Shown in pieces: positions 1-64,000 of a stretch of DNA of 64,000 nucleotides. This DNA is from Fimbriimonadaceae bacterium. Lineage in GTDB: Bacteria; Armatimonadota; Fimbriimonadia; Fimbriimonadales; Fimbriimonadaceae. The notes under the pieces are model-generated. The model was not told the origin of the DNA. It made no database searches and worked only from the letters and a program-made list of their open reading frames with translations. Position numbers and translations under genes: made by a program. Within the stretch, counting starts at the first letter, position 1. Each line of letters begins with the position of its first letter. The DNA lies in assembly GCA_020847855.1 (NCBI GenBank), contig JADLBH010000018.1, positions 1 to 64,000 of the forward strand, given 5' to 3'.

Positions 1-2
1 CC

Positions 3-227
3 CTCGAACTCTACGACTTCGTCTCCGGCGGCTGGGTGCAGCCGCAATCGGCCGCAGGGACGATGACAGATTCCACGGTCACGGTCACGGGCACGACGGT
101 AGATCGCTTCATCGAGGCGGGCACCAAGAAGATGAAAGCGCGGGTCTCGGTCCGAGCCAACGGCCCCACGGCTCTCAGCCAGTGGCAGATCGCGATGGAC
201 AACGCCGAGTGGGCAGTCAACCCTTAA
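3..227 (+). CDS. C-terminal end of a truncated protein of unknown function
   Basis: An open frame runs in from the left edge and stops at 225-227, giving 74 visible residues. The tail includes the segment ELYDFVSGGW and a run of alternating Thr/Val that looks like beta strands. No family is recognised. It is rich in polar beta-forming residues, as in the last strand pairs of secreted bacterial proteins, but that is a guess. An internal GTG at 36 is not needed as a start because the frame is open upstream. A strong terminator follows 20 bases after the stop. Confidence 0.6.
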   Translation, partial: LELYDFVSGGWVQPQSAAGTMTDSTVTVTGTTVDRFIEAGTKKMKARVSVRANGPTALSQWQIAMDNAEWAVNP

Positions 228-247
228 GGGCCCAGGGCTAAGGGGCT

Positions 248-284
248 GCGGGGCAGCCGGTCACGGTTGCCCCGCTTTTGTTTC
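248..284 (+). terminator. Rho-independent terminator
   Basis: An 11-bp GC-rich stem (gcggggcagcc pairing with ggttgccccgc, one G-T wobble) with a short loop is followed by a T-rich run (cttttgttt). It ends the truncated gene at the left edge and lies between it and the convergent redoxin gene. Confidence 0.8.
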
Positions 285-289
285 CGCGC

Positions 290-853
290 TCACTCCGAAC
301 CGTCAGGAATGCCGCACCCGATCGCGGGGGTTCGCGGCACCGAGACCGCCTTGCCAGCGAGGATCTCTCCGAGAGCGACCCGAAGATCCTGGCGGGGCTT
401 CTCCAGCCGCACCCGGCCGTGCTCCAGGTAGGAGTCGTCAATTCGGCCGCGATATAGCAACGTGCCGGTTGGGCCGACGACCGCCGCCTCCGGGGTTACG
501 GTGACTCCCAGCATCTTGACGAGCTCGAGCTTTGAATCGAGATATGCAGGCATGTTCAAAGCAAACTCCTCACCGTGCTTTTTGAGGTCGTCCGCGCCGA
601 ACGAAGCATCCACATAGACTCGAAGGAACGAGAACCCCTTCGGCTCGAGCTCCTTCTGAATCCTGGAGAGCTCCGGCGCATAGCGGTTGGCGATGGGGCA
701 ATCCACTGCGATGAAGAGCACGACCGTCGCCTTCGAATCCGGGGCGGGTAGCGCGATCCTCTCACCGCTCGCCGACTCGCCCGACCAGTGGATCGGGGGT
801 GCCGCCTGCTGAGGGGCAAAGCACACAAATGCCATAGCGGCGAGGGCGGTCAT
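290..853 (-). CDS. Secreted redoxin / AhpC-TSA-like thioredoxin-fold protein
   Basis: A 187-residue protein. The start chosen (853) gives a signal-like N-terminus, MTALAAMAFVCF, up to about residue 17; a GTG at 898 would add 15 residues. The thioredoxin fold is marked by DCPIANRYAPEL (residues 51-62), the usual signature of redoxin-like proteins with one Cys before Pro, and by a cis-Pro loop around VTPE (119-122). There is one candidate catalytic Cys (C52); a second Cys (C180) lies near the end. The family uses thiol chemistry in the periplasm. It is divergent from a cytochrome c / monooxygenase-like gene. In other phyla redoxin, cytochrome c and Cu-monooxygenase modules occur in one protein (family knowledge), so the pair may act together. 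Confidence 0.75.
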   Translation of the reverse strand: MTALAAMAFVCFAPQQAAPPIHWSGESASGERIALPAPDSKATVVLFIAVDCPIANRYAPELSRIQKELEPKGFSFLRVYVDASFGADDLKKHGEEFALNMPAYLDSKLELVKMLGVTVTPEAAVVGPTGTLLYRGRIDDSYLEHGRVRLEKPRQDLRVALGEILAGKAVSVPRTPAIGCGIPDGSE

Positions 854-902
854 ATGTGTTTCGACGAATCGGGAGCGAAAGTGGTTCGCACGGGGCACGA
901 GG

Positions 903-908
903 TACCTT
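903..908 (+). promoter_or_regulatory. -10 box of a near-leaderless promoter
   Basis: TACCTT ends 6 nt before the GTG start at 915, so transcription would begin at or next to the start codon. Confidence 0.4.
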
Positions 909-914
909 TGCAGA

Positions 915-2123
915 GTGCAGGCAAGAACTTGGATCGGGTTCGCGACAGCCCTCTCCTTGTTCCTTTGTTGTGCATTCGTGTCGCCAAAGGACGGGGAACC
1001 GACTTACGCGGCAGACATCCGCCCTTTGATCGCCGAGAAGTGCCTCTCGTGCCACGTCGAGGGTGGCATGGCCCCCTTCCCGCTCCAATCGTTCGAGCAG
1101 GTGAAGAAGCGCGCGAGATTGGTCTGGACCATGGCACTGTCCTTGAAGATGCCGGTCTGCAATGCCAGCTCGGACGCCGGGGAGTTCTGCATCGGCGGGC
1201 CCTTCACCGACGAGCAACTCGTCCTGTTCCAGCGATGGCTGGCGGCCGGTGCCCCAGAAGGAGTAGCGACCGAGCCCCTCCCATCGCCCGGCAAGGAGTG
1301 GCGGCTCGGAGCACCGGACGCGGTGCTCAGGCCGGTCGAGGCGGCCCCGATCGAGCCCGAGGGTCGGCCCTTCTGGCGCACGTTCGTTCTGGACCTCAAG
1401 CCCTACAAGGGAAAGCGGATTCGGGCTTTCGATGTGCGAGTCGAGTCCCCGCAAGTGCTCCGTCAAGCGACCCTCGGCTTCGCACCGGACGGGCTTGCAG
1501 GCGCTAACCGTGGGCGCGCGGGCTTCCCGACCTATGGCACCCTCTCGCACTACACGTCCAGGGTTTTCGGCTCCTGGGCGCCGGGATATCCAGTTTGGCA
1601 GTTTCCACGGGGCGCCTCGCTCCCTATCGCTGCCGACGGCCTCGCCGTCCAAGCCTTCTATCTGCAGCGGGGCCGCACGGAGCCAGGTGGCTTCGAGGTC
1701 GCCCTCTACTTCTCACGCGATGAGGGGGACCGCGAGGTCAAGACTGTCCAAACCGGCAGCATGGACATCCAGGTATCGGCTGGCAGTACGGTGGAGCTTA
1801 GCTACCAACACCAGTTCCCTGGCACTGTGGACTTGATCGCAATCGTGCCGGAGGCGAGGTTCTACTGCTCGGACATCCTAGTGACCGCCCCTGGTTTTCG
1901 GCTCCTCGATACTCGCAAGTGGGAGCCGTATTGGGTAGGGGTGTTTCGATATCGAGAGCCGATTCGCTTGGCTGCAGGTTCAGAGGTTTCTGCTCGATTC
2001 ACGATCGAGAACGACATCCACGCAAGTCGAAACGAGGTGACCGTGCCGAGGCCCGTATCCGGCGGGTATCGCGAGGCGCAAGAGGCGAACTACGTCAACC
2101 TCGTCTATTGCGACGCCAGATAG
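915..2123 (+). CDS. Secreted cytochrome c with degenerate Cu-monooxygenase-like domain
   Basis: A 402-residue protein with a signal peptide (hydrophobic to about residue 22). One c-type haem site, CLSCH, lies at residues 43-47, so it is periplasmic or surface-exposed. The rest resembles the C-terminal domain of ascorbate-dependent copper type II monooxygenases: the order GSWAPGYP, a beta core ending ALYFSRD, then a stretch ending in R-LLDTRKWEPYWVGVF matches that family. The copper His motifs expected there are not seen: the HYHP-like position reads AFYLQRG and the HMH-like position reads EARFYCSD. A redox-carrier or binding role is therefore more likely than catalysis. GTG start at 915 is supported by a -10 box 6 nt upstream. 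Confidence 0.65.
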   Translation: MQARTWIGFATALSLFLCCAFVSPKDGEPTYAADIRPLIAEKCLSCHVEGGMAPFPLQSFEQVKKRARLVWTMALSLKMPVCNASSDAGEFCIGGPFTDEQLVLFQRWLAAGAPEGVATEPLPSPGKEWRLGAPDAVLRPVEAAPIEPEGRPFWRTFVLDLKPYKGKRIRAFDVRVESPQVLRQATLGFAPDGLAGANRGRAGFPTYGTLSHYTSRVFGSWAPGYPVWQFPRGASLPIAADGLAVQAFYLQRGRTEPGGFEVALYFSRDEGDREVKTVQTGSMDIQVSAGSTVELSYQHQFPGTVDLIAIVPEARFYCSDILVTAPGFRLLDTRKWEPYWVGVFRYREPIRLAAGSEVSARFTIENDIHASRNEVTVPRPVSGGYREAQEANYVNLVYCDAR

Positions 2124-3313
2124 GGTGTGCCCTCGATCACCGTACCGGAGCAGAGGTTGATACCGAAGTACGTTGCGATCTCCCTGTAGTCGCTGGCGGA
2201 CCACAAGGCGAGATCGGCCCTCATGCCAGGCTTGAGCGAGCCTCGATCCCCGAGTCTTAGGGCTCGCGCTGCGTTCGCCGTGGTCGCGCACAGGGCCTCG
2301 GCCGGGGTCATGCTCATGTACCTGCACGCGAGAGCCATCACCAAGGGGAGCGAGAGCGTCGGTGACGAGCCGGGATTAAAGTCGGTGGCGAGCGCGACGG
2401 GCAGGCCCGCGCGGAGCATGGCATGGGCATCCGGGAAGCGATGGAGCCCGAGACCTACCACGCTCCCCGGCACGAGGACGGGGACGACTTCGGACTCGGC
2501 CATCGCCTCGATCCCGGCGGCCCCGGTGTGTTCGAGGTGGTCGGCGGAAGTCGCTCCAAGGACCCTGGCGAGGGCCGCTCCTCCAGCGTCGTGGAACTGG
2601 TCCACGTGGAGGTGGAGAGCGAGCCGGTATTGCTCCGCAGCGGTGGCCAGCCGCTTCGCGTCGGCCTCGTCGAAGTATCCGACCTCGACGAATGCGTCCA
2701 CTGCGTCCACGAGGCCGCGGTTCGCAAGTTCGGGAAGGATCCGGTCGCAGGCTTCTGCGACGTACTCGGCCTTGCCTATGCCTTCGGGCACGGCGTGCAA
2801 GCCAAGGTACGTGGCACGGATCTCCACCGGCCCTTCGGCAGACAGTGCGCGGTACGCCTGGAGGGTGCGAGCCTCCGTTTCCAGGTCGAGTCCATACCCA
2901 GATTTGGCTTCCATCGTGGTCGTTCCCATCGCCATGGCCACACGGACCCTGGTGCGCCCGATTTGAACCATATGGTCAAGAGTGAGGCCCCGTGTGCTCG
3001 CCACTGTGCTCTTGATGCCTCCCCCGGCGGCTGCGACGTCTTGGTAGGTCGCGCCTTGGGCCCGCAGCTCCAGCTCGTTGGCCCGGTTACCGCCAAAGAT
3101 CAGATGCGTGTGGGAATCCACCAGTCCCGGAGTCGCCACACCTCCATGGATTGAGATCGTCTCGCCCTTGTGACCGGCAAATCGGCCCGGCTCGCCCACG
3201 GCGGCGATGCGACCGTCCTCGCACAGGATCGCAGCATCTTCATGCACGAGCACCTTGCCTGCCCCGTCCGGCGTTACGATTTGTGCGCAGTCGCGAACGA
3301 GCAGGCCACTCAT
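2105..3313 (-). CDS. hutI: Imidazolonepropionase (histidine degradation)
   Basis: A 402-residue metal-dependent amidohydrolase that hydrolyses 4-imidazolone-5-propanoate to N-formimino-L-glutamate in the cytoplasm. The metal-binding DSHTHLIFGG (residues 66-75), EAKSGYGL, LHVDQFHD, SADHLEHTG and ATDFNPGS motifs are all present and in family order. Its length is normal for HutI. The start ATG overlaps the hutG stop as ATGA. It is the last gene of hutU-hutG-hutI. The frame is open upstream inside hutG, but the homology begins at MSGLLV. Its stop lies 19 bases inside the end of the convergent cytochrome gene. Confidence 0.95.
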   Translation of the reverse strand: MSGLLVRDCAQIVTPDGAGKVLVHEDAAILCEDGRIAAVGEPGRFAGHKGETISIHGGVATPGLVDSHTHLIFGGNRANELELRAQGATYQDVAAAGGGIKSTVASTRGLTLDHMVQIGRTRVRVAMAMGTTTMEAKSGYGLDLETEARTLQAYRALSAEGPVEIRATYLGLHAVPEGIGKAEYVAEACDRILPELANRGLVDAVDAFVEVGYFDEADAKRLATAAEQYRLALHLHVDQFHDAGGAALARVLGATSADHLEHTGAAGIEAMAESEVVPVLVPGSVVGLGLHRFPDAHAMLRAGLPVALATDFNPGSSPTLSLPLVMALACRYMSMTPAEALCATTANAARALRLGDRGSLKPGMRADLALWSASDYREIATYFGINLCSGTVIEGTPYLASQ

Positions 3314-4224
3314 CGGAGTTGGATCCCGGTCGCGAAGGTACACAAGAACATCGCAGCTGCGAGCATGGTTCTCGAGCCGGAGTCCATGGTCGGATCTATC
3401 TCCATGATGGACATGCTCTCGACCTTGGGTTCCCGTGCTGCCAAGCGAATCGCTTCCCGCACCTGACCGATACTGAGGCCCATGGGCCGGGCACCGGGGC
3501 AGGCGGGTGCGAAAGCTCGATCCAGCACGTCCACATCGAGGTCCAGATGGATCGCCTTTACGCGAGGTGCGAGGTTTTCGAGTGCAGCGCTCATAGCGGT
3601 TCCCGCACCCTCTCGATGCACGGTCTCGAGCGTGACCACCGTGGTGCCCGCGCGCCTTCCCGCCTCGACATATTCCCGTGAGTTGGCAAAGGGGGCGATG
3701 CCGATCTGGAAGACGTTCGTGCCAGGGAGCCCGTCTTCCAGCAGGGCGGTCAATACGTTCCCGTTGTGTAGGCCCGGTGCGGTACTTCGAAGGTCGAGGT
3801 GGGCGTCCAGGGTCACAACTCCGATCGCGTCCAACCCCACGCCCTTGTGTCTGGCGAGGGCATGAACAGTGGGCCGGGTCACAGAGTTGTCGCCACCCAG
3901 CACAATCCCTGCGACGGTGCCTTCGAGGGCCCCGGCCCATCGGGTCGCGATCTCTTCGAGCCCCTCGACCGGGCCCAACTTGCCGGGGTCGAGGTCGCCA
4001 GTGTCGCGCCCCTGGGTTCCCGACAGGTCCAGTCCAGTCTCGATGTCGAAGGTCGAGAGCCGTGCCAAGGCCTCTCGGATCGCTAGCGGAGCCGCGTCGG
4101 TCCGCCCCGGGGTGATCGAGAGGTTTGCCCCGAGGTCACCAATTGCGACGATCGGGCCGGAGGTGGGCGGGCTCGCAAGCCACTCGCTGGCTCGGGGCCA
4201 GTCAGGATCGTGGAAGAGCTTCAT
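3310..4224 (-). CDS. hutG: Arginase-family formimidoylglutamase
   Basis: A 304-residue ureohydrolase that splits N-formimino-L-glutamate into glutamate and formamide. Ureohydrolase motifs are in order: GGDNS (110-114), DAHLD (140-144) and DLDVDVLD (228-235), with the C-terminal ME-DP motif at 274-278. The first motif normally reads GGDHS or GGGHE; here the metal-binding His is Asn113, so one manganese ligand seems lost. The start is fixed by the 4-bp overlap with hutU, and the stop overlaps hutI. Context and family make HutG the best name; another arginase-like amidinohydrolase cannot be excluded. Confidence 0.88.
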
Positions 4225-5867
4225 GGGGTTCCCATGGGCACGTGGATCCCGTGCCGTTGGGCGCACTCGATCGCCTCGGGGTATCCGGCGTCCACGTGGC
4301 GGATCACGCCCATCATGGGGTCGGTCCGAAGGACTCGCTCCAGGCGCTTTCGACCCAGGTCGCTGCCGTCTGCGACCACGACCATCCCCGCGTGGAGGGA
4401 GTACCCGATCCCGACGCCGCCGCCGTTGTGGACGGAGACCCAGCTCGCTCCCGCCGCAGTGTTCACCAGGGCGTTGAGGATGGGCCAGTCCGCCACGGCG
4501 TCCGTACCGTCCCTCATCGCCTCGGTCTCGCGGTTGGGGGAGGCGACACTGCCACAGTCGAGGTGGTCCCGGCCGATCACGAAGGGCGCCTTGGCCGCAC
4601 CGGTCTCCACCAGATGGTTCATAGCGAGCCCCATTTCGTCGCGCTCGCCGTACCCGAGCCAGCAGATGCGGCACGGCAACCCTTGGAACTGAATCTTTTG
4701 GGGGGCCAGGGTGAGCCAGCGCACGAGCCCTTCGTTGTCCCGAAACATCTGCAGCGCGAGTTGGTCGGTCTTGTGGATGTCTTCTGCGTCACCGGAGAGC
4801 GCGGCCCACCGGAAGGGGCCGCGGCCCTCACAAAAGAGCGGCCGGATGTACTCGGGCACGAAGCCAGGGATGTCGAAGGCGTTGCCTACGCCTGCCTCGA
4901 CGGCGTACGCCCGGATGTTGTTTCCGTAGTCGAACGTGACCGCCCCTTGGGCGGCCAGGTCGAGCATGGCCTGCACGTGGGTGCCCATGGACTCGACCGA
5001 CCGGCGGACGTAGTCTTGCGGATCCTCCATTCGCAATGCGTACGCCTCGGCGAGGCTGAGACCCGCCGGGACGTATCCGTGGAGAGGGTCGTGGGCGCTG
5101 GTCTGGTCCGTGAGCACGTCAGGCACCGCGCCCCGGCGAGCCATCTCGGGGAGCACCTCGGCGGCGTTACCCACGAGGCCCACGCTCCGATTGGGCCGGT
5201 GCGCGAGGATCGCCAGGGCCTCGTCCAGATTGTCCACCATTTGGTCACAATAGCCTGAAGCGATTCGCTTTTCGATCCTGGCCGGGTCCACGTCTATCCC
5301 CAGGAACGCAGCCCCGGCCAGGGTTGCGGCGAGGGGTTGTGCGCCGCCCATCCCTCCCATCCCCGCGCTCACCACGAGCCTTCCTGCGAGGGTTCCGCCA
5401 AAGTGGCGGTTGGCACAGGCCTGAAACGTCTCGTAGGTTCCTTGGACGATGCCCTGGGAGCCAATATAGATCCAGGATCCGGCGGTCATTTGACCGTACA
5501 TCATGAGACCGCGGCGCTCGAGTTCGCGGAAGTGCTCCCAATCCGACCACTTGCCCACAAGGTTCGAGTTCGCAAGGAGGACGCGCGGCGCGAGATCGTG
5601 GGTCTGCATCACTGCGACGGGCTTTCCCGACTGCACGAGCAGGGTCTCTTCGTTTCCCAACTCACGCAGGCATCGAACGATCGCATCGAAGGCTTCCCAT
5701 GACCGCGCCGCCTTACCGGTGCCACCGTAGACCACGAGGTCGTCTGGCCGTTCCGCCACCTCGGGATCGAGGTTGTTCATGAGCATGCGCAGGGCGGCTT
5801 CTTGGGGCCAGCCCTTGCACTGGAGTTCGTTGCCCCTCGGGGCCCGGATGGCCGTCCTGGTCGGCAT
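4221..5867 (-). CDS. hutU: Urocanate hydratase (urocanase)
   Basis: A 548-residue cytosolic enzyme that converts urocanate to imidazolonepropionate using tightly bound NAD. The sequence matches urocanase throughout: an [20 protein letters not shown] start, the NAD-site glycines in [12 protein letters not shown], the SAHDPLHGY segment, and the family motif around [12 protein letters not shown]. It is the first gene of hutU-hutG-hutI. The histidine ammonia-lyase gene that would make its substrate is not in this window. A TACAAT box lies 6 nt upstream of the ATG, so the operon is probably transcribed from its own near-leaderless promoter. Confidence 0.97.
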
Positions 5868-5873
5868 GAGGCG

Positions 5874-5879
5874 ATTGTA
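5874..5879 (-). promoter_or_regulatory. -10 box of the hutUGI operon
   Basis: TACAAT read on the minus strand, ending 6 nt before the hutU ATG at 5867. No Shine-Dalgarno sequence fits in this gap. Confidence 0.6.
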
Positions 5880-5893
5880 CAGGTTCCTGCGTG

Positions 5894-6325
5894 CTAGGGA
5901 GCCTGGGCGGCGACGATATACCGGCCCTCTTGCCGCACCATCGCCGAGACGGTGCTTGCGGCGACGTCCACCGTGGATCCAGGGACGGGCACAGACGTTT
6001 CGCCGTCCATCCGGTAGAGCCGAAGCTCTGTGGCCTGAACGCCTGGGGGCAATTTGGCCGGGTCGTACTTTGCTTCGAGGGACAGGTCCTTGGTCGGGTT
6101 CTGCCCGTCAATCTGGAAGTCGAACGCATTGGCGACGAGCAGCCCAGCGAGCCCCTGGAGCCCAAGGACGTCCGCGAGGAGGAAGGTCACCGCCCTGTCA
6201 AAGGTTTGGTCGGCGATGTCGAACTTGAGGCGGTCACCGAGGGCGCGAACGACTCGCGTGCTGGGCGAGACGAAGACTCGCTGGAAGAAGTCGCCGATCG
6301 AGCCGCCGCAACCTGAGGCCAACAC
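5894..6325 (-). CDS. Small lipoprotein of unknown function, start uncertain
   Basis: The frame ends at 5894 and encodes about 145 residues with a lipobox-like LVLASGCGG at its N-terminus, then a hydrophilic domain with repeated Val/Leu. No family is recognised. The start is a problem: the first GTG after the upstream tRNA (6325) leaves only five residues before the Cys, too short for a signal peptide, and no ATG, GTG or TTG lies between it and the CCA end of the tRNA. A longer version would start inside the tRNA gene. A non-standard start (CTG or CTC) is possible. It lies between tRNA-Pro and hutU. Confidence 0.55.
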
Positions 6326-6344
6326 CAGCGCAAGGAGGAGAGTA

Positions 6345-6421
6345 TGGTCGGGGCGGCCGGACTTGAACCGGCGGCCTCTTCCCCCCCAGAGAAGCGCGCT
6401 ACCATGCTGCGCCACGCCCCG
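6345..6421 (-). tRNA. tRNA-Pro (anticodon GGG), CCA encoded
   Basis: Read on the minus strand: acceptor CGGGGCG pairs with CGCCCCG, the D-arm is GCGCAGCATGGTAGCGC, the anticodon loop is CTGGGGG (anticodon GGG, proline), and the T-arm contains GGTTCAAGTCC. The discriminator A is followed by an encoded CCA. The gene is 77 nt. It lies between a TPR gene and a small lipoprotein gene on the same strand. Confidence 0.95.
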
Positions 6422-6452
6422 ACAGTCGCGTGAGAATACCCCCACGGTCCAA

Positions 6453-8114
6453 CTAGCCCCGTGGACGGGCCACGAGCGGCAGTCTCCCGATACCGGCGAA
6501 GTACCGCCATGCGTCCAGCACCTTCGGGATCGGCCGTCCGGCCAGTCCTCGGGCGTCGGCGGTCTCGGCTGCCTTGAGCGCGTTCTTCGCCTCGGTGTTT
6601 TGGTTGAGGTCGAAGAGCACGGCCGCGAGCGTGTATTGCGCCGCGGCATAGTTCGGGCCAGCCTTCGCGGCGGAGGACGCCGATTTCAGCGCCTCAGCCG
6701 AATCCTTGAGCAGCGCGAGCACGAGCGCCTTTCCGGTCAGTGCCTGGAAGGAGTCCGGTTTTGCGGCCAGCGCGGCGTCGAAGTAGGCGTCGGCGAGCCG
6801 GAACTGGTAGGTCTGGTCCTCGCCGGACACGTCGCTGCGAAGTCCGAACTCGATGACCTGGTTCGCCTTCTCGATATAGAGGTCCACATTGGCGGGTTCT
6901 GCCAGGATCGCGGTTTCGAATGCAGCACGGCTCTTCTCATATTCGCCCGTGCGCCAGAAAAGGGTGCAAAGCGCACTGTTCACGATAGGATCCTGGCCCT
7001 GCGAGGCAGAGAGGCCGGTTGCCAGGCTCCGGGCAGAGGCGAGGTCGTTGCGCCGTAACGACATCCATGTGCGGCTCGTGGCGACGACGAGCGAGTCCGG
7101 GGCATCGAGCAGCGCGTCCTTCTCGGCCTCGGCAGCGGCTTCTTCGTCACCGGTGAAGAGAAGGAGCAGGGCGCGCAGGGCTTGTCCCTCACCGTCGAAC
7201 TCACCAAACCGCTGAACGTCCTTCATGGTCTGCGCCGCTTCTTGGAGCCTTCCCGAACGGATCTGAGCGAACATCAACCGGTCGGCTAGCTGGTTGTTCG
7301 TCGGTTCGTTCCGAAATCGGGGTTTCAGCTCGTTGATGGCGAGCGAGTAGCGTCCGGCGTCAAGCAGGGCATCCACGAAGGCGATGCGGTTGCCGTCGGT
7401 AACGGTGCCAAAGCTGTCCACGTTCGCCTGGAGGCTCTCGATGCGGGATTTCGCCGCGGCAGAGAAGGCGCTCCGGATCGTGGCTGCCGTCTCGGCTCGG
7501 TCGCCGTGATCGAGCGTAGCGAAGGCGCGTTTGAGGTGGATCGCGCTCAGAAGGTCGAGCACCCTCCGATTTGACGGATCCAGCTTGCTGGCGTCCTCGG
7601 CGTGCTGTTGGGCTCGGTCGAACTGACCCGCGCCCAAGTAGGCGCGAGCGAGGGCAAGTTTCGCGGCGGTGCTTCCTTCGTCGGCCTTGACCGCGGCCCT
7701 GCCAAAGCGGATCGCGTCCCCCCATTTCGAGACGTCTGAAGCTGCGTTCGACTGTCCGGCCAGGTAGGCGGCTCCTTTGGCGATCTCGTTGTTCACGGAA
7801 ACGCTGAGCGTGGTCTTCGCCGACTCGCCCTTCTCGTTATAGGCCGCGATCGTGAACTTCAGACCCCCGTCGTCCACGCTCAGCGTGTCGAACGTAAACT
7901 CATAGGGCGTACTGTTGTCGGTGCTTTGCAGGTCGTCTCCAACATAGAACTCCACGCTGGTGACCAGCGAGTCGGAATCCACGCCGACCGAGACCTTCAT
8001 TTCGCCAGACACGGTTTGGCCGTTCTTGATGTTGGGCGTCATCGTGATGCTGGCCGAGGCGGGCGCTGAGCAGACGAGGGCGAGGACGCTGAGGAGGGTC
8101 GCAGGGTTGGGCAT
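6453..8114 (-). CDS. Secreted TPR protein with N-terminal Ig-like domain
   Basis: A 553-residue protein with a signal peptide (MPNPATLLSVLALVCSAPASA). An Ig-like beta domain of about 90 residues follows; it has the typical GQTVSGEMKVSV and SVEFYVGDD pattern of domains found in cell-wall and carbohydrate-active proteins. Then several TPR-type helical pairs run to the end (for example the AKLALARAYLGAGQ and AAAQYTLAAVLFDLNQN segments). It is probably periplasmic and scaffolds other proteins. An ATG at 8141 would add nine residues; the start chosen places the signal peptide correctly. A tRNA lies 31 nt downstream. Confidence 0.8.
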   Translation of the reverse strand: MPNPATLLSVLALVCSAPASASITMTPNIKNGQTVSGEMKVSVGVDSDSLVTSVEFYVGDDLQSTDNSTPYEFTFDTLSVDDGGLKFTIAAYNEKGESAKTTLSVSVNNEIAKGAAYLAGQSNAASDVSKWGDAIRFGRAAVKADEGSTAAKLALARAYLGAGQFDRAQQHAEDASKLDPSNRRVLDLLSAIHLKRAFATLDHGDRAETAATIRSAFSAAAKSRIESLQANVDSFGTVTDGNRIAFVDALLDAGRYSLAINELKPRFRNEPTNNQLADRLMFAQIRSGRLQEAAQTMKDVQRFGEFDGEGQALRALLLLFTGDEEAAAEAEKDALLDAPDSLVVATSRTWMSLRRNDLASARSLATGLSASQGQDPIVNSALCTLFWRTGEYEKSRAAFETAILAEPANVDLYIEKANQVIEFGLRSDVSGEDQTYQFRLADAYFDAALAAKPDSFQALTGKALVLALLKDSAEALKSASSAAKAGPNYAAAQYTLAAVLFDLNQNTEAKNALKAAETADARGLAGRPIPKVLDAWRYFAGIGRLPLVARPRG

Positions 8115-8177
8115 AAGGTTCCCCGTAGGTATACCGATCATTATGACGCTTCGAGAGAACCATTGGATCGGTCGGGG

Positions 8178-8522
8178 CTAGATCGCCGCAGGACCGCGTT
8201 CTTCGGTTCGGACGCGGAGGGCGTCCACTAGGGCCTCCATGAAGACCATGCCGTCGCCGCTCTGTCCCGTCCTGGCTGCCGTGACGATGGCGCTCGCGAC
8301 GTCCTCGGCCAGGGCGTGCGAGACCGCGACCTCGATCTGGCTATAAAGGTGGAAGGCGACCACAGGGTCCCCAGCGAACGGCGAGGCGGCGCCTGGGCCG
8401 TGCCCACGACCCCGGACGTCGGTCACCGTCAACCCACCCACTCCCAGCTTCGCCACCGCGGTCTTTACCGCCTCGAGCCGGTAGGGCCTCACAATCGCCG
8501 TGACCTTCACAAGGCCGCTCAT
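8178..8522 (-). CDS. P-II family signalling protein with altered T-loop
   Basis: A 114-residue protein that aligns with GlnB/GlnK from end to end: VKVTAIVRPYRLEAVK at the N-terminus, LTVTDVRGRG before the T-loop, and the C-terminal signature TGQSGDGMVF (residues 85-94) that in GlnB helps bind ATP. The T-loop (about 38-55) is one residue shorter than GlnB and rich in Gly, Ala and Pro. The Tyr that is uridylylated in enteric P-II proteins aligns with a Pro, so that control cannot operate. Its start codon overlaps the stop of a membrane-protein gene (ATGA), as glnK is linked to amtB elsewhere, so the membrane protein is the obvious candidate target. Confidence 0.85.
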   Translation of the reverse strand: MSGLVKVTAIVRPYRLEAVKTAVAKLGVGGLTVTDVRGRGHGPGAASPFAGDPVVAFHLYSQIEVAVSHALAEDVASAIVTAARTGQSGDGMVFMEALVDALRVRTEERGPAAI

Positions 8523-9202
8523 AGGAACCGGTACCGCTTCCAGTGGAGCCAAACGCGACCTGGGTAAAGGGCAACGTTGAGCAAGTCGCGATAGAGGTCC
8601 GCCACCGCTGGGCCCACCTCGTCGGTACGCCTCCGTTTCACCACCATGCTCAAGTCGTAACCGACGTAGAAGGTCCATATTGCGGAGATCACGGCCGCGC
8701 TGGCGAGCCAACCCCCTTCGCGATCCCTGCCCAAGAAGAGCAGGCCAACGAAGCTGGAGACGAACGAAAGGAACCCGAGACCGAGATAGCTGAACGCCTT
8801 ACCGCACAGCGAGACATAGACGAGAGTCGCCACGGACACCAGAGCGATACCCTCGAGAGGGATGCCCCCCGCCTGGATCGGCGCGACCATCCCGGCCAGG
8901 CCGTACAGTCCGATCACGAGCAAGGTCGGGGACAACATTTGCGCGAGGGCCGAGTTGCCGAAGACCCTTCGCTCCGCGCTCATCGCGACCAGAGAACCCA
9001 GAAAGATGCCAAGGCTCCAGGGCCACGCTGGGACGGACCCCCAGATCGCCATCCCCACCGTGGCGACGATCGTGAGGGCGTGCAGGGCTACGACCGACCT
9101 GACGAAACGGACTCGGGGCAGGTAGGGACCTTGGGCCGCGTGGTTTGGTACCTCGATGGGCTCCGGGAAGTAGGAAGGCGGATAGGTGCGAGTGGGTTCC
9201 AT
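8519..9202 (-). CDS. Multi-pass membrane protein, possibly Bax inhibitor-1-like
   Basis: A 227-residue protein with a short cytoplasmic N-terminus containing FPEPIEVP and about six hydrophobic segments between residues 37 and 187. The end, YRDLLNVALYPGRV preceded by a GYDLSMVVKRR segment, recalls the last helix region of the Bax inhibitor-1 (UPF0005) family, where an Asp near the C-terminus gates calcium leak. The resemblance is weak and seen by eye only. Its stop overlaps the start of the P-II gene, which suggests coupled translation and a joint function. The upstream tRNA-Pro gene ends 22 nt before the start, so the two may share a transcript. Confidence 0.6.
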   Translation of the reverse strand: MEPTRTYPPSYFPEPIEVPNHAAQGPYLPRVRFVRSVVALHALTIVATVGMAIWGSVPAWPWSLGIFLGSLVAMSAERRVFGNSALAQMLSPTLLVIGLYGLAGMVAPIQAGGIPLEGIALVSVATLVYVSLCGKAFSYLGLGFLSFVSSFVGLLFLGRDREGGWLASAAVISAIWTFYVGYDLSMVVKRRRTDEVGPAVADLYRDLLNVALYPGRVWLHWKRYRFL

Positions 9203-9223
9203 ACGACCCTGGTTTCCGGAGTT

Positions 9224-9300
9224 TGGTCGGGATGACTGGATTCGAACCAGCGACCTCTGCGTCCCGAACGCAGCGCTCTACCAAGCTGAGCCACATCCCG
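9224..9300 (-). tRNA. tRNA-Pro (anticodon CGG), CCA encoded
   Basis: Read on the minus strand: acceptor CGGGATG pairs with CATCCCG, the D-arm is GCTCAGCTTGGTAGAGC, and anticodon stem CTGCG/CGCAG encloses loop TTCGGGA (anticodon CGG, proline). The T-arm contains GGTTCGAATCC. A73 is followed by an encoded CCA; length is 77 nt. This is the second proline tRNA within 3 kb. Confidence 0.95.
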
Positions 9301-9322
9301 ACGGGCGTGCCAAAGTATACCG

Positions 9323-9634
9323 TCAGGCCGGGGGTTCGTCTCGTAGGGCCGAAGGCGCGCTCGAAGCGTAGAGCTTGATCCCACGATTCGCGATGGCAGA
9401 ACCGATCCCTGCCATGACGACCAGCATCAGGCTCTTGGCCACGAGTTGGAAGAGCGACTGGGCGACCTTCCCAAAGTCGAGCGCCTCACCGGTCTTCAGG
9501 TTCAAGGAGATCTCGGGCGGTTGGGTGAAGATCTGCGCGGCCAGCCAGAACGCCCATAAGACCAGCCCGATCCCGCCCAAGAAGGCCAGGATCCCGAGCA
9601 CGCTACCGGTCAGGCGCGGGCGTCTTCCGCTCAT
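9323..9634 (-). CDS. Small two-helix membrane protein of unknown function
   Basis: A 103-residue protein with two clear transmembrane segments (about residues 11-33 and 64-86) joined by a short loop containing QPPEISLNLKTGE. No family is recognised. It follows the MFS gene by 18 nt on the same strand and precedes tRNA-Pro by 22 nt, so it is probably co-transcribed with both. Confidence 0.65.
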   Translation of the reverse strand: MSGRRPRLTGSVLGILAFLGGIGLVLWAFWLAAQIFTQPPEISLNLKTGEALDFGKVAQSLFQLVAKSLMLVVMAGIGSAIANRGIKLYASSAPSALRDEPPA

Positions 9635-9652
9635 CGCCCACCGCCCGTTCCG

Positions 9653-10861
9653 TTAGGCAGACTCACCTTGGGCGATCATACCGCCGTCGGCCTCTTTGAA
9701 CCTGAAGGCCAGAGCCAAGGGCATGAGCATCAGGAAACCGGCCAGGGCATAGGGCAGCCAGGGCGCCACGTCAAAGAGCGAGTTGCCGATGACCGGGGCC
9801 AGCACCCTGGATAGCGCCCCCAAGGACTGGGTGACACCGAAGATGCCGCCCGCCATTCCCTTGGGAGCACTCCGCGAGATCAGGCTCGTCAAGCTTGGGC
9901 TCGAGATCCCGGATCCGCAGCCCAAGATCACCGAACCCAGCAGAAAGGGGATCCAGAACGGGACGAAGGGGATCACGGCCAGTGCGGGAGACTGGATCAT
10001 GTACCCGACTCGGAGAAGTCGAAGCTCGCCAAACCTCGCGACGAGCTTGCCGATCGCTCCTCCCTGCACGGCGGCCGCGACCAACCCGACGAAGACAAGG
10101 ATCGCCGCTCCAGGGATAGCGACCGAGGTGTGATCCAAGTTCAGGCGCATCATGAGAAGCCGGAAGAACGTGGACTCGAGGTTCGCGAAGGCAAAATTGG
10201 CGACGAAGAACAGCACGAGGAGGGTGCCCAGGCCAGGAGTGCGTAGGGCCCTCACCAACTTTCTTACTGGGCCGAGGCCCGCGGTCTCGGAGGATTCTGG
10301 CACCGGAGGGACGTCCGGCAAGAACATCGCGACGAATACGAAGTTCACCAACGCCATGAGCGACGATCCTGCCGCCAGGAGAACGGGCGACCCCCCGCCT
10401 GCCTTGACCAGGATCGCACCGATCATAGGGCCAAACATGAACCCGATCCCGAACGCCATGCCGAGCTTGCCCATGGCGGCGGCGCGTCGTGACGGCTCGG
10501 AGACATCGGAGACGTAGGCGTAGGCGATGCCGAGGTTGGCGCCCGCGATGCCTAAGAGGACCCGCGAGCCGATCATCCAAGCGAGGTTGTCGCTCAGCGC
10601 GTAGAGCGAGGCGGCAAGGACGGAGAACCCGGTCGTGATCAAGAGTGCCTTGCGCCGACCGACCCGATCGCTCCACCGTCCCAAGGGTGCGCCGAAGACC
10701 AGTTGGGCGATGCTATAGGCCGCGATGCTGATCCCGATCAGGGCGCCGGGATATCCCTTGGACTCCAGCCTGGGCTGGATGTCCGGAATCATGAGGGAGA
10801 ACGAGAGGAGGTCGAAGAGAACCGTAAGGAACGCTGCCGTCATCGGCCGCGGTTGTCGCAC
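9653..10861 (-). CDS. MFS transporter, TetA-like drug/H+ antiporter family
   Basis: A 402-residue protein with 12 predicted transmembrane helices. The MFS loop 2-3 motif is G-APLGRWSDRVGRRKALL, and GFMFGPMIGA in helix 5 matches the antiporter motif C. These mark the DHA1 drug:H+ antiporter group (TetA-like). The substrate cannot be read from the sequence. The GTG start is supported by a TAGACT box ending 6 nt upstream. Confidence 0.85.
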   Translation of the reverse strand: MRQPRPMTAAFLTVLFDLLSFSLMIPDIQPRLESKGYPGALIGISIAAYSIAQLVFGAPLGRWSDRVGRRKALLITTGFSVLAASLYALSDNLAWMIGSRVLLGIAGANLGIAYAYVSDVSEPSRRAAAMGKLGMAFGIGFMFGPMIGAILVKAGGGSPVLLAAGSSLMALVNFVFVAMFLPDVPPVPESSETAGLGPVRKLVRALRTPGLGTLLVLFFVANFAFANLESTFFRLLMMRLNLDHTSVAIPGAAILVFVGLVAAAVQGGAIGKLVARFGELRLLRVGYMIQSPALAVIPFVPFWIPFLLGSVILGCGSGISSPSLTSLISRSAPKGMAGGIFGVTQSLGALSRVLAPVIGNSLFDVAPWLPYALAGFLMLMPLALAFRFKEADGGMIAQGESA

Positions 10862-10867
10862 GGTGCT

Positions 10868-10873
10868 AGTCTA
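10868..10873 (-). promoter_or_regulatory. -10 box of the MFS gene
   Basis: TAGACT on the minus strand with a 6-nt gap to the GTG at 10861; near-leaderless. Confidence 0.55.
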
Positions 10874-10889
10874 CGCGAGGAAGAAGGAA

Positions 10890-11324
10890 CAGGGAGCGGA
10901 CGGAGCCCCACACCTGTGTGAGGTCCCGTCCACGACCCGAGCTCTGGCTAGTCACGTTTCGAGCGGGTCCCGTGGTGAGCAGGGCCGCTGCCGGTGGTTC
11001 CAGAGTCGAAGAAGGCAACGCCCTGAAAGCGGGTGCGCCGCGCGAAGATCGCGATCAACGCGGTTCCCAAGGGCTTCCTTCTGAGGACAGGCGAGACGCA
11101 ACGGTGCATGGCCTTTCGACCGTAGTCCGCTCGTCCAGTTCGCTGTCCACTCAAGTCAAACTCCCGCTCCAGGCTCTCGCCTGGTCCTTGCATTGGCCTA
11201 CGAGGTTAGCTGCCGGGTTGGGGCCAAGAACCACCCCCCGCCCTTTCGAGCGGTTCACCCCGATGTTGGTTCCCCCGCCACCGGCGTACCGGTGTTAGGC
11301 CACGGGTCGAACCCGAAGGTTCGT
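10890..11324 (-). ncRNA. Candidate structured non-coding RNA of about 435 nt
   Basis: No convincing protein gene lies in 10862-11393. On the minus strand a perfect TATAAT (11336-11331) sits 7 nt before a 6-bp stem closed by a UUCG loop (11323-11308). Further perfect stems follow: GAACC/GGUUC enclosing a GAAA-capped hairpin (11256-11228), UUGGCC/GGCCAA (11227-11193), CCAGGC-GAGA-GCCUGG (11184-11169), GGACAG/CUGUCC (11148-11085) with nested stems, AGAAGG/CCUUCU with two nested stems, and a final GGACGG/CCGUCC hairpin (about 10931-10898) followed by a pyrimidine-rich tail. GNRA and UUCG loops are hallmarks of folded RNA. It lacks the conserved RNase P, tmRNA and SRP motifs that I know, so its class is unknown. 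Ends are estimates. Confidence 0.5.
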
Positions 11325-11330
11325 AAAACC

Positions 11331-11336
11331 ATTATA
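11331..11336 (-). promoter_or_regulatory. Consensus -10 box of the candidate ncRNA
   Basis: Perfect TATAAT on the minus strand. No consensus -35 is visible at 17 nt. No start codon follows at 6-7 nt; a UUCG-capped hairpin does. Confidence 0.55.
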
Positions 11337-11381
11337 CGCTCGGGCCGTCGAAGATTGCACCCAAACTCGCGAGATTCCTTG

Positions 11382-11387
11382 CACAAT
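11382..11387 (+). promoter_or_regulatory. -10 box of the sugar transporter operon
   Basis: CACAAT ending 6 nt before the ATG at 11394, in the same spacing as other promoters in this window. Confidence 0.4.
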
Positions 11388-11393
11388 GGGGCG

Positions 11394-13826
11394 ATGAGGG
11401 CTGGAACGTGGGTCGCTTGTACCACCGCCCTCGTGATTCTCGGCTTCGGCTCGGCCTGCACGCCCGCTTCCCATAAGACCACGGTCGTCGTCTGGGGGAT
11501 GGCCCTCACTCCAGCGGACAAGGGCACAATTGACGCGATCCGAGCCTTCGAGCACGCAAACCCCGATGTGGAGGTCCGCATGCTAGGCCTTTCCGCCGGG
11601 AGGAACAACCCCCAGAAGCTCGCGACGGCGGTGGCGGCGGGCGTCCCGCCGGACGTGGTGTACCAGGATCGGTTTGCTCTGGCGGACTGGGCTTCGCGGG
11701 GCGCGTTCGAGTCCCTTTCGCCCTTGATCGAGCGCGATCGGGCTCGAGATCCGCTCTGCCCGACCCCGGAGCAGTACTATCCGGCGACGTGGCGAGAGTC
11801 CCAGTACGGGGGGGACGTTTACGGCATTCCCTGGATGGCGGACAACCGGGCTCTCTACTGGAACCGGACCGTGTTTCGTGAAGAGGCGTCTGGGCTCCGT
11901 GCAGCGGGGCTCGATCCAGAAAGGCCCCCGCGAACCTGGTCCGAGCTCTTGGCCTATAGCAAGGTGCTCACCAAGTTCGCACCGGGCGGCACCTTGGCTC
12001 GGGCGGGGTTCATCCCAAACTTCGGGAACACCTACCTCTACCTCTACGCGTTCCAGAACAACGCCGAGTTCATGAGTCCGGACGGGACTCGCTGCACACT
12101 CGGGTCGCCCGAGGCCGTCGAGTCGCTCGACTTCATGCGGCAGGGCTATAGGATCGTCGGAGGGATTGACGAGGCGAACCGGTTCCAGGCGACCTTTCGA
12201 GGGGAAGGCGAGAGCGCTTTCTTCGTTGGCCAGGTCGCCATGGTCGTGGACGGGGACTGGACCATCCCAGGGATCGCTCGGTTCGCACCCCGGCTCGACT
12301 TCGGAACGGCACCCGCACCCGTCCCGGACGATCGCTTCTACCACCGGGGCCGGTTTCGCAACGAGCGCGACCGTTTCGTGACCTGGACGGGAGGGTTCGC
12401 CTGGTGCATCCCACGGGGTGCGAGAAACCGTGAGGCCGCTTGGCGGTTCATCAAGTTCGTCACGAGCGGACACGGCAGGGAGATCCGGCTCGAAAAGCAA
12501 GCCGAGCTGAACGCCGCCCGTGGGGTACCCACCTTGCCGAGCATCTCGGCGCACATCGCGACCAACCGGCTCGCCCTCGAGCGGTATGTCCCTGCGGAGG
12601 GCAACCTCGGGGACGCGGTCCGGACGCACGTGAGCCTGATGAGCGTGGCCCGGACGCGGCCCGTGACCTATGCGGGCCAACTGCTCTGGGACGAGCAAGT
12701 GAGGGCCACCGAGGAGGCGATCCGCGGTGGGGTCACTCCGCAGGAGGCGCTCGATGCGGCCCAAGCTAGGGTCCAACGCCGTCTGAACGAGTTCCGCGAC
12801 CAGTCCAAGTTTCCGCTCGTGGACCTCCGTCTACCCCTCGCCCTGGGCGGGTTGGGACTGGCGATGGGGGTGGCCTTGGTATGGGGCTGGGTTCGGCGCC
12901 AAGGGTTGGGCAAGCTCTCGGGCCACGAGGCGAGGTGGGGGTGGCTCATGGTCGCTCCTTGGCTTCTTGGCTTTGTCGCGTTCACGGCTGGGCCGATGCT
13001 TGCGTCGCTCGGCCTCTCGTTTTGCCAGTACGACGTTCTCAACCCGCCTCGGTGGGTTGGGTTTGCGAACTTCGCCGAGGTTCTCACCCAGGACAACGCC
13101 CTATTGCTCAAGGCATTCGCGAACGTGGCATACCTAGGAGGGATCGGCGTGCCGCTCGGCCTGGTCACGGGCCTTGGGCTTGCGCTGCTGCTCAACGCAG
13201 GGGTCAAGGGCGAAGGCACGTACCGCTCGCTCTTCTACTTGCCGAGCATCGTTCCCGCCGTCGCGAGCGCTGTGCTGTGGATGTGGGTCTTGAACCCTGA
13301 CCCGAGGCGCGGGCTGGCGAACGGGCTCTGGGTGGACACGATTGGCGCGTGGTTCTCGATTCCGCCGCCCGGATGGCTCGTGGTCGAGGCCTGGGCAAAG
13401 CCATCCTTGATCGCGATGGGGGTCTGGGGGGCCGGGACGGGGATCATCGTCTGGCTCGCCGCCCTGAAAGGGGTTCCGCGGGAGCTATACCAGTCCTCGA
13501 GCTTGGACGGTGCCGGACCCTGGGCCACCTTTTGGAACATCACCCTTCCGATGATCAGCCCTCTCGTCTTCTTCAGTTCGGTCACCGGCCTGATCGGTAC
13601 GTTGCAACTTTTCGACAGTGTGTACGTCGTGACCGAAGGGTTGAGCACAGGGCCTAACGACAGCCTCGCGGTTCCCGTGTACCTGCTCTTCCGCGAAGCG
13701 TTCCACTACTTCAGGATCGGGCCCGCGAGCGCCATGGCGTGGATCGTGTTCCTGGCCGCACTGTTGTTGACAGGAGCCCAGTTCCTCATCGGTCGGCCTT
13801 GGGTCGAGTTCGAGGTGGACTCGTGA
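11394..13826 (+). CDS. Fused ABC sugar-binding protein and MalF-type permease
   Basis: An 810-residue protein. Residues 1 to about 440 are an extracellular solute-binding protein of the UgpB/MalE type: signal or lipoprotein-like start ending GFGSACTP, then TTVVVWGMAL and the hinge-region GDVYGIPWMADNRALYWN. A transmembrane helix at about 480-500 is followed by a MalF/UgpA-type permease (about 515-810) with six helices and a modified EAA loop (residues near LYQSSSLDGAGPW). Binding protein and permease are normally separate; here the receptor is tethered to the pore. The ATG chosen fits a -10 box 6 nt upstream; a longer frame open from 11193 has no support. The second permease starts in the last codons (GTGA overlap). 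No ATPase gene is nearby. Confidence 0.88.
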   Translation: MRAGTWVACTTALVILGFGSACTPASHKTTVVVWGMALTPADKGTIDAIRAFEHANPDVEVRMLGLSAGRNNPQKLATAVAAGVPPDVVYQDRFALADWASRGAFESLSPLIERDRARDPLCPTPEQYYPATWRESQYGGDVYGIPWMADNRALYWNRTVFREEASGLRAAGLDPERPPRTWSELLAYSKVLTKFAPGGTLARAGFIPNFGNTYLYLYAFQNNAEFMSPDGTRCTLGSPEAVESLDFMRQGYRIVGGIDEANRFQATFRGEGESAFFVGQVAMVVDGDWTIPGIARFAPRLDFGTAPAPVPDDRFYHRGRFRNERDRFVTWTGGFAWCIPRGARNREAAWRFIKFVTSGHGREIRLEKQAELNAARGVPTLPSISAHIATNRLALERYVPAEGNLGDAVRTHVSLMSVARTRPVTYAGQLLWDEQVRATEEAIRGGVTPQEALDAAQARVQRRLNEFRDQSKFPLVDLRLPLALGGLGLAMGVALVWGWVRRQGLGKLSGHEARWGWLMVAPWLLGFVAFTAGPMLASLGLSFCQYDVLNPPRWVGFANFAEVLTQDNALLLKAFANVAYLGGIGVPLGLVTGLGLALLLNAGVKGEGTYRSLFYLPSIVPAVASAVLWMWVLNPDPRRGLANGLWVDTIGAWFSIPPPGWLVVEAWAKPSLIAMGVWGAGTGIIVWLAALKGVPRELYQSSSLDGAGPWATFWNITLPMISPLVFFSSVTGLIGTLQLFDSVYVVTEGLSTGPNDSLAVPVYLLFREAFHYFRIGPASAMAWIVFLAALLLTGAQFLIGRPWVEFEVDS

Positions 13827-15487
13827 TCGCGGCCTTGCTCCAAGGAGCTGGAATCATCGCCTTGTTCGCGAGCATCGCCGCGGCGCACCGGCGACGTTGG
13901 CCCCAGTTCTGGGTCACCTTGGTCTGCGGCGGCCTGCTGGTCTGGATCCCGGCCACGACGGCCAGCCACGGCTCAGCAACGGGATGGTCCTTGTCGTTGG
14001 TTGTCCCGGTCCTTCCTTTCCCAGCCCTCGTGCTTTCTGTTTGCATCGCAGGGCTCTTAGGCTCGGTTCGGTCCCTCTGGGCGAGAAGCCTCGGGCCCGA
14101 CCTGACCCTTCGGCGCAAGACCGTCGGCATGTGGGCACTTGCCGTCGTGGTTTGCGCGATCTGGTGGAGAGCGACCGGTGAAGAGGTCAAGATCCTGCAC
14201 GGACGGATCGAGTTTGGGCCGCGCCAGGTCGGGTTGGCGGCGATTACGTACGGAGCGGTACTTGCCCTTATCGTTTGGGTCTCGCTTGCGGCCTGGCGCG
14301 GAACCTTGTTGCGCGGTGTGGCACTTCACACTGCGCTCGTGCTGGGGAGCGCGGTGTTCTGCCTTCCGCTCTATTGGCTCGTGCTCACCAGTCTGCGGGA
14401 CAACACCCTGAACACGGCGGCCGACAGCTTGGTCTTCGCCCCCAAGGTCGCCGTGACGCACCCTTACCGTGATCCTGAGCAGCCGCTCGTCAGGGCGCGG
14501 TTCAACGGGGAGCCCGTCCTTGCCCGAGTCGTGCGGCCGCTGGGTGACCGGTTCGAGCTTGAGGTCGAGCGACCGTACCGTCTCCGCGGGTTCCTGTTCG
14601 AGGAGGATCGGGCTCGGACCCAGGAAGTAAGCCGAGACGGAGAGGTCGTCCGGCTCGCTGACGGTCGCGAAGGCTACGTTCGAAAGTCCCTGGCGAAGGG
14701 CAATGTTCAGGTCGTGGTCTTGCGTCCGTCCGAAGCCGCGGGGCAGGCCCTGATTGTTGCCCGGGACGAGACGACACCCGTTTACCGCTTCGGATTCCGA
14801 TGGGCTAATTTTGGGGAGACCTTGGAGTGGCTCCCCGCTGAAACCCTGAACGGTTTGACGTACCTCGTCAACTCGGTCTGGTTGGCGGTCATGAACGTGG
14901 TTGGGACCCTGGTCAGTTGCTCGATGGCGGGCTTCGCCTTCAGCCGTATGCGTTTTCCTGGCAAGAACGGCCTGTTCTGGCTGCTGCTTGCCAGCATGAT
15001 GCTGCCTGTCGCCGTCACGATGGTCCCCAAGTTCCTGCTCTGGCGGGCATTGGGAGCGGTGGACACCCTAGTGCCCTTGTGGTTGCCCAGCTTCTTCGCG
15101 AGCGCGTTCTATGTCTTTCTGTTGCGGCAGTTCTATAAGACCTTGCCCAAGGAGCTTGAGGATGCGGCCCGGATTGACGGTTGCGGCTATTGGCGGATCT
15201 GTTGGCAGGTGATGACCCCGCAGGTAAAGCCTGCCCTCATCGTCATCGGTTTGTGGACGTTCTTTGGCGCATGGAACGACTTCATGGGCCCGCTTACCTA
15301 CCTTTCCACTCCAGAGAGGATGCCCGTTGCTTACGCAGTCCAGTTGTTCCGTTCGGACCGTGGGGGTGAGATCGGCTTGATGATGGCCTTCGCGGCGATG
15401 GCGACGCTGCCGCTGCTCATCATTTTCCTCTTTGCCCAGCGAAAGCTGGTCGAGGGAGTTCAGCTCAGCGGGCTCGGCGGACGCTGA
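13823..15487 (+). CDS. MalG-type ABC sugar permease with large N-terminal extension and insert
   Basis: A 554-residue inner-membrane permease, about twice the family length (usually about 280). The C-terminal part (residue 345 onward) is a normal MalG/UgpE domain with the EAA loop LPKELEDAARIDGCGYWRI that contacts the ATPase. Before it are about five extra hydrophobic helices (1-175), a helix like permease TM1 (near CLPLYWLVLTSLRDN), and a hydrophilic insert of about 120 residues with many charged beta strands, probably periplasmic. The GTG start overlaps the stop of the fused gene. The end overlaps the convergent PEP-CTERM gene by 23 nt. It should form a heterodimer with the permease half of the fusion. 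Confidence 0.85.
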   Translation: MIAALLQGAGIIALFASIAAAHRRRWPQFWVTLVCGGLLVWIPATTASHGSATGWSLSLVVPVLPFPALVLSVCIAGLLGSVRSLWARSLGPDLTLRRKTVGMWALAVVVCAIWWRATGEEVKILHGRIEFGPRQVGLAAITYGAVLALIVWVSLAAWRGTLLRGVALHTALVLGSAVFCLPLYWLVLTSLRDNTLNTAADSLVFAPKVAVTHPYRDPEQPLVRARFNGEPVLARVVRPLGDRFELEVERPYRLRGFLFEEDRARTQEVSRDGEVVRLADGREGYVRKSLAKGNVQVVVLRPSEAAGQALIVARDETTPVYRFGFRWANFGETLEWLPAETLNGLTYLVNSVWLAVMNVVGTLVSCSMAGFAFSRMRFPGKNGLFWLLLASMMLPVAVTMVPKFLLWRALGAVDTLVPLWLPSFFASAFYVFLLRQFYKTLPKELEDAARIDGCGYWRICWQVMTPQVKPALIVIGLWTFFGAWNDFMGPLTYLSTPERMPVAYAVQLFRSDRGGEIGLMMAFAAMATLPLLIIFLFAQRKLVEGVQLSGLGGR

Positions 15488-16148
15488 CGAAACGGCGAGT
15501 CCACAGACCAACGAGCCCGAAGGTTGCTAGCAAGGTGCTGGGCTCGGGCACCGGGTCGGGGACGGGGTCGTCCGGGCTCCCGAGGGCGATCACCCCGACC
15601 GCGGCGAGGGGCAGGAGAGACGTCGGAGTCAGGTCTGAGCTGCGGCCGAGGAGAGTTACTCGAACGAGGCTGCCATCGAACGGCCCGGAAAGTTGGAACG
15701 GGGACGCTTGCCCTGTGAGGTAACGGGTACCGCTCGCCCCCGCTTCCAGTGGGACAGGCTCGCCGTCCAGCGTAATGGGGCGGTCGTTCCCTCGGTCCTC
15801 CAGCCAGACCGCGGTCGGCATTCGACCCACGAAGGGTCCGAGCTGATCGAATTGGGCGAACTGGATGACCCGGCCCCGACCGTCCAGCAACGTCCACTCC
15901 GAGACTCCGTTCGGGTTGTAGCGCAGCCTCCAGCGGGTAGCTCGGCCCTTGATCGCGAGTTCTCCTCGGCGTGCCACCTCGCCGCGCGAGAACTCATACC
16001 ATCGAGTCGTTGATCCTTCGGCCTCCACCTGGAAGGCAGGCTTGACAACGATGCCGGGGTAAGGGGGCATCGAGCTCAGGCCGATCGAGCCCGAGGCGTG
16101 GCATGCGACGGTAGCCAAGATCGCGGCCAGAGTTGCGGGACTTCGCAT
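15465..16148 (-). CDS. PEP-CTERM sorting-signal exported protein
   Basis: A 227-residue secreted protein: signal peptide at 1 to about 20, a beta-rich domain with no recognised family, a short DPVPDPVPEPS linker, and a C-terminal PEP motif, hydrophobic helix (LLATFGLVGLW) and Arg-rich tail (RRFVSVRRAR). This tripartite end is the substrate signal for exosortase (family knowledge). No exosortase lies in this window. Its 3' end overlaps the permease gene on the other strand. Confidence 0.8.
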   Translation of the reverse strand: MRSPATLAAILATVACHASGSIGLSSMPPYPGIVVKPAFQVEAEGSTTRWYEFSRGEVARRGELAIKGRATRWRLRYNPNGVSEWTLLDGRGRVIQFAQFDQLGPFVGRMPTAVWLEDRGNDRPITLDGEPVPLEAGASGTRYLTGQASPFQLSGPFDGSLVRVTLLGRSSDLTPTSLLPLAAVGVIALGSPDDPVPDPVPEPSTLLATFGLVGLWTRRFVSVRRAR

Positions 16149-16272
16149 CGTGCTGTGCGGAAGACACCCTCGCGATCAGCTGGTTCTGGACTGGGGAGCT
16201 GCCCGCAAAGGCTCTCCCTTCCTCAACCTCAAGGATCGGAGGGCGCGAGTTGCCAGCATTATTTCCAGGACA

Positions 16273-16422
16273 ATGGATAGGACTAAAGTCCTGCAAGAGT
16301 TCCTTCAGGGACTTCGGTATCGAACCATCGCGACCAAGTACGAATTCAACGGTTCGCAGAGAACGAGGACGTGGGTCCGTCATAATGGGTACGTCCTTCG
16401 GTCACCCTTTGGGGAGCCGTAG
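16273..16422 (+). CDS. Possible 49-residue HTH protein (or transposase remnant)
   Basis: A short ATG frame whose middle, FLQGLRYRTIATKYEF, followed by a RTWVRHNGY segment, resembles the helix-turn-helix of transposase-type or resolvase-type DNA-binding proteins (pattern G-xYR-IA-KY-WV-YG). It ends 18 nt before the TTG of the LuxR-HTH/PAS gene and on the same strand. No Shine-Dalgarno is obvious. It could be a true small regulator, the remnant of a mobile element, or chance coding. Confidence 0.35.
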   Translation: MDRTKVLQEFLQGLRYRTIATKYEFNGSQRTRTWVRHNGYVLRSPFGEP

Positions 16423-16440
16423 AACATTAGGGGGGAAACA

Positions 16441-17031
16441 TTGAAAGAAAACGTAGGTGCACATGGGATTCGCACCTTATCAGAACGCGAGTCCGAAATT
16501 GTCGGCAAGGCAGCGGAGGGATACAGTGACAAGCAGATCTGTGCCGCCCTCTCGATTTCTCAAGGCACCTTAGGAACCTATTGGGCACGCATTCGGCAGA
16601 AGTGCGGGTTGCGCTGGCGCACCGAGATCGTCGCGGTGTGGGTTCGTGACCAGATGAGGCAGGAGTCTGTGGAGGGCCCGGCGGAGGTGAGCCTTGAGAG
16701 TGTGTTGAACTCGATCTCCGTACTACTGAGCGTCATGGATGGCCGCGGGGTGGTCAGTTATGGCAACGCAGCCTTCTTTGAATCACTGTCCGAACTCGAA
16801 GTGGCCGAGGGCGGGTCACTCACCACGGACGATGTCGTGCGTTTCGAGGATGGGACGAGCCTCGTGGACAGGCTCAAGTCGCTCCCGGAGTCCAGGGCGG
16901 TAGCCCGAATCGGACGGGGTGATCGCTCGGGTCGCCGATACCTGATGCGCGTTTGGCCGGTTCGCGGCCAGGCAGACCAGTTCGTCGCGCTTTGGGAACC
17001 CGTCGCCTCGCGGGCTGCGATCGAGGTCTAG
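16441..17031 (+). CDS. Regulator with N-terminal LuxR-type HTH and C-terminal PAS-like domain
   Basis: A 196-residue protein. Residues 12-70 form a LuxR/GerE-type HTH: LSERESEIVGKAAEGYSDKQ, then ISQGTLGTYWARIRQKCGL. Residues about 85-190 look like a PAS sensor (LNSISVLLSVMDGRGVVSYGN, and RYLMRVWPVRGQADQFVALWE at the end). LuxR regulators usually carry the HTH at the C-terminus, so this order is reversed. The TTG start is set by a strong AGGGGGG ribosome site a few bases upstream. It probably acts as a single-component regulator; the ligand is unknown. Confidence 0.75.
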   Translation: MKENVGAHGIRTLSERESEIVGKAAEGYSDKQICAALSISQGTLGTYWARIRQKCGLRWRTEIVAVWVRDQMRQESVEGPAEVSLESVLNSISVLLSVMDGRGVVSYGNAAFFESLSELEVAEGGSLTTDDVVRFEDGTSLVDRLKSLPESRAVARIGRGDRSGRRYLMRVWPVRGQADQFVALWEPVASRAAIEV

Positions 17032-17042
17032 GGCCAGAGGTA

Positions 17043-17079
17043 GTCGGGCCGGTCACCGTTCCCGGTGCCGGCCCACGAC
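17043..17079. terminator. Bidirectional hairpin terminator
   Basis: A long stem (gtcgggccgg with ccggcccacgac plus inner caccg/cggtg) lies between the convergent regulator and ndk genes. There is no clear T run. Confidence 0.55.
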
Positions 17080-17174
17080 TGCTCTCCCCAAAGCAGTGTC
17101 GCTTGTCAATCTTCGGGCTGGGAGCCTGGTAGTTTTGTCGGCAGTTTGCCTGTCATCGGATTCTAGGACACGGT

Positions 17175-17594
17175 TTAGCGTTCCGCCACGCCCTCCGGGA
17201 ACCAGAGCGCGATCTCGCGCAGGGCCGCCTCGGGGTCGCTGCTGCTGTGAGTCAGGTTGTCGTCAATCGTGAGGCCGAAGTCGCCTCGGATGGTCCCTGG
17301 GGTGGCTTCGATGGGGTTCGTCGCGCCCATCATGGCCCGCACTGCCTTGACGGCATTGTCCCCGGTGATGACCGCAGCCACGATCGGCCCGGTGCAAAGG
17401 TAGTCGCAGACGTCCTGGAAGAAGGCGCGCTCCCGGTGTTCGTCGTAGTGTGCTTCCACCGTTGCGCGGTCGGCAAGGAGCCGCTTGAGAGCGACGATGC
17501 GAAGGCCCCTTTGTTCAAAACGGGACAAGACAGTGCCGATCAGGTTCCTTTGAACTCCGCCGGGTTTGATCAGGATCAGGGTTGATTCCGACAT
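17175..17594 (-). CDS. ndk: Nucleoside diphosphate kinase
   Basis: A 139-residue cytosolic kinase that moves gamma-phosphate from ATP to NDPs through a phospho-His. It matches Ndk throughout: ESTLILIKPGGVQRNLIG, YDEHRERAFF, the GPIVAAVITGDNAV segment, and GATNPIEATPGTIRGDFG. The active-site histidine is in NLTHSSSD. The usual order after His is Gly/Ala-Ser-Asp; here it is Ser-Ser-Ser-Asp, a small change in a very conserved site. Normal length. Confidence 0.95.
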   Translation of the reverse strand: MSESTLILIKPGGVQRNLIGTVLSRFEQRGLRIVALKRLLADRATVEAHYDEHRERAFFQDVCDYLCTGPIVAAVITGDNAVKAVRAMMGATNPIEATPGTIRGDFGLTIDDNLTHSSSDPEAALREIALWFPEGVAER

Positions 17595-17600
17595 GGCCCG

Positions 17601-18899
17601 TCAGGATACCGACGAGCTAGGGTCGTCCCGGCTGATAGGCTGGTCCGGGTACCACTCATTGGGGTCGCGGCCCTCGTCGAGGAGCTGGGTCTTCTGGAAC
17701 GCGATTCGCTCTCCGGCCGTGTGCCGCGCATCGTGCAAGCTCGCAGGATAGACCGAGTCCTTGCCGAAGCGCGCGTTGAGCCGATCCATGGCCTCGCTCA
17801 AGTGTTCCCATTGTGCGGTCTCCTCGAAGAGGCTCGCGGTGTGGCCTTGGGAAGGGTTCAGCTCGGTGAAACAGACTCCGACCTTCACGGGTCCTTCGAA
17901 GCTCCGCTGCGACCAGAGGCGCTCGACGGCGCGGAGGATAGAGACCGAGTCCATGGCCCCGTCGAGTCTTGTGGTCGCGTCCCAGTCCTTCCTTCCGGAA
18001 ACGAAGACCCTCAAGGTTCCAGCCCTGAGCCCGCCTTGCCTGAGACGTACGGCGGCCTTGCTCGCAAGCCGGAGGAGCACGGCGCGCGCACCCGCGTCGG
18101 TCCGCAGCCGCGGGGGCATGACGTGGGAGTTGCTCAAACTTTGGCCCACCCGGTTCTCCGGCTCGACCTCTCGTCCCCGGAGCAGCCAATACCACCTCGC
18201 ACCCCCTACGTTGCGGAAGGCGAGCCTCAGGTCGGCCTCGCTTGCGCTCAACATTTGATCGGTCGTGAAGATTCCGGCCGCTTGGAGCCTTGCGGCCATC
18301 TTTCGGTTGATCCCAGGGAATGCCATGAGCGGAAGGTTGACCAAACGGTGGAAAACGTCATCGGGTTCAAGGACGGTGAGTCCGTCGGGCTTCTCCATTT
18401 CCGAAGCGACCTTCGCGAGGAACGTGTTTTGAGCGATTCCGATCGAGCAGGTGAGGCAGTCTGAGACTTGGTCCGCGATCCTCTGCTTGAGCTCTTGGGC
18501 CAGGGCAGTGGCTTGGGCGACCGAGCGCTCTGCGCCCAGGAGACGGAACGAGACCTCGTCAATGCTGTGCACCCTTTCGACGGGAAGCACCGAGCCCACG
18601 CTTTCCAGAAGCCGTTCGTGATAGTGCGAATAGAGGCGGGGCCGGGCTGGGACGACCAAGAGCTCCGGGCACAGCCGCCTTGCCTCCCCGATCCTGGTTC
18701 CCGTATGGATGCCCAACCTCTTCGCGGGATAGCTCGCGGCGATCGCGAAGGTGGTGTCCGAGTCCACCGGGGCGACCACGACCGGCTTGTTCCGCAACGC
18801 CGGGTCCTCGGCCTGCTCCACGGATGCGAAATAGGAGTTGAAGTCAAGGAATAGGATCCTGAGCCTTTCCTCCGGTGCCGGAGAATCTGGTAGACTCAT
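17601..18899 (-). CDS. dinB: Y-family DNA polymerase (DinB/UmuC-like)
   Basis: A 432-residue translesion polymerase. Catalytic residues are present: the first acidic residue in LDFNSYFASVEQ (D19) and the SIDE motif (D114, E115). The helix-hairpin-helix region reads AFPGINRKMAARL. The little-finger domain follows. DFNSYF differs from the usual D-D/C-FF pattern of Pol IV, so it may belong to a side branch of the family, but both metal acids remain. An obvious C-terminal clamp-binding peptide is not seen. TAGAAT lies 6 nt upstream of the ATG. The start overlaps a possible start of the divergent TPR gene, so the two share a compact promoter region. Confidence 0.9.
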   Translation of the reverse strand: MSLPDSPAPEERLRILFLDFNSYFASVEQAEDPALRNKPVVVAPVDSDTTFAIAASYPAKRLGIHTGTRIGEARRLCPELLVVPARPRLYSHYHERLLESVGSVLPVERVHSIDEVSFRLLGAERSVAQATALAQELKQRIADQVSDCLTCSIGIAQNTFLAKVASEMEKPDGLTVLEPDDVFHRLVNLPLMAFPGINRKMAARLQAAGIFTTDQMLSASEADLRLAFRNVGGARWYWLLRGREVEPENRVGQSLSNSHVMPPRLRTDAGARAVLLRLASKAAVRLRQGGLRAGTLRVFVSGRKDWDATTRLDGAMDSVSILRAVERLWSQRSFEGPVKVGVCFTELNPSQGHTASLFEETAQWEHLSEAMDRLNARFGKDSVYPASLHDARHTAGERIAFQKTQLLDEGRDPNEWYPDQPISRDDPSSSVS

Positions 18900-18905
18900 G
18901 TCTAG

Positions 18906-18911
18906 ATTCTA
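18906..18911 (-). promoter_or_regulatory. -10 box of dinB
   Basis: TAGAAT on the minus strand, 6-nt gap to the ATG at 18899. Confidence 0.55.
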
Positions 18912-18962
18912 CCCGAGCAAGCGCCGATATCCATTTGCCAGGGTCGGCTTCGACCGCGCTGG

Positions 18963-18968
18963 TAGACT
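18963..18968 (+). promoter_or_regulatory. -10 box of the large TPR gene
   Basis: TAGACT with a 7-nt gap to the GTG at 18976. The same 11-nt block (ctggtagactc) also occurs 73 nt upstream, before the ATG at 18898. Confidence 0.5.
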
Positions 18969-18975
18969 CAAACCC

Positions 18976-20901
18976 GTGCAGATCGCCGTACTACCGCTCA
19001 ATGCGGGGCCTGAGAGCAGGGCCACGTTGGCAAGGCAGCTCTCCCACTTCGCCTCCGAGCTTGCGCGAGGGATCACGGGCAACGAGATCCATGCTGTCAA
19101 CCTCATGGCGCAGTACCAGGACGGAGGGGTCACCCGGTTCGCCCAAGCCAACCCTTCCGAGACCTTGAACGAGACCGAGCTGATCTCACAGTTCTTTGCG
19201 AACTCGCCGATGGAGGCCATCGTGGACGGGCTCTTGGTGGAGAGCAGCGAAGGGGGCGGGTCCCTGAGTGTGCGCAGCTGGGAGAAGGGGTCGAGCGAAC
19301 CCGTGGGCTCGACCGAGTTCACCTACCTTCCCGGTGGGTTCTTCTCCGCCGCCAGGGGCATGGTGGAGTTCCTGGCGAAGGTCTCAGGCGGCTCGGTCCC
19401 GCAAGAAGGGACCGATGACGTCACCCTTTTCGGGACCGAGAATCCAGCAGCGTTCGTGGAGTTCCTCGTCGGGTTTGATGCGGTGCAATATGTCGAGCGT
19501 TCGCAAGGCGCGGTGGCCAGCGAGTTCGATCCGATGCCCGCGCTCGCATCCCTCATGAGCGCCTACGAGAAGGATCCGGACTGGGAGGCGCCGTACATGG
19601 GTGCCGTTCGGCTCTGCCGGGTCTGCATCCAGCACCGCCTTGGGGACGCCAACGTGGTTCGCGAGAACTTACAAAAGCTGGCTGAGAACGAGCCGGACGA
19701 TCCCCGTGCACCCTTCGCACTGGGGGAGCTTGCGAGCGTCGTGGGCGACCTGAACCAAGCGGTGGACCAGTTCGAAAAGTCCGCCACCGCCCTGGGCAAG
19801 AGGATCCAGTCTCAAGAGCAGGAGCTTGAAAGCCTGAGCGGGGCAGAACGAGCGGAGGCCGAGGATGCCCTCCGAGCCATGCGCGCCGACCAGTCCCCGA
19901 TCTTGGCTCGGCTCGGCATGACCCAGGCCCAGATGGGCATGCCCGCGAACGCCGAGCGGAACCTAGCCAAGGCGATCGAGATCGAGCCAGAGCCGAAGCC
20001 CAGTACCGAGCTGCTCGCGACTCTGCTCGAATCCTCGGGACGGGCGCACGAGGTTCCACCGCTCTGGAAGGCCCGAGTGGACGCGAACCCTGGCGCAGGC
20101 GGCGTTCACGCGCGCTACGCGCTGTCCCTCGTTGCGGCAGGCAAGGACGCGGAGGGGCTCCGCGAGTTCGACCTTGCGCTGGAGAGGGCGGAAGACCCCC
20201 TCGAGGTCAAGCGGGCCTATGCGAGCGTCCTTGCGCGCAAGGGCGAGTTCGACCGTGCGATGGACATGTTCGAGGATTGCATTGACGCCAACCCGGCCGA
20301 TCCCAACCTGCTGCTGGAGTATGCGAACACACTCCAGGCGGCCGAGCGTCAGTTCGAGGTACCCAAGGTCTTGCGTGACGTGCTTGCATGCAACATTGAT
20401 CCCAACACTCGGGCCCAGACCCAGGCATGGCTCCTGGAAATCGAGCAGCCCAAGCGGGTCGAAGCGGTGAAGAACGCCGCGGACAAGGCCCAGGCCGGGG
20501 ATGCGCAAGCCGCGGTCACTGAGCTACGCGGATTGAAGAACTGGCTCGCAGACTACTGGAAGTTCTGGGCGGTCTTTGCCAACGCCCTGAACCAGATAGG
20601 TGCCCATGACGAGGCCGAGGATGCCGGGGTTCGGCTCCTCAATATGTTCCCGAACTGTGAGCCTGCCTTTGGCGAGCTAGCGACCGCGCTTTCCGGCCAG
20701 GATCGGCACGAGGAAGCCTACAACCTGTTGCGCAACGCGATGTCCACGATGCCAGGCTCGTTGCCTGTCGCGGTGAACTTTGCGCTCGCGGCGAAGCGCA
20801 CCGGGAGGTTGGAAGAGGCTCAGAACATTGGCCGACAGATCAAGCAGGCGACCGAGGATGCCGAGGGCTTGAGAGCGGTCTTCCAGGAACTCGGGGTTTA
20901 G
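18976..20901 (+). CDS. Cytoplasmic TPR-repeat protein
   Basis: A 641-residue protein without signal peptide. The N-terminal 150 residues form an alpha/beta domain starting MQIAVLPLNAGPESRATLAR, a form also seen at the start of TolB/FlgO-like nucleotide-fold modules, but the match is weak. From about residue 200 on there are TPR helical pairs (for example ARLGMTQAQMGMPANAERNL and YASVLARKGEFDRAMDMFE). The protein may scaffold a complex; no partner is given by context. The GTG at 18976 is preferred over the ATG at 18898 because a -10 box lies 7 nt upstream and the extra residues look like random coding. Confidence 0.75.
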   Translation: MQIAVLPLNAGPESRATLARQLSHFASELARGITGNEIHAVNLMAQYQDGGVTRFAQANPSETLNETELISQFFANSPMEAIVDGLLVESSEGGGSLSVRSWEKGSSEPVGSTEFTYLPGGFFSAARGMVEFLAKVSGGSVPQEGTDDVTLFGTENPAAFVEFLVGFDAVQYVERSQGAVASEFDPMPALASLMSAYEKDPDWEAPYMGAVRLCRVCIQHRLGDANVVRENLQKLAENEPDDPRAPFALGELASVVGDLNQAVDQFEKSATALGKRIQSQEQELESLSGAERAEAEDALRAMRADQSPILARLGMTQAQMGMPANAERNLAKAIEIEPEPKPSTELLATLLESSGRAHEVPPLWKARVDANPGAGGVHARYALSLVAAGKDAEGLREFDLALERAEDPLEVKRAYASVLARKGEFDRAMDMFEDCIDANPADPNLLLEYANTLQAAERQFEVPKVLRDVLACNIDPNTRAQTQAWLLEIEQPKRVEAVKNAADKAQAGDAQAAVTELRGLKNWLADYWKFWAVFANALNQIGAHDEAEDAGVRLLNMFPNCEPAFGELATALSGQDRHEEAYNLLRNAMSTMPGSLPVAVNFALAAKRTGRLEEAQNIGRQIKQATEDAEGLRAVFQELGV

Positions 20902-20925
20902 ATCGCACAAGGTTTGGAAAACAAT

Positions 20926-20955
20926 CAGGCCCGGCGGAGATCTCCGCCGGGCCTG
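20926..20955. terminator. Perfect 30-bp palindromic terminator
   Basis: caggcccggcggag and its exact complement form a 30-bp palindrome between the convergent TPR and PEP-CTERM genes. It can act on both strands. Confidence 0.75.
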
Positions 20956-20982
20956 ACCATGGGTCGAGGCCTGCGACCTGGG

Positions 20983-21756
20983 TTACTTTCTTCGGCGGCG
21001 GGTGGCAAGTGCCGCGATGCCGGCGCCCAGCGCGATGATCGTGCCCGGCTCGGGAACCGCGCAGAAGTTCGCACCCTCCAAGCACCCTTGGTCCTTGTAC
21101 TGCCAGTCACACAGATAGCCGTCGCTATAGGCGCTGGAGATACCGACGACCGGCTGCATCCAGAGCCCGAGGCGGGGGCCGAAAGAGGAGCCGGTCCAAG
21201 GATCGGATCCCGGATAGGCCGGGACATGGTTGCGGATGGCGGTGGCGTCAATGTCCATGGTGAACGTGCGGGAGCCGTTCGCCTCCGTGACGACGTTGAG
21301 TGCGTTGATCCAGTTCTGCGTGAGCTTGGAAGAGAGGATCCTGTCCGGGGCTTGCGTTCCCGAGGCGTTAGAGCCATCCTTCCAGCTGTCGTCGTTGTTC
21401 TTGCCGTTGTAGGCATAGACCGTCAGGGCCGGATTGTTGCCGCTGCCGCCGCCCGACCGGTCGAAGTAGAAGGCGGCATATTGGCCACGATCGCCCCGAG
21501 GCTTGGGCCCAGGGGTCACGATGAGCGAGAAGCCGTCCGTCCTCTTGCCGTCCGGGTTCTTGCCAAAGTTGGTCTTCCAAACCATTCGGTTCGTGGCGTC
21601 GTTGTACTCTGCGTGGATCGAGTTGATCCGTCCGCCCATGTTGTTGTAGGCGGTTCCACCGTCCCAATCCCAAACCCAGTTCGTAGCAAGGGCCGACGAG
21701 GCGGCGAGCGCCGCAACGACCCCAGTCAGGAAGCGATTTGTATTCATAGATTGCAC
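20983..21756 (-). CDS. PEP-CTERM exported protein
   Basis: A 257-residue secreted protein. The signal peptide ends at about ATNWVWDWDGG. The middle resembles PEP-CTERM and lectin-like beta-sandwich proteins: many aromatic and Asn residues, such as YNGKNNDDSWKDGSN. The end is VPEPGTIIALGAGIAALATR plus RRRK, a classic PEP-CTERM sorting signal. No enzyme motif is seen. An AGGTG ribosome site lies 6-9 nt upstream of the ATG. It is probably attached to the cell surface or matrix by an exosortase. Confidence 0.8.
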   Translation of the reverse strand: MQSMNTNRFLTGVVAALAASSALATNWVWDWDGGTAYNNMGGRINSIHAEYNDATNRMVWKTNFGKNPDGKRTDGFSLIVTPGPKPRGDRGQYAAFYFDRSGGGSGNNPALTVYAYNGKNNDDSWKDGSNASGTQAPDRILSSKLTQNWINALNVVTEANGSRTFTMDIDATAIRNHVPAYPGSDPWTGSSFGPRLGLWMQPVVGISSAYSDGYLCDWQYKDQGCLEGANFCAVPEPGTIIALGAGIAALATRRRRK

Positions 21757-22005
21757 CTAAATGTATTCGCACCGGGAGAAGGGTCTCCCGATAGCCCTAC
21801 GATTATGGCTTCACCCGGCGTGCCATGAGCCAAAGTCACCAAGAAACCTAGTACTTCTCTTGTGCTCGGGCACAAGGGCCGGGCGTCGAGCGGGCCCTCT
21901 GGCGAATCGGTCGTTTCCACGGTGAGGAAGCGGGGTCGGTCCTTCCGACAATCGGTCTAGGAGCGATCGCACCACGGAGGGCGCAACGTTCCTGAGGCCT
22001 AGATC

Positions 22006-23211
22006 ATGCCAACTTTCGCGTATACGGCCCTGGACGGTGAGGGCCGAACCGTCAAATCCACGCTCGAGGGCGAGAACGAGGCGCTTGTACTCTCCAAGCT
22101 CCGCGAATTGAACCTACAGGTCGTCGAGCTCAAGCAAGCCCGAGCCAAGTCCTCGCTTTCCTTCGGAAAGGCGAAGATGAAGCCGAAGGCTCTCGTCGTC
22201 TTCTCACGCCAGTTCGCGACCATGATTGATGCTGGCATCCCGATCCTTCGATGCCTCGAGATCCTGGGGAACCAGACCAAGGATCTTGCCTTGAAGCCGG
22301 CGATCCTCACAGTGACAACGGACGTCAAAGGAGGTCTCAGCCTGAACGAGGCGATGGCAAAGCACCCTGGCGTCTTCAACAACCTCTATGTGAACATGAT
22401 TCGAGCTGCCGAGCTGGGCGGCATCCTGGACGTGATCCTGGACCGCCTCTCCGGCTTCCTTGAATACGAGGCAGAGATCCGCTCCAAGATCAAGGGCGCG
22501 ATGATGTACCCCGTCCTCGTCCTCTGCTTCTCGGTGCTCATGCTCTTTGCCCTGTTCACGTTCGTTCTGCCCAAGTTCAAGGACATCTTCAAGGGCATGA
22601 ACGTGGAGCTTCCGGCTCTCACCAAGATGCTCTTTGGCATCGGCGACTTCATGCAGGCCTATTGGTGGACGATCATCCTTGCCGGCATCGGCGGGTTCAT
22701 CGGCTTCAAGATGTGGGGCAAGACCCCGAAAGGCCGCTACCAGCTCGATTTCTTCAAGCTCAAGATGCCGATCATCGGCGAGCTTTCCTTGAAGCTGAGC
22801 GTGGCCCGGTTCTGTCGTACCTTTGGAACCTTGATCAACGCAGGTGTACCGATGATGCGGAGCCTCGAGATCGTCGGGGAGACGCTGAACAACGGCCTTC
22901 TCATCCATGCGATTGACGAGACGCGGATGAGTATCCGCGACGGTAACCGATTGAGCGCACCGCTCACCGAATCCGGACTCTTCCCCAGCATGGTCACGCA
23001 AATGATTGACGTGGGCGAGGAGTCGGGTCGGCTTTCGGAGATGTTGGTGAAGGTCGGTGACTTCTACGATAGCGAGGTGGAATCCACGGTCAAAGGACTG
23101 ACCTCGATGATCGAACCCATGCTCATCATCTTCCTCGGTTGCGTCGTAGGCTTCATCGCCGTCTCGGTCATGACCCCGATCTTCTCCATCGTCAACAGCG
23201 TGGACAAGTAG
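22006..23211 (+). CDS. Type II secretion / type IV pilus inner-membrane platform protein (GspF/PilC)
   Basis: A 401-residue protein with the two repeated GspF/PilC domains. The N-terminus YTALDGEGRTVKSTLEGENE and the repeat motifs FSRQFATMIDAGIPILRCLE (residues 65-84) and ARFCRTFGTLINAGVPMMRS (second copy) are typical, and three hydrophobic helices are present. It anchors the assembly ATPase in the inner membrane. No other pilus or secretion gene lies nearby, so the rest of the machine is elsewhere. The 249-nt gap upstream (21757-22005) shows no gene. Confidence 0.92.
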   Translation: MPTFAYTALDGEGRTVKSTLEGENEALVLSKLRELNLQVVELKQARAKSSLSFGKAKMKPKALVVFSRQFATMIDAGIPILRCLEILGNQTKDLALKPAILTVTTDVKGGLSLNEAMAKHPGVFNNLYVNMIRAAELGGILDVILDRLSGFLEYEAEIRSKIKGAMMYPVLVLCFSVLMLFALFTFVLPKFKDIFKGMNVELPALTKMLFGIGDFMQAYWWTIILAGIGGFIGFKMWGKTPKGRYQLDFFKLKMPIIGELSLKLSVARFCRTFGTLINAGVPMMRSLEIVGETLNNGLLIHAIDETRMSIRDGNRLSAPLTESGLFPSMVTQMIDVGEESGRLSEMLVKVGDFYDSEVESTVKGLTSMIEPMLIIFLGCVVGFIAVSVMTPIFSIVNSVDK

Positions 23212-23226
23212 CGGGGTTGACCGCAC

Positions 23227-23250
23227 GCCTCGGCGGCGAGCCGCCGAGGC
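23227..23250 (+). terminator. Hairpin terminator after gspF
   Basis: gcctcggcgg-cgag-ccgccgaggc, a perfect 10-bp stem. A second hairpin (ccctgcg with cgcaggg) follows directly before the sigma-factor gene, so attenuation is possible. Confidence 0.6.
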
Positions 23251-23303
23251 ACCGGCCCCCCTGCGGCCGAAATCGCAGGGACATTGGAACAACGGATTGA
23301 ACC

Positions 23304-24557
23304 ATGTCGGAAGAAGTATCTAACTCCAGGGATGCCGAGGCGATCGTCGCGCAGTATGTCCGCGACCCGCGGCCGGATCTCAAGGACCTCATCATCGTTC
23401 ACTATGCGGGCACGGTCGAGCGGATCGCACGCCGGTTCGCTGGCATCGAGCCCTTGGAGGATCTCGTCCAGGTCGGGTACATCGGGTTGCTGAACGCCCT
23501 CTCGAAGTTCGACCCCGGCGCGAGCGTCAAGTTCGGAACCTACGCGACCCACCTCATCGCTGGGGAGATCAAGCACTATCTGCGCGATCGAACTCAGACG
23601 ATCCGTCAGCCAGCCTGGCTTCAAGAACTGCGGCAGAAGGTGCAAAAGACGGCATCGCAGCTCCACGCCGAGTTGGGCCGACCTCCGACGAGCGAAGAGA
23701 TCGCGCAGCGCTGCGGAGTGACCGAGGACGCAGTCCACGATGCGTTTGCGACCCAAGAACTGATCCGCGTGGCCTCACTCGACTCCTCGGGGCCCGAGAC
23801 CGAGGACGGGGAAGGGGATCGGCTGGACGCCTTGGAATCCGACAGTCCCCACATCAGCGTAGAGGACAGGGTCGTGCTCTTGGACGCAGTGGTCGGCCTG
23901 CGCGAACTGGAGAAGAACGTCGTGACCCTGTTCCACTTCGAGTCTTTGAGTCAGGCCGAGATCGCGTCGCGGCTCTCGATCTCGTGCAACTATGTCTCCC
24001 ACATTCTCCGGCAGTCCCATTCCAAGCTGAGGCAAGCACTCGGCCCGCAAAGGGCCAGCCAGCTCGCGCCTCTCGATGCGGCATCGGACATGGACTCGAC
24101 GGTGGACGAGGCGACTGGGAGCTATACCGAGGCGTACTTGATCGCGAGGCTGACCGAGGAGCTGCACCGATTGTCGAGCCAAGGCGCAACCCTCTCCTTG
24201 ATCACGATCGAGATCAAGGGACTGGAGAACTACGGCAGGTTCTATGGCCCAGGCGGGATCCAGCAGTTGATGGCGGATGCCGCCTCGCACATCCGTTCTG
24301 CGAGCCGGAGCCTGGACATCCAGTGCCGGCTCGGGAAGTGGGGGTTTGCCGTGATCCTGCCGGGGACGGGGGCAGCTTCCAGCGTCGTGCGGAGCCGCAT
24401 CGCTGAGCGCTTCGCGGCATGGGCGAGCCACTCGCCGGACGGATCGGTGGCAGTCTCGGTGGACGTGGGGGTCGTCGTCGCGAACCGGCGGATCAAGACG
24501 GCGGCAGAGCTCATCGAATTGGCGAGGGGATCGGGCGGGAACCAGAGCGCTGCCTAA
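23304..24557 (+). CDS. SigB/SigF-type sigma factor fused to a degenerate GGDEF domain
   Basis: A 417-residue protein. Residues 1 to about 250 are a sigma-70 factor of the SigF/SigB group: region 2 contains LEDLVQVGYIGLLNALSKFD (51-70) and FGTYATHLIAGEIKHYLRD (77-95), region 3 follows with LGRPPTSEEIAQRCGV, and the region 4 HTH is LSQAEIASRLSISCNYVSHI (215-234). After a linker of about 25 residues, residues 275-415 resemble a diguanylate cyclase: the strand LITIEIKGLENYGRFYGP and a C-terminal helix-strand pattern are in place. The signature GGDEF reads GKWGF (344-348), and no RxxD inhibitory site is seen, so it should not make c-di-GMP. It may bind a nucleotide or act in dimer formation. Its anti-sigma factor is not next door. 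Confidence 0.85.
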   Translation: MSEEVSNSRDAEAIVAQYVRDPRPDLKDLIIVHYAGTVERIARRFAGIEPLEDLVQVGYIGLLNALSKFDPGASVKFGTYATHLIAGEIKHYLRDRTQTIRQPAWLQELRQKVQKTASQLHAELGRPPTSEEIAQRCGVTEDAVHDAFATQELIRVASLDSSGPETEDGEGDRLDALESDSPHISVEDRVVLLDAVVGLRELEKNVVTLFHFESLSQAEIASRLSISCNYVSHILRQSHSKLRQALGPQRASQLAPLDAASDMDSTVDEATGSYTEAYLIARLTEELHRLSSQGATLSLITIEIKGLENYGRFYGPGGIQQLMADAASHIRSASRSLDIQCRLGKWGFAVILPGTGAASSVVRSRIAERFAAWASHSPDGSVAVSVDVGVVVANRRIKTAAELIELARGSGGNQSAA

Positions 24558-24580
24558 TGGGCGGCCCTGCCCCATGCCAC

Positions 24581-25462
24581 CTAGAACCGGCCGTCGTGCA
24601 TCAGCTCGCCGTTCGAGGCGCGGAGGAACACATAGTCGAATTCGTCTTGGCCCGGCCAGAACGGGTTGGAGAAACTCACCTTGTACGCTTGTAAAATCGC
24701 ACCGATCTCAGGTTCTCGGCCGTGCGCCGAGCGATACTGCTCGACCCACTGGGGGCCGGCGATGCACCAGCCCTTTTGCACGCTCGAGACCCTGCGCCAC
24801 TCGGCCGGGTATTGCGTAGGGTCGTCGGCGTCTATCGCCGCCCAGAGGTGCTCCGTAGCCCGCCGCGCACCGGCCTCGCCAATGTCCCCGGGCTCATTGA
24901 TGAACCGGAGAGAGTCAACCAAGCCGTAGAAGAGGACGGCCCCGTCCCATCGGTCGTACGCGACTGTCCAACGGTTGCGGCCCTTCATGCTCATAGGGTC
25001 GCCGATCCGCCGGCCCTGGACGTGGGCCGTGCCAAACGACCTCATACGACTGGGCTCTCTCGAGCTGATCTCCTCAGGATCGAGCCGGATCTCCTCGATC
25101 TCGAACTCGCCGTCCAGCCCGAGCGCGACGAGGAGGCGCTGGGCCTTGGCTCGAACTTCAGGCTCGGTGTTGAGCAAAAGCTCTACGTCGCGGCGACGAC
25201 CGAAAGATCGCTCTGCCTGATTGTCGCTGGAGTACCGCAACACGCGCCCGTCCTTGACTCGGTATACGATGGAACTGGCAAGGCCGAATGTTTGCGAACG
25301 TTCGCCTGCGTTGACTGCACGAACGTCTCGAAGCGCGAGCCCTGTCACATCACGACCGATGGCCTGAAGGAACTGCAAGCTTGGATCGGTGCCGGTGTTG
25401 AGCTCTCCAGCAGGATTCAAGGTAACGGCGAACCGCATGGCGAGAATCAAGGTTGCATTCAT
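24581..25462 (-). CDS. Exported protein of unknown function, partner of the CHAT-like gene
   Basis: A 293-residue protein; the N-terminus (MNATLILAMRFAVTL) could be a short signal peptide. It is rich in charged and aromatic residues with no family that I recognise; the middle is mixed alpha/beta (KDGRVLRYSSDNQ, RRDVELLLNTEPEVRAKAQR). Its ATG overlaps the stop of the preceding gene by the ATGA arrangement and has a GGAAGG ribosome site in the end of that gene, so the two are translationally coupled. The unit probably serves one function. Confidence 0.7.
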   Translation of the reverse strand: MNATLILAMRFAVTLNPAGELNTGTDPSLQFLQAIGRDVTGLALRDVRAVNAGERSQTFGLASSIVYRVKDGRVLRYSSDNQAERSFGRRRDVELLLNTEPEVRAKAQRLLVALGLDGEFEIEEIRLDPEEISSREPSRMRSFGTAHVQGRRIGDPMSMKGRNRWTVAYDRWDGAVLFYGLVDSLRFINEPGDIGEAGARRATEHLWAAIDADDPTQYPAEWRRVSSVQKGWCIAGPQWVEQYRSAHGREPEIGAILQAYKVSFSNPFWPGQDEFDYVFLRASNGELMHDGRF

Positions 25463-26487
25463 TGGTTATCCTTCCAGGTAGTGTGAACTGCGTTCGAACC
25501 GTCGTAGAGCCACCGCGGCCGCGCGAGACTGTCTCCAAATAGCAGGACATTCGCAGCGAAGCCACCGTACTTGCTGGCGAGTGAGGTTGTTCCTCCAGCG
25601 CTCCACTCGTCTTCGGCCGCCTTCAAGACTGTACAGCCGTCGGCCACGCGGTCGGCGATGCCGTAGAACATCTGCAACATCTCTACGTTTTCCATCGTGA
25701 TCTTGAACGCGACGACGCAGCGGTTCGTAGTGCTTCCCGCCTCGCTCAAGTATGCGTTCGGTACGGCGTCGTTGTCGTTCTCCGCGACGCGGCACGAGGC
25801 GAGGAACGCGAAGTAGAGCGGGAACAGCCCTCCCGGGACCGCGCCCTGCACCACAGCATCGTTGACCGCCGTCGGCGCGGCAGGCGCCCAAATCACGCCG
25901 GGTGTGCCGTGGGCGAGGATGAAGTGGCTCGTCGCGGGCGGAAGCTCCGCGGTAACTGTGTTAGCCGACCAAGCGTTGTTGAAGACGTTCTTGACGACCT
26001 TGTGGTTCCAAGCCTGGAAGCCCGTGCCGACCCCCGAGCCGCTCGAGGACAGGGCCAGTGCCTTGTGCTGGATGAGGACAGCCCCGTTGTAGACTTGCCG
26101 TGTGGTGATCAACTTCGGCTCGACGCTAGTCGTCTGGCCGTTGTGCCAGACCGTGGCGTGGAGCCAGAACTCGACGGTCTCGCCGTGGATCCAGTGGGTC
26201 GAGTCGAACTTGCAGAAAAGCTCGGCTTCGGGCACGACCGCATACGGCGGCGGTTCCATGGGAGGCAGGAACTCCTCGATGTCCAGCTCGTCCGAGGGCT
26301 GGCTCGGCGACCGGCTCTCTAGCCAGGTAGAGACGATGCTCGTCTCCCCGGCCTCGATCTCGACGTGGACGCGGATCTCGTGGTACGTGCCGCTCAGGGG
26401 GGTGCTGGGGGCCGTCACCAACGTTCCATCTACTGCGCTAGCGGTTCCACCAACGAGGACGGATAGCGCCACCGCACCGCACCGCAC
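25459..26487 (-). CDS. Secreted CHAT/caspase-fold-like protein, possibly phase-variable
   Basis: The open frame codes 342 residues from the GTG at 26487. A signal peptide (MRCGAVALSVLVGGTASA) is followed by a beta-rich domain (20-130) and then a region like CHAT or other clan CD proteases: a hydrophobic strand ending HFILAHGTPG (His193-Gly194), another ending FAFLASCRVAEN (Cys232), and then VVAF, MFYGIADRVADGCTVLKAAED, which fits the last helix of that fold. The ATG at 26495, which sits 7 nt after TATGAT and would code a typical MKRC signal, is in another frame; losing one GCGGT unit from the repeat at 26471-26490 would join it to the gene. So the assembled copy may be in an OFF state or start at the weaker GTG. 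Confidence 0.65.
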   Translation of the reverse strand: MRCGAVALSVLVGGTASAVDGTLVTAPSTPLSGTYHEIRVHVEIEAGETSIVSTWLESRSPSQPSDELDIEEFLPPMEPPPYAVVPEAELFCKFDSTHWIHGETVEFWLHATVWHNGQTTSVEPKLITTRQVYNGAVLIQHKALALSSSGSGVGTGFQAWNHKVVKNVFNNAWSANTVTAELPPATSHFILAHGTPGVIWAPAAPTAVNDAVVQGAVPGGLFPLYFAFLASCRVAENDNDAVPNAYLSEAGSTTNRCVVAFKITMENVEMLQMFYGIADRVADGCTVLKAAEDEWSAGGTTSLASKYGGFAANVLLFGDSLARPRWLYDGSNAVHTTWKDNQ

Positions 26488-26490
26488 CGC
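26471..26490 (-). repeat. Pentanucleotide tandem repeat, four GCGGT units
   Basis: Four perfect GCGGT units (minus strand) lie in the first codons of the secreted CHAT-like gene. Units of five shift the reading frame by two, which is the typical layout of a slipped-strand contingency locus. Confidence 0.8.
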
Positions 26491-26502
26491 TTCATGTGGC
26501 CA

Positions 26503-26532
26503 ATCATATCGGTGCAGCCGCAGGTTTGTCAA
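26503..26532 (-). promoter_or_regulatory. Consensus sigma-70 type promoter
   Basis: TTGACA (26532-26527), an 18-nt spacer and TATGAT (26508-26503) on the minus strand. This is the only strong -35/-10 pair that I noticed. The ATG at 26495 starts 7 nt after the -10. Confidence 0.75.
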
Positions 26533-26665
26533 GCCTCTCTCCGCGCTTTCCTCGCGGAACTCGAGAGGCGGACTGGACGCTCGTGCGCAGCCGCAGGCGG
26601 GGCGCCTGCGGGTCGGGGCGCCCGGCCTCCCTAGGGCCGTGCCGACGACCGCCGGGCTGCGCCGG

Positions 26666-26671
26666 TAGTAT
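26666..26671 (+). promoter_or_regulatory. -10 box of the DsbA-like gene
   Basis: TAGTAT with a 7-nt gap to the ATG at 26679. Confidence 0.5.
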
Positions 26672-26678
26672 CCGAGCG

Positions 26679-27275
26679 ATGGTCGTCAAGATCGCCCACG
26701 ACTTCACTTGCCCTTGGTGCTGGATCGGGCTCAGCCAGGCCAACCGGCTGCGCGAGGAGTTCGGAACCGAGATCGTTTGGGCAGGATACGAACTCTGGCC
26801 CGAAAACCTCGATCGGCCCTCCGTCAAGCCGCCTGCGCTGAAGGACGAACGACGTCCCGCCACCCCGAGCCGGCTCGAACTCGCCTATGCTGCAGAAGGC
26901 ATGGCCCCCCCCACCGCCGAGCGGCCCAAGCTGATGCGCACCCACAACGCCCTCCAAGCCGCGGAGTTCGCCCGCGAAGCAGGAGCCCAGCATCAAGCCG
27001 TCGAAGCCATCTACCGCGCCCTCTGGGAGGAAGGTGACCGGATCGGAGACTTGGACGTCCTGCGCAGGGTCCTAGCGGGCATTTTGGACGTGGACGCCAT
27101 GGCCGCCGCCGTCGAAACCCGGCGATTCGCGGCCAGGATCGTCGCCTTTGACAACGACGCCTACTCCGTCGGGGTGTTCAATGTCCCAACCTTCTTCATC
27201 GGGGGCGAGAGGTACGCCGAACAGCCCTACGTCGTCCTCCATAGAGCCGTCAGGCAGGTTCTGGCCCCGGTGTGA
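26679..27275 (+). CDS. DsbA-family thiol oxidoreductase, FrnE-like
   Basis: A 198-residue cytoplasmic protein with a CPWC active site (TCPWCWIG, about residues 11-18), a helical insert and the C-terminal cis-Pro motif in VFNVPTFFIGG. It belongs to the DsbA/FrnE group that includes 2-hydroxychromene-2-carboxylate isomerases. It lacks a signal peptide. It precedes a RibD-like gene with a GTGA overlap, so the two are co-translated. Confidence 0.88.
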   Translation: MVVKIAHDFTCPWCWIGLSQANRLREEFGTEIVWAGYELWPENLDRPSVKPPALKDERRPATPSRLELAYAAEGMAPPTAERPKLMRTHNALQAAEFAREAGAQHQAVEAIYRALWEEGDRIGDLDVLRRVLAGILDVDAMAAAVETRRFAARIVAFDNDAYSVGVFNVPTFFIGGERYAEQPYVVLHRAVRQVLAPV

Positions 27276-27946
27276 CAGAACCGGTCTACGGTCACCTGGA
27301 GTTTCCTGCCGCCCCCGCTGAACGGCCCTACGCCTACATCAACATGGTGACGACCATAGACGGCAAGTCGGTCACCGGTATGAGGACTGAGGACGTTCAG
27401 GATTTGGGAAGCAGCCTCGACCACGCCACGATGCGCACCATCGAGGCCACAGCGGACGCGGTGCTGATCGGAGCGGGCTCCCTCCGAGCGACCGCGAAGC
27501 TACAGTACGCCCCCCGTCTCGCCAGGTTCGTCGTGAGTCGGAGCGGAGATCTGGACCTATCCTCCCCGTTCTTCGTCAAGTCCCCTGAGAACGCCTGGGT
27601 GGTAACGGCCCGCGCGGGCGCGAAGAGGCTCGAGGGACGGGCGCACTGCCTGGTCGCTGGGGAAGCCGACGTGGACTTGACAGAGGCCTTGCGCAGGATG
27701 CGAGTGGAGATGGGGATCGGCAGGCTCCTCATCGAAGGCGGAAGCGAGCTCAATGCATCCTTGCTTGCCCTGGACGTCGTGGATGAGTTGTTCCTCACCC
27801 TTGCGCCCCTAGTGAAGCTGGGCAGAACCACCCCGACCTATGCCGACGGCGAAGCCCTGAGCCGGGGTGCCCTCTTGGGGTTTGGCTTGCTCAGCTCGAT
27901 CTCGGTCGGAGACGAGGTCTTCCTTCGGTATAAGAGGCTGCGTTGA
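27272..27946 (+). CDS. RibD C-terminal domain (DHFR-fold) reductase
   Basis: A 224-residue protein of the RibD_C / dihydrofolate-reductase fold. The start AYINMVTTIDGK, an AVLIGAGSLRATAKLQYAP segment, and GRLLIEGGSELNASLL are the family signatures; in RibD this domain reduces the pyrimidine ring with NADPH. There is no deaminase domain, so it is a stand-alone reductase. The start overlaps the previous gene and the TTG of the ABC permease overlaps its stop, so three genes are tightly linked. Confidence 0.85.
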   Translation: MTEPVYGHLEFPAAPAERPYAYINMVTTIDGKSVTGMRTEDVQDLGSSLDHATMRTIEATADAVLIGAGSLRATAKLQYAPRLARFVVSRSGDLDLSSPFFVKSPENAWVVTARAGAKRLEGRAHCLVAGEADVDLTEALRRMRVEMGIGRLLIEGGSELNASLLALDVVDELFLTLAPLVKLGRTTPTYADGEALSRGALLGFGLLSSISVGDEVFLRYKRLR

Positions 27947-29088
27947 CCCGATACCCTCTGGCACCGGTCACGTTCCTGACTAGGAACATGACCAAGATCA
28001 TGCCCATGGTCGGGGTCATCGTGTTGGCGACCTTGCTCGTTGCCGGGATTGTCGCGATCATGGACTCCATCCCTCTCTCGATCCGTACGACGTACGGGTA
28101 CTCCAAGAACTACCTCGGAGTGAGCCCACGGGGCGACAACGATCTCACCCCCAAGCTTCGGCGGATTCTCGAAGAGGAGTCTCCAGTACCGATTGGCGAC
28201 CTGATGACCTGTCGGGCCTCGAACTTTGAGGTCCGGTCCATCGTAGGGCCTTGGCAGTTCGTGATCATCGGCCTTCACGACGAGGATGTGAAGCCATACC
28301 TTGACCGCATGGGTGGGGGCAAGCTCGTGGGACGGCTGCCGAAGGCGGGACTTCCCGAGGCACTGGTGAGCGCACCCTTGGCGCGGAACCTTGGCCTTGG
28401 GATCGGCGACCAGTTGTTGGGCCCGAACACTCAAGACTCTTACTCCGCCTTGCCCGTCAAGGTCGTGGGAATCGTCGAAAACCCGCTTTGGCTCGCCCTC
28501 ACGTCCTTCGAATACCTTGCGCTGTACCATCTTCCTCCCATTGACCTCCTTATCGCCATGTCCAAGGATCCCGCCCGGCAGGCCGAGATGGACTCGTGGA
28601 CGGTCGCGCGGTTCGAGAAGGAGCGGGCGAGGGTATTCACCTTTGCGGAATTGGAAAAGCAGACCGACAAGATGTTCGAGATCCTCTACATGATCCTGAA
28701 CGTGGTGATCGGGCTCCTGGTCGTGGTGATCACGGTGATGATGTCGCTCTTGATGGGGATCTACGTCGGCCAGCGGATGAACGAGTTCGGCCTCCTCCAG
28801 GCACTGGGCTTCACGCGAGAGCGCCTGGTCCGGCGGAGCTTGGCCGAGGCCTTGATCGTGGTGGGGCTTGGCTGGGCGTCGGGAGTGCTGGTCTCCTTTG
28901 GGTTCCTGTCCCTGATCAAAGCCGTCCTCTTCGAGCCGAACGCCTTCATGCTCGACCCGCTCGCTCCCCGAGCCTATGCCTATACGCTTCCGATCCCGGT
29001 GGCCATTGCGTTGGCGGTCTCTTGGAACGTGGTGAACCGGTTTCGTCGGTTCGATCCGATCGCCGTGATCGAGAGGAGGTCCGCGTGA
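27943..29088 (+). CDS. ABC exporter permease, MacB/FtsX family
   Basis: A 381-residue inner-membrane protein: one N-terminal helix (about 15-37), an external domain of about 220 residues with no recognised motif, and three C-terminal helices (starting MILNVVIGLLVVVITVMMSL). The FtsX-type signature MNEFGLLQALGFTRERLVRR lies between helices 2 and 3. It pairs with the ATP-binding protein that overlaps its stop. The family exports lipoproteins or peptides, or transmits mechanical signals. TTG start. Confidence 0.85.
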   Translation: MTRYPLAPVTFLTRNMTKIMPMVGVIVLATLLVAGIVAIMDSIPLSIRTTYGYSKNYLGVSPRGDNDLTPKLRRILEEESPVPIGDLMTCRASNFEVRSIVGPWQFVIIGLHDEDVKPYLDRMGGGKLVGRLPKAGLPEALVSAPLARNLGLGIGDQLLGPNTQDSYSALPVKVVGIVENPLWLALTSFEYLALYHLPPIDLLIAMSKDPARQAEMDSWTVARFEKERARVFTFAELEKQTDKMFEILYMILNVVIGLLVVVITVMMSLLMGIYVGQRMNEFGLLQALGFTRERLVRRSLAEALIVVGLGWASGVLVSFGFLSLIKAVLFEPNAFMLDPLAPRAYAYTLPIPVAIALAVSWNVVNRFRRFDPIAVIERRSA

Positions 29089-29747
29089 TCCAGGCGTGCG
29101 GAGTAGGACTGGAGTACGCCGACCATGGTAAGTCGGTCTGTGCCTGCGCGGAGATTGACCTGGAAGTCAAGCCTGCCGAGTTCCTCGGGGTACTAGGGCC
29201 CTCCGGCTCCGGCAAGTCGTCCTTGCTCTACTTGCTCTCGGGGTTGAAGCGACCCACTTCCGGACGGGTGGAGTATCGCGGCACGAGCCTGTCCACGATG
29301 CAGGACGCCGAGCGAGCGGCTTTGCGCTGGAGCAAGTTCGGCTTTGTCTTCCAACAGCCGTACCTGTTAGGCTATCTAACGGCGGTCGAGAACGTCACGA
29401 CGGGATGTCCTGGAACCACGATGGAGGAAGCGATGGAGCGGCTCTCCATCCTTGGACTGGCCGAGAAGGCCCACCGGCTGCCGCACGAGCTGAGCGGGGG
29501 CGAGCGACAGCGGGTGTGCGTCGCTCGCGCCCTTGCCGGTTCCCCCGAGGTTGTTTTCGCGGACGAGCCTACGGCAAACCTCGATCACACCAAGGGGTTT
29601 GAGGTGGTGGCGGCCCTTCTGCAGAACCGTGGCGAGGGTGCCTTGGTCTTGGTCACCCACGACCCGGCGATCCTCAAGGACGCGAACCGAACGGTGACGA
29701 TGAACGACGGAAGGCTCAGTTGCGGCATGGCTCCCACACGTGACTGA
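29085..29747 (+). CDS. ABC exporter ATP-binding protein, LolD/MacB type
   Basis: A 220-residue ATPase. Walker A: GPSGSGKSSLL; Q-loop: FVFQQPYLL; signature: LSGGERQRVCVARAL; Walker B: VVFADEPTANLD; switch His: LVTHDP. All catalytic residues are present. It has a strong GAGGAGGT ribosome site and a GTG start that overlaps the permease stop. A perfect 16-bp palindromic hairpin follows directly. Confidence 0.92.
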   Translation: MIQACGVGLEYADHGKSVCACAEIDLEVKPAEFLGVLGPSGSGKSSLLYLLSGLKRPTSGRVEYRGTSLSTMQDAERAALRWSKFGFVFQQPYLLGYLTAVENVTTGCPGTTMEEAMERLSILGLAEKAHRLPHELSGGERQRVCVARALAGSPEVVFADEPTANLDHTKGFEVVAALLQNRGEGALVLVTHDPAILKDANRTVTMNDGRLSCGMAPTRD

Positions 29748-29748
29748 G

Positions 29749-29764
29749 GCATCGGGCCCGATGC
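29749..29764 (+). terminator. Terminator after the ABC operon
   Basis: A perfect 16-bp palindrome (gcatcgggcccgatgc) begins 1 nt after the stop codon. Confidence 0.6.
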
Positions 29765-29794
29765 TTGCAACCTTGTTCGCGCTTGGGTACTCTA

Positions 29795-30041
29795 TAGGTT
29801 CGCGCCAAAAGCCTCCGGATTGTCCGGTAGCCAGGCGCCAATAGTGGAAAACCTCCTCTCTAGAACAAGGTGAGAGGGCGGGGGAGACGGCAGGTGCGTA
29901 AAGTACGGCGGCCGTGTCCCACGGCAGGCCCCCCAAGGGCAGGCAGGGTTTCCATGTCGTCGTTCGGTCGTGCAGGGGCCGAGCCGAGGATCCTCGGTTC
30001 GGGTTCTCACACCAGAAAACTGGAACCAGAGGAAATCTTGA
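29795..30041 (+). promoter_or_regulatory. Long structured leader upstream of speD
   Basis: About 250 nt without a gene. Hairpins: cctctc/gagagg (29855-29877), ccgtg/cacgg (29912-29924), a 14-bp palindrome (29984-29997), and ggtt...ccag-aaaa-ctgg...aacc (30002-30027) that ends only 15 nt before the speD TTG. A TACTCT sequence near 29790 could be the -10. The last hairpin adjoins the ribosome site (AGAGGAAA). It may be a riboswitch or attenuator responding to SAM or polyamine, but I do not recognise a class. Confidence 0.4.
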
Positions 30042-30650
30042 TTGGCATACCTTCCGTTCATACTTAGCGCACTCGCCCTTGCCACCGCCGTACCGCTCGC
30101 AGGTTCGGGGTGGTTCTCCCGCCTCCGCTCGCGGATCTTCAAGCGACGACCCGATCTCACGATCGCCGAGCCGCCGCGCATCCCGAACGACGCAGGTTGG
30201 GAACTCATTCACAGCGAGAACGCCGATCGGTTCTCGGCCTGGCTCGGCAGCGATAGCGACGGGTTGCCCATGCTCGGAGACGAGGAGTGCTCCCTAGGTT
30301 CGCACCTCTTGATCGAGTTGTTCGACTGTGATGGGACCGCGCTCGAGCAGGAGGCATCGGTCGGCACCGCGATGCGCGAAGCAGCGGTGGAGAGCAACGC
30401 GACCGTGGTCGCAGAGTCGTTTCACGAGTTCAAGCCGTGGGGCGTCTCCGGTGCGGTCATCATCCAAGAGTCGCACTACACGATCCACACTTGGCCGGAG
30501 CACGGCTATGCTGCGATTGACCTCTTCTATTGCGGCGGGACGGTGAACGTGCGTCGCGCGGTCGAGGTGCTCAGGGTCCGGTTCCGACCGAAAAGGATCA
30601 AGTTCCTCCTCGTTCGGCGCGGGATCCAGAGCGAGGTCGAGCCGGGCTAG
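30042..30650 (+). CDS. speD: S-adenosylmethionine decarboxylase proenzyme with N-terminal membrane helix
   Basis: A 202-residue proenzyme that cleaves itself and gives the pyruvoyl enzyme making decarboxylated SAM for spermidine synthesis. The cleavage site lies in IIQESHYTIHTWPEHGYA, between Glu and Ser; the GSHLLIELFDCDG and AIDLFYCG segments are typical. Unlike most bacterial SpeD (about 115-130 residues), it has about 70 more residues in front, beginning with a hydrophobic helix (MAYLPFILSALALATAVPLAG) and a basic stretch RLRSRIFKRR, so it may be membrane-anchored. The TTG start has a good AGAGGAAA site. speE lies 1.2 kb downstream. Confidence 0.88.
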   Translation: MAYLPFILSALALATAVPLAGSGWFSRLRSRIFKRRPDLTIAEPPRIPNDAGWELIHSENADRFSAWLGSDSDGLPMLGDEECSLGSHLLIELFDCDGTALEQEASVGTAMREAAVESNATVVAESFHEFKPWGVSGAVIIQESHYTIHTWPEHGYAAIDLFYCGGTVNVRRAVEVLRVRFRPKRIKFLLVRRGIQSEVEPG

Positions 30651-31738
30651 TCCCGCCAGTCCGCAACGAACAAGTTCGTCTCGCCGTGAACCGAGCCATA
30701 CCGGTTGCTCGCCCACACGAGCCTCCTCCCATCGCGCGAGAACATAGGAAATCCGTCGAACTCCCCGGTGAAGGTGACTTGCTCGAGCCCCCGCCCATCC
30801 TTGCCAATGAGGAAGAGGTCGAACTCGCGTCCTTTCGGGTCATGGTGATTGCTGGAGAAGACGATCCTCTTTCCATCGGGGTGGAGGAACGGGGCGAAGG
30901 CTGCGCCGCCCAGATGGGTCACTGGCCTGGCATAGCGCCCTTGAGCGTCCATCACCCAGATATCGAGGTTCTTCGGCCGGACAAGGTTCTCCCCCAGGAG
31001 GTTCGTGTACTCGCGCATGGCCTCGGGGGTGAGGGTCGGGGCACGCCGGTACACGATGACCTTGCTGTCCCAGCTCACGAAGGGCCCGCCGTCGTAGCCG
31101 ATCTGGTCGGTGAGCCGCCGGATCCCCGTGCCGTCCAAGTTCGCGCGGTAGATATCCAGGTCGCCGTCCCAGTTCGCCGTAAACGTCATGAAGGTGCCGT
31201 CCGGTGCGATCGTGGTCTCGGCGACGTAGCCTTCTCTTCCGATCACTTGGCTGAGTTTGCCGGTCTTGAGATCCTTGCGGAAGAGGGAGAACTGCGGGTT
31301 GACCATCCAGACATAGCCTTTGCTCATGTCCACCGGCGGCTGCGCTCCTTCGTTCACCATGTGGGTGCTGCTGAAATAGAGGTATCGGCCGTCCGGTGAG
31401 AAGAAGCTGCACGTGCATCGTCCCAGTCCGGTGCTTTGAAGCTTGCGCTGGGTACCGTCGGCGTTCATGGTGAAGATCTGTTCGTCGGGGAGGCCGGGCT
31501 GCCGGGACTGGAACGTGAGCCGTTTGCCGCTCGCGTCCCAGTAGGCTTCGGCGTTCTGGCCTCCGAACGTGAGTTGACGGATGTTGTGGAGGTGCCGCTC
31601 GCGCGGTTCTGCCTTGCGCGGCGCAGAGGGGCTCCAGTCGCTCATGGGCTTGGCTTGGGCAGGCATAGGGGACGGGACCGTGTGCTCCGGGCACCGAGGA
31701 GAGTTTGCGGCGAACAGGCACAGTAGGGCGAAGTTCAC
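30647..31738 (-). CDS. Secreted TolB-like beta-propeller protein
   Basis: A 363-residue protein with a short signal-like N-terminus and repeated propeller blades of the WD40-like PD40 type: AYWDASGKRLTFQSRQPG, SFFSPDGRYLYFSSTH, APDGTFMTFTANWDGDLDIY, HPDGKRIVFSSNHHDPKG and FSRDGRRLVWASNRYGS. TolB-like propellers act in the periplasm as binding platforms or, when fused, as peptidase domains; no peptidase is present here. The stop overlaps the speD stop from the other strand by 4 nt. Confidence 0.85.
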   Translation of the reverse strand: MNFALLCLFAANSPRCPEHTVPSPMPAQAKPMSDWSPSAPRKAEPRERHLHNIRQLTFGGQNAEAYWDASGKRLTFQSRQPGLPDEQIFTMNADGTQRKLQSTGLGRCTCSFFSPDGRYLYFSSTHMVNEGAQPPVDMSKGYVWMVNPQFSLFRKDLKTGKLSQVIGREGYVAETTIAPDGTFMTFTANWDGDLDIYRANLDGTGIRRLTDQIGYDGGPFVSWDSKVIVYRRAPTLTPEAMREYTNLLGENLVRPKNLDIWVMDAQGRYARPVTHLGGAAFAPFLHPDGKRIVFSSNHHDPKGREFDLFLIGKDGRGLEQVTFTGEFDGFPMFSRDGRRLVWASNRYGSVHGETNLFVADWRD

Positions 31739-31878
31739 GCCTCAGTCTGTGCCTCGTCAAACCATGGCGTGGTGTCCGTAATGACGGAGCCATGTCCGTT
31801 CTGCTGGGCCGTGCTCCCTCACCAAGGCAAGTCCGTCATGGTCCCCTTGTTCGCCGAGGGGTAAGTTCGCGGCCTCGG

Positions 31879-32817
31879 ATGTCTGACCGCCTCTTTTCCC
31901 AATCCACGGGCATGTTCATTGCCGAAACGCACACGGATGCCGTGACTTGGCTCTTCTCGGTGGACAAGTTCCTCGTCGAGGGCAGGACGAAGTATCAGCA
32001 GTACCAAATCGTTGAGATGCCGACCTTTGGCAAGACCCTCTTCTTGGACTACAAGATCCAATCGAGCTTGCTCGACGAGTATGTCTATCACGAGTCCATG
32101 GTGCAGCCTGCGATGGTGACGCACCCGAACCCGCGACGGGTCTTGGTGTGCGGCGGCGGCGAAGGGGCGACCTTGTGGCAGGCACTGCGGCACGGAACGG
32201 TCCAGGAGGCCCACATGGTGGACTTGGACGAGGAGCTTATCCAAATGGTGAAGGTCCACATGAAGGAATGGCACCACGACTGCTTTGACGACCCTCGGGC
32301 GACGCTGGTCCACCAAGACGCCCGAAAGTGGGTGGAGGACGCTGCTCCCGGAACCTATGACGTGGTCCTGAGCGACCTCCCAGGCCCGATCGAGGGCGGA
32401 CCCGCCCTCTACCTCTATACCAAGGAGTACTTCGAGCACGTCGGCCGTTGCCTCTCCGATGACGGCGTGTTCGTCCTCCAAGCAGGCGCTTGCAACGAGA
32501 CCTATCCCTATTGCTTTGCCTGCATCCACAAGACGCTCGATACTTTGCGTGAGACCTTCCCCGTAGTGCGAGGGTACTACGGGCTCGTCACGACCTTCCA
32601 GATGCCCTGGGGGTTCATTCTCGCGAGCAAGGGCCCAGACCCGCTGTCGCTCGATCCCCAAGAAATCGCAAGCCGCCTTACGGCCCGAGGGCTCGAAAAC
32701 CGGTACTGCACGCCACGGTTCATGCCCTCGATGTTCACGTTGCCCGAGTACATGCTCCGAGAGATCGAAAAAGGGAGGGTCTTGACGGACGAAGAGCCTT
32801 TCCTTTGGACTGCATAG
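31879..32817 (+). CDS. speE: Spermidine synthase (aminopropyltransferase)
   Basis: A 312-residue cytosolic enzyme that moves an aminopropyl group from decarboxylated SAM to putrescine. The Rossmann motif VLVCGGGEGATLWQALRH, the acid VDLDEELI, and LVHQDARKWVEDA followed by YDVVLSDLPGPIEGG are all in place. Length is normal. A GTG-led longer frame from 31705 is not supported, and an ATG at 31912 would be a shorter alternative; 31879 covers the conserved start. It partners speD. Confidence 0.92.
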   Translation: MSDRLFSQSTGMFIAETHTDAVTWLFSVDKFLVEGRTKYQQYQIVEMPTFGKTLFLDYKIQSSLLDEYVYHESMVQPAMVTHPNPRRVLVCGGGEGATLWQALRHGTVQEAHMVDLDEELIQMVKVHMKEWHHDCFDDPRATLVHQDARKWVEDAAPGTYDVVLSDLPGPIEGGPALYLYTKEYFEHVGRCLSDDGVFVLQAGACNETYPYCFACIHKTLDTLRETFPVVRGYYGLVTTFQMPWGFILASKGPDPLSLDPQEIASRLTARGLENRYCTPRFMPSMFTLPEYMLREIEKGRVLTDEEPFLWTA

Positions 32818-32867
32818 GTGGGTACGATCCAGCCTCTGGCCTCACCGGGGCCTCACAAAAAGGGACC

Positions 32868-33176
32868 ATGAAGTTTCGCAAGATCTACTGGGTTACTGAG
32901 CAGCTGGACGAAGCCGGGAACGGCAGGGTCAGCGGTGTCTATACGTCCGTAGCCGACCTCATTGGACGGGGCATGGCGATGAAGGAAGGAGTGCCGGGCG
33001 CGCAGGGCTTTCGCTTGAGCCTGGTGCAGCTCGACAGTACGCGCCCCCCGCTCGGGGTTTGGTCCTCGCCCGGCTTTGATGGAATCGAGCACGGACTGCA
33101 GGAGTATGTCGGCACCGGTGAGCTCACGGGCACCGAGATCGAGAACCTGTGCGAGGCGCTCTCTAGCAAGGTCTAG
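32868..33176 (+). CDS. Small conserved-looking protein of unknown function
   Basis: A 102-residue protein starting MKFRKIYWVTEQLDEAGNGR. Codon use is typical of the region and a ribosome site (AAGGGA) precedes the ATG. It has a mixed alpha/beta pattern and many Gly. It follows speE by 50 nt, so it is probably on the same transcript, and a perfect 30-bp terminator follows. I do not recognise the family. Confidence 0.75.
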   Translation: MKFRKIYWVTEQLDEAGNGRVSGVYTSVADLIGRGMAMKEGVPGAQGFRLSLVQLDSTRPPLGVWSSPGFDGIEHGLQEYVGTGELTGTEIENLCEALSSKV

Positions 33177-33186
33177 CACAAACTCG

Positions 33187-33216
33187 GACGCCTGCCCCAA
33201 GCTTGGGGCAGGCGTC
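33187..33216. terminator. Perfect 30-bp palindromic terminator
   Basis: gacgcctgcccca followed by agct and its exact complement, then a short T run (tcctt), lies between the convergent small gene and the SurA-like gene. Confidence 0.85.
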
Positions 33217-33235
33217 TCCTTGAGTATCTGGGCTC

Positions 33236-34318
33236 TTAGTTCCCTTCGGGCGTTGCCTTTTCTGTACCGGGGGCCGTGTCGCCTTTCGTGCCGCCAGGAA
33301 GACCGAGCCCACTGCCTGCGTTCTCTGCAGCGGCCTGGGCGTTCAGCATCTCGATGAACCGCTTCCACGCCGTGTTGTAGGCGTCGGAGCCGACGATCTC
33401 GATGTCCGTCTCCCGGATTCGCTTCAGGAGCCGCGGGCGGAGGTCGTTGGCAAGCTTGCCCTTTTCGATGGCAAGCGAGCGCTTCACGTTCGCCAGCCTC
33501 TCGGGCGTCTTCTCCAGCTCGATATCGTCGGTCTTGCTGTCCACATAGAACTTGGCAAAGCCTTCTGGGAGCTTGACCCATCCGGTCGTTTGCCTCGGCT
33601 GGACCTTGGCGACAGCGTCGCGAACCGCGGGGGCCAGGCTGCGAATCGGGATCGGCCTTCCGTTGTTGAACTTGCCTTGGTTCACCTTGGCGTCGCGCAT
33701 TTGACTGTTGTCCACAGCGACCTCGCGGAACGGCCTGCCATTCTCAAGGGACTTGTCCACCTTCGCCTGCTGGGCGGCATCCTTGACGAGCACGACGCTG
33801 AGTGTCACCTTGGCAGGGTCAACGAACGCTTGCGGGTTCTCCTTGATCCACTTTTGAACCTCGTCCTCGCTCACGGAGATCCCCTTGGTGAAGAGCCTCT
33901 CCTGGGTGAGGTTGAACCGGATCTCGTCCCGAATCTGTGGGTTGCCCATCCCGCGTGCCTGGTACTGCTGCACGAACTCTGGGTTGAGCTTCTTCTGGAA
34001 GGCGACCTCGTCGTCCACCTCTTTGTCCGTGGGCATGACGCCTTCATCCTTCGCCATCTGGAAGAGGGCCTTCCTGCTGACGAGGTCTTGAAGGGCTTGG
34101 AACGCGATCGTTTCTGCGACCGGGAGCTCGACGATCTCGCCCTGCACCACGACGCGGATCGTGGGCTTCGAGGCCATGTACTTGTTGAACTCGTCCAGGG
34201 TGATCTTGTCGGTGCCGACCACGGCGATGGACTTGTCCGCCTTGCTCCGGTTGCAGCCGACCATCGAGACGGCACACAACGCGGCAAGGGCGAGCAGGGA
34301 AGTTTGAAGGATTCTCAT
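33236..34318 (-). CDS. SurA/PrsA-like peptidyl-prolyl isomerase lipoprotein
   Basis: A 360-residue lipoprotein: the signal peptide ends in AVSMVGC (lipobox). The N-terminal helical chaperone domain starts DKITLDEFNKYM and DLVSRKALFQMAKDEG. The region between, with KVTLSVVLVKDAAQQAKVDKS, recalls a parvulin core, but the most conserved parvulin residues are weak, so it may be a chaperone without isomerase activity. The C-terminal Gly/Pro-rich tail is disordered. It faces the periplasm and would help folding of outer-membrane proteins. The frame is open for 18 more codons upstream, but the lipoprotein signal sets the start. Confidence 0.8.
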   Translation of the reverse strand: MRILQTSLLALAALCAVSMVGCNRSKADKSIAVVGTDKITLDEFNKYMASKPTIRVVVQGEIVELPVAETIAFQALQDLVSRKALFQMAKDEGVMPTDKEVDDEVAFQKKLNPEFVQQYQARGMGNPQIRDEIRFNLTQERLFTKGISVSEDEVQKWIKENPQAFVDPAKVTLSVVLVKDAAQQAKVDKSLENGRPFREVAVDNSQMRDAKVNQGKFNNGRPIPIRSLAPAVRDAVAKVQPRQTTGWVKLPEGFAKFYVDSKTDDIELEKTPERLANVKRSLAIEKGKLANDLRPRLLKRIRETDIEIVGSDAYNTAWKRFIEMLNAQAAAENAGSGLGLPGGTKGDTAPGTEKATPEGN

Positions 34319-34426
34319 TGTTGGCTCGATGCTGTGGATTATGGGCAGGTTGCGACGAGAGCCGTTAGGCAATCTTTGCCACAGTGTTAGAACACCGGTC
34401 TGGTCACGGAACGTGCCACTTCGGAC

Positions 34427-34594
34427 CTATGGGCCCGGCTCTTGCTCCTCGACCTTGGGTTCGTCGGTACTGAGCTCGACGGTGTCTTCCGGCTCGCGCG
34501 GGTCACGGTGCCGCTGGCGTCGGTGCCTTTCCTCGCCTGTCGGAGGCGGGGCCTTCCAGGGTTGGATCGCTTGCACCTGGCCGAGCTCTTCCAT
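34427..34594 (-). CDS. Small charged protein encoded after the sigma factor
   Basis: An ATG frame of 55 residues begins 4 nt after the stop of the sigma-factor gene. It contains QAIQPWKAPPP and then mainly Glu, Arg, Asp and Pro. Its tight spacing to the sigma gene, and the lack of any other gene up to the next promoter, suggest a true coding region. There is no known family. It could bind the sigma factor. Confidence 0.45.
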   Translation of the reverse strand: MEELGQVQAIQPWKAPPPTGEERHRRQRHRDPREPEDTVELSTDEPKVEEQEPGP

Positions 34595-34598
34595 CGAG

Positions 34599-35384
34599 TT
34601 ATGCGACCGTGACGCCGTTGGCGTCCCGCAGCGATTTGCGCAACCGGCCCACGGCTTGGTTATGAAGTTGATAGACCCGGCTCTCGCTCACGCCCAGGAC
34701 GCGGCCGATCTCTTTGAACGTCAAACCCTCGAAATAGTACAGGGCGATGACGAGCCTCTCGCGGTCGGGCAGGATGTCCACTCCGTCGGCGAGCAGCTTC
34801 CGCATCTCTCTGCCCTCGATTTCCTCGCCGGGTGAGGCGTCCGTGTCCACGATCATCTCGATGAACTGGACGTGGTCCTCCCCATCGCTGCGTGCGCCGC
34901 CCACCATGTCGTCCAAGCTGAGGACGGTGGTCCGGGTCACGCGCACTCTGAGTTCCTCGACCTCTTGCACCGTGAGGGCCATGTATTCCGCAACCTCGCG
35001 CGTGTTCGGGGTTTGCCCCGTCTTGTGTTCGAGGGCCTGGGTCGCGCGCTCCATCGCCTTGAGCTTTTCTCGGATGGACCGGGGAACCCAGTCCTCTTCT
35101 CGAAGCGACTCGAGGATCGCTCCCCGAATCAGGGCGATCGCGTACGTCTCAAACTTGACGTCCCGGCTTGGGTCGTATTGGTCCACGCTCTTGATCAGAC
35201 CGACCACGCCCGAGCCCACGAGGTCTTCGCGGTCCAGACCGTTCGGGATGTTGGCCACGAGTCGGCCCGCGGTGATCTTGACGAGGTAGGAGTAGTGGTT
35301 GATGATCTCGTCGCGGGCTCGTCCGTCCTTATAGACCTTGAACTCGATCCAACTCTTCTTCAATTGCTCGGGCGACATTGGCAT
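34599..35384 (-). CDS. Sigma factor of the FliA/WhiG family
   Basis: A 261-residue alternative sigma factor. Region 2: DREDLVGSGVVGLIKSVDQY and FETYAIALIRGAILESLREEDW; region 3: MERATQALEHKTGQTPNTRE; region 4 HTH: LTFKEIGRVLGVSESRVYQL. These match FliA/WhiG throughout. Its role depends on the lineage: flagella in some groups, development in others. No flagellar gene is nearby, so the second is possible. The start (35384) has a GGAAAGGAAG site; a second ATG (35378) is close. Confidence 0.92.
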   Translation of the reverse strand: MPMSPEQLKKSWIEFKVYKDGRARDEIINHYSYLVKITAGRLVANIPNGLDREDLVGSGVVGLIKSVDQYDPSRDVKFETYAIALIRGAILESLREEDWVPRSIREKLKAMERATQALEHKTGQTPNTREVAEYMALTVQEVEELRVRVTRTTVLSLDDMVGGARSDGEDHVQFIEMIVDTDASPGEEIEGREMRKLLADGVDILPDRERLVIALYYFEGLTFKEIGRVLGVSESRVYQLHNQAVGRLRKSLRDANGVTVA

Positions 35385-35398
35385 GGCTTCCTTTCCAT

Positions 35399-35677
35399 TC
35401 AGTTCGGGTCAGTCGAGGACTCGGGCACCCGAATTGAGGGCTCCCTTGAACCCTCCTTGACTCCAGAGACGTGCGCGACCTCGCTTACGGCGCAGTAGAG
35501 CTTGCCGACGACCCCGCCGATCACGAGTGCGATTGCGGAGCGGAGCATGACCGTGACCGGCTCGACGTTCGCGAGCACGCCGACCGCGAGCGAGCAGGTG
35601 GCAAGTCCGAGCGCGAAGACGGACGGAAGAGCCGGTTTGGCCTTCTTGCCAGGCGCGGGGTCTGCCACGGATCGCAT
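35399..35677 (-). CDS. Small two-helix membrane protein upstream of the sigma gene
   Basis: A 92-residue protein with two hydrophobic segments (PSVFALGLATCSLAVGVLA and VTVMLRSAIALVIGGVVG) and a charged C-terminus rich in Ser and Glu. It ends 14 nt before the sigma-factor start, so they form an operon. No family is recognised. A membrane protein next to a sigma factor may be a regulator, but there is no anti-sigma motif. Confidence 0.65.
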   Translation of the reverse strand: MRSVADPAPGKKAKPALPSVFALGLATCSLAVGVLANVEPVTVMLRSAIALVIGGVVGKLYCAVSEVAHVSGVKEGSREPSIRVPESSTDPN

Positions 35678-35736
35678 TCTTGGTCTATTCCGCGTTTTCT
35701 GGAGGGATCACCGCAATCCTTCCAGATTGTGTGGGC

Positions 35737-36501
35737 CTAGATCGGGATGGTGAGGCCATCGTAGGCGAGTCGGATGCCTTTGGGCAGTTTCATTTCCGCC
35801 GGACCATGGTCGTACTCGTCGCACAGATGGGTGAAGTAGGTCGTACGAGGAGCCAGGGCCTGGGCGACTTCGATCGCCCGATCGAGGTGGAAGTGGTTTG
35901 GGTGCGGCCGGTGCCGGACCGCGTCGAGGACAAGGGTGTCGAGTCCGCGGAGCCTCTCCCATGCCTTGGGAGGGATCTCGCTCACGTCGGTGACGTAGGC
36001 AAAGCCCCCTGTGCGCACTGCGGCAACGTCCCACGGCCCGTGACGAACCCAGAGGACCTCGATATCGAGTCCGGCGAGGTCGAGCCGCTCGGGCAGGTCT
36101 CTCAAGTCCAGCTTGGGAACGAAGATGTCGGGTGGAAACTCGGCGAAGGCATAGGGGAAGAGACGACGGATGTCCTCTTGGTATTGGGGCGAGGTGTAGA
36201 CCGGGACCGCCTCCCCCGTGGCGAGGGAGAAGGAACGGAGGTCGTCCATTCCCATCACGTGGTCGGCGTGGGTGTGGGAGATGATGACGGCCTCGATCTC
36301 GGTGACCCCGGTCCTCAGGACTTGAAGACGCATCTCTGGCGAACAGTCCACGAGGACGTTGCCGGTGGGCCCTTGGAGCATCAACGAGCACCGGGTGCGG
36401 TGGTTCCTGGGGTCGGCGAGGAACTCGGGCGGATAGGTTCGGCCGAGCGATGGGACTCCGTTGCTCGTCCCTGAGCCCATCACGATGGCCCGCGGCTTCA
36501 C
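35737..36501 (-). CDS. Metallo-beta-lactamase fold hydrolase, PhnP-like
   Basis: A 254-residue hydrolase. The zinc motif HTHADHVMGMDDLR (HxHxDH) and further His/Asp residues (VTDVS, FTHLCDEYDH) are present, and the N-terminal GSGTSNGVPSLG is typical of the PhnP / RNase Z-like group. The start GTG overlaps the stop of the DnaA-like gene (GTGA). PhnP acts on cyclic phosphates, but the substrate here cannot be assigned. Confidence 0.85.
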   Translation of the reverse strand: MKPRAIVMGSGTSNGVPSLGRTYPPEFLADPRNHRTRCSLMLQGPTGNVLVDCSPEMRLQVLRTGVTEIEAVIISHTHADHVMGMDDLRSFSLATGEAVPVYTSPQYQEDIRRLFPYAFAEFPPDIFVPKLDLRDLPERLDLAGLDIEVLWVRHGPWDVAAVRTGGFAYVTDVSEIPPKAWERLRGLDTLVLDAVRHRPHPNHFHLDRAIEVAQALAPRTTYFTHLCDEYDHGPAEMKLPKGIRLAYDGLTIPI

Positions 36502-37106
36502 CCTTGGAAGCTCTTTTCGAGCACGGCGACCGCGACCATGGTGCTCGGGATCTCGGCATATTGCGCGATGCGTTCGAGACATCGGGCAAAGTTGCGCTCG
36601 GCAAGCTCGTCGGTAACGGGGGTTTCTTGAAGGGCGCTCGCGACGACCTCTATGGCCCAAAGTAGGAAACGCGCACGGTTCTGCGGGAGCGAGCGGGCCG
36701 GCGTCTCGGCATATTTGCGGCTGAGCTGATCATAGATCGCGTCCCAGCTGCTCGAAGCCTTCACCTTGGTGCGCGCGCGCTCGAGGGCTTGTTCTTCCAG
36801 CTTTCGCCGCTCGGAGTCGCGCCGCTTCTCGGTCGCCCAGTCGTCTGAGGACGTGCCATCAATCACGCGGAGCGTCAGCTTCTGCTCCAGGGCCTCGCTC
36901 AAGGTGTCCTCGATGAGCTTCCGGGTGAGCGGGAGCCGAAGGTGGCCTGCGAGTTCGGCAGACTCGAAGGGAAGGCCGAGGACGAGCATTCCGTCTTCGA
37001 CCGTGACGGGCCTGCTTGCGTTCAGCGCGGACCAAACGCCCACGCCGGTCACACCCCGACGAATGTCCGGGAGGACTTCGCTCCACACGGTATCGAGGTC
37101 TGGCAT
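36498..37106 (-). CDS. Protein with a DnaA domain-I-like N-terminus
   Basis: A 202-residue protein. The first 85 residues (TVWSEVLPDIRRGVTGVGVW, then LVLGLPFESAELAGH, and TLRVIDG at the end) follow the pattern of DnaA domain I: a helix with W, a second W, a beta strand and a C-terminal strand. The rest is alpha-helical with charged segments (EKRRDSERRKLEEQALERAR) and no AAA+ or DNA-binding domain. A stand-alone DnaA-I-like protein could bind DnaA, or a partner such as DnaB, and modulate replication. A CATAAT box ends 7 nt upstream. Confidence 0.6.
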   Translation of the reverse strand: MPDLDTVWSEVLPDIRRGVTGVGVWSALNASRPVTVEDGMLVLGLPFESAELAGHLRLPLTRKLIEDTLSEALEQKLTLRVIDGTSSDDWATEKRRDSERRKLEEQALERARTKVKASSSWDAIYDQLSRKYAETPARSLPQNRARFLLWAIEVVASALQETPVTDELAERNFARCLERIAQYAEIPSTMVAVAVLEKSFQG

Positions 37107-37113
37107 CGCGAAG

Positions 37114-37119
37114 ATTATG
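37114..37119 (-). promoter_or_regulatory. -10 box of the DnaA domain-I-like gene
   Basis: CATAAT on the minus strand with a 7-nt gap to the ATG at 37106. Confidence 0.45.
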
Positions 37120-37645
37120 GGCGATTGTGCGGGCTAGGGTCGGCCATATCGGGCCGATCCTGCGAGAAGCGGACGACCCGGTCGCCCAACACGCCCACCG
37201 TGCCCGTCATTCCCTCCCCGAGCCCATCCAGCACAGTCGGGGCGACCTTGAACTCGTCCACGTGGCCCTCGGGGAACCGGACTCGGGCGTAGTACCGAAG
37301 TTCGTGCGCGTCGTGGAGAGATGGATCGGAAACGAGCTGCCCGCGCGAGTCCTCGCACGTGACACTCACGATGTAAGCGCCCGGCACGAACCTCTCGCTT
37401 CCGACGTGCTTCTTCGTCACCCTGCGCACACCGATCGCAATCCCGATCCCCATCAGGACGAACCCGGCAACAATCCCGAGGAACGCAATCACCCCGATGG
37501 CCATCAGGGTCGGAGGCCCACCAAGTTCGCGTAGCAGCGCACCGCCCCCGAGCCCAGGCAGCATTACGATCAAGGAGACCAGGCTCAGCATCGCGCCGCC
37601 TACCACGAACTTGGCAACCCGATCCTGTAGATCGCGATCCGGCAC
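37115..37645 (-). CDS. Two-helix membrane protein of unknown function
   Basis: A 176-residue protein with two transmembrane helices (about 15-36 and 48-70, GVIAFLGIVAGFVLMGIGIA) and a C-terminal domain of beta strands (FVPGAYIVSVTCEDSRGQ, ELRYYARVRFPEGHVDEFKV). The GTG at 37645 is preferred because CACAAT lies 6 nt upstream; the ATG at 37663 would place that box inside the gene. No family is recognised. Confidence 0.65.
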   Translation of the reverse strand: MPDRDLQDRVAKFVVGGAMLSLVSLIVMLPGLGGGALLRELGGPPTLMAIGVIAFLGIVAGFVLMGIGIAIGVRRVTKKHVGSERFVPGAYIVSVTCEDSRGQLVSDPSLHDAHELRYYARVRFPEGHVDEFKVAPTVLDGLGEGMTGTVGVLGDRVVRFSQDRPDMADPSPHNRP

Positions 37646-37651
37646 AAGGCG

Positions 37652-37657
37652 ATTGTG
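37652..37657 (-). promoter_or_regulatory. -10 box of the two-helix membrane protein gene
   Basis: CACAAT on the minus strand, 6-nt gap to the GTG at 37645. Confidence 0.4.
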
Positions 37658-37705
37658 CCCCATTCTCGGGCCGTCCTCGATGCTCGGCGTAGAATAGGTA
37701 GAGCA

Positions 37706-38860
37706 ATGCCCCGATATCACCGCCTAGGAGACATCCCCGCCAAGAAGCACGTTCAGTTTCGACAGCCCGACGGCACCCTCTACGCTGAGGAGCTTTTTAG
37801 CACCCACGGCTTCAGCGATATGATGTCCACGATGTATCACATCAACCTCCCGACGGCCGTGTGCGGGTGGGAGGATCTGGGGCCCGTCGCACCGAAATAC
37901 CTCAAGGAAGAGGCCTTGCGCCACCGCCACTTGCGGACCGACAACCTGAAGCCCAAGGGCGACGCGATCTCAGGTCGCCTTCCGCTCATGGGGAACAACG
38001 ACGTCGTTTGGAACCAGGTCCTCGTCGCGGAGCCGATGCAGGGCTTCTATAAAAACGCCGAGGCCGACGAGGTTCTGTTCGTTCACGACGGCAGCGGCAC
38101 CCTTCGCTCGAACTACGGGAAGGTGCCGTTCGGGCCGGGGGACTACCTCGTGATCCCGCGGGGAACGATTTGGCAGATCGAGTTCGACTCCTTTCCGGTT
38201 CGAATGCTGGCAATCGAAAGCCATGGGCCCGTGGAGATCCCACGGCGATACCGGAACCAATACGGGCAATTGTTGGAAGAGGCGCCCTACACGGAACGAG
38301 ACATCCATCCGCCCGCCGAGCTCGAGACGGTGGACGAGAAGGGCGAGCACACGGTCGTCGTCAAGGCGCGTGGGCGGCACACCGCGTTCCGCTACCCGTT
38401 CCACCCGTTCGACATCGTGGGCTGGGACGGATATGTCTACCCTTGGCGCTTCAACATCATGGACTTCCAACCGATCACCGGGAAGCTCCATATGCCTCCC
38501 CCGATCCATCAGACCTTCCAGGGTCACAACTTCGTCGTCTGCTCCTTCTGCCCGCGGATGCTCGACTTTCACCCGGACGCGATCGTGATCCCTTACAACC
38601 ACTCGAACGTTGACTCGGACGAGGTGCTGTACTACTGCAATGACAAGTTCGGCTCGCGGAAAGGGATCGTGGAAGGCTCGATCACCCTCCATCCGCTGGG
38701 AATCCCGCACGGGCCTCAGCCGGGTGCGGTCGAACGCTCTTTGGGCCACACCAAGACCGAAGAGCTCGCGGTCATGCTGGACACTTTCTATCCGCTCTAT
38801 CTCACCGAGCACGCGCTGGCGATCGAGGACCCGTCTTACTGGGAGAGCTGGAAGGTCTAA
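37706..38860 (+). CDS. hmgA: Homogentisate 1,2-dioxygenase
   Basis: A 384-residue non-haem iron dioxygenase that opens the ring of homogentisate in tyrosine and phenylalanine breakdown. The protein matches the shorter bacterial group: MPRYHRLGDIPAKKHVQFRQ, SGTLRSNYGKVPFGPGDYLV, RYPFHPFDIVGWDGYVYPWR, then the iron-binding region PPPIHQTFQGHNFVVCSFCP and HSNVDSDEVLYYCNDKFGSR. A TAGAAT lies 10 nt upstream of the ATG. Other genes of the pathway are not here. It converges on waaA with a 4-nt overlap of stops. Confidence 0.93.
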   Translation: MPRYHRLGDIPAKKHVQFRQPDGTLYAEELFSTHGFSDMMSTMYHINLPTAVCGWEDLGPVAPKYLKEEALRHRHLRTDNLKPKGDAISGRLPLMGNNDVVWNQVLVAEPMQGFYKNAEADEVLFVHDGSGTLRSNYGKVPFGPGDYLVIPRGTIWQIEFDSFPVRMLAIESHGPVEIPRRYRNQYGQLLEEAPYTERDIHPPAELETVDEKGEHTVVVKARGRHTAFRYPFHPFDIVGWDGYVYPWRFNIMDFQPITGKLHMPPPIHQTFQGHNFVVCSFCPRMLDFHPDAIVIPYNHSNVDSDEVLYYCNDKFGSRKGIVEGSITLHPLGIPHGPQPGAVERSLGHTKTEELAVMLDTFYPLYLTEHALAIEDPSYWESWKV

Positions 38861-40116
38861 GGCGCGTCGAAGTACGTGGCGACCCGGGTCGCGATCCGCT
38901 CGCTAGCGCCCCTGTGCCTCTCGACCAAGGCGCGGCCCGCCGAGCCGATCTGCGCCCTCCGAGACGGATCTGTGAGCAAGTCCGCTAGGAGCTGTGCAAG
39001 CTCCGAAGGGTTGGGCTCGCAGGTGACCGCGGCCCCAGCCTCCTGGGCGAGTCGGGCGATGTCGCGAAAGTTGCTCATGTTCGGGCCGTGGACCACCGGT
39101 TTCCCGTGGGCCATTGGCTGGAGGATGTCTTGCCCGCCGAGGGTGTCGAACCCCCCTCCCACCACCACGACGTCAGCGATGGTGTACACCTGGGCGAGTT
39201 CGCCATAGGTGTCGAGTACCACCGTCCTGCCTTTGCCGCCCTGACTCCGAAGAGTTGGCTCGCGACCGATCCTTTCGAGCTGACGAGCAACCTCCGGGGC
39301 GCGCTCAATGTGCCGAGGAGCCCAGACGACAGCGCAACCCTCGATCCTGGGATCTGCCAGCGCATCCGCGACAAGTGCCTCCTCTGCCTCGCTTCGTGTG
39401 GATCCTACGACGATGACGGGGCAGCCCTCGGGGGTTCCGAGCTCGCAGAGCCAGTCTCTTGAGGTCGCCCGCATGCCACCGAGAGCCTGGTCGAACTTGG
39501 TATTCCCCACCGACTCTGCCTGCCTCGCCCCTAGGGCTAGGAACCGGTCGCGGTCAGTGTCCGATTGAGCTAGGACGGCGTCCACGGTTCTGAGCACAGG
39601 CCGGTACACCCACCGCGCTATCCATCCTCTCGAGTGGGTCTTGTCGCTGATGCGCCCGTTCGCCACGAGTGCCGGGATTCCCATCTGGTGGGCGGTCCAC
39701 AGGAAGTTCGGCCAAATCTCGGTCTCCATCATCACGATGACGGTCGGTTTGACCGAGAGCAGCGCCTTCAGGCAGAACCGAGGGACGTCAATCGGGAAGT
39801 ACACCAAACGGTCGAACAACTTGCCCTTGTGCTTCTCGGCCTCGCCGTGCCCACTCGAGGTGGTCGTGCTCACGACCACCTCGGGGTTCGGCTCGATCTC
39901 CCGAAGGGCGTGGAGAAGCGGTTGGCACGCCATGAACTCCCCTACCGAAACGGCGTGGACCCAAACCCTTCGCTTCGACCGCCCGAGCACGAAGGGATAG
40001 GAGCCTTGCCGCTCGGCCCACTCCACGGGCTCCTTGCGGCGTCTTGCTCGGACGGCCATCCAAGTCGCCCAGACGGGGAGCGTGAGGACGAGGAGCAAGT
40101 TATAGAGGATGATCAT
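38857..40116 (-). CDS. waaA: 3-deoxy-D-manno-octulosonic acid (Kdo) transferase
   Basis: A 419-residue inner-membrane glycosyltransferase that adds Kdo to lipid IVA, so this organism makes LPS or lipid A. It has an N-terminal helix (MIILYNLLLVLTLPVWATWM), the VWVHAVSVGEFMACQPLL segment with the conserved Glu, METEIWPNFLW, and the GGFDTLGGQDILQPMAHGKP motif of GT30. The start is set by the ATGA overlap with purC. Confidence 0.93.
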   Translation of the reverse strand: MIILYNLLLVLTLPVWATWMAVRARRRKEPVEWAERQGSYPFVLGRSKRRVWVHAVSVGEFMACQPLLHALREIEPNPEVVVSTTTSSGHGEAEKHKGKLFDRLVYFPIDVPRFCLKALLSVKPTVIVMMETEIWPNFLWTAHQMGIPALVANGRISDKTHSRGWIARWVYRPVLRTVDAVLAQSDTDRDRFLALGARQAESVGNTKFDQALGGMRATSRDWLCELGTPEGCPVIVVGSTRSEAEEALVADALADPRIEGCAVVWAPRHIERAPEVARQLERIGREPTLRSQGGKGRTVVLDTYGELAQVYTIADVVVVGGGFDTLGGQDILQPMAHGKPVVHGPNMSNFRDIARLAQEAGAAVTCEPNPSELAQLLADLLTDPSRRAQIGSAGRALVERHRGASERIATRVATYFDAP

Positions 40117-41003
40117 CCTGAAGCGGGCACTGCACCCAACAATCGGTCCCGGCACTCCATATACTTGGCCTGGGTGGCGAGCACGACGTTCTCCGGCAAT
40201 CTTGGGCCGGGGGGTCGCTTGTCCCAGCCGCTGGCCGCGAGCCAATCGCGAAGGAACTGCTTGTCGAAGCTGGGCTGCGCCCCTCCTGGCCTCCACAGGT
40301 CGGCCTCCCAGTAGCGCGAGGAGTCCGGAGTCAGGGCCTCGTCAATCCAGACCAGCTCGCCATCTCGCAATCCAAACTCTAGCTTTGTGTCTGCCAGAAT
40401 CAGCCCAGCAGCGTCAGCGTGAAGGCCCGCTTCGCGATAGATTCCCAGGGTCAACGCCCGGAGCCGCTCGGCGAGGTCTCCGCCAACGAGTTCCACCATT
40501 TGGTCGAAAGAGATGTTCTCATCGTGGCCCGAGGTCGCCTTCGTGGCGGGCGAGAAGACAGGCTCGCGGAACCGGTCTCCGTCGTTCAGGCCGTCGGGGA
40601 GGCCGAGCCCGAGCCGAGACGCGGTTCCTTCCGTGTACTCCTTATAGAGGGAGCCGCAGATATAGCCTCGGGCGACGCACTCTATCATGACCGGGTTCGT
40701 CCTTCTCGCCACGGTCGTGCGGGCGCGATACGCTTCGGGCAGGCGGGCGAGCGCATCGGCTTCGTCGGCGGGATCGAGGAGCTGGGTCTGCACGAGTTCC
40801 GCGAGCCTTCGAAACCAGAACTTGGAGATCTCCGTGAGGACCTCGCCCTTACCGGGAATCCCGTTCTCCATCACGACGTCGAACGCGGACACCCGGTCCG
40901 TCGCGACAAGCAGGAGATTGCCATCGCACTCGAAGACGTCACGCACCTTCCCTTGGGAGACCAGAGGCAGGTCGAGCTCGGCCTTCAGGAGCGCACTCAT
41001 CAC
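40113..41003 (-). CDS. purC: SAICAR synthase (purine synthesis)
   Basis: A 296-residue cytosolic enzyme that joins CAIR and aspartate with ATP. LVSQGKVRDVFECDGNLLLV, VATDRVSAFDVVM, ECVARGYICGSLYKEY, and LADTKLEFGLRDGELVWIDE are family motifs. It is the longer plant/yeast-like version with the C-terminal PSFDKQFLRDWLAASGWD. It overlaps the upstream hydrolase by 65 nt, longer than usual in this window, and the waaA start overlaps its stop. Confidence 0.96.
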   Translation of the reverse strand: MMSALLKAELDLPLVSQGKVRDVFECDGNLLLVATDRVSAFDVVMENGIPGKGEVLTEISKFWFRRLAELVQTQLLDPADEADALARLPEAYRARTTVARRTNPVMIECVARGYICGSLYKEYTEGTASRLGLGLPDGLNDGDRFREPVFSPATKATSGHDENISFDQMVELVGGDLAERLRALTLGIYREAGLHADAAGLILADTKLEFGLRDGELVWIDEALTPDSSRYWEADLWRPGGAQPSFDKQFLRDWLAASGWDKRPPGPRLPENVVLATQAKYMECRDRLLGAVPASG

Positions 41004-41889
41004 TTTGCATTCTGGCCCCTTCCGCGGTAAGCGAAGTCAAGAAGGCCTGGACAGCTGCGCGGTACATCTCTGGTTCGCGAAGCCGCCCATCGCCGTGACT
41101 GCCCTGGGGGATGGTCACAGAAACTGCGCGGTCGCCTGCAGCATGGAGCATCTCCGTGCGAGAACTGGGAGGGATGAGCGGATCGTCCTCACCAAAGATC
41201 AGGAGCACGGGCTTGCCGCTGAGGGCTCGGAGGCCCTCGAGTGTGCTGACCGCGTATGGTCGCAGGCCGGTAAGCCGTGCGCCGATCCAGTTCGCGGGCC
41301 GCATGAAGGGGGCCAGGCGACCCTGGAGAAAGAAGGACCACCAGCCCTCGGACGCCTCGCTCAGGCGTGCGTACATCGAGTCTGCGATCAGGGCCTCGGC
41401 AAGGTCCGGATCGTCGGCGAGCGCGAGACAGGCCGCCGCTGCCCCCATGCTGCTCCCGAAGACCACGATCCTTGCCGAGGGCAACCTTCGCCGGGCCTCG
41501 GCGAGGCACGCGCGGATCTCAGCCTGCTCCCGCACGCCGAAGGTGACGGGGCCTCGGTCGCTTCCCCCATGGCCACGCAGGTCCGGTAGGATCGTGCTGG
41601 CACCGAGTGCGTGGAAGAGCGGCACCAACGGCACGAACTCGGCCCGGTTCATCAAGTATCCGTGGAAGCACGCGACCACGAGCCGGTCGCCCCCCTCCAC
41701 CCACCAAGCCTTGACCTTTCTCCCATCGCTGGTAGCGAGCTCGATCGTCTCACTCCCGTGGCCGAGCAGGCCGGGACTGAGGACGACCGGAAGCTTGGGA
41801 GGTCGGACGCTCAAGACCGCGACCAAGAGCATCGTTGCTCCGTAGAGCAGGGCGAGCGAGGCGAGAAAAATTAGGGCACCCCAGATCAT
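40939..41889 (-). CDS. Membrane-anchored alpha/beta hydrolase
   Basis: A 316-residue protein: an N-terminal transmembrane helix (4-27), then an alpha/beta hydrolase fold with oxyanion HGYLMNRAEF, nucleophile VVFGSSMGAAA (Ser147), acid in FGEDDPLIPP and His in GSHGDGRL. The catalytic triad is complete; the substrate is unknown. The last 20 residues overlap purC in another frame and are probably a run-on tail. Confidence 0.85.
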   Translation of the reverse strand: MIWGALIFLASLALLYGATMLLVAVLSVRPPKLPVVLSPGLLGHGSETIELATSDGRKVKAWWVEGGDRLVVACFHGYLMNRAEFVPLVPLFHALGASTILPDLRGHGGSDRGPVTFGVREQAEIRACLAEARRRLPSARIVVFGSSMGAAAACLALADDPDLAEALIADSMYARLSEASEGWWSFFLQGRLAPFMRPANWIGARLTGLRPYAVSTLEGLRALSGKPVLLIFGEDDPLIPPSSRTEMLHAAGDRAVSVTIPQGSHGDGRLREPEMYRAAVQAFLTSLTAEGARMQSDECAPEGRARPASGLPREGA

Positions 41890-41919
41890 GGTTGCGGGCT
41901 AGAATGGACGCGGGCACCC

Positions 41920-42267
41920 ATGTTCGCTCTGAACTTCTACTCCGACCTGTATGAAGAGTTTCTCAGGTCGAACCGAAAGACGGTAACGGTTCGATTGGGG
42001 GACAAGTCTGCCAAATACTCAGACGGCATGGTGGTTTGGATCACGGTCGGCCCACGGTTTGGGCGTCGCACCAAGCTATACAGCGCGATCCTCGATCGGG
42101 TTGAGGTGAAACCGGTCTCGGAGCTTTCTCCTCGCGATATTGAACGTGAGAACCCTGAGATGCGGCTTCACGACGACGTGATCGCCCTCCTCACCCGCAT
42201 CTATGGCGAGTTCGTCACTCCCGCCCACCTCGTGACTGTGATCTACTTCTCTAGAATAGACGAATAG
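41920..42267 (+). CDS. ASCH-domain-like protein
   Basis: A 115-residue protein. RKTVTVRLGDKSAKYSDGMV and the following strands, VWITVGPRFGRRTKLYSAIL, fit the ASCH fold, a PUA-like beta barrel that binds RNA or nucleotides. The start region MFALNFYSDLYEEFLRSN is helical. The ATG lies 14 nt after TAGAAT. The function is unknown. Confidence 0.65.
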   Translation: MFALNFYSDLYEEFLRSNRKTVTVRLGDKSAKYSDGMVVWITVGPRFGRRTKLYSAILDRVEVKPVSELSPRDIERENPEMRLHDDVIALLTRIYGEFVTPAHLVTVIYFSRIDE

Positions 42268-42295
42268 AGGGAACGCCCGAACAGATTCTCCGTAG

Positions 42296-42301
42296 TAGAC
42301 C
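42296..42301 (+). promoter_or_regulatory. -10-like box of the NAD(P)HX repair gene
   Basis: TAGACC with a 7-nt gap to the GTG at 42309; weaker than the others because the last T is C. Confidence 0.35.
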
Positions 42302-42308
42302 TCGTAGA

Positions 42309-43865
42309 GTGTGGATTGCAGACTCGGCCTGGGCTAAGGAGGTAGACCGTCGTTCCAGCGAGGAATACGGCGTGCCTGCCATCGTGCTCATGGAGCGAGC
42401 GGGCCTCGCTGTCTTCGGGGCAGTCAAAGAGCTCTTGCCCGAAGGGGGAAAGGTGTCGGTCGTCTGTGGGCCTGGAAACAACGGTGGTGACGGGCATGTG
42501 GTCGCTCGCCTGTGTCACGAATCTGGGTACCAGGTGGAGTGCATCTCGACGGCGTCGGCCGGGGGCATGTCCCCGGAGTGCAGCCAGCAGATGCTTCAAG
42601 CGGAGGCCCAAGGGGTTCGCCCGATCTTTCACGGGGATCCGCGTTGGTCTCGTCGCCTCCAGTGCCTCCTTCAATCCGATCTGATCGTGGACGCTGTGCT
42701 CGGTATCGGCGCGAAAGGCGAGGTGCGCGGCCCAGCTCGCGAAGCGATCGAGGCCATGAACCGGAGCGGGGTCCCGGTGCTCTCCGTGGACGTGCCGAGC
42801 GGGATTGATGCCGACACTGGCCAAGAGCTTGGGGAATCGGTCTGGGCTGTGTCCACGGTGACTTTCGGCATGCCGAAGCCCTTTCTCTTTCAAGGGACGG
42901 GCCTGGAGCACGCTGGACATTGGACGGTCGCGGACATCGGCATTCCTTCCGACCTCTTGGCGACTCCAACCACTGCCAAGCTCATTTGCCCCATGCGAAC
43001 CCTGGGGAGCATCCCGGAGCGGCTGCAATCCAGCCACAAGGGCTCGAACGGACATGTGCTCGTTGTGGCAGGGAGCGATGCGATGCGAGGCGCGGCGGTG
43101 CTTTGCGCCAAAGCTGCGTTCCGCTCGGGTGCGGGCATGGTCACGGTCGCGAGCATCGCGCCGGTTCTGGACGCGGTGATGTCTCAGGTGCCTGAGGCTT
43201 GCTTGCTTCCACTGGAAGCGACCGAGGGTGCAATGTCCAGATCTTCGGTAGAGCGGATCGTTGCCGACCAGCACCGATATTCGGCTGCCGTCTTTGGTCC
43301 GGGCCTTACTCACGGCGAGGCCGTTCGCGAGACGCTCGCGAGCATCTGGAGCCGATGGGAGACTCCTTCGTGCATAGATGCCGACGCGTTGAACGCCCTT
43401 GCGTGCGGCGTTCCGTTGCCACCCTGCGCCTGCATCCTCACCCCGCACCCAGGAGAGATGTCCAGGATCGTCGGAACCAGCGTGGACGAGATTCAGTCCG
43501 ACCGTTTTGCGGCTGTGACTTCCGCGGTCCGTCAGACTGGCATGACGGTGTTGCTCAAGGGTGCCTATAGCATCCTGGGTAGCCCACACGAGCCCTTGTC
43601 CGTGAACACGACCGGGAACCCAGGCATGGCCTCGGCAGGGATGGGGGATGTGCTCTCGGGAGTGACCGCCGCTTTGCTGGGTCAAGGTCTCGCCCCGGTG
43701 GACGCGGGACTGTGCGCGATGTACTGGCACGGGTATGCCGGTGACATCTGCGCCGAGCGGTTGGCACCCATCGGCTTCACCGCAAGCGACGTAGCGGACG
43801 CCCTGCCCCTCGCACGGGCTAAACTGACCTCGTGCGCAGGGTCCTCGCCCCGCTCCTACTCTTGA
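42309..43865 (+). CDS. nnr: Bifunctional NAD(P)HX epimerase and ADP-dependent dehydratase
   Basis: A 518-residue repair enzyme. The N-terminal epimerase (YjeF_N) has VVCGPGNNGGDGHVVARL and LSVDVPSGIDADTGQ; the C-terminal dehydratase (carbohydrate-kinase fold) has SHKGSNGHVLVVAGSDAMRG, LTPHPGEMSRI, VLLKGAYSILG and NTTGNPGMASAGMGDVLSGV. It repairs hydrated NADH and NADPH. The GTG start has a TAGACC 7 nt upstream. The FHA gene begins inside its last 34 nt. Confidence 0.95.
   Translation: MWIADSAWAKEVDRRSSEEYGVPAIVLMERAGLAVFGAVKELLPEGGKVSVVCGPGNNGGDGHVVARLCHESGYQVECISTASAGGMSPECSQQMLQAEAQGVRPIFHGDPRWSRRLQCLLQSDLIVDAVLGIGAKGEVRGPAREAIEAMNRSGVPVLSVDVPSGIDADTGQELGESVWAVSTVTFGMPKPFLFQGTGLEHAGHWTVADIGIPSDLLATPTTAKLICPMRTLGSIPERLQSSHKGSNGHVLVVAGSDAMRGAAVLCAKAAFRSGAGMVTVASIAPVLDAVMSQVPEACLLPLEATEGAMSRSSVERIVADQHRYSAAVFGPGLTHGEAVRETLASIWSRWETPSCIDADALNALACGVPLPPCACILTPHPGEMSRIVGTSVDEIQSDRFAAVTSAVRQTGMTVLLKGAYSILGSPHEPLSVNTTGNPGMASAGMGDVLSGVTAALLGQGLAPVDAGLCAMYWHGYAGDICAERLAPIGFTASDVADALPLARAKLTSCAGSSPRSYS
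43820..43825 (+). promoter_or_regulatory. Internal -10 box of the first FHA gene
   Basis: TAAACT inside the nnr gene, with a 6-nt gap to the GTG at 43832. Confidence 0.5.
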
Positions 43866-45004
43866 CCGCAGCTCGATATGCAGTCGGCCAAGGCACGAGC
43901 GTCAAGCTCGACTTCGGATCCGAGTCCCCTCGCGAGGTCTATGTGGCCAAGGTCGGGGAACTGGACTCGGCCACGCTCGAACTTGCCACGACGTCGAAGG
44001 CTGCAGAAATCGAGATCGCCGATCCAAAGGACAAGCTTGTGGTCGTCCTCGATACCGGATCGGGTGACTGTTTTGCCAAGCCCGCGCCCCTCGTGCAGAA
44101 GGAAAAGGGTTGGAAGCTCGGCCCGAAGGATCAACGAAGGGCGGGCACCGTCGAGGTGATCGTGAACCGAGGCGACGATCCCCTCGAAGAGGGGTTCGTG
44201 CGGCTCTCCGTTCTCGGTGAGGTTCGTGAGCGGCTCCTCTCCGTAGGAGACAAGGGCAAGGCGACGTTTCGGTTTGTACCTGCTGGGCCCGGCGAGGTGA
44301 CGGTCCGTTACCGTGGGGCCGATGGAAACGACGTCGCGGAGTCGAAGAAGATCTCGGTCGTATCGGGAGCGGACGCCGCCGCCTTCACGGTCTCGCTCAC
44401 CAAGCCACCGGCGAGCTCGCCCGAGGATCCCTCGCAACCTCCGCCGCGCGCTCCAACCCCTTCGATTTGGGGACGGGTGGTCGGGATCGTGATCGGGCTC
44501 GCCGTGATCGCAGGGGCCCTCTGGGGGATCGTCTACTTCCTTAAGAAGAACCGCGAGCAGGTGGAGAAGTCGCTCACGTCCGCCGGGATCATCCCGACCG
44601 ACACGGAGCCTACCGACGCCGGATCGGGCCCCTCGATCCCAGAGCAACGTCAGAAGATTCAGATCGTCATGGACGATGAGGGGCCTGTCTCAGCACCGGG
44701 GCCGGTCGGACAGGGTCACGTCCCCAATCCCCGGCTTGTCGCTGCGGACGGCTCCGTGTTCCTTTTGGCGGGCGAGTCGAAGACCGTGGGTCGCGATGCT
44801 GGCGCGGAGATCGCACTTGCGGCGGAGTCGTCGGTCTCACGGAGCCACGCGAGGCTGGTGCCCGAAGGGGACGGCTACACCGTCGAGGATTTGGGAAGCT
44901 CGAACGGTACGTTCGTGAACGGTGTGCGACTCATCGCCCCGACTCGGCTCCAGCGGGGAGACACCGTCCAATTCGCAGGCGTGCGTTTCACCTACGAGGA
45001 GTGA
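43832..45004 (+). CDS. Single-pass membrane protein with cytoplasmic FHA domain
   Basis: A 390-residue protein: signal peptide (to about residue 20), an exported beta-rich region (20-190) without known family, a Pro-rich linker, a transmembrane helix (about 213-235, VVGIVIGLAVIAGALWGIVY), and a C-terminal FHA domain with the conserved core TVGRDAGAEI, SSVSRSHARL and DLGSSNGTFVNG. FHA domains bind phosphothreonine. The phosphorylated partner is not identified; no Ser/Thr kinase is near. A second FHA gene follows after 1 nt. Confidence 0.85.
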   Translation: MRRVLAPLLLLTAARYAVGQGTSVKLDFGSESPREVYVAKVGELDSATLELATTSKAAEIEIADPKDKLVVVLDTGSGDCFAKPAPLVQKEKGWKLGPKDQRRAGTVEVIVNRGDDPLEEGFVRLSVLGEVRERLLSVGDKGKATFRFVPAGPGEVTVRYRGADGNDVAESKKISVVSGADAAAFTVSLTKPPASSPEDPSQPPPRAPTPSIWGRVVGIVIGLAVIAGALWGIVYFLKKNREQVEKSLTSAGIIPTDTEPTDAGSGPSIPEQRQKIQIVMDDEGPVSAPGPVGQGHVPNPRLVAADGSVFLLAGESKTVGRDAGAEIALAAESSVSRSHARLVPEGDGYTVEDLGSSNGTFVNGVRLIAPTRLQRGDTVQFAGVRFTYEE

Positions 45005-45005
45005 C

Positions 45006-46331
45006 TTGGGTTCGGTCTTAGCGCGCTCGTTCGTTTGTGGCCTCGCAGGCGCGTTGGCATGGCTTGTCACGGAACCGGGGTTCGGGGACAGCCTGGGTTC
45101 CGCGGATTGGGCGCGCCAGGAGCTTTGGATGTTGCTTGCGCTGGGCAGCCTCGTAGGCGCGGCGAGCGGGCTCCTCGCCGGGCTCCGTCGGGGCGGCAAG
45201 TACAACGTCATGGTCTCGGTCGCGCTGGGGCTCGTGCTGGGGGCCATTGGGGCGACGTTTGCCCACGGCCCGGCCTCCGCCTTGTTCTCAGCTCTGGGGG
45301 GTAACGCAATGGGGAACCCGGTGCAGAACATTCTTCCTCGCACGGCGGCGTTCCTCCCCTTAGGCGGATTGCTCGGTCTAGCGGTGGGGGCCTCGCAGCG
45401 CGCCCTTCGTCCTGCAGTGGCGGGCTTGGTGGGAGGCTTGATCGCCGCCTTTGCCACCGGTGCCGTGTTCGATCTCCTGAGCGCGGCTTTGGCTTCCGCC
45501 AAGGTCCTTTCCTCCTCGCCTGGGACGACGGTGGAGACGGGATCGCCGGGCCGGGCGCTCATGTGCCTAGGGTTGGGCATGGGCGTTGGATTGTTCACGG
45601 GCATCGCGGATCGGGTCTCCCGTCGAGCGTGGATACGTCTAGTGCTCGGGCGCAACGAGGGCAGGGACTGGCCCCTGGACTCGGCAACTACCCTGATTGG
45701 CCGGGACGAACGAGCGCACGTGCCCGTCTTCTCCGACCCGAACCTTTCGCCGTTGGCCGCGGTCATCGAGCGACGGTCGGGACGATACATCTTGGTGGAC
45801 CCTGGAACGCCGATCGGCGTGGGCCACAACGGGGTGCGCGTACCCTCGGCGGAGCTTCGGTCCGGCGACACGATCCAGATCGGGAGTCTCCAGTTCGAGT
45901 TTCAGACCCGCAACCAGAAACCAGTGCGCAGCCCAGTGCCGCCCTGCCCGAATGCACCGATCCCGACCCAGACACCAGGGGTTCCCGCCAGCGTGGGAGA
46001 TCCGACCGTCGTCGTCCCGCCGAGGCCCACGGTCGGGGCGGGCCCGGTTCTGGTCGTCGCGTCCGGCCCTATGGCGGGAACTCGGTTGCCGGTAGATCGG
46101 CTCATCGAGATCGGCCGTGAGGGCTCGGGCTTCGCCTTGCCCCTCGACCCTCAGGCTTCGCGCAAGCACTGCACCGTCGAGCCTTCTCCGGCCGGGATCG
46201 CCTTCACCGACCTCGGGAGCACGAACGGAACGTTGGTGAACGGGCAGCGACGCGAGCGCGGTGTACTTCGTGCCGGGGACACGCTGCAAGTGGGCGCAAC
46301 GACGTTTCGGGTTGACCAGGGGTCACAATAG
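45006..46331 (+). CDS. Multi-pass membrane protein with two FHA domains
   Basis: A 441-residue protein with about six hydrophobic helices in residues 1-215 (many Gly and Ala, such as ALGLVLGAIGATFAHGPASAL), then two FHA domains: the first (about 222-305, with TTLIGRDERAHVPVF and NLSPLAAVIERRSGRY) lacks the N-G-T-x-N core and is degenerate, and the second (about 345-440) is complete (IEIGREGSGFALPL, DLGSTNGTLVNG). The TTG start is 1 nt after the previous stop; an in-frame upstream start would overlap the first FHA gene more. A membrane scaffold for phosphoprotein binding is likely. Confidence 0.75.
   Translation: MGSVLARSFVCGLAGALAWLVTEPGFGDSLGSADWARQELWMLLALGSLVGAASGLLAGLRRGGKYNVMVSVALGLVLGAIGATFAHGPASALFSALGGNAMGNPVQNILPRTAAFLPLGGLLGLAVGASQRALRPAVAGLVGGLIAAFATGAVFDLLSAALASAKVLSSSPGTTVETGSPGRALMCLGLGMGVGLFTGIADRVSRRAWIRLVLGRNEGRDWPLDSATTLIGRDERAHVPVFSDPNLSPLAAVIERRSGRYILVDPGTPIGVGHNGVRVPSAELRSGDTIQIGSLQFEFQTRNQKPVRSPVPPCPNAPIPTQTPGVPASVGDPTVVVPPRPTVGAGPVLVVASGPMAGTRLPVDRLIEIGREGSGFALPLDPQASRKHCTVEPSPAGIAFTDLGSTNGTLVNGQRRERGVLRAGDTLQVGATTFRVDQGSQ
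46324..46329 (+). promoter_or_regulatory. -10-like box before the VWA gene
   Basis: CACAAT with a 6-nt gap to the ATG at 46336; the gap also holds a GAGGA ribosome site, so either mode may apply. Confidence 0.3.
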
Positions 46332-46335
46332 AGGA

Positions 46336-47646
46336 ATGGATCGGACGCAGGCCGTTGGCCAGCAGCGGACCGAGGCATGGACGCCGGGAGCGAGCCAGGG
46401 CCTCACCGTGGAGATTGTGGCCTCGCGCTTGGCGACGATGGCGAACGGCCCGGCACGGGAACGGTTCCTCATTGAGATCGTGGCTCCGAGCGAGGCGTCG
46501 CTCCCTGGGCTCGCGGCAAGTGGCCCGCGCACTCCGCTCAACTTGTGTCTTCTGATTGACCGTTCGGGCTCCATGGAGGGAGCGCCACTGGACTTCGCGA
46601 AGCAGGCCTGCTCCCATGTCGTGGACCTCCTCGGCCCCGAGGACGTGTTGAGCATCGTGGCCTTCGACGAGACGGTCGAGGTTATCATGGCCCCGCAACG
46701 GCTCACGGACCGCCAACGGGTCAAGGACGGGATCGCGCTCCTCGCGCCAGGGTACACGACGAACCTTTCCGACGGGATCGTTGTCGCCCGCCAGGAGCTT
46801 TCTCAGTTCATCGAGCAGCGCAGGGCGACGCGCATGGTCGTGCTGAGCGACGGCGAGCCGACCGCGGGTGTGCAGGAGTTCGGCCCGTTAGTAGACTTGG
46901 CCGGGCAGACCAAGGCGGCGGGGATCACGATGACGTTCTTAGGCTTCGGCCCGGACTACAACGAGGAGCTCCTCGCGGGAATGGCGAAGCGAGCGGGAGG
47001 GAACTACTACTACATCTCGGAGCCGCACTTGATCCCCGAGGTGTTCCGAGCCGAGTTGCAGAAGCTCGTCTCGGTCTCGGCCACACAGCTCAAGCTGACC
47101 ATGCGGTTGAGCCGTTGGGTCGAGTTGAAAGGGTTGAGTGGAGAGGCCACTGTGCCCGATGGCCGCGAGTTCTCGTTGGATCTGCCTGACCTGGAAAGGG
47201 GCGCCACGATGCAGCAGGTCGTGGACTTGGAGTTTCCTAACCATCCGGTGGGTCACTATCGAGTGGCGGGTGGGCGGCTCGAGTATGGCGACGTGACCGG
47301 AGGGGACGAGTCGGTGGCCCTCGACTTCGTGATCGAGTTCACTTCGGACGCCTCTCGATATTCGGTGCCGGCGGATCCGAGGGTCGAGCAGGCTCACGAG
47401 GTCTCGGCGGTCTCGCGGGCGATCGAGCGAACCGTGATGGGGCTCAAAAGCAACCAGGTCACCCAAGCAATCGCACTCGCTGACCTTCAGAAGACGCAAG
47501 CGATGCTAACGTCGCAGGGTCGGTTGCAGGAGGCTGCCGAAGTCACGCAGGCGATCCGCGCCATCCAAGGTGGCAATGTGGGCGTTGCCGAGAAGACCCT
47601 CATGGGCACCGTGGTGAACCTGGACCAGGGAAAGCAATCGAATTGA
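46336..47646 (+). CDS. Cytoplasmic VWA-domain protein
   Basis: A 436-residue protein with no signal peptide. The VWA domain has the MIDAS motif DRSGSM (in LCLLIDRSGSMEGA), a conserved Thr in the GYTTNLSDG segment, and VVLSDGEPTAG. The C-terminal half has a beta region and a helix-rich end. It may bind a metal-dependent partner. It lies in line with two FHA genes, and that FHA/VWA pairing recalls membrane signalling or secretion modules, but the exact set is not one that I know. Confidence 0.8.
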   Translation: MDRTQAVGQQRTEAWTPGASQGLTVEIVASRLATMANGPARERFLIEIVAPSEASLPGLAASGPRTPLNLCLLIDRSGSMEGAPLDFAKQACSHVVDLLGPEDVLSIVAFDETVEVIMAPQRLTDRQRVKDGIALLAPGYTTNLSDGIVVARQELSQFIEQRRATRMVVLSDGEPTAGVQEFGPLVDLAGQTKAAGITMTFLGFGPDYNEELLAGMAKRAGGNYYYISEPHLIPEVFRAELQKLVSVSATQLKLTMRLSRWVELKGLSGEATVPDGREFSLDLPDLERGATMQQVVDLEFPNHPVGHYRVAGGRLEYGDVTGGDESVALDFVIEFTSDASRYSVPADPRVEQAHEVSAVSRAIERTVMGLKSNQVTQAIALADLQKTQAMLTSQGRLQEAAEVTQAIRAIQGGNVGVAEKTLMGTVVNLDQGKQSN

Positions 47647-47653
47647 GCAGCTA

Positions 47654-47672
47654 AGATTCTCCGAGAGAATCT
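47654..47672 (+). terminator. Hairpin after the VWA gene
   Basis: agattctc-cga-gagaatct, a perfect 8-bp stem starting 7 nt after the stop; no T run follows. Confidence 0.5.
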
Positions 47673-47718
47673 GCAAGATTATTGAGTCCTCGATACTGGA
47701 CAAAGCGTATATTGCGGT

Positions 47719-48468
47719 ATGCGACGTCTCCTCGCACTTCTGCCGATCGTTCTCTTCGTCGTCGGTTGCCCGGCCCCGTCACCGGAAGATGACGATCATA
47801 GGAGCCAGGACGGATCAACGACGTTCTCCTGGTTGACGGACGCAGAGAACCAGAAGTTTCAGGAGGTCAATATCGGCCACGGTCAGTCAATTCGGCTCCT
47901 CGGCCGCGGCGACATCGCCGACCTTACGAAGCTGATTGAAGCCCGGCTCAAGCAGCGGAGAGTAAATGCCAGGGTCAGATATGTCAGCAGCGGTACGGCG
48001 GGCGAGTTCCGATGGTATGAAGTCCAGGGTACGGACACCTTGATCATCGAGTACACGCCATCGCCTCGGCCATCGTCCACCTTCAATGTGGAACCGGTTG
48101 AGCGCGTGGTCGCCCACCGTGACTTGCGGACCAACGTGTACCACAAGCAACTTTCGGGCAAGCAGAACGCATCTCGTCTGGCCGCGATCTTTGTGAAGGC
48201 GATCGAGAATCCCGAAGGGCTCCTCTCCACGCACGCGACGGCGATGAACGCCGAGTTCGATGACCTGGGCACGACCAAGAATGTGCGGGGCCTCACAGCG
48301 AAACCACTCCCGTCCTCGACCTTGACGCTCACCGGTGGACCATGCCCGGCGAGCGGATGCGTCGTTTGCGTCGTCTCGCTCGGGGCCGCAAAGGTGACGC
48401 CTGTGCCGAACTCGAACGATGTGAACGTTGACTTTACTGCCGACGAGATCATCCTCAAGATGTACTAG
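47719..48468 (+). CDS. Lipoprotein of unknown function
   Basis: A 249-residue protein: the signal peptide ends in LFVVGC (lipobox), followed by a Ser/Asp-rich linker and a mixed alpha/beta domain with no recognised family (a SIRLLGRGDIADLTKLIEAR segment, repeated Thr/Val, and four Cys in the last 50 residues). TATATT lies 5 nt upstream of the ATG, so it has its own promoter. Confidence 0.7.
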   Translation: MRRLLALLPIVLFVVGCPAPSPEDDDHRSQDGSTTFSWLTDAENQKFQEVNIGHGQSIRLLGRGDIADLTKLIEARLKQRRVNARVRYVSSGTAGEFRWYEVQGTDTLIIEYTPSPRPSSTFNVEPVERVVAHRDLRTNVYHKQLSGKQNASRLAAIFVKAIENPEGLLSTHATAMNAEFDDLGTTKNVRGLTAKPLPSSTLTLTGGPCPASGCVVCVVSLGAAKVTPVPNSNDVNVDFTADEIILKMY

Positions 48469-48513
48469 TCCACTTGCACACGACACCTGAGCCGGGGTTG
48501 GTGCGTCCAAATC

Positions 48514-50070
48514 GTGATGGCTCGACGATTGTCTCTCAGCGTTCTCGGTCTCCTTCCGCTCGCTTCCTTCGGAGCGGCCGAGCACAAGATTGTAGGCGTC
48601 TCCCTCTTCAAGAACGGCTACGCCGTGATCACCCGCACTTCGGACGTCTCTGGTACCGCGGAGACCGAGATCGAAGCCCCAGAAGCTGTCCTGGGGACAT
48701 TTTGGTTCGGAACCAGCGCCGGAACGACCCTCACTGAGGCTCGCGTCTTCACGCGGACCGTGGAGACGAACGTGCCGTTCGGTTCGCTCGATGCGATCCT
48801 CAGTGCCAACGTTGGCAAGGTGGTCACCATCGAAACGGGCCAGTCCCGGCCTAACCAAGTCACCGAGATCAAAGGCACGATCAAGGCTGTTCAAGGCACG
48901 GTACTGGTGCTTACGCTCGAGCGCGGCGAGGACGTCGTGTTGCACAAGGACGCCGTGATCCGGATCGTCTCAGGCAGTGAGCTCCAATACTCGGCAAAGT
49001 CGCCGAGCCCTCGGCGGGTCTTGACGGTCGGCACGCGAGGCACGGGGAAGGTCTTTACGCTCGCCCTCCAGCGCGGCATGACATGGTCGCCCGCCTATCA
49101 AGTGGACATCAGTGCCGAGACCAAGCTCCAACTCAGGTCGAGGGCCGTGATCCTCAATGACCTTGGCGATTACACGAACGTGGACGTTCGCCTGATCACC
49201 GGGTTCCCCAGCGTCAAGTTCTTCGGCTCGCTGGATCCGTTCACGGCGGCGGTCTATGGTGCGATATATGCAGGCGTGGCGCCCGGTTCCGCCATGGGTG
49301 GAGGGGGCTCGGCGGACGCTCTGATGAACCAAGCCGCCGGTAGAGTCGCCGGCGAGGAGGTGACGTTCGGCAACTTCAGCCCAGGGGGCACAGGCCAACA
49401 GCTCGAAGACATGTTCTACTACACCCTCCCCGGCGTGAGCCTGAAGCGTGGGGAGAGGCTCTATCGCCCCTTGTTCCAGAGCGAGGCCGACTACAAGCAC
49501 CTGTACCGAATTGACCTGCAAGACCGCTCTGCGCGGTACATGGGCGGTTTCGGCCAGCCTGGCGGGGGCAACGATCCGAGTCTGGAGACCCGGCACGTGA
49601 TCGAGTTCAGGAACACTTCGGGCCAGCCTCTGACGACCGCTCCCGCGATGTTGATGAAGGCGGGCGAAGTGATCGGCCAAGACCAGATCAACTACACGGC
49701 CACGGGCGGGACGGTCGAGCTCTTCGTCGGCAAAGCGCTCGATATCCAGTCTGAGGAGGTCGAGGAGCAACTGGAGCGCGAACGGGGTGTGATCAAGGAT
49801 CGTCACGGAAACGACAGGATGGATCGAATCACGATCAAGTCCACGGTGACGATCCTCAACCAAAAGGACAAGGCAGTGCACGCCCGCGTGACAAAGCGAA
49901 CGATCGGTGAACTCGTGAGCGCCGACAACGGCGGGAAGTCCAAGACGACGCCCTCGGTCATGGGTTCGGAAAACCCTGGTTTGAACGTTGAGTGGGAGTT
50001 CGACCTCAAGGCTGGTGAGCGAAGGGTCGTCACCTACACCTACACGATCCTCGTCCCACCGATTGGTTAA
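48514..50070 (+). CDS. Secreted DUF4139-like protein
   Basis: A 518-residue protein with a signal peptide. The N-terminal strand pair GVSLFKNGYAVITRTSDV, a middle LQLRSRAVILNDLGDYTNVD, and the C-terminal beta sandwich (STVTILNQKDKAVHARVTKR) match the DUF4139 family, whose role is unknown. An insert of about 60 residues rich in Gly and Met (VAPGSAMGGGGSADALMNQA) separates the two halves. The GTG at 48514 or ATG at 48517 are both possible. Confidence 0.75.
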   Translation: MMARRLSLSVLGLLPLASFGAAEHKIVGVSLFKNGYAVITRTSDVSGTAETEIEAPEAVLGTFWFGTSAGTTLTEARVFTRTVETNVPFGSLDAILSANVGKVVTIETGQSRPNQVTEIKGTIKAVQGTVLVLTLERGEDVVLHKDAVIRIVSGSELQYSAKSPSPRRVLTVGTRGTGKVFTLALQRGMTWSPAYQVDISAETKLQLRSRAVILNDLGDYTNVDVRLITGFPSVKFFGSLDPFTAAVYGAIYAGVAPGSAMGGGGSADALMNQAAGRVAGEEVTFGNFSPGGTGQQLEDMFYYTLPGVSLKRGERLYRPLFQSEADYKHLYRIDLQDRSARYMGGFGQPGGGNDPSLETRHVIEFRNTSGQPLTTAPAMLMKAGEVIGQDQINYTATGGTVELFVGKALDIQSEEVEEQLERERGVIKDRHGNDRMDRITIKSTVTILNQKDKAVHARVTKRTIGELVSADNGGKSKTTPSVMGSENPGLNVEWEFDLKAGERRVVTYTYTILVPPIG

Positions 50071-50885
50071 GGAGTGATCACGGGAAGGGGGCGTGCGATC
50101 CGCGCGGTGGTCGCGGCCCCCATTGCCGCATAGCCCGCATCTCGGCAGTGGATATCGTCCTCGCCGATCCATGTGTAGGCGAGTTCGTTGCCGACGAAGG
50201 CATCGAAGCAGTGGGCATACGCCGCCCTGGCCCTCTTCGCCTCGATGAGCAGCATAGAGTTGAGCCTAGGGATGGAGTAGGCCGCGATGAGGTCTTCCGC
50301 AGAGCCGGGGAACGCGGCAAAGGGATTGTAATATCCGACGACGATGAGCTTGGCTAGGGGGAGCCGGGTTCGGACGGAGGCGAGGGCTTGCCTCGCGTTC
50401 AGTCTTGCTCCCTCGATCGCAGCGTCGGCGAGGGCCTGCTGCTCGACAAAGGGCCGGGCGAGGAACGTCGCGTCCAGTAGGTCGAGGAGGTCGTTCCCGC
50501 CGAGGTCTAGCGTGACGGTCTCGGTGGCCCGGCCCGCGGCCTGGTTCGAGGCGACCCGGTCCAGAAACGTCTGGGACTGGCTCTTGCGGAAGAAGAGCGG
50601 ATAGTTCGTGTTCAGGATCGATCCAATCTCGCTCGTATTAAAGAAGCTCGCACTGGTCTCGCCAGGTATCGAGAGGTTCGTCAAGACCGGCCGCGTGCCC
50701 TGCTGGGAAGCGAGCCAGTCTGCCGTGAACCGAACGTACCCCTTGTCCCCCGCGCTCGGGTTGACGTTGTCGGGCTGATATCCCCAGCCCAAAGAGTCCC
50801 CCAGGGCGATGTATGCCTTGGATTGTGCGCAGGCCAGGCTGGCAACGAGGAGCGCGACCAGCGAGGCAAGGGGTCTGCGAAACAT
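50067..50885 (-). CDS. Secreted SGNH-family hydrolase
   Basis: A 272-residue protein with a signal peptide. The GDSL block I contains the nucleophile (IALGDSLGWGY), block III has GGND, and the His/Asp block near the end reads GEDDIHC. The family removes acyl or acetyl groups from carbohydrate or lipid. TACAAT ends 6 nt upstream of the ATG. The stop overlaps the DUF4139-like stop by 4 nt (convergent). Confidence 0.85.
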   Translation of the reverse strand: MFRRPLASLVALLVASLACAQSKAYIALGDSLGWGYQPDNVNPSAGDKGYVRFTADWLASQQGTRPVLTNLSIPGETSASFFNTSEIGSILNTNYPLFFRKSQSQTFLDRVASNQAAGRATETVTLDLGGNDLLDLLDATFLARPFVEQQALADAAIEGARLNARQALASVRTRLPLAKLIVVGYYNPFAAFPGSAEDLIAAYSIPRLNSMLLIEAKRARAAYAHCFDAFVGNELAYTWIGEDDIHCRDAGYAAMGAATTARIARPLPVITP

Positions 50886-50891
50886 CTTTCC

Positions 50892-50897
50892 ATTGTA
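50892..50897 (-). promoter_or_regulatory. -10 box of the SGNH hydrolase gene
   Basis: TACAAT on the minus strand, 6-nt gap to the ATG at 50885. Confidence 0.55.
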
Positions 50898-50975
50898 GCT
50901 AAGCTGTGCGCAGGCTGTGCCTCGGTGAACCCTGGATCCCCGCGATCTCGCGGGGATCCTGCGCTCAGGAGCCGC

Positions 50976-51953
50976 CTATCGCAGGTCTGCCGGACGCAGC
51001 CCCTTCCTAAACTTCCCGAAGCCAAACGGGCTGGGCTGGTAATTGCCCACTAGGTCTGCGTTTCCGTTCTCCACGACGGGAATCCTGCAAGCCCAATAGG
51101 TGGCGTTCACGAGGAGCCTACGAAGGTCCGCATCGAGCAGGTCGGTCGCCGAGCCCATGGTCGTCGTGAAGACCCTCTGACCCGGCGTGGGCTCTCGGAT
51201 CCACGCGATGGGCATGGCTGGCTCGTTCAAGGGACGCACGTGGCCGAGGACGTCCTGCTTCGAACCTATCGCGGGGGCCCCTGGCTCGCTCATGCCGTCA
51301 ACGACCTCGCCCAGTAAGAGCGCTGTGGCATCCCCCGGGGGGTGGGCCTCGTAGACGTCGGTCGTGACAAACACCTCTCCCACGTCGCGCAGGATCGAAT
51401 GGTTACGGATAGCACGGCTGCGGGTGGCTTGGGAACCATGGGCACCCCAATGGGAAACCCAAGTCTCACCGAGGTACTGCCGCCCGAAGCCTCCTGGCCA
51501 CTCTTTGCTGTCCCAGTTGAACCGTTCGAACCTGCCTTGGAGTCCGGCAAAGGCGTGGGTAGAGGTGCGGATCCCAATCAGGGGGCGGCCACGGGAGAGG
51601 TAGTCGGCGAAGTGAACCATTTGGTGGTCGGGCCACTTCCTGAACCGTAGCATCAGGATGCACAGGTCGGCCTCCTTCAGTTCGTCGAGCCCTGGCTGGT
51701 AGTCCTGACGTTCGGGATTGATAGTGCCGTCCCCATCCAAGGAGAAGAGCACGGTGCACGTGAAGCCGTGACGGAAGGCGAGGATTTTGGCCAGTTGCGG
51801 CAGTGCCTCCTCCGAGCGGTACTCCTCGTCTCCTGCGAGCAACACGACCCTTTTCCCCTTTCCTGCCCCGGTATCGCCATGGAAGACGAGGCGATCCTCT
51901 TGCTCGGGCAGGCACGAGAGGGCAAGTGCCAAGGCCAGGAGCCCAGGGGTCAC
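50976..51953 (-). CDS. ThuA-like domain protein, exported
   Basis: A 325-residue protein. A signal-like N-terminus (MTPGLLALALALSCLPEQ) is followed by a ThuA-like glutamine-amidotransferase-type fold: VVLLAGDEEYRSEEALPQLA, CILMLRFRKWPDHQM, and a long section with DVYEAHPP and PIAWIREPTPGQRVFTTTMG. ThuA-like proteins are linked to sugar use in trehalose and disaccharide operons. The start GTG overlaps the stop of the SUMF1-like gene (GTGA). Confidence 0.8.
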   Translation of the reverse strand: MTPGLLALALALSCLPEQEDRLVFHGDTGAGKGKRVVLLAGDEEYRSEEALPQLAKILAFRHGFTCTVLFSLDGDGTINPERQDYQPGLDELKEADLCILMLRFRKWPDHQMVHFADYLSRGRPLIGIRTSTHAFAGLQGRFERFNWDSKEWPGGFGRQYLGETWVSHWGAHGSQATRSRAIRNHSILRDVGEVFVTTDVYEAHPPGDATALLLGEVVDGMSEPGAPAIGSKQDVLGHVRPLNEPAMPIAWIREPTPGQRVFTTTMGSATDLLDADLRRLLVNATYWACRIPVVENGNADLVGNYQPSPFGFGKFRKGLRPADLR

Positions 51954-52708
51954 TTCTCGCAGACGAGCCGGAACCCTACGAACCAGCCGTCCGAGAGCCA
52001 CCAACGCGACTTGGGCAGCTGAGGGTCGGTCTCCTGCCAAGACTTGTCGTAGTAACGGTGCTTGGTGGGTGAGAGATCCTTCGCCTCGGTGAGGATGTCG
52101 CCCCCGCAGAGCACCGGCTTGCGTTCCGGATCGGTGGCCCACTCGCCAGTGTTCGCGAGCATGTCATAGAGGCCGAGCGGGTTGGGCTCGAGCTTCCCGA
52201 CCGGGTGGGTGACGTAGTCGCTGTTCGCAGAGAACCACTCGAACTTCTTGGCAGTTTCCTCGTCCATCGGGCCGTTCCATCCTGCGCTCGCGGCGAGCTG
52301 CCACTCGGCCATCGTCGGGATCCGGTACTTCTTGCCCGTGGCGGCGCTGAGCCATCGGCAGAACATCTCGACGTTGGTGTGGGAAACGTTGATGACCGGA
52401 TAGCCGTTGTGCCCCCATCCCAGATCGGGCAGGATATAGCTGCGCGAGGGCCTTGCGACCGCGTCGGGCTCAAACTTGGTCTGGTCGTAGGGCGGGCTGG
52501 GCGCACCGCTGAGCAGGAAGGTGTCAAAGAGCTCCCAGGTGACCTCGGTGGTTGCGATTTCGACCTCCTCGGTCTCGATCTCCTTTCCGAGGACCGTTAC
52601 CTTTCCTGCAGGGAGGGTCACCATGTTGAACTGCACCGTGGTTCCAGGGACCTTGTGCACCGTGGGGTCTTGTTGCGAGGCGAGCATGAGCGCGAGTAGG
52701 TTGATCAA
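51950..52708 (-). CDS. SUMF1 / formylglycine-generating-like (FGE-sulfatase) domain protein
   Basis: A 252-residue exported protein of the SUMF1 type: ATTEVTWELFDTFLLSG, GYPVINVSHTNVEMFCRWLS, YRIPTMAEWQLAASAGW, GLYDMLANTGEWATDPE, and the end WFVGFRLVCEK. The copper-binding Cys pair of true FGE is not seen, so a ligand-binding role is more likely. The TTG start overlaps the Gfo/Idh stop (TTGA). It is the middle gene of a three-gene unit. Confidence 0.82.
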   Translation of the reverse strand: MINLLALMLASQQDPTVHKVPGTTVQFNMVTLPAGKVTVLGKEIETEEVEIATTEVTWELFDTFLLSGAPSPPYDQTKFEPDAVARPSRSYILPDLGWGHNGYPVINVSHTNVEMFCRWLSAATGKKYRIPTMAEWQLAASAGWNGPMDEETAKKFEWFSANSDYVTHPVGKLEPNPLGLYDMLANTGEWATDPERKPVLCGGDILTEAKDLSPTKHRYYDKSWQETDPQLPKSRWWLSDGWFVGFRLVCEK

Positions 52709-54102
52709 TATTCTCTGTCCGTGACCCGCCCAGGCGAGGGCTGCGGGTACCTTCCGTCGTCGCCCGGCAGCACCGGTGCAGGGCCGTCATAGTCCATGTC
52801 GGCCAGGTTCGGAGCAAACTCCTGGTCGCTCCCGAGCATGGCGTCGAAGGTGACGAGTTGGCCTGTATGGGCGGCCATTCGGCCCATGTTCGTCACGACG
52901 CAGGTGTGGACGCTCCGAACGACCTCGTTGTGCGGTTTACCGTCCCGGACCGCCTCCACGAGGACCTCCCATTCGTTTTGGTAAGGGTTCGACTTGTCGG
53001 TGCTTTGCCAGACCAGGGTGGAGGGGTCAATGTTCTGGCCGGAGTGGATCGCCTGAGGCCCGCCGAAGTCGCCTGACCTCGCGGCGACGCCGAGACCTTT
53101 CGTGCCGTGAACATAGCTGGCGTATGCACCGAACGCCCCGTCCATGCACCTACCGTCGAAGAAGAACTTGGTCCCGTCCGCAAACGTGTATTCGACTGCG
53201 TAGGAGTCAAAGTTCTGATCCACGAACTCCTTGCCTTCCGCGTTGGCCCGATACTGGCGGCCTCCCAGGGCTTGGGCATGGACCGGAAGGGCGCCCTTCA
53301 TCCAGCAAAGGTGGTCAATGTGATGGATGTAGAAGTCGGCGAACATGCCCCCGCTGGCCCAAAGGAAGCTGTGGAACCGTCGGATTTGGAACTCCACTTC
53401 ACCCATTCCGTTCTCCTTGGCGACGGATTGGGACGCAGCGGCGGGGCCGTGCATCCGGTAGCCCCTCATGAAGAGGATGTCTCCCAAGACCCCGTCCTCG
53501 ATGCGCTTGGCGAGTTCTTGCAGGCCGACCGTGTGGCGCGACATGAGCCCGACGCCAACCTTGAGCCCTGCAGCTTCCGCCTTCTTCGAGAGCTCGATCA
53601 TCCGTCGGCTGGTCGGACCATCTGCGGTCAGCGGCTTCTCCATGAAGACGTGCAGACGCTTCTCGATCGCGTAGGAGAAGTGGATCCAGCGGAACGCGGG
53701 AGGAGTCGTGAGGATCACGATGTCGCCCGGTCGCAGGGCGTCCATCGCCTTTCGATAGGCGTCGAACCCAACGAACTTGCGCTCCGTGGGCACGTCCATG
53801 CGCTCGGCATGGGAGCCCGAGAGGTTCTCATAGCTCGAATCGAGACGGTCTGTGAAGACGTCGGCCATGGCGACGAGCTTCATCGGCCCGCGTTGGACGC
53901 TGAGCGCGTTCGCCGCCGCCCCGCTCCCTCGCCCGCCGCAGCCGACGAGTGCGACTTGGATCGTCTCGTCCACCCCCGTGTGGACCGAAGCAAGACCCAC
54001 CTTTGGGAGCACCGAGGCCAGAGCGACCCCGCCGGTTGCCTTCAGCACCTCTCTACGCGACTTGTTCCCGGGACTGCCCATCTTGACGCCTTGTTTCGGC
54101 AT
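52705..54102 (-). CDS. Gfo/Idh/MocA-family oxidoreductase with Tat-type signal
   Basis: A 465-residue protein. SRREVLKATGG near the N-terminus is a twin-arginine-like export signal. The NAD(P) domain has VALVGCGGRGSGAAANAL, and the sugar-domain EKPLTADGPTSRRM, with the catalytic Lys in EKP, is typical. It probably oxidises or epimerises a sugar in the periplasm. ATG at 54102 is used; ATG at 54081 would still keep the Tat motif. It begins the operon with the SUMF1-like and ThuA-like genes. Confidence 0.85.
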   Translation of the reverse strand: MPKQGVKMGSPGNKSRREVLKATGGVALASVLPKVGLASVHTGVDETIQVALVGCGGRGSGAAANALSVQRGPMKLVAMADVFTDRLDSSYENLSGSHAERMDVPTERKFVGFDAYRKAMDALRPGDIVILTTPPAFRWIHFSYAIEKRLHVFMEKPLTADGPTSRRMIELSKKAEAAGLKVGVGLMSRHTVGLQELAKRIEDGVLGDILFMRGYRMHGPAAASQSVAKENGMGEVEFQIRRFHSFLWASGGMFADFYIHHIDHLCWMKGALPVHAQALGGRQYRANAEGKEFVDQNFDSYAVEYTFADGTKFFFDGRCMDGAFGAYASYVHGTKGLGVAARSGDFGGPQAIHSGQNIDPSTLVWQSTDKSNPYQNEWEVLVEAVRDGKPHNEVVRSVHTCVVTNMGRMAAHTGQLVTFDAMLGSDQEFAPNLADMDYDGPAPVLPGDDGRYPQPSPGRVTDREY

Positions 54103-54143
54103 TATGACGTGCAATCCCTTCTCGCGGCACGTCGCAAACGGGC

Positions 54144-55676
54144 TTAGAGCCCCAGTCGGGGCCAGATCGAGTCAATCTTTGCGCGGATGTCCGGTGCCAT
54201 CTCGATGAGCTTGGGAAAGTCCCTGGCAAACCCGGACTCGCCGGGCCACTTGTGGGTGCAGTCGAAGCCGATCTTGCCACCGAAGCCTTCGACCTGCGAG
54301 GCATGGTCGAGTTGGTCCACCGGTCCTCGGGAGTGCAGCGCGTCGCGACCGGGGTCACAGTTTGCCCCGATCCGGAAGAGCACCTCGCCAATGTCTTGGA
54401 CGTCGGTCCCTTCGTCAAAGACGAACACGAACTTGGTGAAGGCGAGGCCGCCCAGGCCCCAGATCGCGTTCATGACCTTGTAGGCATGGCCGGGAAAGCG
54501 CTTCCGCACCGACACGAACGCGACGTTGTGGAAGCACGCCTCGACCGGGAGGTTCATGTCCACGATCTCCGGCACGGTGAGTTGGATGAGGGGGAGGAAG
54601 ATGCGCTCGACCGCCTTGCCCATCCAGCCGTCCTCCATGGGCGGTTGGCCCACAATGGTCGCGGGCCAGACGGGCCTCTCCCTCATCGTCACGCACTGGA
54701 CTCGAAACACGGGGAAGTCCGCCGCCAGCGAGTAGTAGCCTGTGTGGTCGCCGAAGGGGCCCTCCAGCCGCTTCTCCGCCGGGTCCACCGTGCCTTCCAA
54801 GACGATCTCGCAGTCGGCAGGCACCTCGATGTCGAGGGTCTTGCACCGAATGGTGGAGACCCGTTCCCGGCGGAGGAAGCCGCAGAACAAGAGCTCGTCA
54901 ATACCGGGCGGGAGTGGCGAGATCGCGCCGAAGGCGAGGGCGGGATCGCCCCCCAGGCACACGGCGACCTCCATGGGGCGGGTGGCGCCTTCCATGTGCC
55001 GTTGGCCGGTCTTGTGCATCTGCCAGTGCATCCCGCACTCGTCCTTGCCTTGGATCTGGACCCGGTACATGCCGACGTTGCGCTTGCCGGTCGCAGGGTC
55101 GTGGGTGAAGACCAGCGGGAGGGTGACGTAGGGCCCGCCATCCTCGGGCCAGCAGGTCAGTGCCGGAAGGTCGGTGAGGTCGAAGTCGCCGCGGTGCATC
55201 ACCTGCTCCTGGCACTGGGCACGGCTCACGCTACGCGGAGGTGTGCTCGCGACCTCTCTCAGGATCCCAGGGAGCATCTTGAGGGCCTCGAGGGGGTTGC
55301 GAGGTAGCTCGGGCTTGAGGAGCGAACGCAGACGGTCGGCGTGCTCTTCGTAGTCCGAGACCCCGAGGGCCATGGACATTCGTTTGCGCGAGCCGTACGC
55401 GTTGATCGCGACCGGCATCCCAAACTCGCGACTCGGCGAGGGCGCGGGTGGGTGGATGCTGGGATGGCCCATGACCGCGCTCGAGGGATCGGGGGTGCCG
55501 GTTCGAGGAGATGGCCCGACAGGCCGCTCGATCAGAAGCGCGGGCCCGCCCGCCTTCATCACGCGGTCCGCCACCTCGGAGATCTCCAGGTATGGGCTGA
55601 GCGGCTCGCCGATCCGTTTCAACTCCCCGGCTGCTTGGAGCGCATCGAGAAAGTCTTGGTAATCACGGTACGCCAT
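54144..55676 (-). CDS. UbiD-family decarboxylase
   Basis: A 510-residue protein of the UbiD group that needs prenylated FMN. YRDYQDFLDALQAAGELKRI, an LPALTCWPEDGGPYVTLPLV segment, CGMHWQMHKTGQRHMEG and EKRLEGPFGDHTGYYS are typical. It may act in quinone synthesis or aromatic decarboxylation. An insert of about 25 Pro/Ser-rich residues (53-80) is unusual. No UbiX-type gene is near. Confidence 0.9.
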   Translation of the reverse strand: MAYRDYQDFLDALQAAGELKRIGEPLSPYLEISEVADRVMKAGGPALLIERPVGPSPRTGTPDPSSAVMGHPSIHPPAPSPSREFGMPVAINAYGSRKRMSMALGVSDYEEHADRLRSLLKPELPRNPLEALKMLPGILREVASTPPRSVSRAQCQEQVMHRGDFDLTDLPALTCWPEDGGPYVTLPLVFTHDPATGKRNVGMYRVQIQGKDECGMHWQMHKTGQRHMEGATRPMEVAVCLGGDPALAFGAISPLPPGIDELLFCGFLRRERVSTIRCKTLDIEVPADCEIVLEGTVDPAEKRLEGPFGDHTGYYSLAADFPVFRVQCVTMRERPVWPATIVGQPPMEDGWMGKAVERIFLPLIQLTVPEIVDMNLPVEACFHNVAFVSVRKRFPGHAYKVMNAIWGLGGLAFTKFVFVFDEGTDVQDIGEVLFRIGANCDPGRDALHSRGPVDQLDHASQVEGFGGKIGFDCTHKWPGESGFARDFPKLIEMAPDIRAKIDSIWPRLGL

Positions 55677-55853
55677 GTTCGTCCATCCCCGCTCCTTTGC
55701 CTCTCATGCGCTCTCGCGGTGCCAGACGTTACCGCCCCTGGCGGTTCAATGTCGTGCCTCCGGCCGGCACCTACGGCGGAACCCTAAGATTGTCCGAGGC
55801 AACTGAATCGGCAATCCTCGGCTCTCGATCGGTTCAGGAACACGTGAACGGGC

Positions 55854-56711
55854 CTAACCCGCAAGAGCCGCTTCGCCGGCCGCTACAGTGTTTGCGAGCA
55901 GGGAGGCCACGGTCATCGGGCCGACGCCTCCTGGGACGGGGCTGATCCAGGATGCTGCCTCGGAGCACGAGGGCCAGTGGCAGTCGCCCACGTCCTTTTC
56001 CCGTCCTGGAACCTTGTTGAAGCCGGCATCGAGGACCACGGCCCCTGGTTTCAACCATTCGCCGCGAACGAGCTCCGGGCGGCCGCACGCGGCCACGACG
56101 ATGTCTGCTGCGGAGACGAGGCCAGGGAGGTCGTCCGTCTTGGAATGGGCGATGGAGACGGTCGCATCGAGTTCCAGGAGCATATGGGCCATAGGCTTGC
56201 CGAGGATCACGCTGCGACCGATCACGACCGCCTTCTTGCTGCGGACCTCGATCCCATAGTGCTGGAGCAACGTGACCATCCCCAAGGGGGTGGCGGGTCG
56301 GAAGCCCGGTGCGCCCGAGACCAAGAGTCCGAGCGAGGCCGGGGTGATCCCGTCCACGTCCTTCCCGGCGGAGAGCGCGAGCAGAACCCTTCCTTCGTCC
56401 ACTTGGCTGGGCAACGGGTGTTGGACAAGAACGCCGTGAACGTTGTCGTCCCGGTTCAGCCGAGCGATCTCCGCGAGCACCTCGCCGGTCGAGGAGGTCT
56501 CGTCCACCTCGAAGGTGCCCGATTCGATGCCCGCCTCCTCGGCCCATCTTCGCTTCATGCGGACATAGGCGAGGCTAGCTGGGTCTTGTGCCGCCACGAT
56601 GGCTGCGAGCCGCGGGACCAGTCCGCTCCTGCGCAGCTGTGCCGTTCTAGCGGCGACCTCGTCGCGCACGATCCGGGAGAGAGCCTTGCCGTCCAGGATC
56701 TTTGCCGCCAT
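55854..56711 (-). CDS. folD: Methylenetetrahydrofolate dehydrogenase / cyclohydrolase
   Basis: A 285-residue cytosolic bifunctional enzyme interconverting methylene- and formyl-tetrahydrofolate. The catalytic Lys region AYVRMKRRWAEEAGI, GVLVQHPLP, KDVDGITP, VVIGRSVILGKPMAHML and DLPGLVSAADIVVAACG match FolD. It lies 42 nt after purE on the same strand; both serve purine synthesis, so they form a unit. The upstream 55677-55853 gap shows no gene. Confidence 0.95.
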   Translation of the reverse strand: MAAKILDGKALSRIVRDEVAARTAQLRRSGLVPRLAAIVAAQDPASLAYVRMKRRWAEEAGIESGTFEVDETSSTGEVLAEIARLNRDDNVHGVLVQHPLPSQVDEGRVLLALSAGKDVDGITPASLGLLVSGAPGFRPATPLGMVTLLQHYGIEVRSKKAVVIGRSVILGKPMAHMLLELDATVSIAHSKTDDLPGLVSAADIVVAACGRPELVRGEWLKPGAVVLDAGFNKVPGREKDVGDCHWPSCSEAASWISPVPGGVGPMTVASLLANTVAAGEAALAG

Positions 56712-56753
56712 GCGTTTACGATGGTAGCACCGGCTCCAAGGGCTCGAAGGACG

Positions 56754-57245
56754 CTAGTCGCTTCGAAGCCTGGTATCGGCTTCCTCGACCTTGGCGGAAG
56801 CCTGCCGTGCGAGCTCTTCGAGGCGTCCGGACAGGCCCTGGTCCTCGATGGCAAGGATCCGTGCGGCGAGGAGACCTGCGTTCCGGGCATTCCCGATTGC
56901 GACGGTGGCAACGGGCACGCCAGCGGGCATCTGCACGATGGAGTAGAGGGCGTCCACACCTTTCAGCTCGGTGATGGGTACGGGGACGCCGATGACGGGC
57001 AGCGTGGTGAGCGAGGCGATCATTCCTGGAAGGTGCGCGGCCCCGCCCGCCCCTGCGATCAGGACCTTCAGCCCTCTGCCTTGAGCGGTCTGGGCGTACT
57101 CGAACATTTTCGCAGGAGTTCGGTGGGCACTGACGATCCGTGTCTCTGAGCTGACACCCAACTCCTCGAGCACCTCGCGAGCGGCTTGCATCACGGGTAG
57201 GTCGCTCTCTGACCCCATGGCGATCCCCACCAATGGGTGAGACAT
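56754..57245 (-). CDS. purE: N5-carboxyaminoimidazole ribonucleotide mutase
   Basis: A 163-residue cytosolic enzyme of purine synthesis. [50 protein letters not shown] and [20 protein letters not shown] are the class I PurE signatures. TAAGAT ends 6 nt before the ATG. Its start overlaps that of an unsupported longer ftsZ frame on the other strand. Confidence 0.95.
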
Positions 57246-57251
57246 GGCCGA

Positions 57252-57257
57252 ATCTTA
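57252..57257 (-). promoter_or_regulatory. -10 box of the purE-folD unit
   Basis: TAAGAT on the minus strand, 6-nt gap to the ATG at 57245. Confidence 0.5.
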
Positions 57258-57333
57258 CCCGCCCGGCGACGTCCCGAGGGTGGAAAACTTCAGCGGCTTT
57301 TCCTTACCGAGCTTCGTCTCTAAGGGAACTAAA

Positions 57334-58473
57334 GTGGAGGATCAAGACCTGGAAGTGAGCCCGAAGAACCTGTTTGAGACGCTGGCCGTCATCAAGGTCG
57401 TCGGTGTAGGTGGCGCGGGCAGCAATGCGGTCAACCGTATGGTCGAGGCCGGGATCGAGGGTGTCGAGTTTGTCGCCATGAACACGGACCGGCAGGCTTT
57501 AGACGGATCGCGGGCGGCGGTCCGCTTGCCGTTGGGGGTTCATGTGACCCGCGGATTGGGCGCGGGCGGCGACCCTGAGGTCGGCAAAGTCGCGGCCAAG
57601 GAAAGCGAGCGCGAGATCCAGACCCTCTTCGAGGGCACGGACATGGTGTTCATCGCGGCGGGGATGGGCGGTGGCACGGGGAGCGGTGCGGCTGCCTTGG
57701 TCGCCCGTGCCGCCAAGCAGCTCGGCTGCCTCACGGTGGCGGTGGTGACGAAGCCGTTCGGTTTCGAAGGGGCCAAGCGCAAGGGGATCGCAGAGCGGAG
57801 CTTGAAGGAGTTGCAGGAGGTTGCGGACACGACCATCGTCGTCCCGAACGAGAACCTCCTACGAGAGTCCAGCTCGAGCACCACGCTACAGGGCGCCTTT
57901 GCCAAGGCGGACGATGTCCTGCGACAAGGAGTCCAGGGTATCGCCGATATCGTCACCCGGCCCGGGATGATCAACGTAGATTTTGCCGACGTGATGTCGG
58001 TGATGAGCAACGCGGGCATTGCTATGATGGGCGTCGGTTCGGCCTCGGGCGAGGATCGAGCCCGTGCCGCCGCCGCGGCTGCCTCTTCCTCACCGATGCT
58101 GGACGGCTCGATCCAGGGGGCCAAGCGCATGCTGGTGAACTTCACCACGGGCGAGGACTTCAGCCTGGGAGAGATCCACGACGCCATGGACTATCTGGCC
58201 CAGTTCGCCGACGCCGAGGACGCGGCGATCACCATGGGACAGGTCTTTGACCCGAGGATGGGTGACGAAGTCGTGGTGACCTTGCTCGCCACCGGCTTCG
58301 CGGAGCAGTCGCGAGCCTTCACCGAAGACGCTTTCTATGGTGCGGAAGAGGTCGAGCCGCGCAGGATCGAGACGACTCCTGACCATGGAAGGGCGAACCC
58401 CATGCCGGCCGCGGTCGAAGAGCTGGATCTCGACATCCCTGCCTTTCTACGGAAGCAACGGTCTCGAACCTAA
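57334..58473 (+). CDS. ftsZ: Cell division protein FtsZ
   Basis: A 379-residue tubulin-like GTPase that forms the division ring. KVVGVGGAGSNAVNRM, VAMNTDRQAL, the tubulin signature GGGTGSGAAALVARAA, and NVDFADVMSVMSNAG (T7 loop) are intact; the C-terminal conserved tail DIPAFLRKQ binds FtsA or ZipA-like partners. The GTG at 57334 is preferred: AAGGGA lies 6 nt upstream and the FtsZ homology starts there. An ATG at 57244 would add 30 unlike residues and overlap purE. It lies alone here, away from a division cluster. The stop overlaps the nitroreductase stop by 4 nt. Confidence 0.95.
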   Translation: MEDQDLEVSPKNLFETLAVIKVVGVGGAGSNAVNRMVEAGIEGVEFVAMNTDRQALDGSRAAVRLPLGVHVTRGLGAGGDPEVGKVAAKESEREIQTLFEGTDMVFIAAGMGGGTGSGAAALVARAAKQLGCLTVAVVTKPFGFEGAKRKGIAERSLKELQEVADTTIVVPNENLLRESSSSTTLQGAFAKADDVLRQGVQGIADIVTRPGMINVDFADVMSVMSNAGIAMMGVGSASGEDRARAAAAAASSSPMLDGSIQGAKRMLVNFTTGEDFSLGEIHDAMDYLAQFADAEDAAITMGQVFDPRMGDEVVVTLLATGFAEQSRAFTEDAFYGAEEVEPRRIETTPDHGRANPMPAAVEELDLDIPAFLRKQRSRT

Positions 58474-59282
58474 GGCTCCTCATCGCCGGTGCAGAATCCG
58501 CGCTCGCGCAGAATCGCGCCCCATGCGTGGCGAGAGCCTACACCTCGGTGTTGCGTGCGACGACCGGAGCGGCGAGACCATGGGATGCTCGCGTCCATCC
58601 CTTGTGATTCGTAGAAGGCCGCCATCCGCTCGTCATACTCCGCGACCGATCCGGTCCTATACGTCTCGCGGTGCCACACCTCGTCAGGCAAGAGCCGCGG
58701 TTTGATCTCCGCGGGCTTGGTCTCGTCGGGCCATCCGAGGCACAGGCCGAAGAGACCGATCGTGCCGTGAGGAAGGCCCAGTAGCTCGGCCACCCCGACC
58801 GGATCGTTCCGCATGGCCCCGATGTAGCAGATGCCAAGCCCGACGGACTCTGCCGCGCACACTAGCCGCTCTGCCGCGAGGGCGGCGTCGATCGCAGAGA
58901 CCGTGAACATCTCCGTCGTGCCCAGGGCGTCGGGCTCGTCCTGCGTACCCGCGAGGGCGTGGCGGAGACGATAGTGGTCGGCGACAAAGGCAAGGAACCA
59001 CGCTGCCCCTTCCACGTGGCCCTGACCTGCGCAGAGCTCGGCCATCCGCTTCCTGCGGGAAGCCTCTTGCACGGTAACGACAGACCAGAGCTGAAGGTTG
59101 CTGCTCGTGGCTGCGCTCTGCGCTGCGCCGATCAACGCTCGGACAAGAGCCTCCGGCACGGGATCTGGGGTGAACCGTCGAACGCTTCGGTGGGCGAAGA
59201 AGCGGCCGAGGCGGTCTGCCTCGGCCGGTGCTCCGTCGCCAAATCGAATCGCCCACGCGTCGCTCGGCGCTTCGTCAAACAT
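58470..59282 (-). CDS. FMN nitroreductase family protein, NfsA-like
   Basis: A 270-residue flavin reductase. The N-terminal FFAHRSVRRFTPDPVPEALV, QSAATSSNLQLWSVVTVQE, and AAERLVCAAESVGLGICYIG with GLFGLCLGWPDE match NfsA/FRP types that reduce nitro compounds or quinones with NAD(P)H. The C-terminal 30 residues with many Arg look like a run-on. It starts 0 nt after the thioredoxin lipoprotein stop, so they are one unit. Confidence 0.85.
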   Translation of the reverse strand: MFDEAPSDAWAIRFGDGAPAEADRLGRFFAHRSVRRFTPDPVPEALVRALIGAAQSAATSSNLQLWSVVTVQEASRRKRMAELCAGQGHVEGAAWFLAFVADHYRLRHALAGTQDEPDALGTTEMFTVSAIDAALAAERLVCAAESVGLGICYIGAMRNDPVGVAELLGLPHGTIGLFGLCLGWPDETKPAEIKPRLLPDEVWHRETYRTGSVAEYDERMAAFYESQGMDASIPWSRRSGRRTQHRGVGSRHAWGAILRERGFCTGDEEP

Positions 59283-59810
59283 TCAGCGGTTGGCTAGTGC
59301 CCGATCCAGATGAACCTTGAAAGTCTCCACGGTGTCGTACCCCATCACATTGCCGAAGGCTTTGCCCGTGGAGTCGGCGAAGACGAGCCTAGGGATGTTC
59401 GCGACCTCGTATTTTTGCTGGAGGCCCATGGTCTCCTGCTTGTCAATGTCCACAGAGACGATCACGGCGTCCTTGAGCTTCGCCACGACGTCGGGATCGT
59501 TGAAGGCTTCCTTCTTCATGAGTTGACACGGCCCGCACCACTCGGCCTCGAACTTCATCACGACGTACTTGCCGTCCCTCGCGGCGATCTTCTCGGCCTC
59601 GGGGACAGATTTCGCCCAAACGAGCTTGGTCCCGGCCGGCTTGGGAGGCTCGCTCTTGGTCTCGCTCGTCGCGACGGGTTGACCCTCCGGTGCCTTGATG
59701 GGAGTGTTTGTCATCGGCTCGTCCGGGGCCGTTGCCACGGGCTCGTTCGGCACGGAACCGCAACCGGCCAGGAGGGCTAGAGCGAAGAAAAGGGATGCGG
59801 GCTTCCACAT
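59283..59810 (-). CDS. Thioredoxin-fold lipoprotein
   Basis: A 175-residue lipoprotein: ALALLAGC is the lipobox, followed by a 40-residue Pro/Thr/Ser-rich linker and a thioredoxin domain with the active site EAEWCGPCQLM and cis-Pro IPRLVF. It would reduce or exchange disulfides in the periplasm. The ATG at 59810 is preferred over 59819 because TATCAT ends 7 nt upstream. It precedes a nitroreductase gene without gap. Confidence 0.9.
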   Translation of the reverse strand: MWKPASLFFALALLAGCGSVPNEPVATAPDEPMTNTPIKAPEGQPVATSETKSEPPKPAGTKLVWAKSVPEAEKIAARDGKYVVMKFEAEWCGPCQLMKKEAFNDPDVVAKLKDAVIVSVDIDKQETMGLQQKYEVANIPRLVFADSTGKAFGNVMGYDTVETFKVHLDRALANR

Positions 59811-59817
59811 AACACTC

Positions 59818-59823
59818 ATGATA
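59818..59823 (-). promoter_or_regulatory. -10 box of the thioredoxin lipoprotein gene
   Basis: TATCAT on the minus strand, 7-nt gap to the ATG at 59810. Confidence 0.5.
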
Positions 59824-59838
59824 ACGCCTTGTGAGGCC

Positions 59839-60426
59839 CTACGACTTCCTACTCATCTCTACCAGTAGGTCGTATGCCATAGGGTCGAGCAGCACGATTC
59901 GTACCCAACCTCGGATTCTTTCCTCCTCCGTGACGTCTTCCGGCTTCTTTTCGGGGGCGATCTCTGCCGCGGTGATCGCGTTCGCGATCGCCTTCATCTG
60001 GCCCGCGTCGAGGTTCTTCCTGAGCAGGGAGACGATCTCGTCCGTGCTCTCGATCGTGAGGGCGAGGCGGCGCATCCTGAAGTCTCGGAACAGCTTGTGG
60101 ATGTCTTGCTGGAGCTCGCGCGAGGGCACCTCGCCTTTTTCCGCTGCAGCCAGCGCCTTGTCGAGGCGGTCCTCCATCGCCTTCATCTCGTCGGCTTCCT
60201 GCTTGACGAGCCGTCGCTCCTTCTCTTGGGCCTGCTCGATCGAAGGGAGGAGGGCCTTGATCTGGTCCGTAGTCATGACCACTGGGAGCACTTGGTTGTA
60301 GATATCGAGCCGCTTGATCTTTTCGACCGGGGTGAACTTCTTTTGTGCGCCCGTCTCGATGGGGGCCGAATACGTCAGTGCGGCAAAGGCCAGCAAGATC
60401 GAGAGGGCGAGGAAAGGTCGGGTCAT
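59839..60426 (-). CDS. Exported alpha-helical protein of unknown function
   Basis: A 195-residue protein with a signal peptide (to about ALTYSAP). The mature part is nearly all charged helices (QAQEKERRLVKQEADEMKAM), a pattern also seen in Spy/CpxP-like periplasmic chaperones, without a clear LTxxQ motif. An AGGTG site lies about 7 nt upstream of the ATG. It sits 8 nt after the upstream membrane-protein gene, so it is on the same transcript. Confidence 0.7.
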   Translation of the reverse strand: MTRPFLALSILLAFAALTYSAPIETGAQKKFTPVEKIKRLDIYNQVLPVVMTTDQIKALLPSIEQAQEKERRLVKQEADEMKAMEDRLDKALAAAEKGEVPSRELQQDIHKLFRDFRMRRLALTIESTDEIVSLLRKNLDAGQMKAIANAITAAEIAPEKKPEDVTEEERIRGWVRIVLLDPMAYDLLVEMSRKS

Positions 60427-60434
60427 GGTTGCAC

Positions 60435-60782
60435 CTAGGATTCTGACGTCCCAGAGGGGTCGGTTGTACGCTTGGTGACGGTTCCTGCGAGGATCATCAC
60501 CGCGGCCACGGTCTGGCTATGTACGAAGACGAGCCCGGCGATCACTGACACGAGCATCCCCCAGGGCGCGAGACGTCCGTCGCGAACCCCGCCCCCCGCT
60601 CCGACGGCTGCAAGCAGTCCCAAAGCGATGCCCGAGCCTCCCAAGAGCCAGCCGAGCGACCGTGACCACACCTCCCTTGGCCTCAGGCCCTGGGCCGAGG
60701 CCACCCACCTCCCCTGCTTCCGTCGCAACAGGAAACCGTATGCGACCCAGATCGCGAAAGCGGCCAAGGCTTGACCCCACAC
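60435..60782 (-). CDS. Small membrane protein of unknown function
   Basis: A 115-residue protein with three hydrophobic segments (2-18, 47-64 and 78-99). No family is recognised. The GTG start has a weak AATACT box 6 nt upstream. It forms a pair with the exported helical protein. Confidence 0.6.
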   Translation of the reverse strand: MWGQALAAFAIWVAYGFLLRRKQGRWVASAQGLRPREVWSRSLGWLLGGSGIALGLLAAVGAGGGVRDGRLAPWGMLVSVIAGLVFVHSQTVAAVMILAGTVTKRTTDPSGTSES

Positions 60783-60811
60783 GGCCGGAGTATTCCCTAG
60801 TCACGCCGGTG

Positions 60812-60817
60812 CAGAAT
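60812..60817 (+). promoter_or_regulatory. -10 box of the PfkB-kinase gene
   Basis: CAGAAT with a 6-nt gap to the GTG at 60824. Confidence 0.45.
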
Positions 60818-60823
60818 GCCGGT

Positions 60824-61726
60824 GTGGTTGTGGTCTTTGGGACCGTCTGCCTCGACCGGACACGAAGGGTCGAGCGCTTGCCCTCGCCGGGGCAGTACGT
60901 CGAGGTCGAGTCAGAGTCCACGCGGGTAGGGGGAGAAGCAGCGAACACTGCGATCGCGCTGCGACGCTGGGGAGCGGAGCCGCTCTTTGCGGGGAACGCG
61001 GTGGGCTCTGCCCTGGAGCGAAGGTTCTTCGAAGAGCACGGCCTCGACCTTGGGCACACTCCTGTGGACGATGAAGCGACCCCGGTCTGCGACATCTATG
61101 TGACCCCCGAGGGCGAGAGGACGATGTTCGGCCATCGCTTTCGGGGCCTCTTCCAAAGGGCGCCCAAGGTGCCAAAGCTCGGGCCTGGCGATTGGCTCAC
61201 CACGGATGCCAACTTGGGGCTTGCCAGCCTCCAAGCGCTTGCCGAGGCGAGGAGCCAGGGGGCAGGCACCTACGCGCTGGACGCGGAGATTGGGAAAGGG
61301 CTCCTCGCGACGGTGTGGCAAAGCAGTACCGACAACGTTGGGTATCGAGGCGATATCCAGCGGAACCTGGAACTCCTCGGCTCGTTGCTCGGGAGCTTTG
61401 GGGGCCTCGCAATCCTCAGCGACGCCGCGAACGGCCTTGTGGCAGGCGGGACGATGCCCGGTGGCGGGCGGCTCGACCCGCGGCACTTCGCCCCGTTCCC
61501 GTGTCCTACGGTCGTAGACTCCACGGGAGCAGGCGACACTTTCCGGGCCGGGATGTTGCTGGGCCTCGAAGAGGGATGGCCCTTGGCCGATGCGCTGCGG
61601 TTCGCTTCGGCGGCGGGCTGCCTGAACTGCACTCGGGATGGCGCGAGCGAGGACGTCCCGTCGAGAGATGAGGTTCTGGACCATATCGCAGCCAGTCCAG
61701 GGATCGCCCGAAGCTACGAGGTCTAA
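60824..61726 (+). CDS. PfkB-family carbohydrate kinase
   Basis: A 300-residue cytosolic sugar or nucleoside kinase. The first strand VVFGTVCLDR, VGGEAANTAIALRRWGAEP (substrate side), and the signature VVDSTGAGDTFRAGMLLGL, which carries the anion hole and catalytic Asp, are present. The substrate is not clear (fructose, ribose and nucleosides are all possible). The GTG at 60824 is chosen because a CAGAAT box ends 6 nt before it; an upstream GTG at 60809 would put the box inside the gene. The stop overlaps dapF by 4 nt. Confidence 0.88.
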   Translation: MVVVFGTVCLDRTRRVERLPSPGQYVEVESESTRVGGEAANTAIALRRWGAEPLFAGNAVGSALERRFFEEHGLDLGHTPVDDEATPVCDIYVTPEGERTMFGHRFRGLFQRAPKVPKLGPGDWLTTDANLGLASLQALAEARSQGAGTYALDAEIGKGLLATVWQSSTDNVGYRGDIQRNLELLGSLLGSFGGLAILSDAANGLVAGGTMPGGGRLDPRHFAPFPCPTVVDSTGAGDTFRAGMLLGLEEGWPLADALRFASAAGCLNCTRDGASEDVPSRDEVLDHIAASPGIARSYEV

Positions 61727-62535
61727 GTGGCGGAATGGGCGGTCCATTGACCGAGGAACACGATGCTGGCCGCGCTGGCCGCTTGGATCGTGCTCCCGTT
61801 GTCCGCATACCGCAACGTGCCTCCGGGATTGTGTACAAGGATCTCCGCGGGTGCGCCATGAAGCCGCCTTGCGACTGCGGCGACGGCAATGCTCCCTGTG
61901 CCACACCCAAGGGTCTCGCCGGCGCCTCTCTCCCAAATACGAACCCGATAGACACCCTCAGCCTCGCGCACGGCCCACATGACCGAGGTTCTCTGGGGGA
62001 AGGCCTCGGCGGCCTCGATCCTCGGGCTGACCGAGAAGAACTCTTGGTCCTCCGGGAGACTGTCCCGGAAGACGACGAAGTGTGTGCTGCCTGTGCTCAC
62101 GGCCGTGCCCGTGACTCCTTCGACCTCCTGCTCGATCCACGGCTCAGTGGAACGGATCGGTACGTCTTCGGGCGCGAACGAGGCGGGAGGCAGCTCAATG
62201 GTCACATCCCTTTGGGTTACAACGGTAGGCACAGCAATCCCGCCGTGTTGCACTGTGGCGCGTGGGCCGATCCAGCCCCGCGTGTAGGCGAACCAAGCGG
62301 CCGCGCGCAGTCCGTTCCCGCAGAAATCGGGCGTGCCGTCGGGGTTGTACATCCTCATGTCGAGACCTTCTTCTCGACGCCCTAGAACCAGGAGACCGTC
62401 CGTTCCCACCCCGAACCCCTTCCGCGCCATGGCGACGGCGAGGCCCGGCTCGCCTTCCAGTGGGATCGCCCCAGTCTCGACCAGGGCGAACGTGTTTCGG
62501 AGCGCCTGTACCTTGGCGAAGGGGATCGGCCTCAA
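61723..62535 (-). CDS. dapF: Diaminopimelate epimerase
   Basis: A 270-residue cytosolic enzyme converting LL- to meso-diaminopimelate for lysine and peptidoglycan. The two catalytic Cys are in PDFCGNGLRAA and LGCGTGSIAVA. The first substrate loop normally reads GLGNDF but is ALRNTF here (Gly and Asp changed). Otherwise length and order are normal. The start overlaps the stop of the coiled-coil gene (ATGA). Confidence 0.92.
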   Translation of the reverse strand: MRPIPFAKVQALRNTFALVETGAIPLEGEPGLAVAMARKGFGVGTDGLLVLGRREEGLDMRMYNPDGTPDFCGNGLRAAAWFAYTRGWIGPRATVQHGGIAVPTVVTQRDVTIELPPASFAPEDVPIRSTEPWIEQEVEGVTGTAVSTGSTHFVVFRDSLPEDQEFFSVSPRIEAAEAFPQRTSVMWAVREAEGVYRVRIWERGAGETLGCGTGSIAVAAVARRLHGAPAEILVHNPGGTLRYADNGSTIQAASAASIVFLGQWTAHSAT

Positions 62536-63974
62536 TCCAACTCCTCAAGGCAGTAGGTGGCCCGGCTCGCCGTCTCTTCGAACCACTTGCCGTCGGGACT
62601 CACGATCGGGAACCACCACGCGCACGGCCGGAGCCCCGCCCGATCCAATCCATCGCTCGCGAAGACGGCAGCCTTCACGAGCTCGGCGCGAGCAAAGCCC
62701 GCTTCCACCGAGATCACGCGCCGCCGCTCCTTAGCGGCCACGACCTCCTCGGCACGGACAGCCTGATGCTGGGCCTTGTCCAAGGCGTTCCATTCCGACT
62801 TGAGGCGCTCGATCTCGAGCAGGACGCCTCGGAGCCGACCGGAGAGCGACTCGCGATGCGCCAGTTCGGTGGGCTCGGGCTCGTGGTTCCAGACCTTGGC
62901 CCGCCAGTGCTCGCCCAATTCGCGCTCGGTCGCTGCTCGCCGAGCGGTCGCCTCGCGGAGATGGGCGACGATCCTTGCCTTCTGCTCCTTGTAGCCCGCT
63001 ACGACCTCCTTCAACCCTACGACAACACGGGTCATGTCTTCAAACTTGGCCGCAAGCGGTGCCCAAGTCTCTCCCAATCGTAGGGAAAGGAGTCGAATCA
63101 GCCCGATAGGGCTTCGCTCGACCGCTAACTCCTCCAAGAGCGCGCGTTGTTCCTGGGCGACGAGCTTTCGGCGGGCTGCCATGCCGCACGCCGAGACCGT
63201 CCTTGTGCCGAAGGGTCCCTGGAGCGGCTCGGGCAAGTGAAGCCAAGCGTTCACACCGTCCAAGGCTTCCCACGTCGAGTATTGGATGCGAAGGATGGGG
63301 TTTGCAGCGGGAAGGGCGATTCCGGCCTCTCGCATAGACCGGAGCAACTTTGCCGTCCGGTGGACGTACTCGCTCGCTCGAGCGTGCATGACGAAGACGT
63401 ACTCGCTGGAGAGCATGGCGACGAAGGCGATCGCCTTGCCGACGAGTACGATCCCAGGCCCAAACCGTGCTTCGAGGACTGCGGCGAGCTCTTGTGGGGT
63501 TTCGGGCCGTTGGGCGTACCGGAACCCAACGGGGTGCGAGGTTTGGACCACGCCGCCTCGGTTCCCTAGCCTGAGCGTGCCCCGGCCTATGCCAGGAATC
63601 AAGAGGTCGAAGGGCAGTGCGCCCGTCCCAAACTGGGCCAATCCATAGATCTCGGAGTGAGCCACCGCCGCGTCGTACGCCTCGGCAGCCTGTCTCCTCG
63701 TCCGAGGGTCGAGGAACGCCGCGAGGAGCTGAAATCTAGGAAGGTTCGCAGAGACCTCGTTGAAGGCCAGCAGCCGGGTCGTGCGAGTGGTCTCCACGGG
63801 TACGCTTGCGCCCGCGACGAAGTCGAGCATCTGGGGCATGAGCCTCTCGTAAAAGTCGGCCAGAGACCCACCTGGGAAACTCGCATCGCACACTAACGCT
63901 TTGAGGCGCTCCACTTCCTCTCGCTGCGGTCCGTTCGGGCCGACCGCCGCAGAATCGGACGTCTGATCCACCAT
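62532..63974 (-). CDS. Large coiled-coil protein of unknown function, may run past the right edge
   Basis: 480 residues are seen from the ATG at 63974; the frame stays open to the edge of the window (residues SVFNQ before the ATG), so the start may be outside. The N-terminal half is mixed alpha/beta (LLIPGIGRGTLRLGNRGGVV); the second half has long charged helices (about 325-420, YKEQKARIVAHLREATARRA and LSGRLRGVLLEIERLKSEW). No family is recognised. It overlaps dapF by 4 nt. The ATG may be internal. Confidence 0.7.
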   Translation of the reverse strand: MVDQTSDSAAVGPNGPQREEVERLKALVCDASFPGGSLADFYERLMPQMLDFVAGASVPVETTRTTRLLAFNEVSANLPRFQLLAAFLDPRTRRQAAEAYDAAVAHSEIYGLAQFGTGALPFDLLIPGIGRGTLRLGNRGGVVQTSHPVGFRYAQRPETPQELAAVLEARFGPGIVLVGKAIAFVAMLSSEYVFVMHARASEYVHRTAKLLRSMREAGIALPAANPILRIQYSTWEALDGVNAWLHLPEPLQGPFGTRTVSACGMAARRKLVAQEQRALLEELAVERSPIGLIRLLSLRLGETWAPLAAKFEDMTRVVVGLKEVVAGYKEQKARIVAHLREATARRAATERELGEHWRAKVWNHEPEPTELAHRESLSGRLRGVLLEIERLKSEWNALDKAQHQAVRAEEVVAAKERRRVISVEAGFARAELVKAAVFASDGLDRAGLRPCAWWFPIVSPDGKWFEETASRATYCLEELD

Positions 63975-64000
63975 CTGGTTGAAAACGCTCCAGAGCGTGG

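Follow-up and report, generated by a model that had tools for sequence, protein, structure and literature searches.

Second messengers are known to reach sigma factors through separate anti-sigma proteins. The RsiG-(c-di-GMP)-WhiG switch, a sigma/anti-sigma system, has been described in Streptomyces and Rubrobacter, and in Rubrobacter radiotolerans it controls type IV pili (PMC8325347). A second group of relevant proteins comprises receptors such as PopA and PelD, in which a dead GGDEF domain has kept its I-site (PMC10333796; PMC12564702). PopA links c-di-GMP to ClpXP proteolysis. The gene described here, from a Fimbriimonadaceae bacterium (GCA_020847855.1, contig JADLBH010000018.1), encodes a sigma factor fused to a degenerate GGDEF domain. 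The window, which is the whole stretch of DNA that was analysed, comprises positions 1–64,000 of the forward strand of this contig.

The sigma-GGDEF fusion resembles the RsiG-WhiG switch in that c-di-GMP is predicted from the sequence to act on a sigma factor of the FliA/SigB lineage that is linked to type IV pili. In the RsiG-WhiG system, the ligand is bound by a separate coiled-coil anti-sigma with the motif E(X)3S(X)2R(X)3Q(X)3D, whereas the receptor of the fusion would be the GGDEF domain within the sigma polypeptide. The motif has no match in the six frames of the window, and an RsiG-type anti-sigma encoded there was rejected. The fusion shares with PopA and PelD the dead GGDEF signature combined with a retained RxxD motif, but in those proteins the GGDEF domain is coupled to a receiver domain or to GAF/membrane domains, and the output is not a sigma factor. 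The class of dead-GGDEF receptors is already known, and the sigma-factor output is what differs in the fusion. The diguanylate cyclases PleD, WspR, and DgcB have the same fold, and the alignment to PleD identifies all four I-site residues in the fusion; however, the fusion lacks the catalytic and GTP-binding residues and is not expected to have cyclase activity. Regions 2, 3, and 4 are common to the fusion and to sigma factors of the SigB/SigF/SigG and FliA/WhiG types. In contrast to these, the fusion scores below the curated cut-offs, carries an additional C-terminal receptor domain, and has no cognate anti-sigma that could be seen nearby. No description of a sigma-GGDEF fusion, or of a sigma factor that itself binds c-di-GMP, was found in the open-licence literature, including that on Armatimonadetes; since only open-licence papers were covered, this is not proof of absence.

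Domain organization and distribution of the fusion protein

The positions of the fusion gene, its domains, and the neighbouring features are listed in Table 1. All three sigma domains recognized by Pfam in the N-terminal half score above their gathering thresholds, in agreement with the initial annotation, which had placed sigma regions 2, 3, and 4 there. The annotation had also assigned the protein to the SigF/SigB type. The SigB/F/G model TIGR02980 is indeed the best-matching model of NCBIfam (3.1e-50, 171 bits), but its cut-off of 234.35 is not reached, so that the sigma part is a divergent relative of SigB/SigF/SigG and not a formal member. The fusion is predicted to belong to the alternative sigma factors, within the SigB/SigF/FliA lineage, and to have a promoter-directing function.

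Table 1 Features of the sigma-GGDEF fusion locus, with positions in the window
Feature	Position	Strand	Details
pilC-upstream promoter-like element CCGACAAT	21945..21952	+	61 nt before pilC; exact 8-mer recurrent
pilC/gspF, type IV pilus platform protein	22006..23211	+	PF00482 7.5e-62; directly upstream of fusion
pilC-sigma gap	23212..23303	+	two strong stem-loops at about 23227-23250 and 23259-23280; z -2.9 (dinucleotide shuffles)
Sigma-GGDEF fusion gene	23304..24557	+	single ORF of 417 aa, ATG to TAA; orthologues known
Sigma-70 region 2, residues 31-97	23394..23594	+	PF04542 1.6e-15; many invariant residues in 30 orthologues
Sigma-70 region 3, residues 108-170	23625..23813	+	PF04539 2.6e-10
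Sigma-70 region 4, residues 198-244	23895..24035	+	PF04545 3.2e-9; mean pairwise identity of orthologues 75%
Degenerate GGDEF domain, residues 266-407	24099..24524	+	PF00990; AF2 model; Foldseek
R289, equivalent of PleD R313 (fourth I-site residue, from neighbour subunit)	24168..24170	+	R in 61/62
RxxD I-site motif R335-S-L-D338	24306..24317	+	62/62 invariant; five residues before GGDEF-equivalent
GKWGF, degenerate GG[D/E]EF signature, residues 344-348	24333..24347	+	catalytic Glu 5/62, metal Asp 5/62
R365, equivalent of PleD R390 (I-site)	24396..24398	+	59/62
C-terminal Ala-Ala and stop, candidate ClpXP degron	24549..24557	+	AA end in 29/30 genera
WhiG/FliA-type sigma gene, possible partner circuit	34599..35384	-	TIGR02479 237.9 bits, cut-off 189.6

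The C-terminal domain had been described as following a GGDEF pattern, with the reservation that a profile search might not recognize it as GGDEF-like. The profile, PDB sequence, and fold searches all identify it as GGDEF. The Pfam match to PF00990 has an E-value of 5.9e-12 and 46.1 bits against a cut-off of 23.8, and a profile search of PDB sequences with the domain found PleD at 3.4e-24. A model of the domain, which the initial annotation had proposed to build, has a confident GGDEF fold (AF2, pLDDT 92, pTM 0.87). Its Foldseek matches include WspR, c-di-GMP-bound PleD, and c-di-GMP-bound DgcB (TMq up to 0.83, E-value 7.8e-11); 3IGN is a further match of the fold. Both halves fold in the full-length AF2 model, in which the inter-domain arrangement is without confidence (pTM 0.40). 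The best matches to the full-length model include a SigB-RNAP structure, other sigma factors, PleD, and the RsiG-WhiG complex.

Full-length orthologues of the fusion occur in 39 of the 41 genomes of the order, with sequence identities of 39–56% outside the organism's own genome. Among 291 Armatimonadota genomes, profile matches spanning both halves are present in most of the families sampled, many of them outside the order, which provides the survey of phylogenetic spread that had been suggested. The suspicion that the fusion is a local assembly error missing from relatives was not borne out: the full-length orthologues in the order exclude chance or misassembly, and together with the phylum-wide occurrence they rule out an assembly or annotation artefact. 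A SigB-like sigma factor that lacks GGDEF is the best match in the deep families f39–f43 and f45 and in the sampled genomes of f24 and f27. A one-protein scan of contigs, which detects close relatives only, returned named matches from Fimbriimonadaceae and other Armatimonadetes. The sigma part is matched by 303 plasmid records, none of which reaches 80% coverage of the protein. In the published Uphvl-Ar1 genome (CP021423.1, 7941-9271), the GGDEF half is frameshifted, giving products of 353 and 96 aa. Since a close relative is intact, the frameshift is a sequencing error or a recent truncation.

Active site and I-site of the GGDEF domain

The signature of the GGDEF domain is GKWGF, and the metal-binding aspartate of the first strand is replaced by glutamate (E303), as read in the initial annotation. 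Its conclusion that the cyclase is catalytically dead is upheld by an alignment of 62 domains to the canonical cyclases of the same genome, in which the catalytic glutamate and the first metal aspartate are each retained in only 5 domains. The guanine-binding asparagine is rare or absent at its position in the 62 domains, and the distal Lys/Arg region is mostly gone. The window protein has lost the asparagine and aspartate contacts to guanine and is missing the distal Lys/Arg, and therefore does not have the residues of an active cyclase. None of the deep members that were read contains GG[D/E]EF, the nearest variants being GGGTF and EGGTF, and an active cyclase among the deep relatives was rejected.

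In the canonical layout of the I-site, the RxxD motif is located five residues before the GGDEF signature. The local sequence of the fusion is R335-S-L-D338-IQCRL-GKWGF. The statement of the initial annotation that there is no RxxD site is incorrect, because the motif occupies the canonical I-site position. The error matters because RxxD points to c-di-GMP and not to GTP or pppGpp. In PleD, the I-site is formed by R359, D362, and R390 from one subunit and by R313 from its neighbour (PMC12943098; PMC7288161). R289 was assigned as the equivalent of PleD R313 from its distance to the metal-Asp position, which it precedes by 14 residues, as does R313 in PleD. R335 and D338, which are invariant in 30 orthologues, are the sole invariant columns in the 62 aligned domains from about 25 families, and all four I-site columns rank among the most conserved (Table 1). 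Outside this set, two deep members are short of one RxxD residue, and have RxxN and QxxD, respectively. With the GGDEF motif lost and RxxD kept, the domain has the combination that characterizes degenerate GGDEF receptors.

Of the three canonical GGDEF proteins encoded in the same genome, one contains RxxD and two do not, and RxxD is therefore not required by the GGDEF fold. Part of the I-site conservation could nevertheless be due to constraints of the fold or to contacts with proteins. The mean pairwise identity of the GGDEF domain is 43%, versus about 74% for sigma regions 2 and 4. The alignment column of residue 292 contains arginine in 29 of the 32 domains added beyond the first set and in none of the 30 order-level orthologues; this arginine may be an extra ligand contact that was lost in the lineage of the window. 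The proposal of a built-in nucleotide-sensing or dimerisation module gains strength from these comparisons beyond what the initial annotation knew, because the predicted c-di-GMP I-site is intact.

Genomic context of the fusion gene

The pilC gene lies directly 5' of the fusion on the same strand in 70 of 70 order-level loci, among which some genomes are counted twice, and in 21 of 39 deeper loci. The initial annotation had mentioned neither this linkage nor the Ala-Ala end of the protein nor the occurrence of the fusion across the phylum. The sigma gene comes last in the deep operons: one has the order secretin, pilB with MshEN, pilT, pilT, pilC, sigma, and another the order pilB, pilT, pilC, sigma. 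The cognate pilC of fusion carriers is 67–73% identical. Where the fusion is missing, the cognate pilC is gone too, and the remaining pilC paralogues have identities of about 43% or less. Since the cognate pilC and the fusion are absent together, the two genes seem to behave as one unit in inheritance and loss. A gene for a PEP-CTERM protein (20983-21756, minus strand) is located upstream of pilC.

The gap between pilC and the sigma gene contains two stem-loops without a T-run, and matches no known RNA family. Strong structure (z<-2) was found in 22 of 30 orthologous gaps, compared to 12 of 34 control gaps. The stem-loops possibly reduce the expression of the sigma gene relative to pilC.

The promoter-like element CCGACAAT recurs as an exact 8-mer in 22 of 48 distinct pilC upstream regions of the order, usually 45–70 nt before the start codon. 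Promoters of the flagellar type have the -10 element GCCGATAA and the -35 element TAAA (PMC8325347). CCGACAAT resembles the -10 element of such FliA/WhiG promoters, and would suit the WhiG-type sigma factor encoded 10 kb away, or autoregulation. Enrichment of CCGACAAT-like elements at other pilus genes is not above chance. The copies of the CCGANAAT element before pilD, pilB, and an HDOD gene are likewise at about the chance level, and a regulon is therefore not claimed.

The WhiG/FliA-type sigma gene that had been noticed 10 kb from the fusion scores above the cut-off of TIGR02479. Almost all genomes of the order have a single copy of it, which is located within about 3–25 kb of the fusion in many members of the family. 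The suggestion that two sigma circuits may meet here is weakly supported: the gene proximity and the resemblance of CCGACAAT speak for it, but the WhiG-type gene is also kept where the fusion is missing. Its product scores 190 bits, as compared to 238 bits, in genomes from which the fusion and all GGDEF proteins have been lost.

The genome encodes, besides the three canonical GGDEF proteins, four HD-GYP proteins and six MshEN hits; no EAL domain was found in it. Every fusion-bearing genome of the order has at least one further GGDEF protein. Among the genomes without a clear other GGDEF protein (G111, G112, G119, G128, G106, and G040 (marginal only)), the fusion is absent in six of six. This co-absence represents about two independent losses, in genera g20 and g40, and some of the genomes are incomplete. 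Five g20 genomes have kept diguanylate cyclases and have no fusion. The co-absence is consistent with c-di-GMP sensing, but is not decisive. One canonical GGDEF protein (L075, 907-2094, minus strand) apparently combines a CBS-type sensor with GGDEF, as judged by eye, and its gene adjoins a gene resembling a proteasomal AAA ATPase of the Mpa/ARC type.

Predicted c-di-GMP control and its alternatives

The preferred interpretation, with a probability of roughly 0.6, is that the sigma factor contains its own receptor for c-di-GMP and is tied to type IV pili, the GGDEF domain having lost its diguanylate cyclase chemistry and kept the I-site. Cyclic di-GMP would bind to the I-site, and (c-di-GMP)2 would probably cross-link two GGDEF domains. 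Such cross-linking is the most economical mechanism, because the residue contributed by the neighbouring subunit, R289, is also kept. The cross-linking would alter the ability of the sigma regions to engage core RNA polymerase. By analogy to RsiG-WhiG, silencing of the sigma factor by the ligand, in the manner of a built-in anti-sigma, is slightly favoured over activation. The output of the sigma factor probably includes type IV pilus functions, as the conserved pairing with pilC would suggest.

The fusion protein ends with two alanines, and a C-terminal Ala-Ala is a classical ClpXP degron (PMC8119881). The mean pairwise identity of the eight residues before the alanines is 9.5%, versus 97% for the alanine pair itself. 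All four alanine codons and all three stop codons are used at this position across the genera, and selection therefore acts on the protein. An Ala-Ala end is found in 0 of 215 neighbouring ORFs and in 0 of 53 further ORFs of the window. The organism's own tmRNA tag is ANNNFALAA, the tags of its relatives end with YAYAA, FAYAA, or YALAA, and ClpX is present in 25 of 25 genomes tested. Because position -3 of the fusion tail is rarely leucine and mostly K/Q/R, the tail is not an exact copy of ssrA. The match to the end of the organism's own tmRNA tag suggests that the Ala-Ala tail is a candidate ClpXP degron. Its recognition by ClpXP would keep the protein scarce, and the fusion protein is probably short-lived. 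In the deep families, the Ala-Ala end is present in 16 of 38 members and absent in 22.

The same observations on the tail could be explained if the switch acted mainly by proteolysis. Whether or not c-di-GMP takes part, the GGDEF domain would then gate the presentation of the tail to ClpXP, similar to PopA helping to deliver CtrA to ClpXP in Caulobacter, and the ligand would set the amount of the sigma factor and not its activity. The conservation of the alanine pair over a variable tail, the use of all alanine and stop codons, the ALAA end of the tmRNA tag, and the general presence of ClpX fit this explanation. However, deep families without the Ala-Ala end still keep RxxD, and the I-site therefore has a role independent of the degron; this explanation is considered unlikely.

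Somewhat less likely still is that the GGDEF domain serves only for protein interaction or dimerisation, for example by docking to PilC, so that pilus assembly controls the sigma factor, no nucleotide is sensed, and the I-site residues are kept for contacts. GGDEF proteins often work through local protein contacts, and the sigma gene is paired with pilC throughout the order, the cognate pair being missing jointly from genomes that still have pilC paralogues. A pure interaction surface, however, is not expected to keep exactly the four c-di-GMP contacts across about 25 families while the rest of the domain diverges.

It is improbable that the GGDEF domain binds another guanine nucleotide, such as GTP, ppGpp, or pppGpp. 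The ability to bind GTP may survive in dead GGDEF domains, and a recent structure of PleD contains (p)ppGpp besides c-di-GMP, according to the titles of entries 9g85 and 9g86; but the fusion lacks the active-site residues for GTP (Asn, Asp, Lys, and Arg), and the residues that are conserved are those of the I-site. That the C-terminal half is a residual relic without current function, as its faster evolution relative to the sigma part and its frameshift in the Uphvl-Ar1 genome might indicate, is the least credible explanation given the invariant I-site, the full length retained in most of the phylum, and the conserved C-terminal alanines.

The c-di-GMP-gated sigma factor can be extended to a complete scheme, in which a single protein is dimerised by (c-di-GMP)2 through its dead GGDEF domains, the pilC-sigma pair couples the state of the type IV pilus with the expression of pilus genes, and the lifetime of the protein is determined by ClpXP. 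This combined scheme is tentative and rather less secure than the receptor function on its own; the same holds for the joint reading that such a c-di-GMP-gated fusion may be ancient in the phylum Armatimonadota.

No study of such regulation in Armatimonadota was found in the literature searched, and the sigma-GGDEF fusion offers a handle on regulation in this phylum. If the proposed function is correct, c-di-GMP would act on promoter choice by the shortest route, through a receptor that is part of the sigma polypeptide. The fusion would then represent an independent invention, beside RsiG-WhiG of Rubrobacter, of c-di-GMP control over a sigma factor tied to type IV pili.
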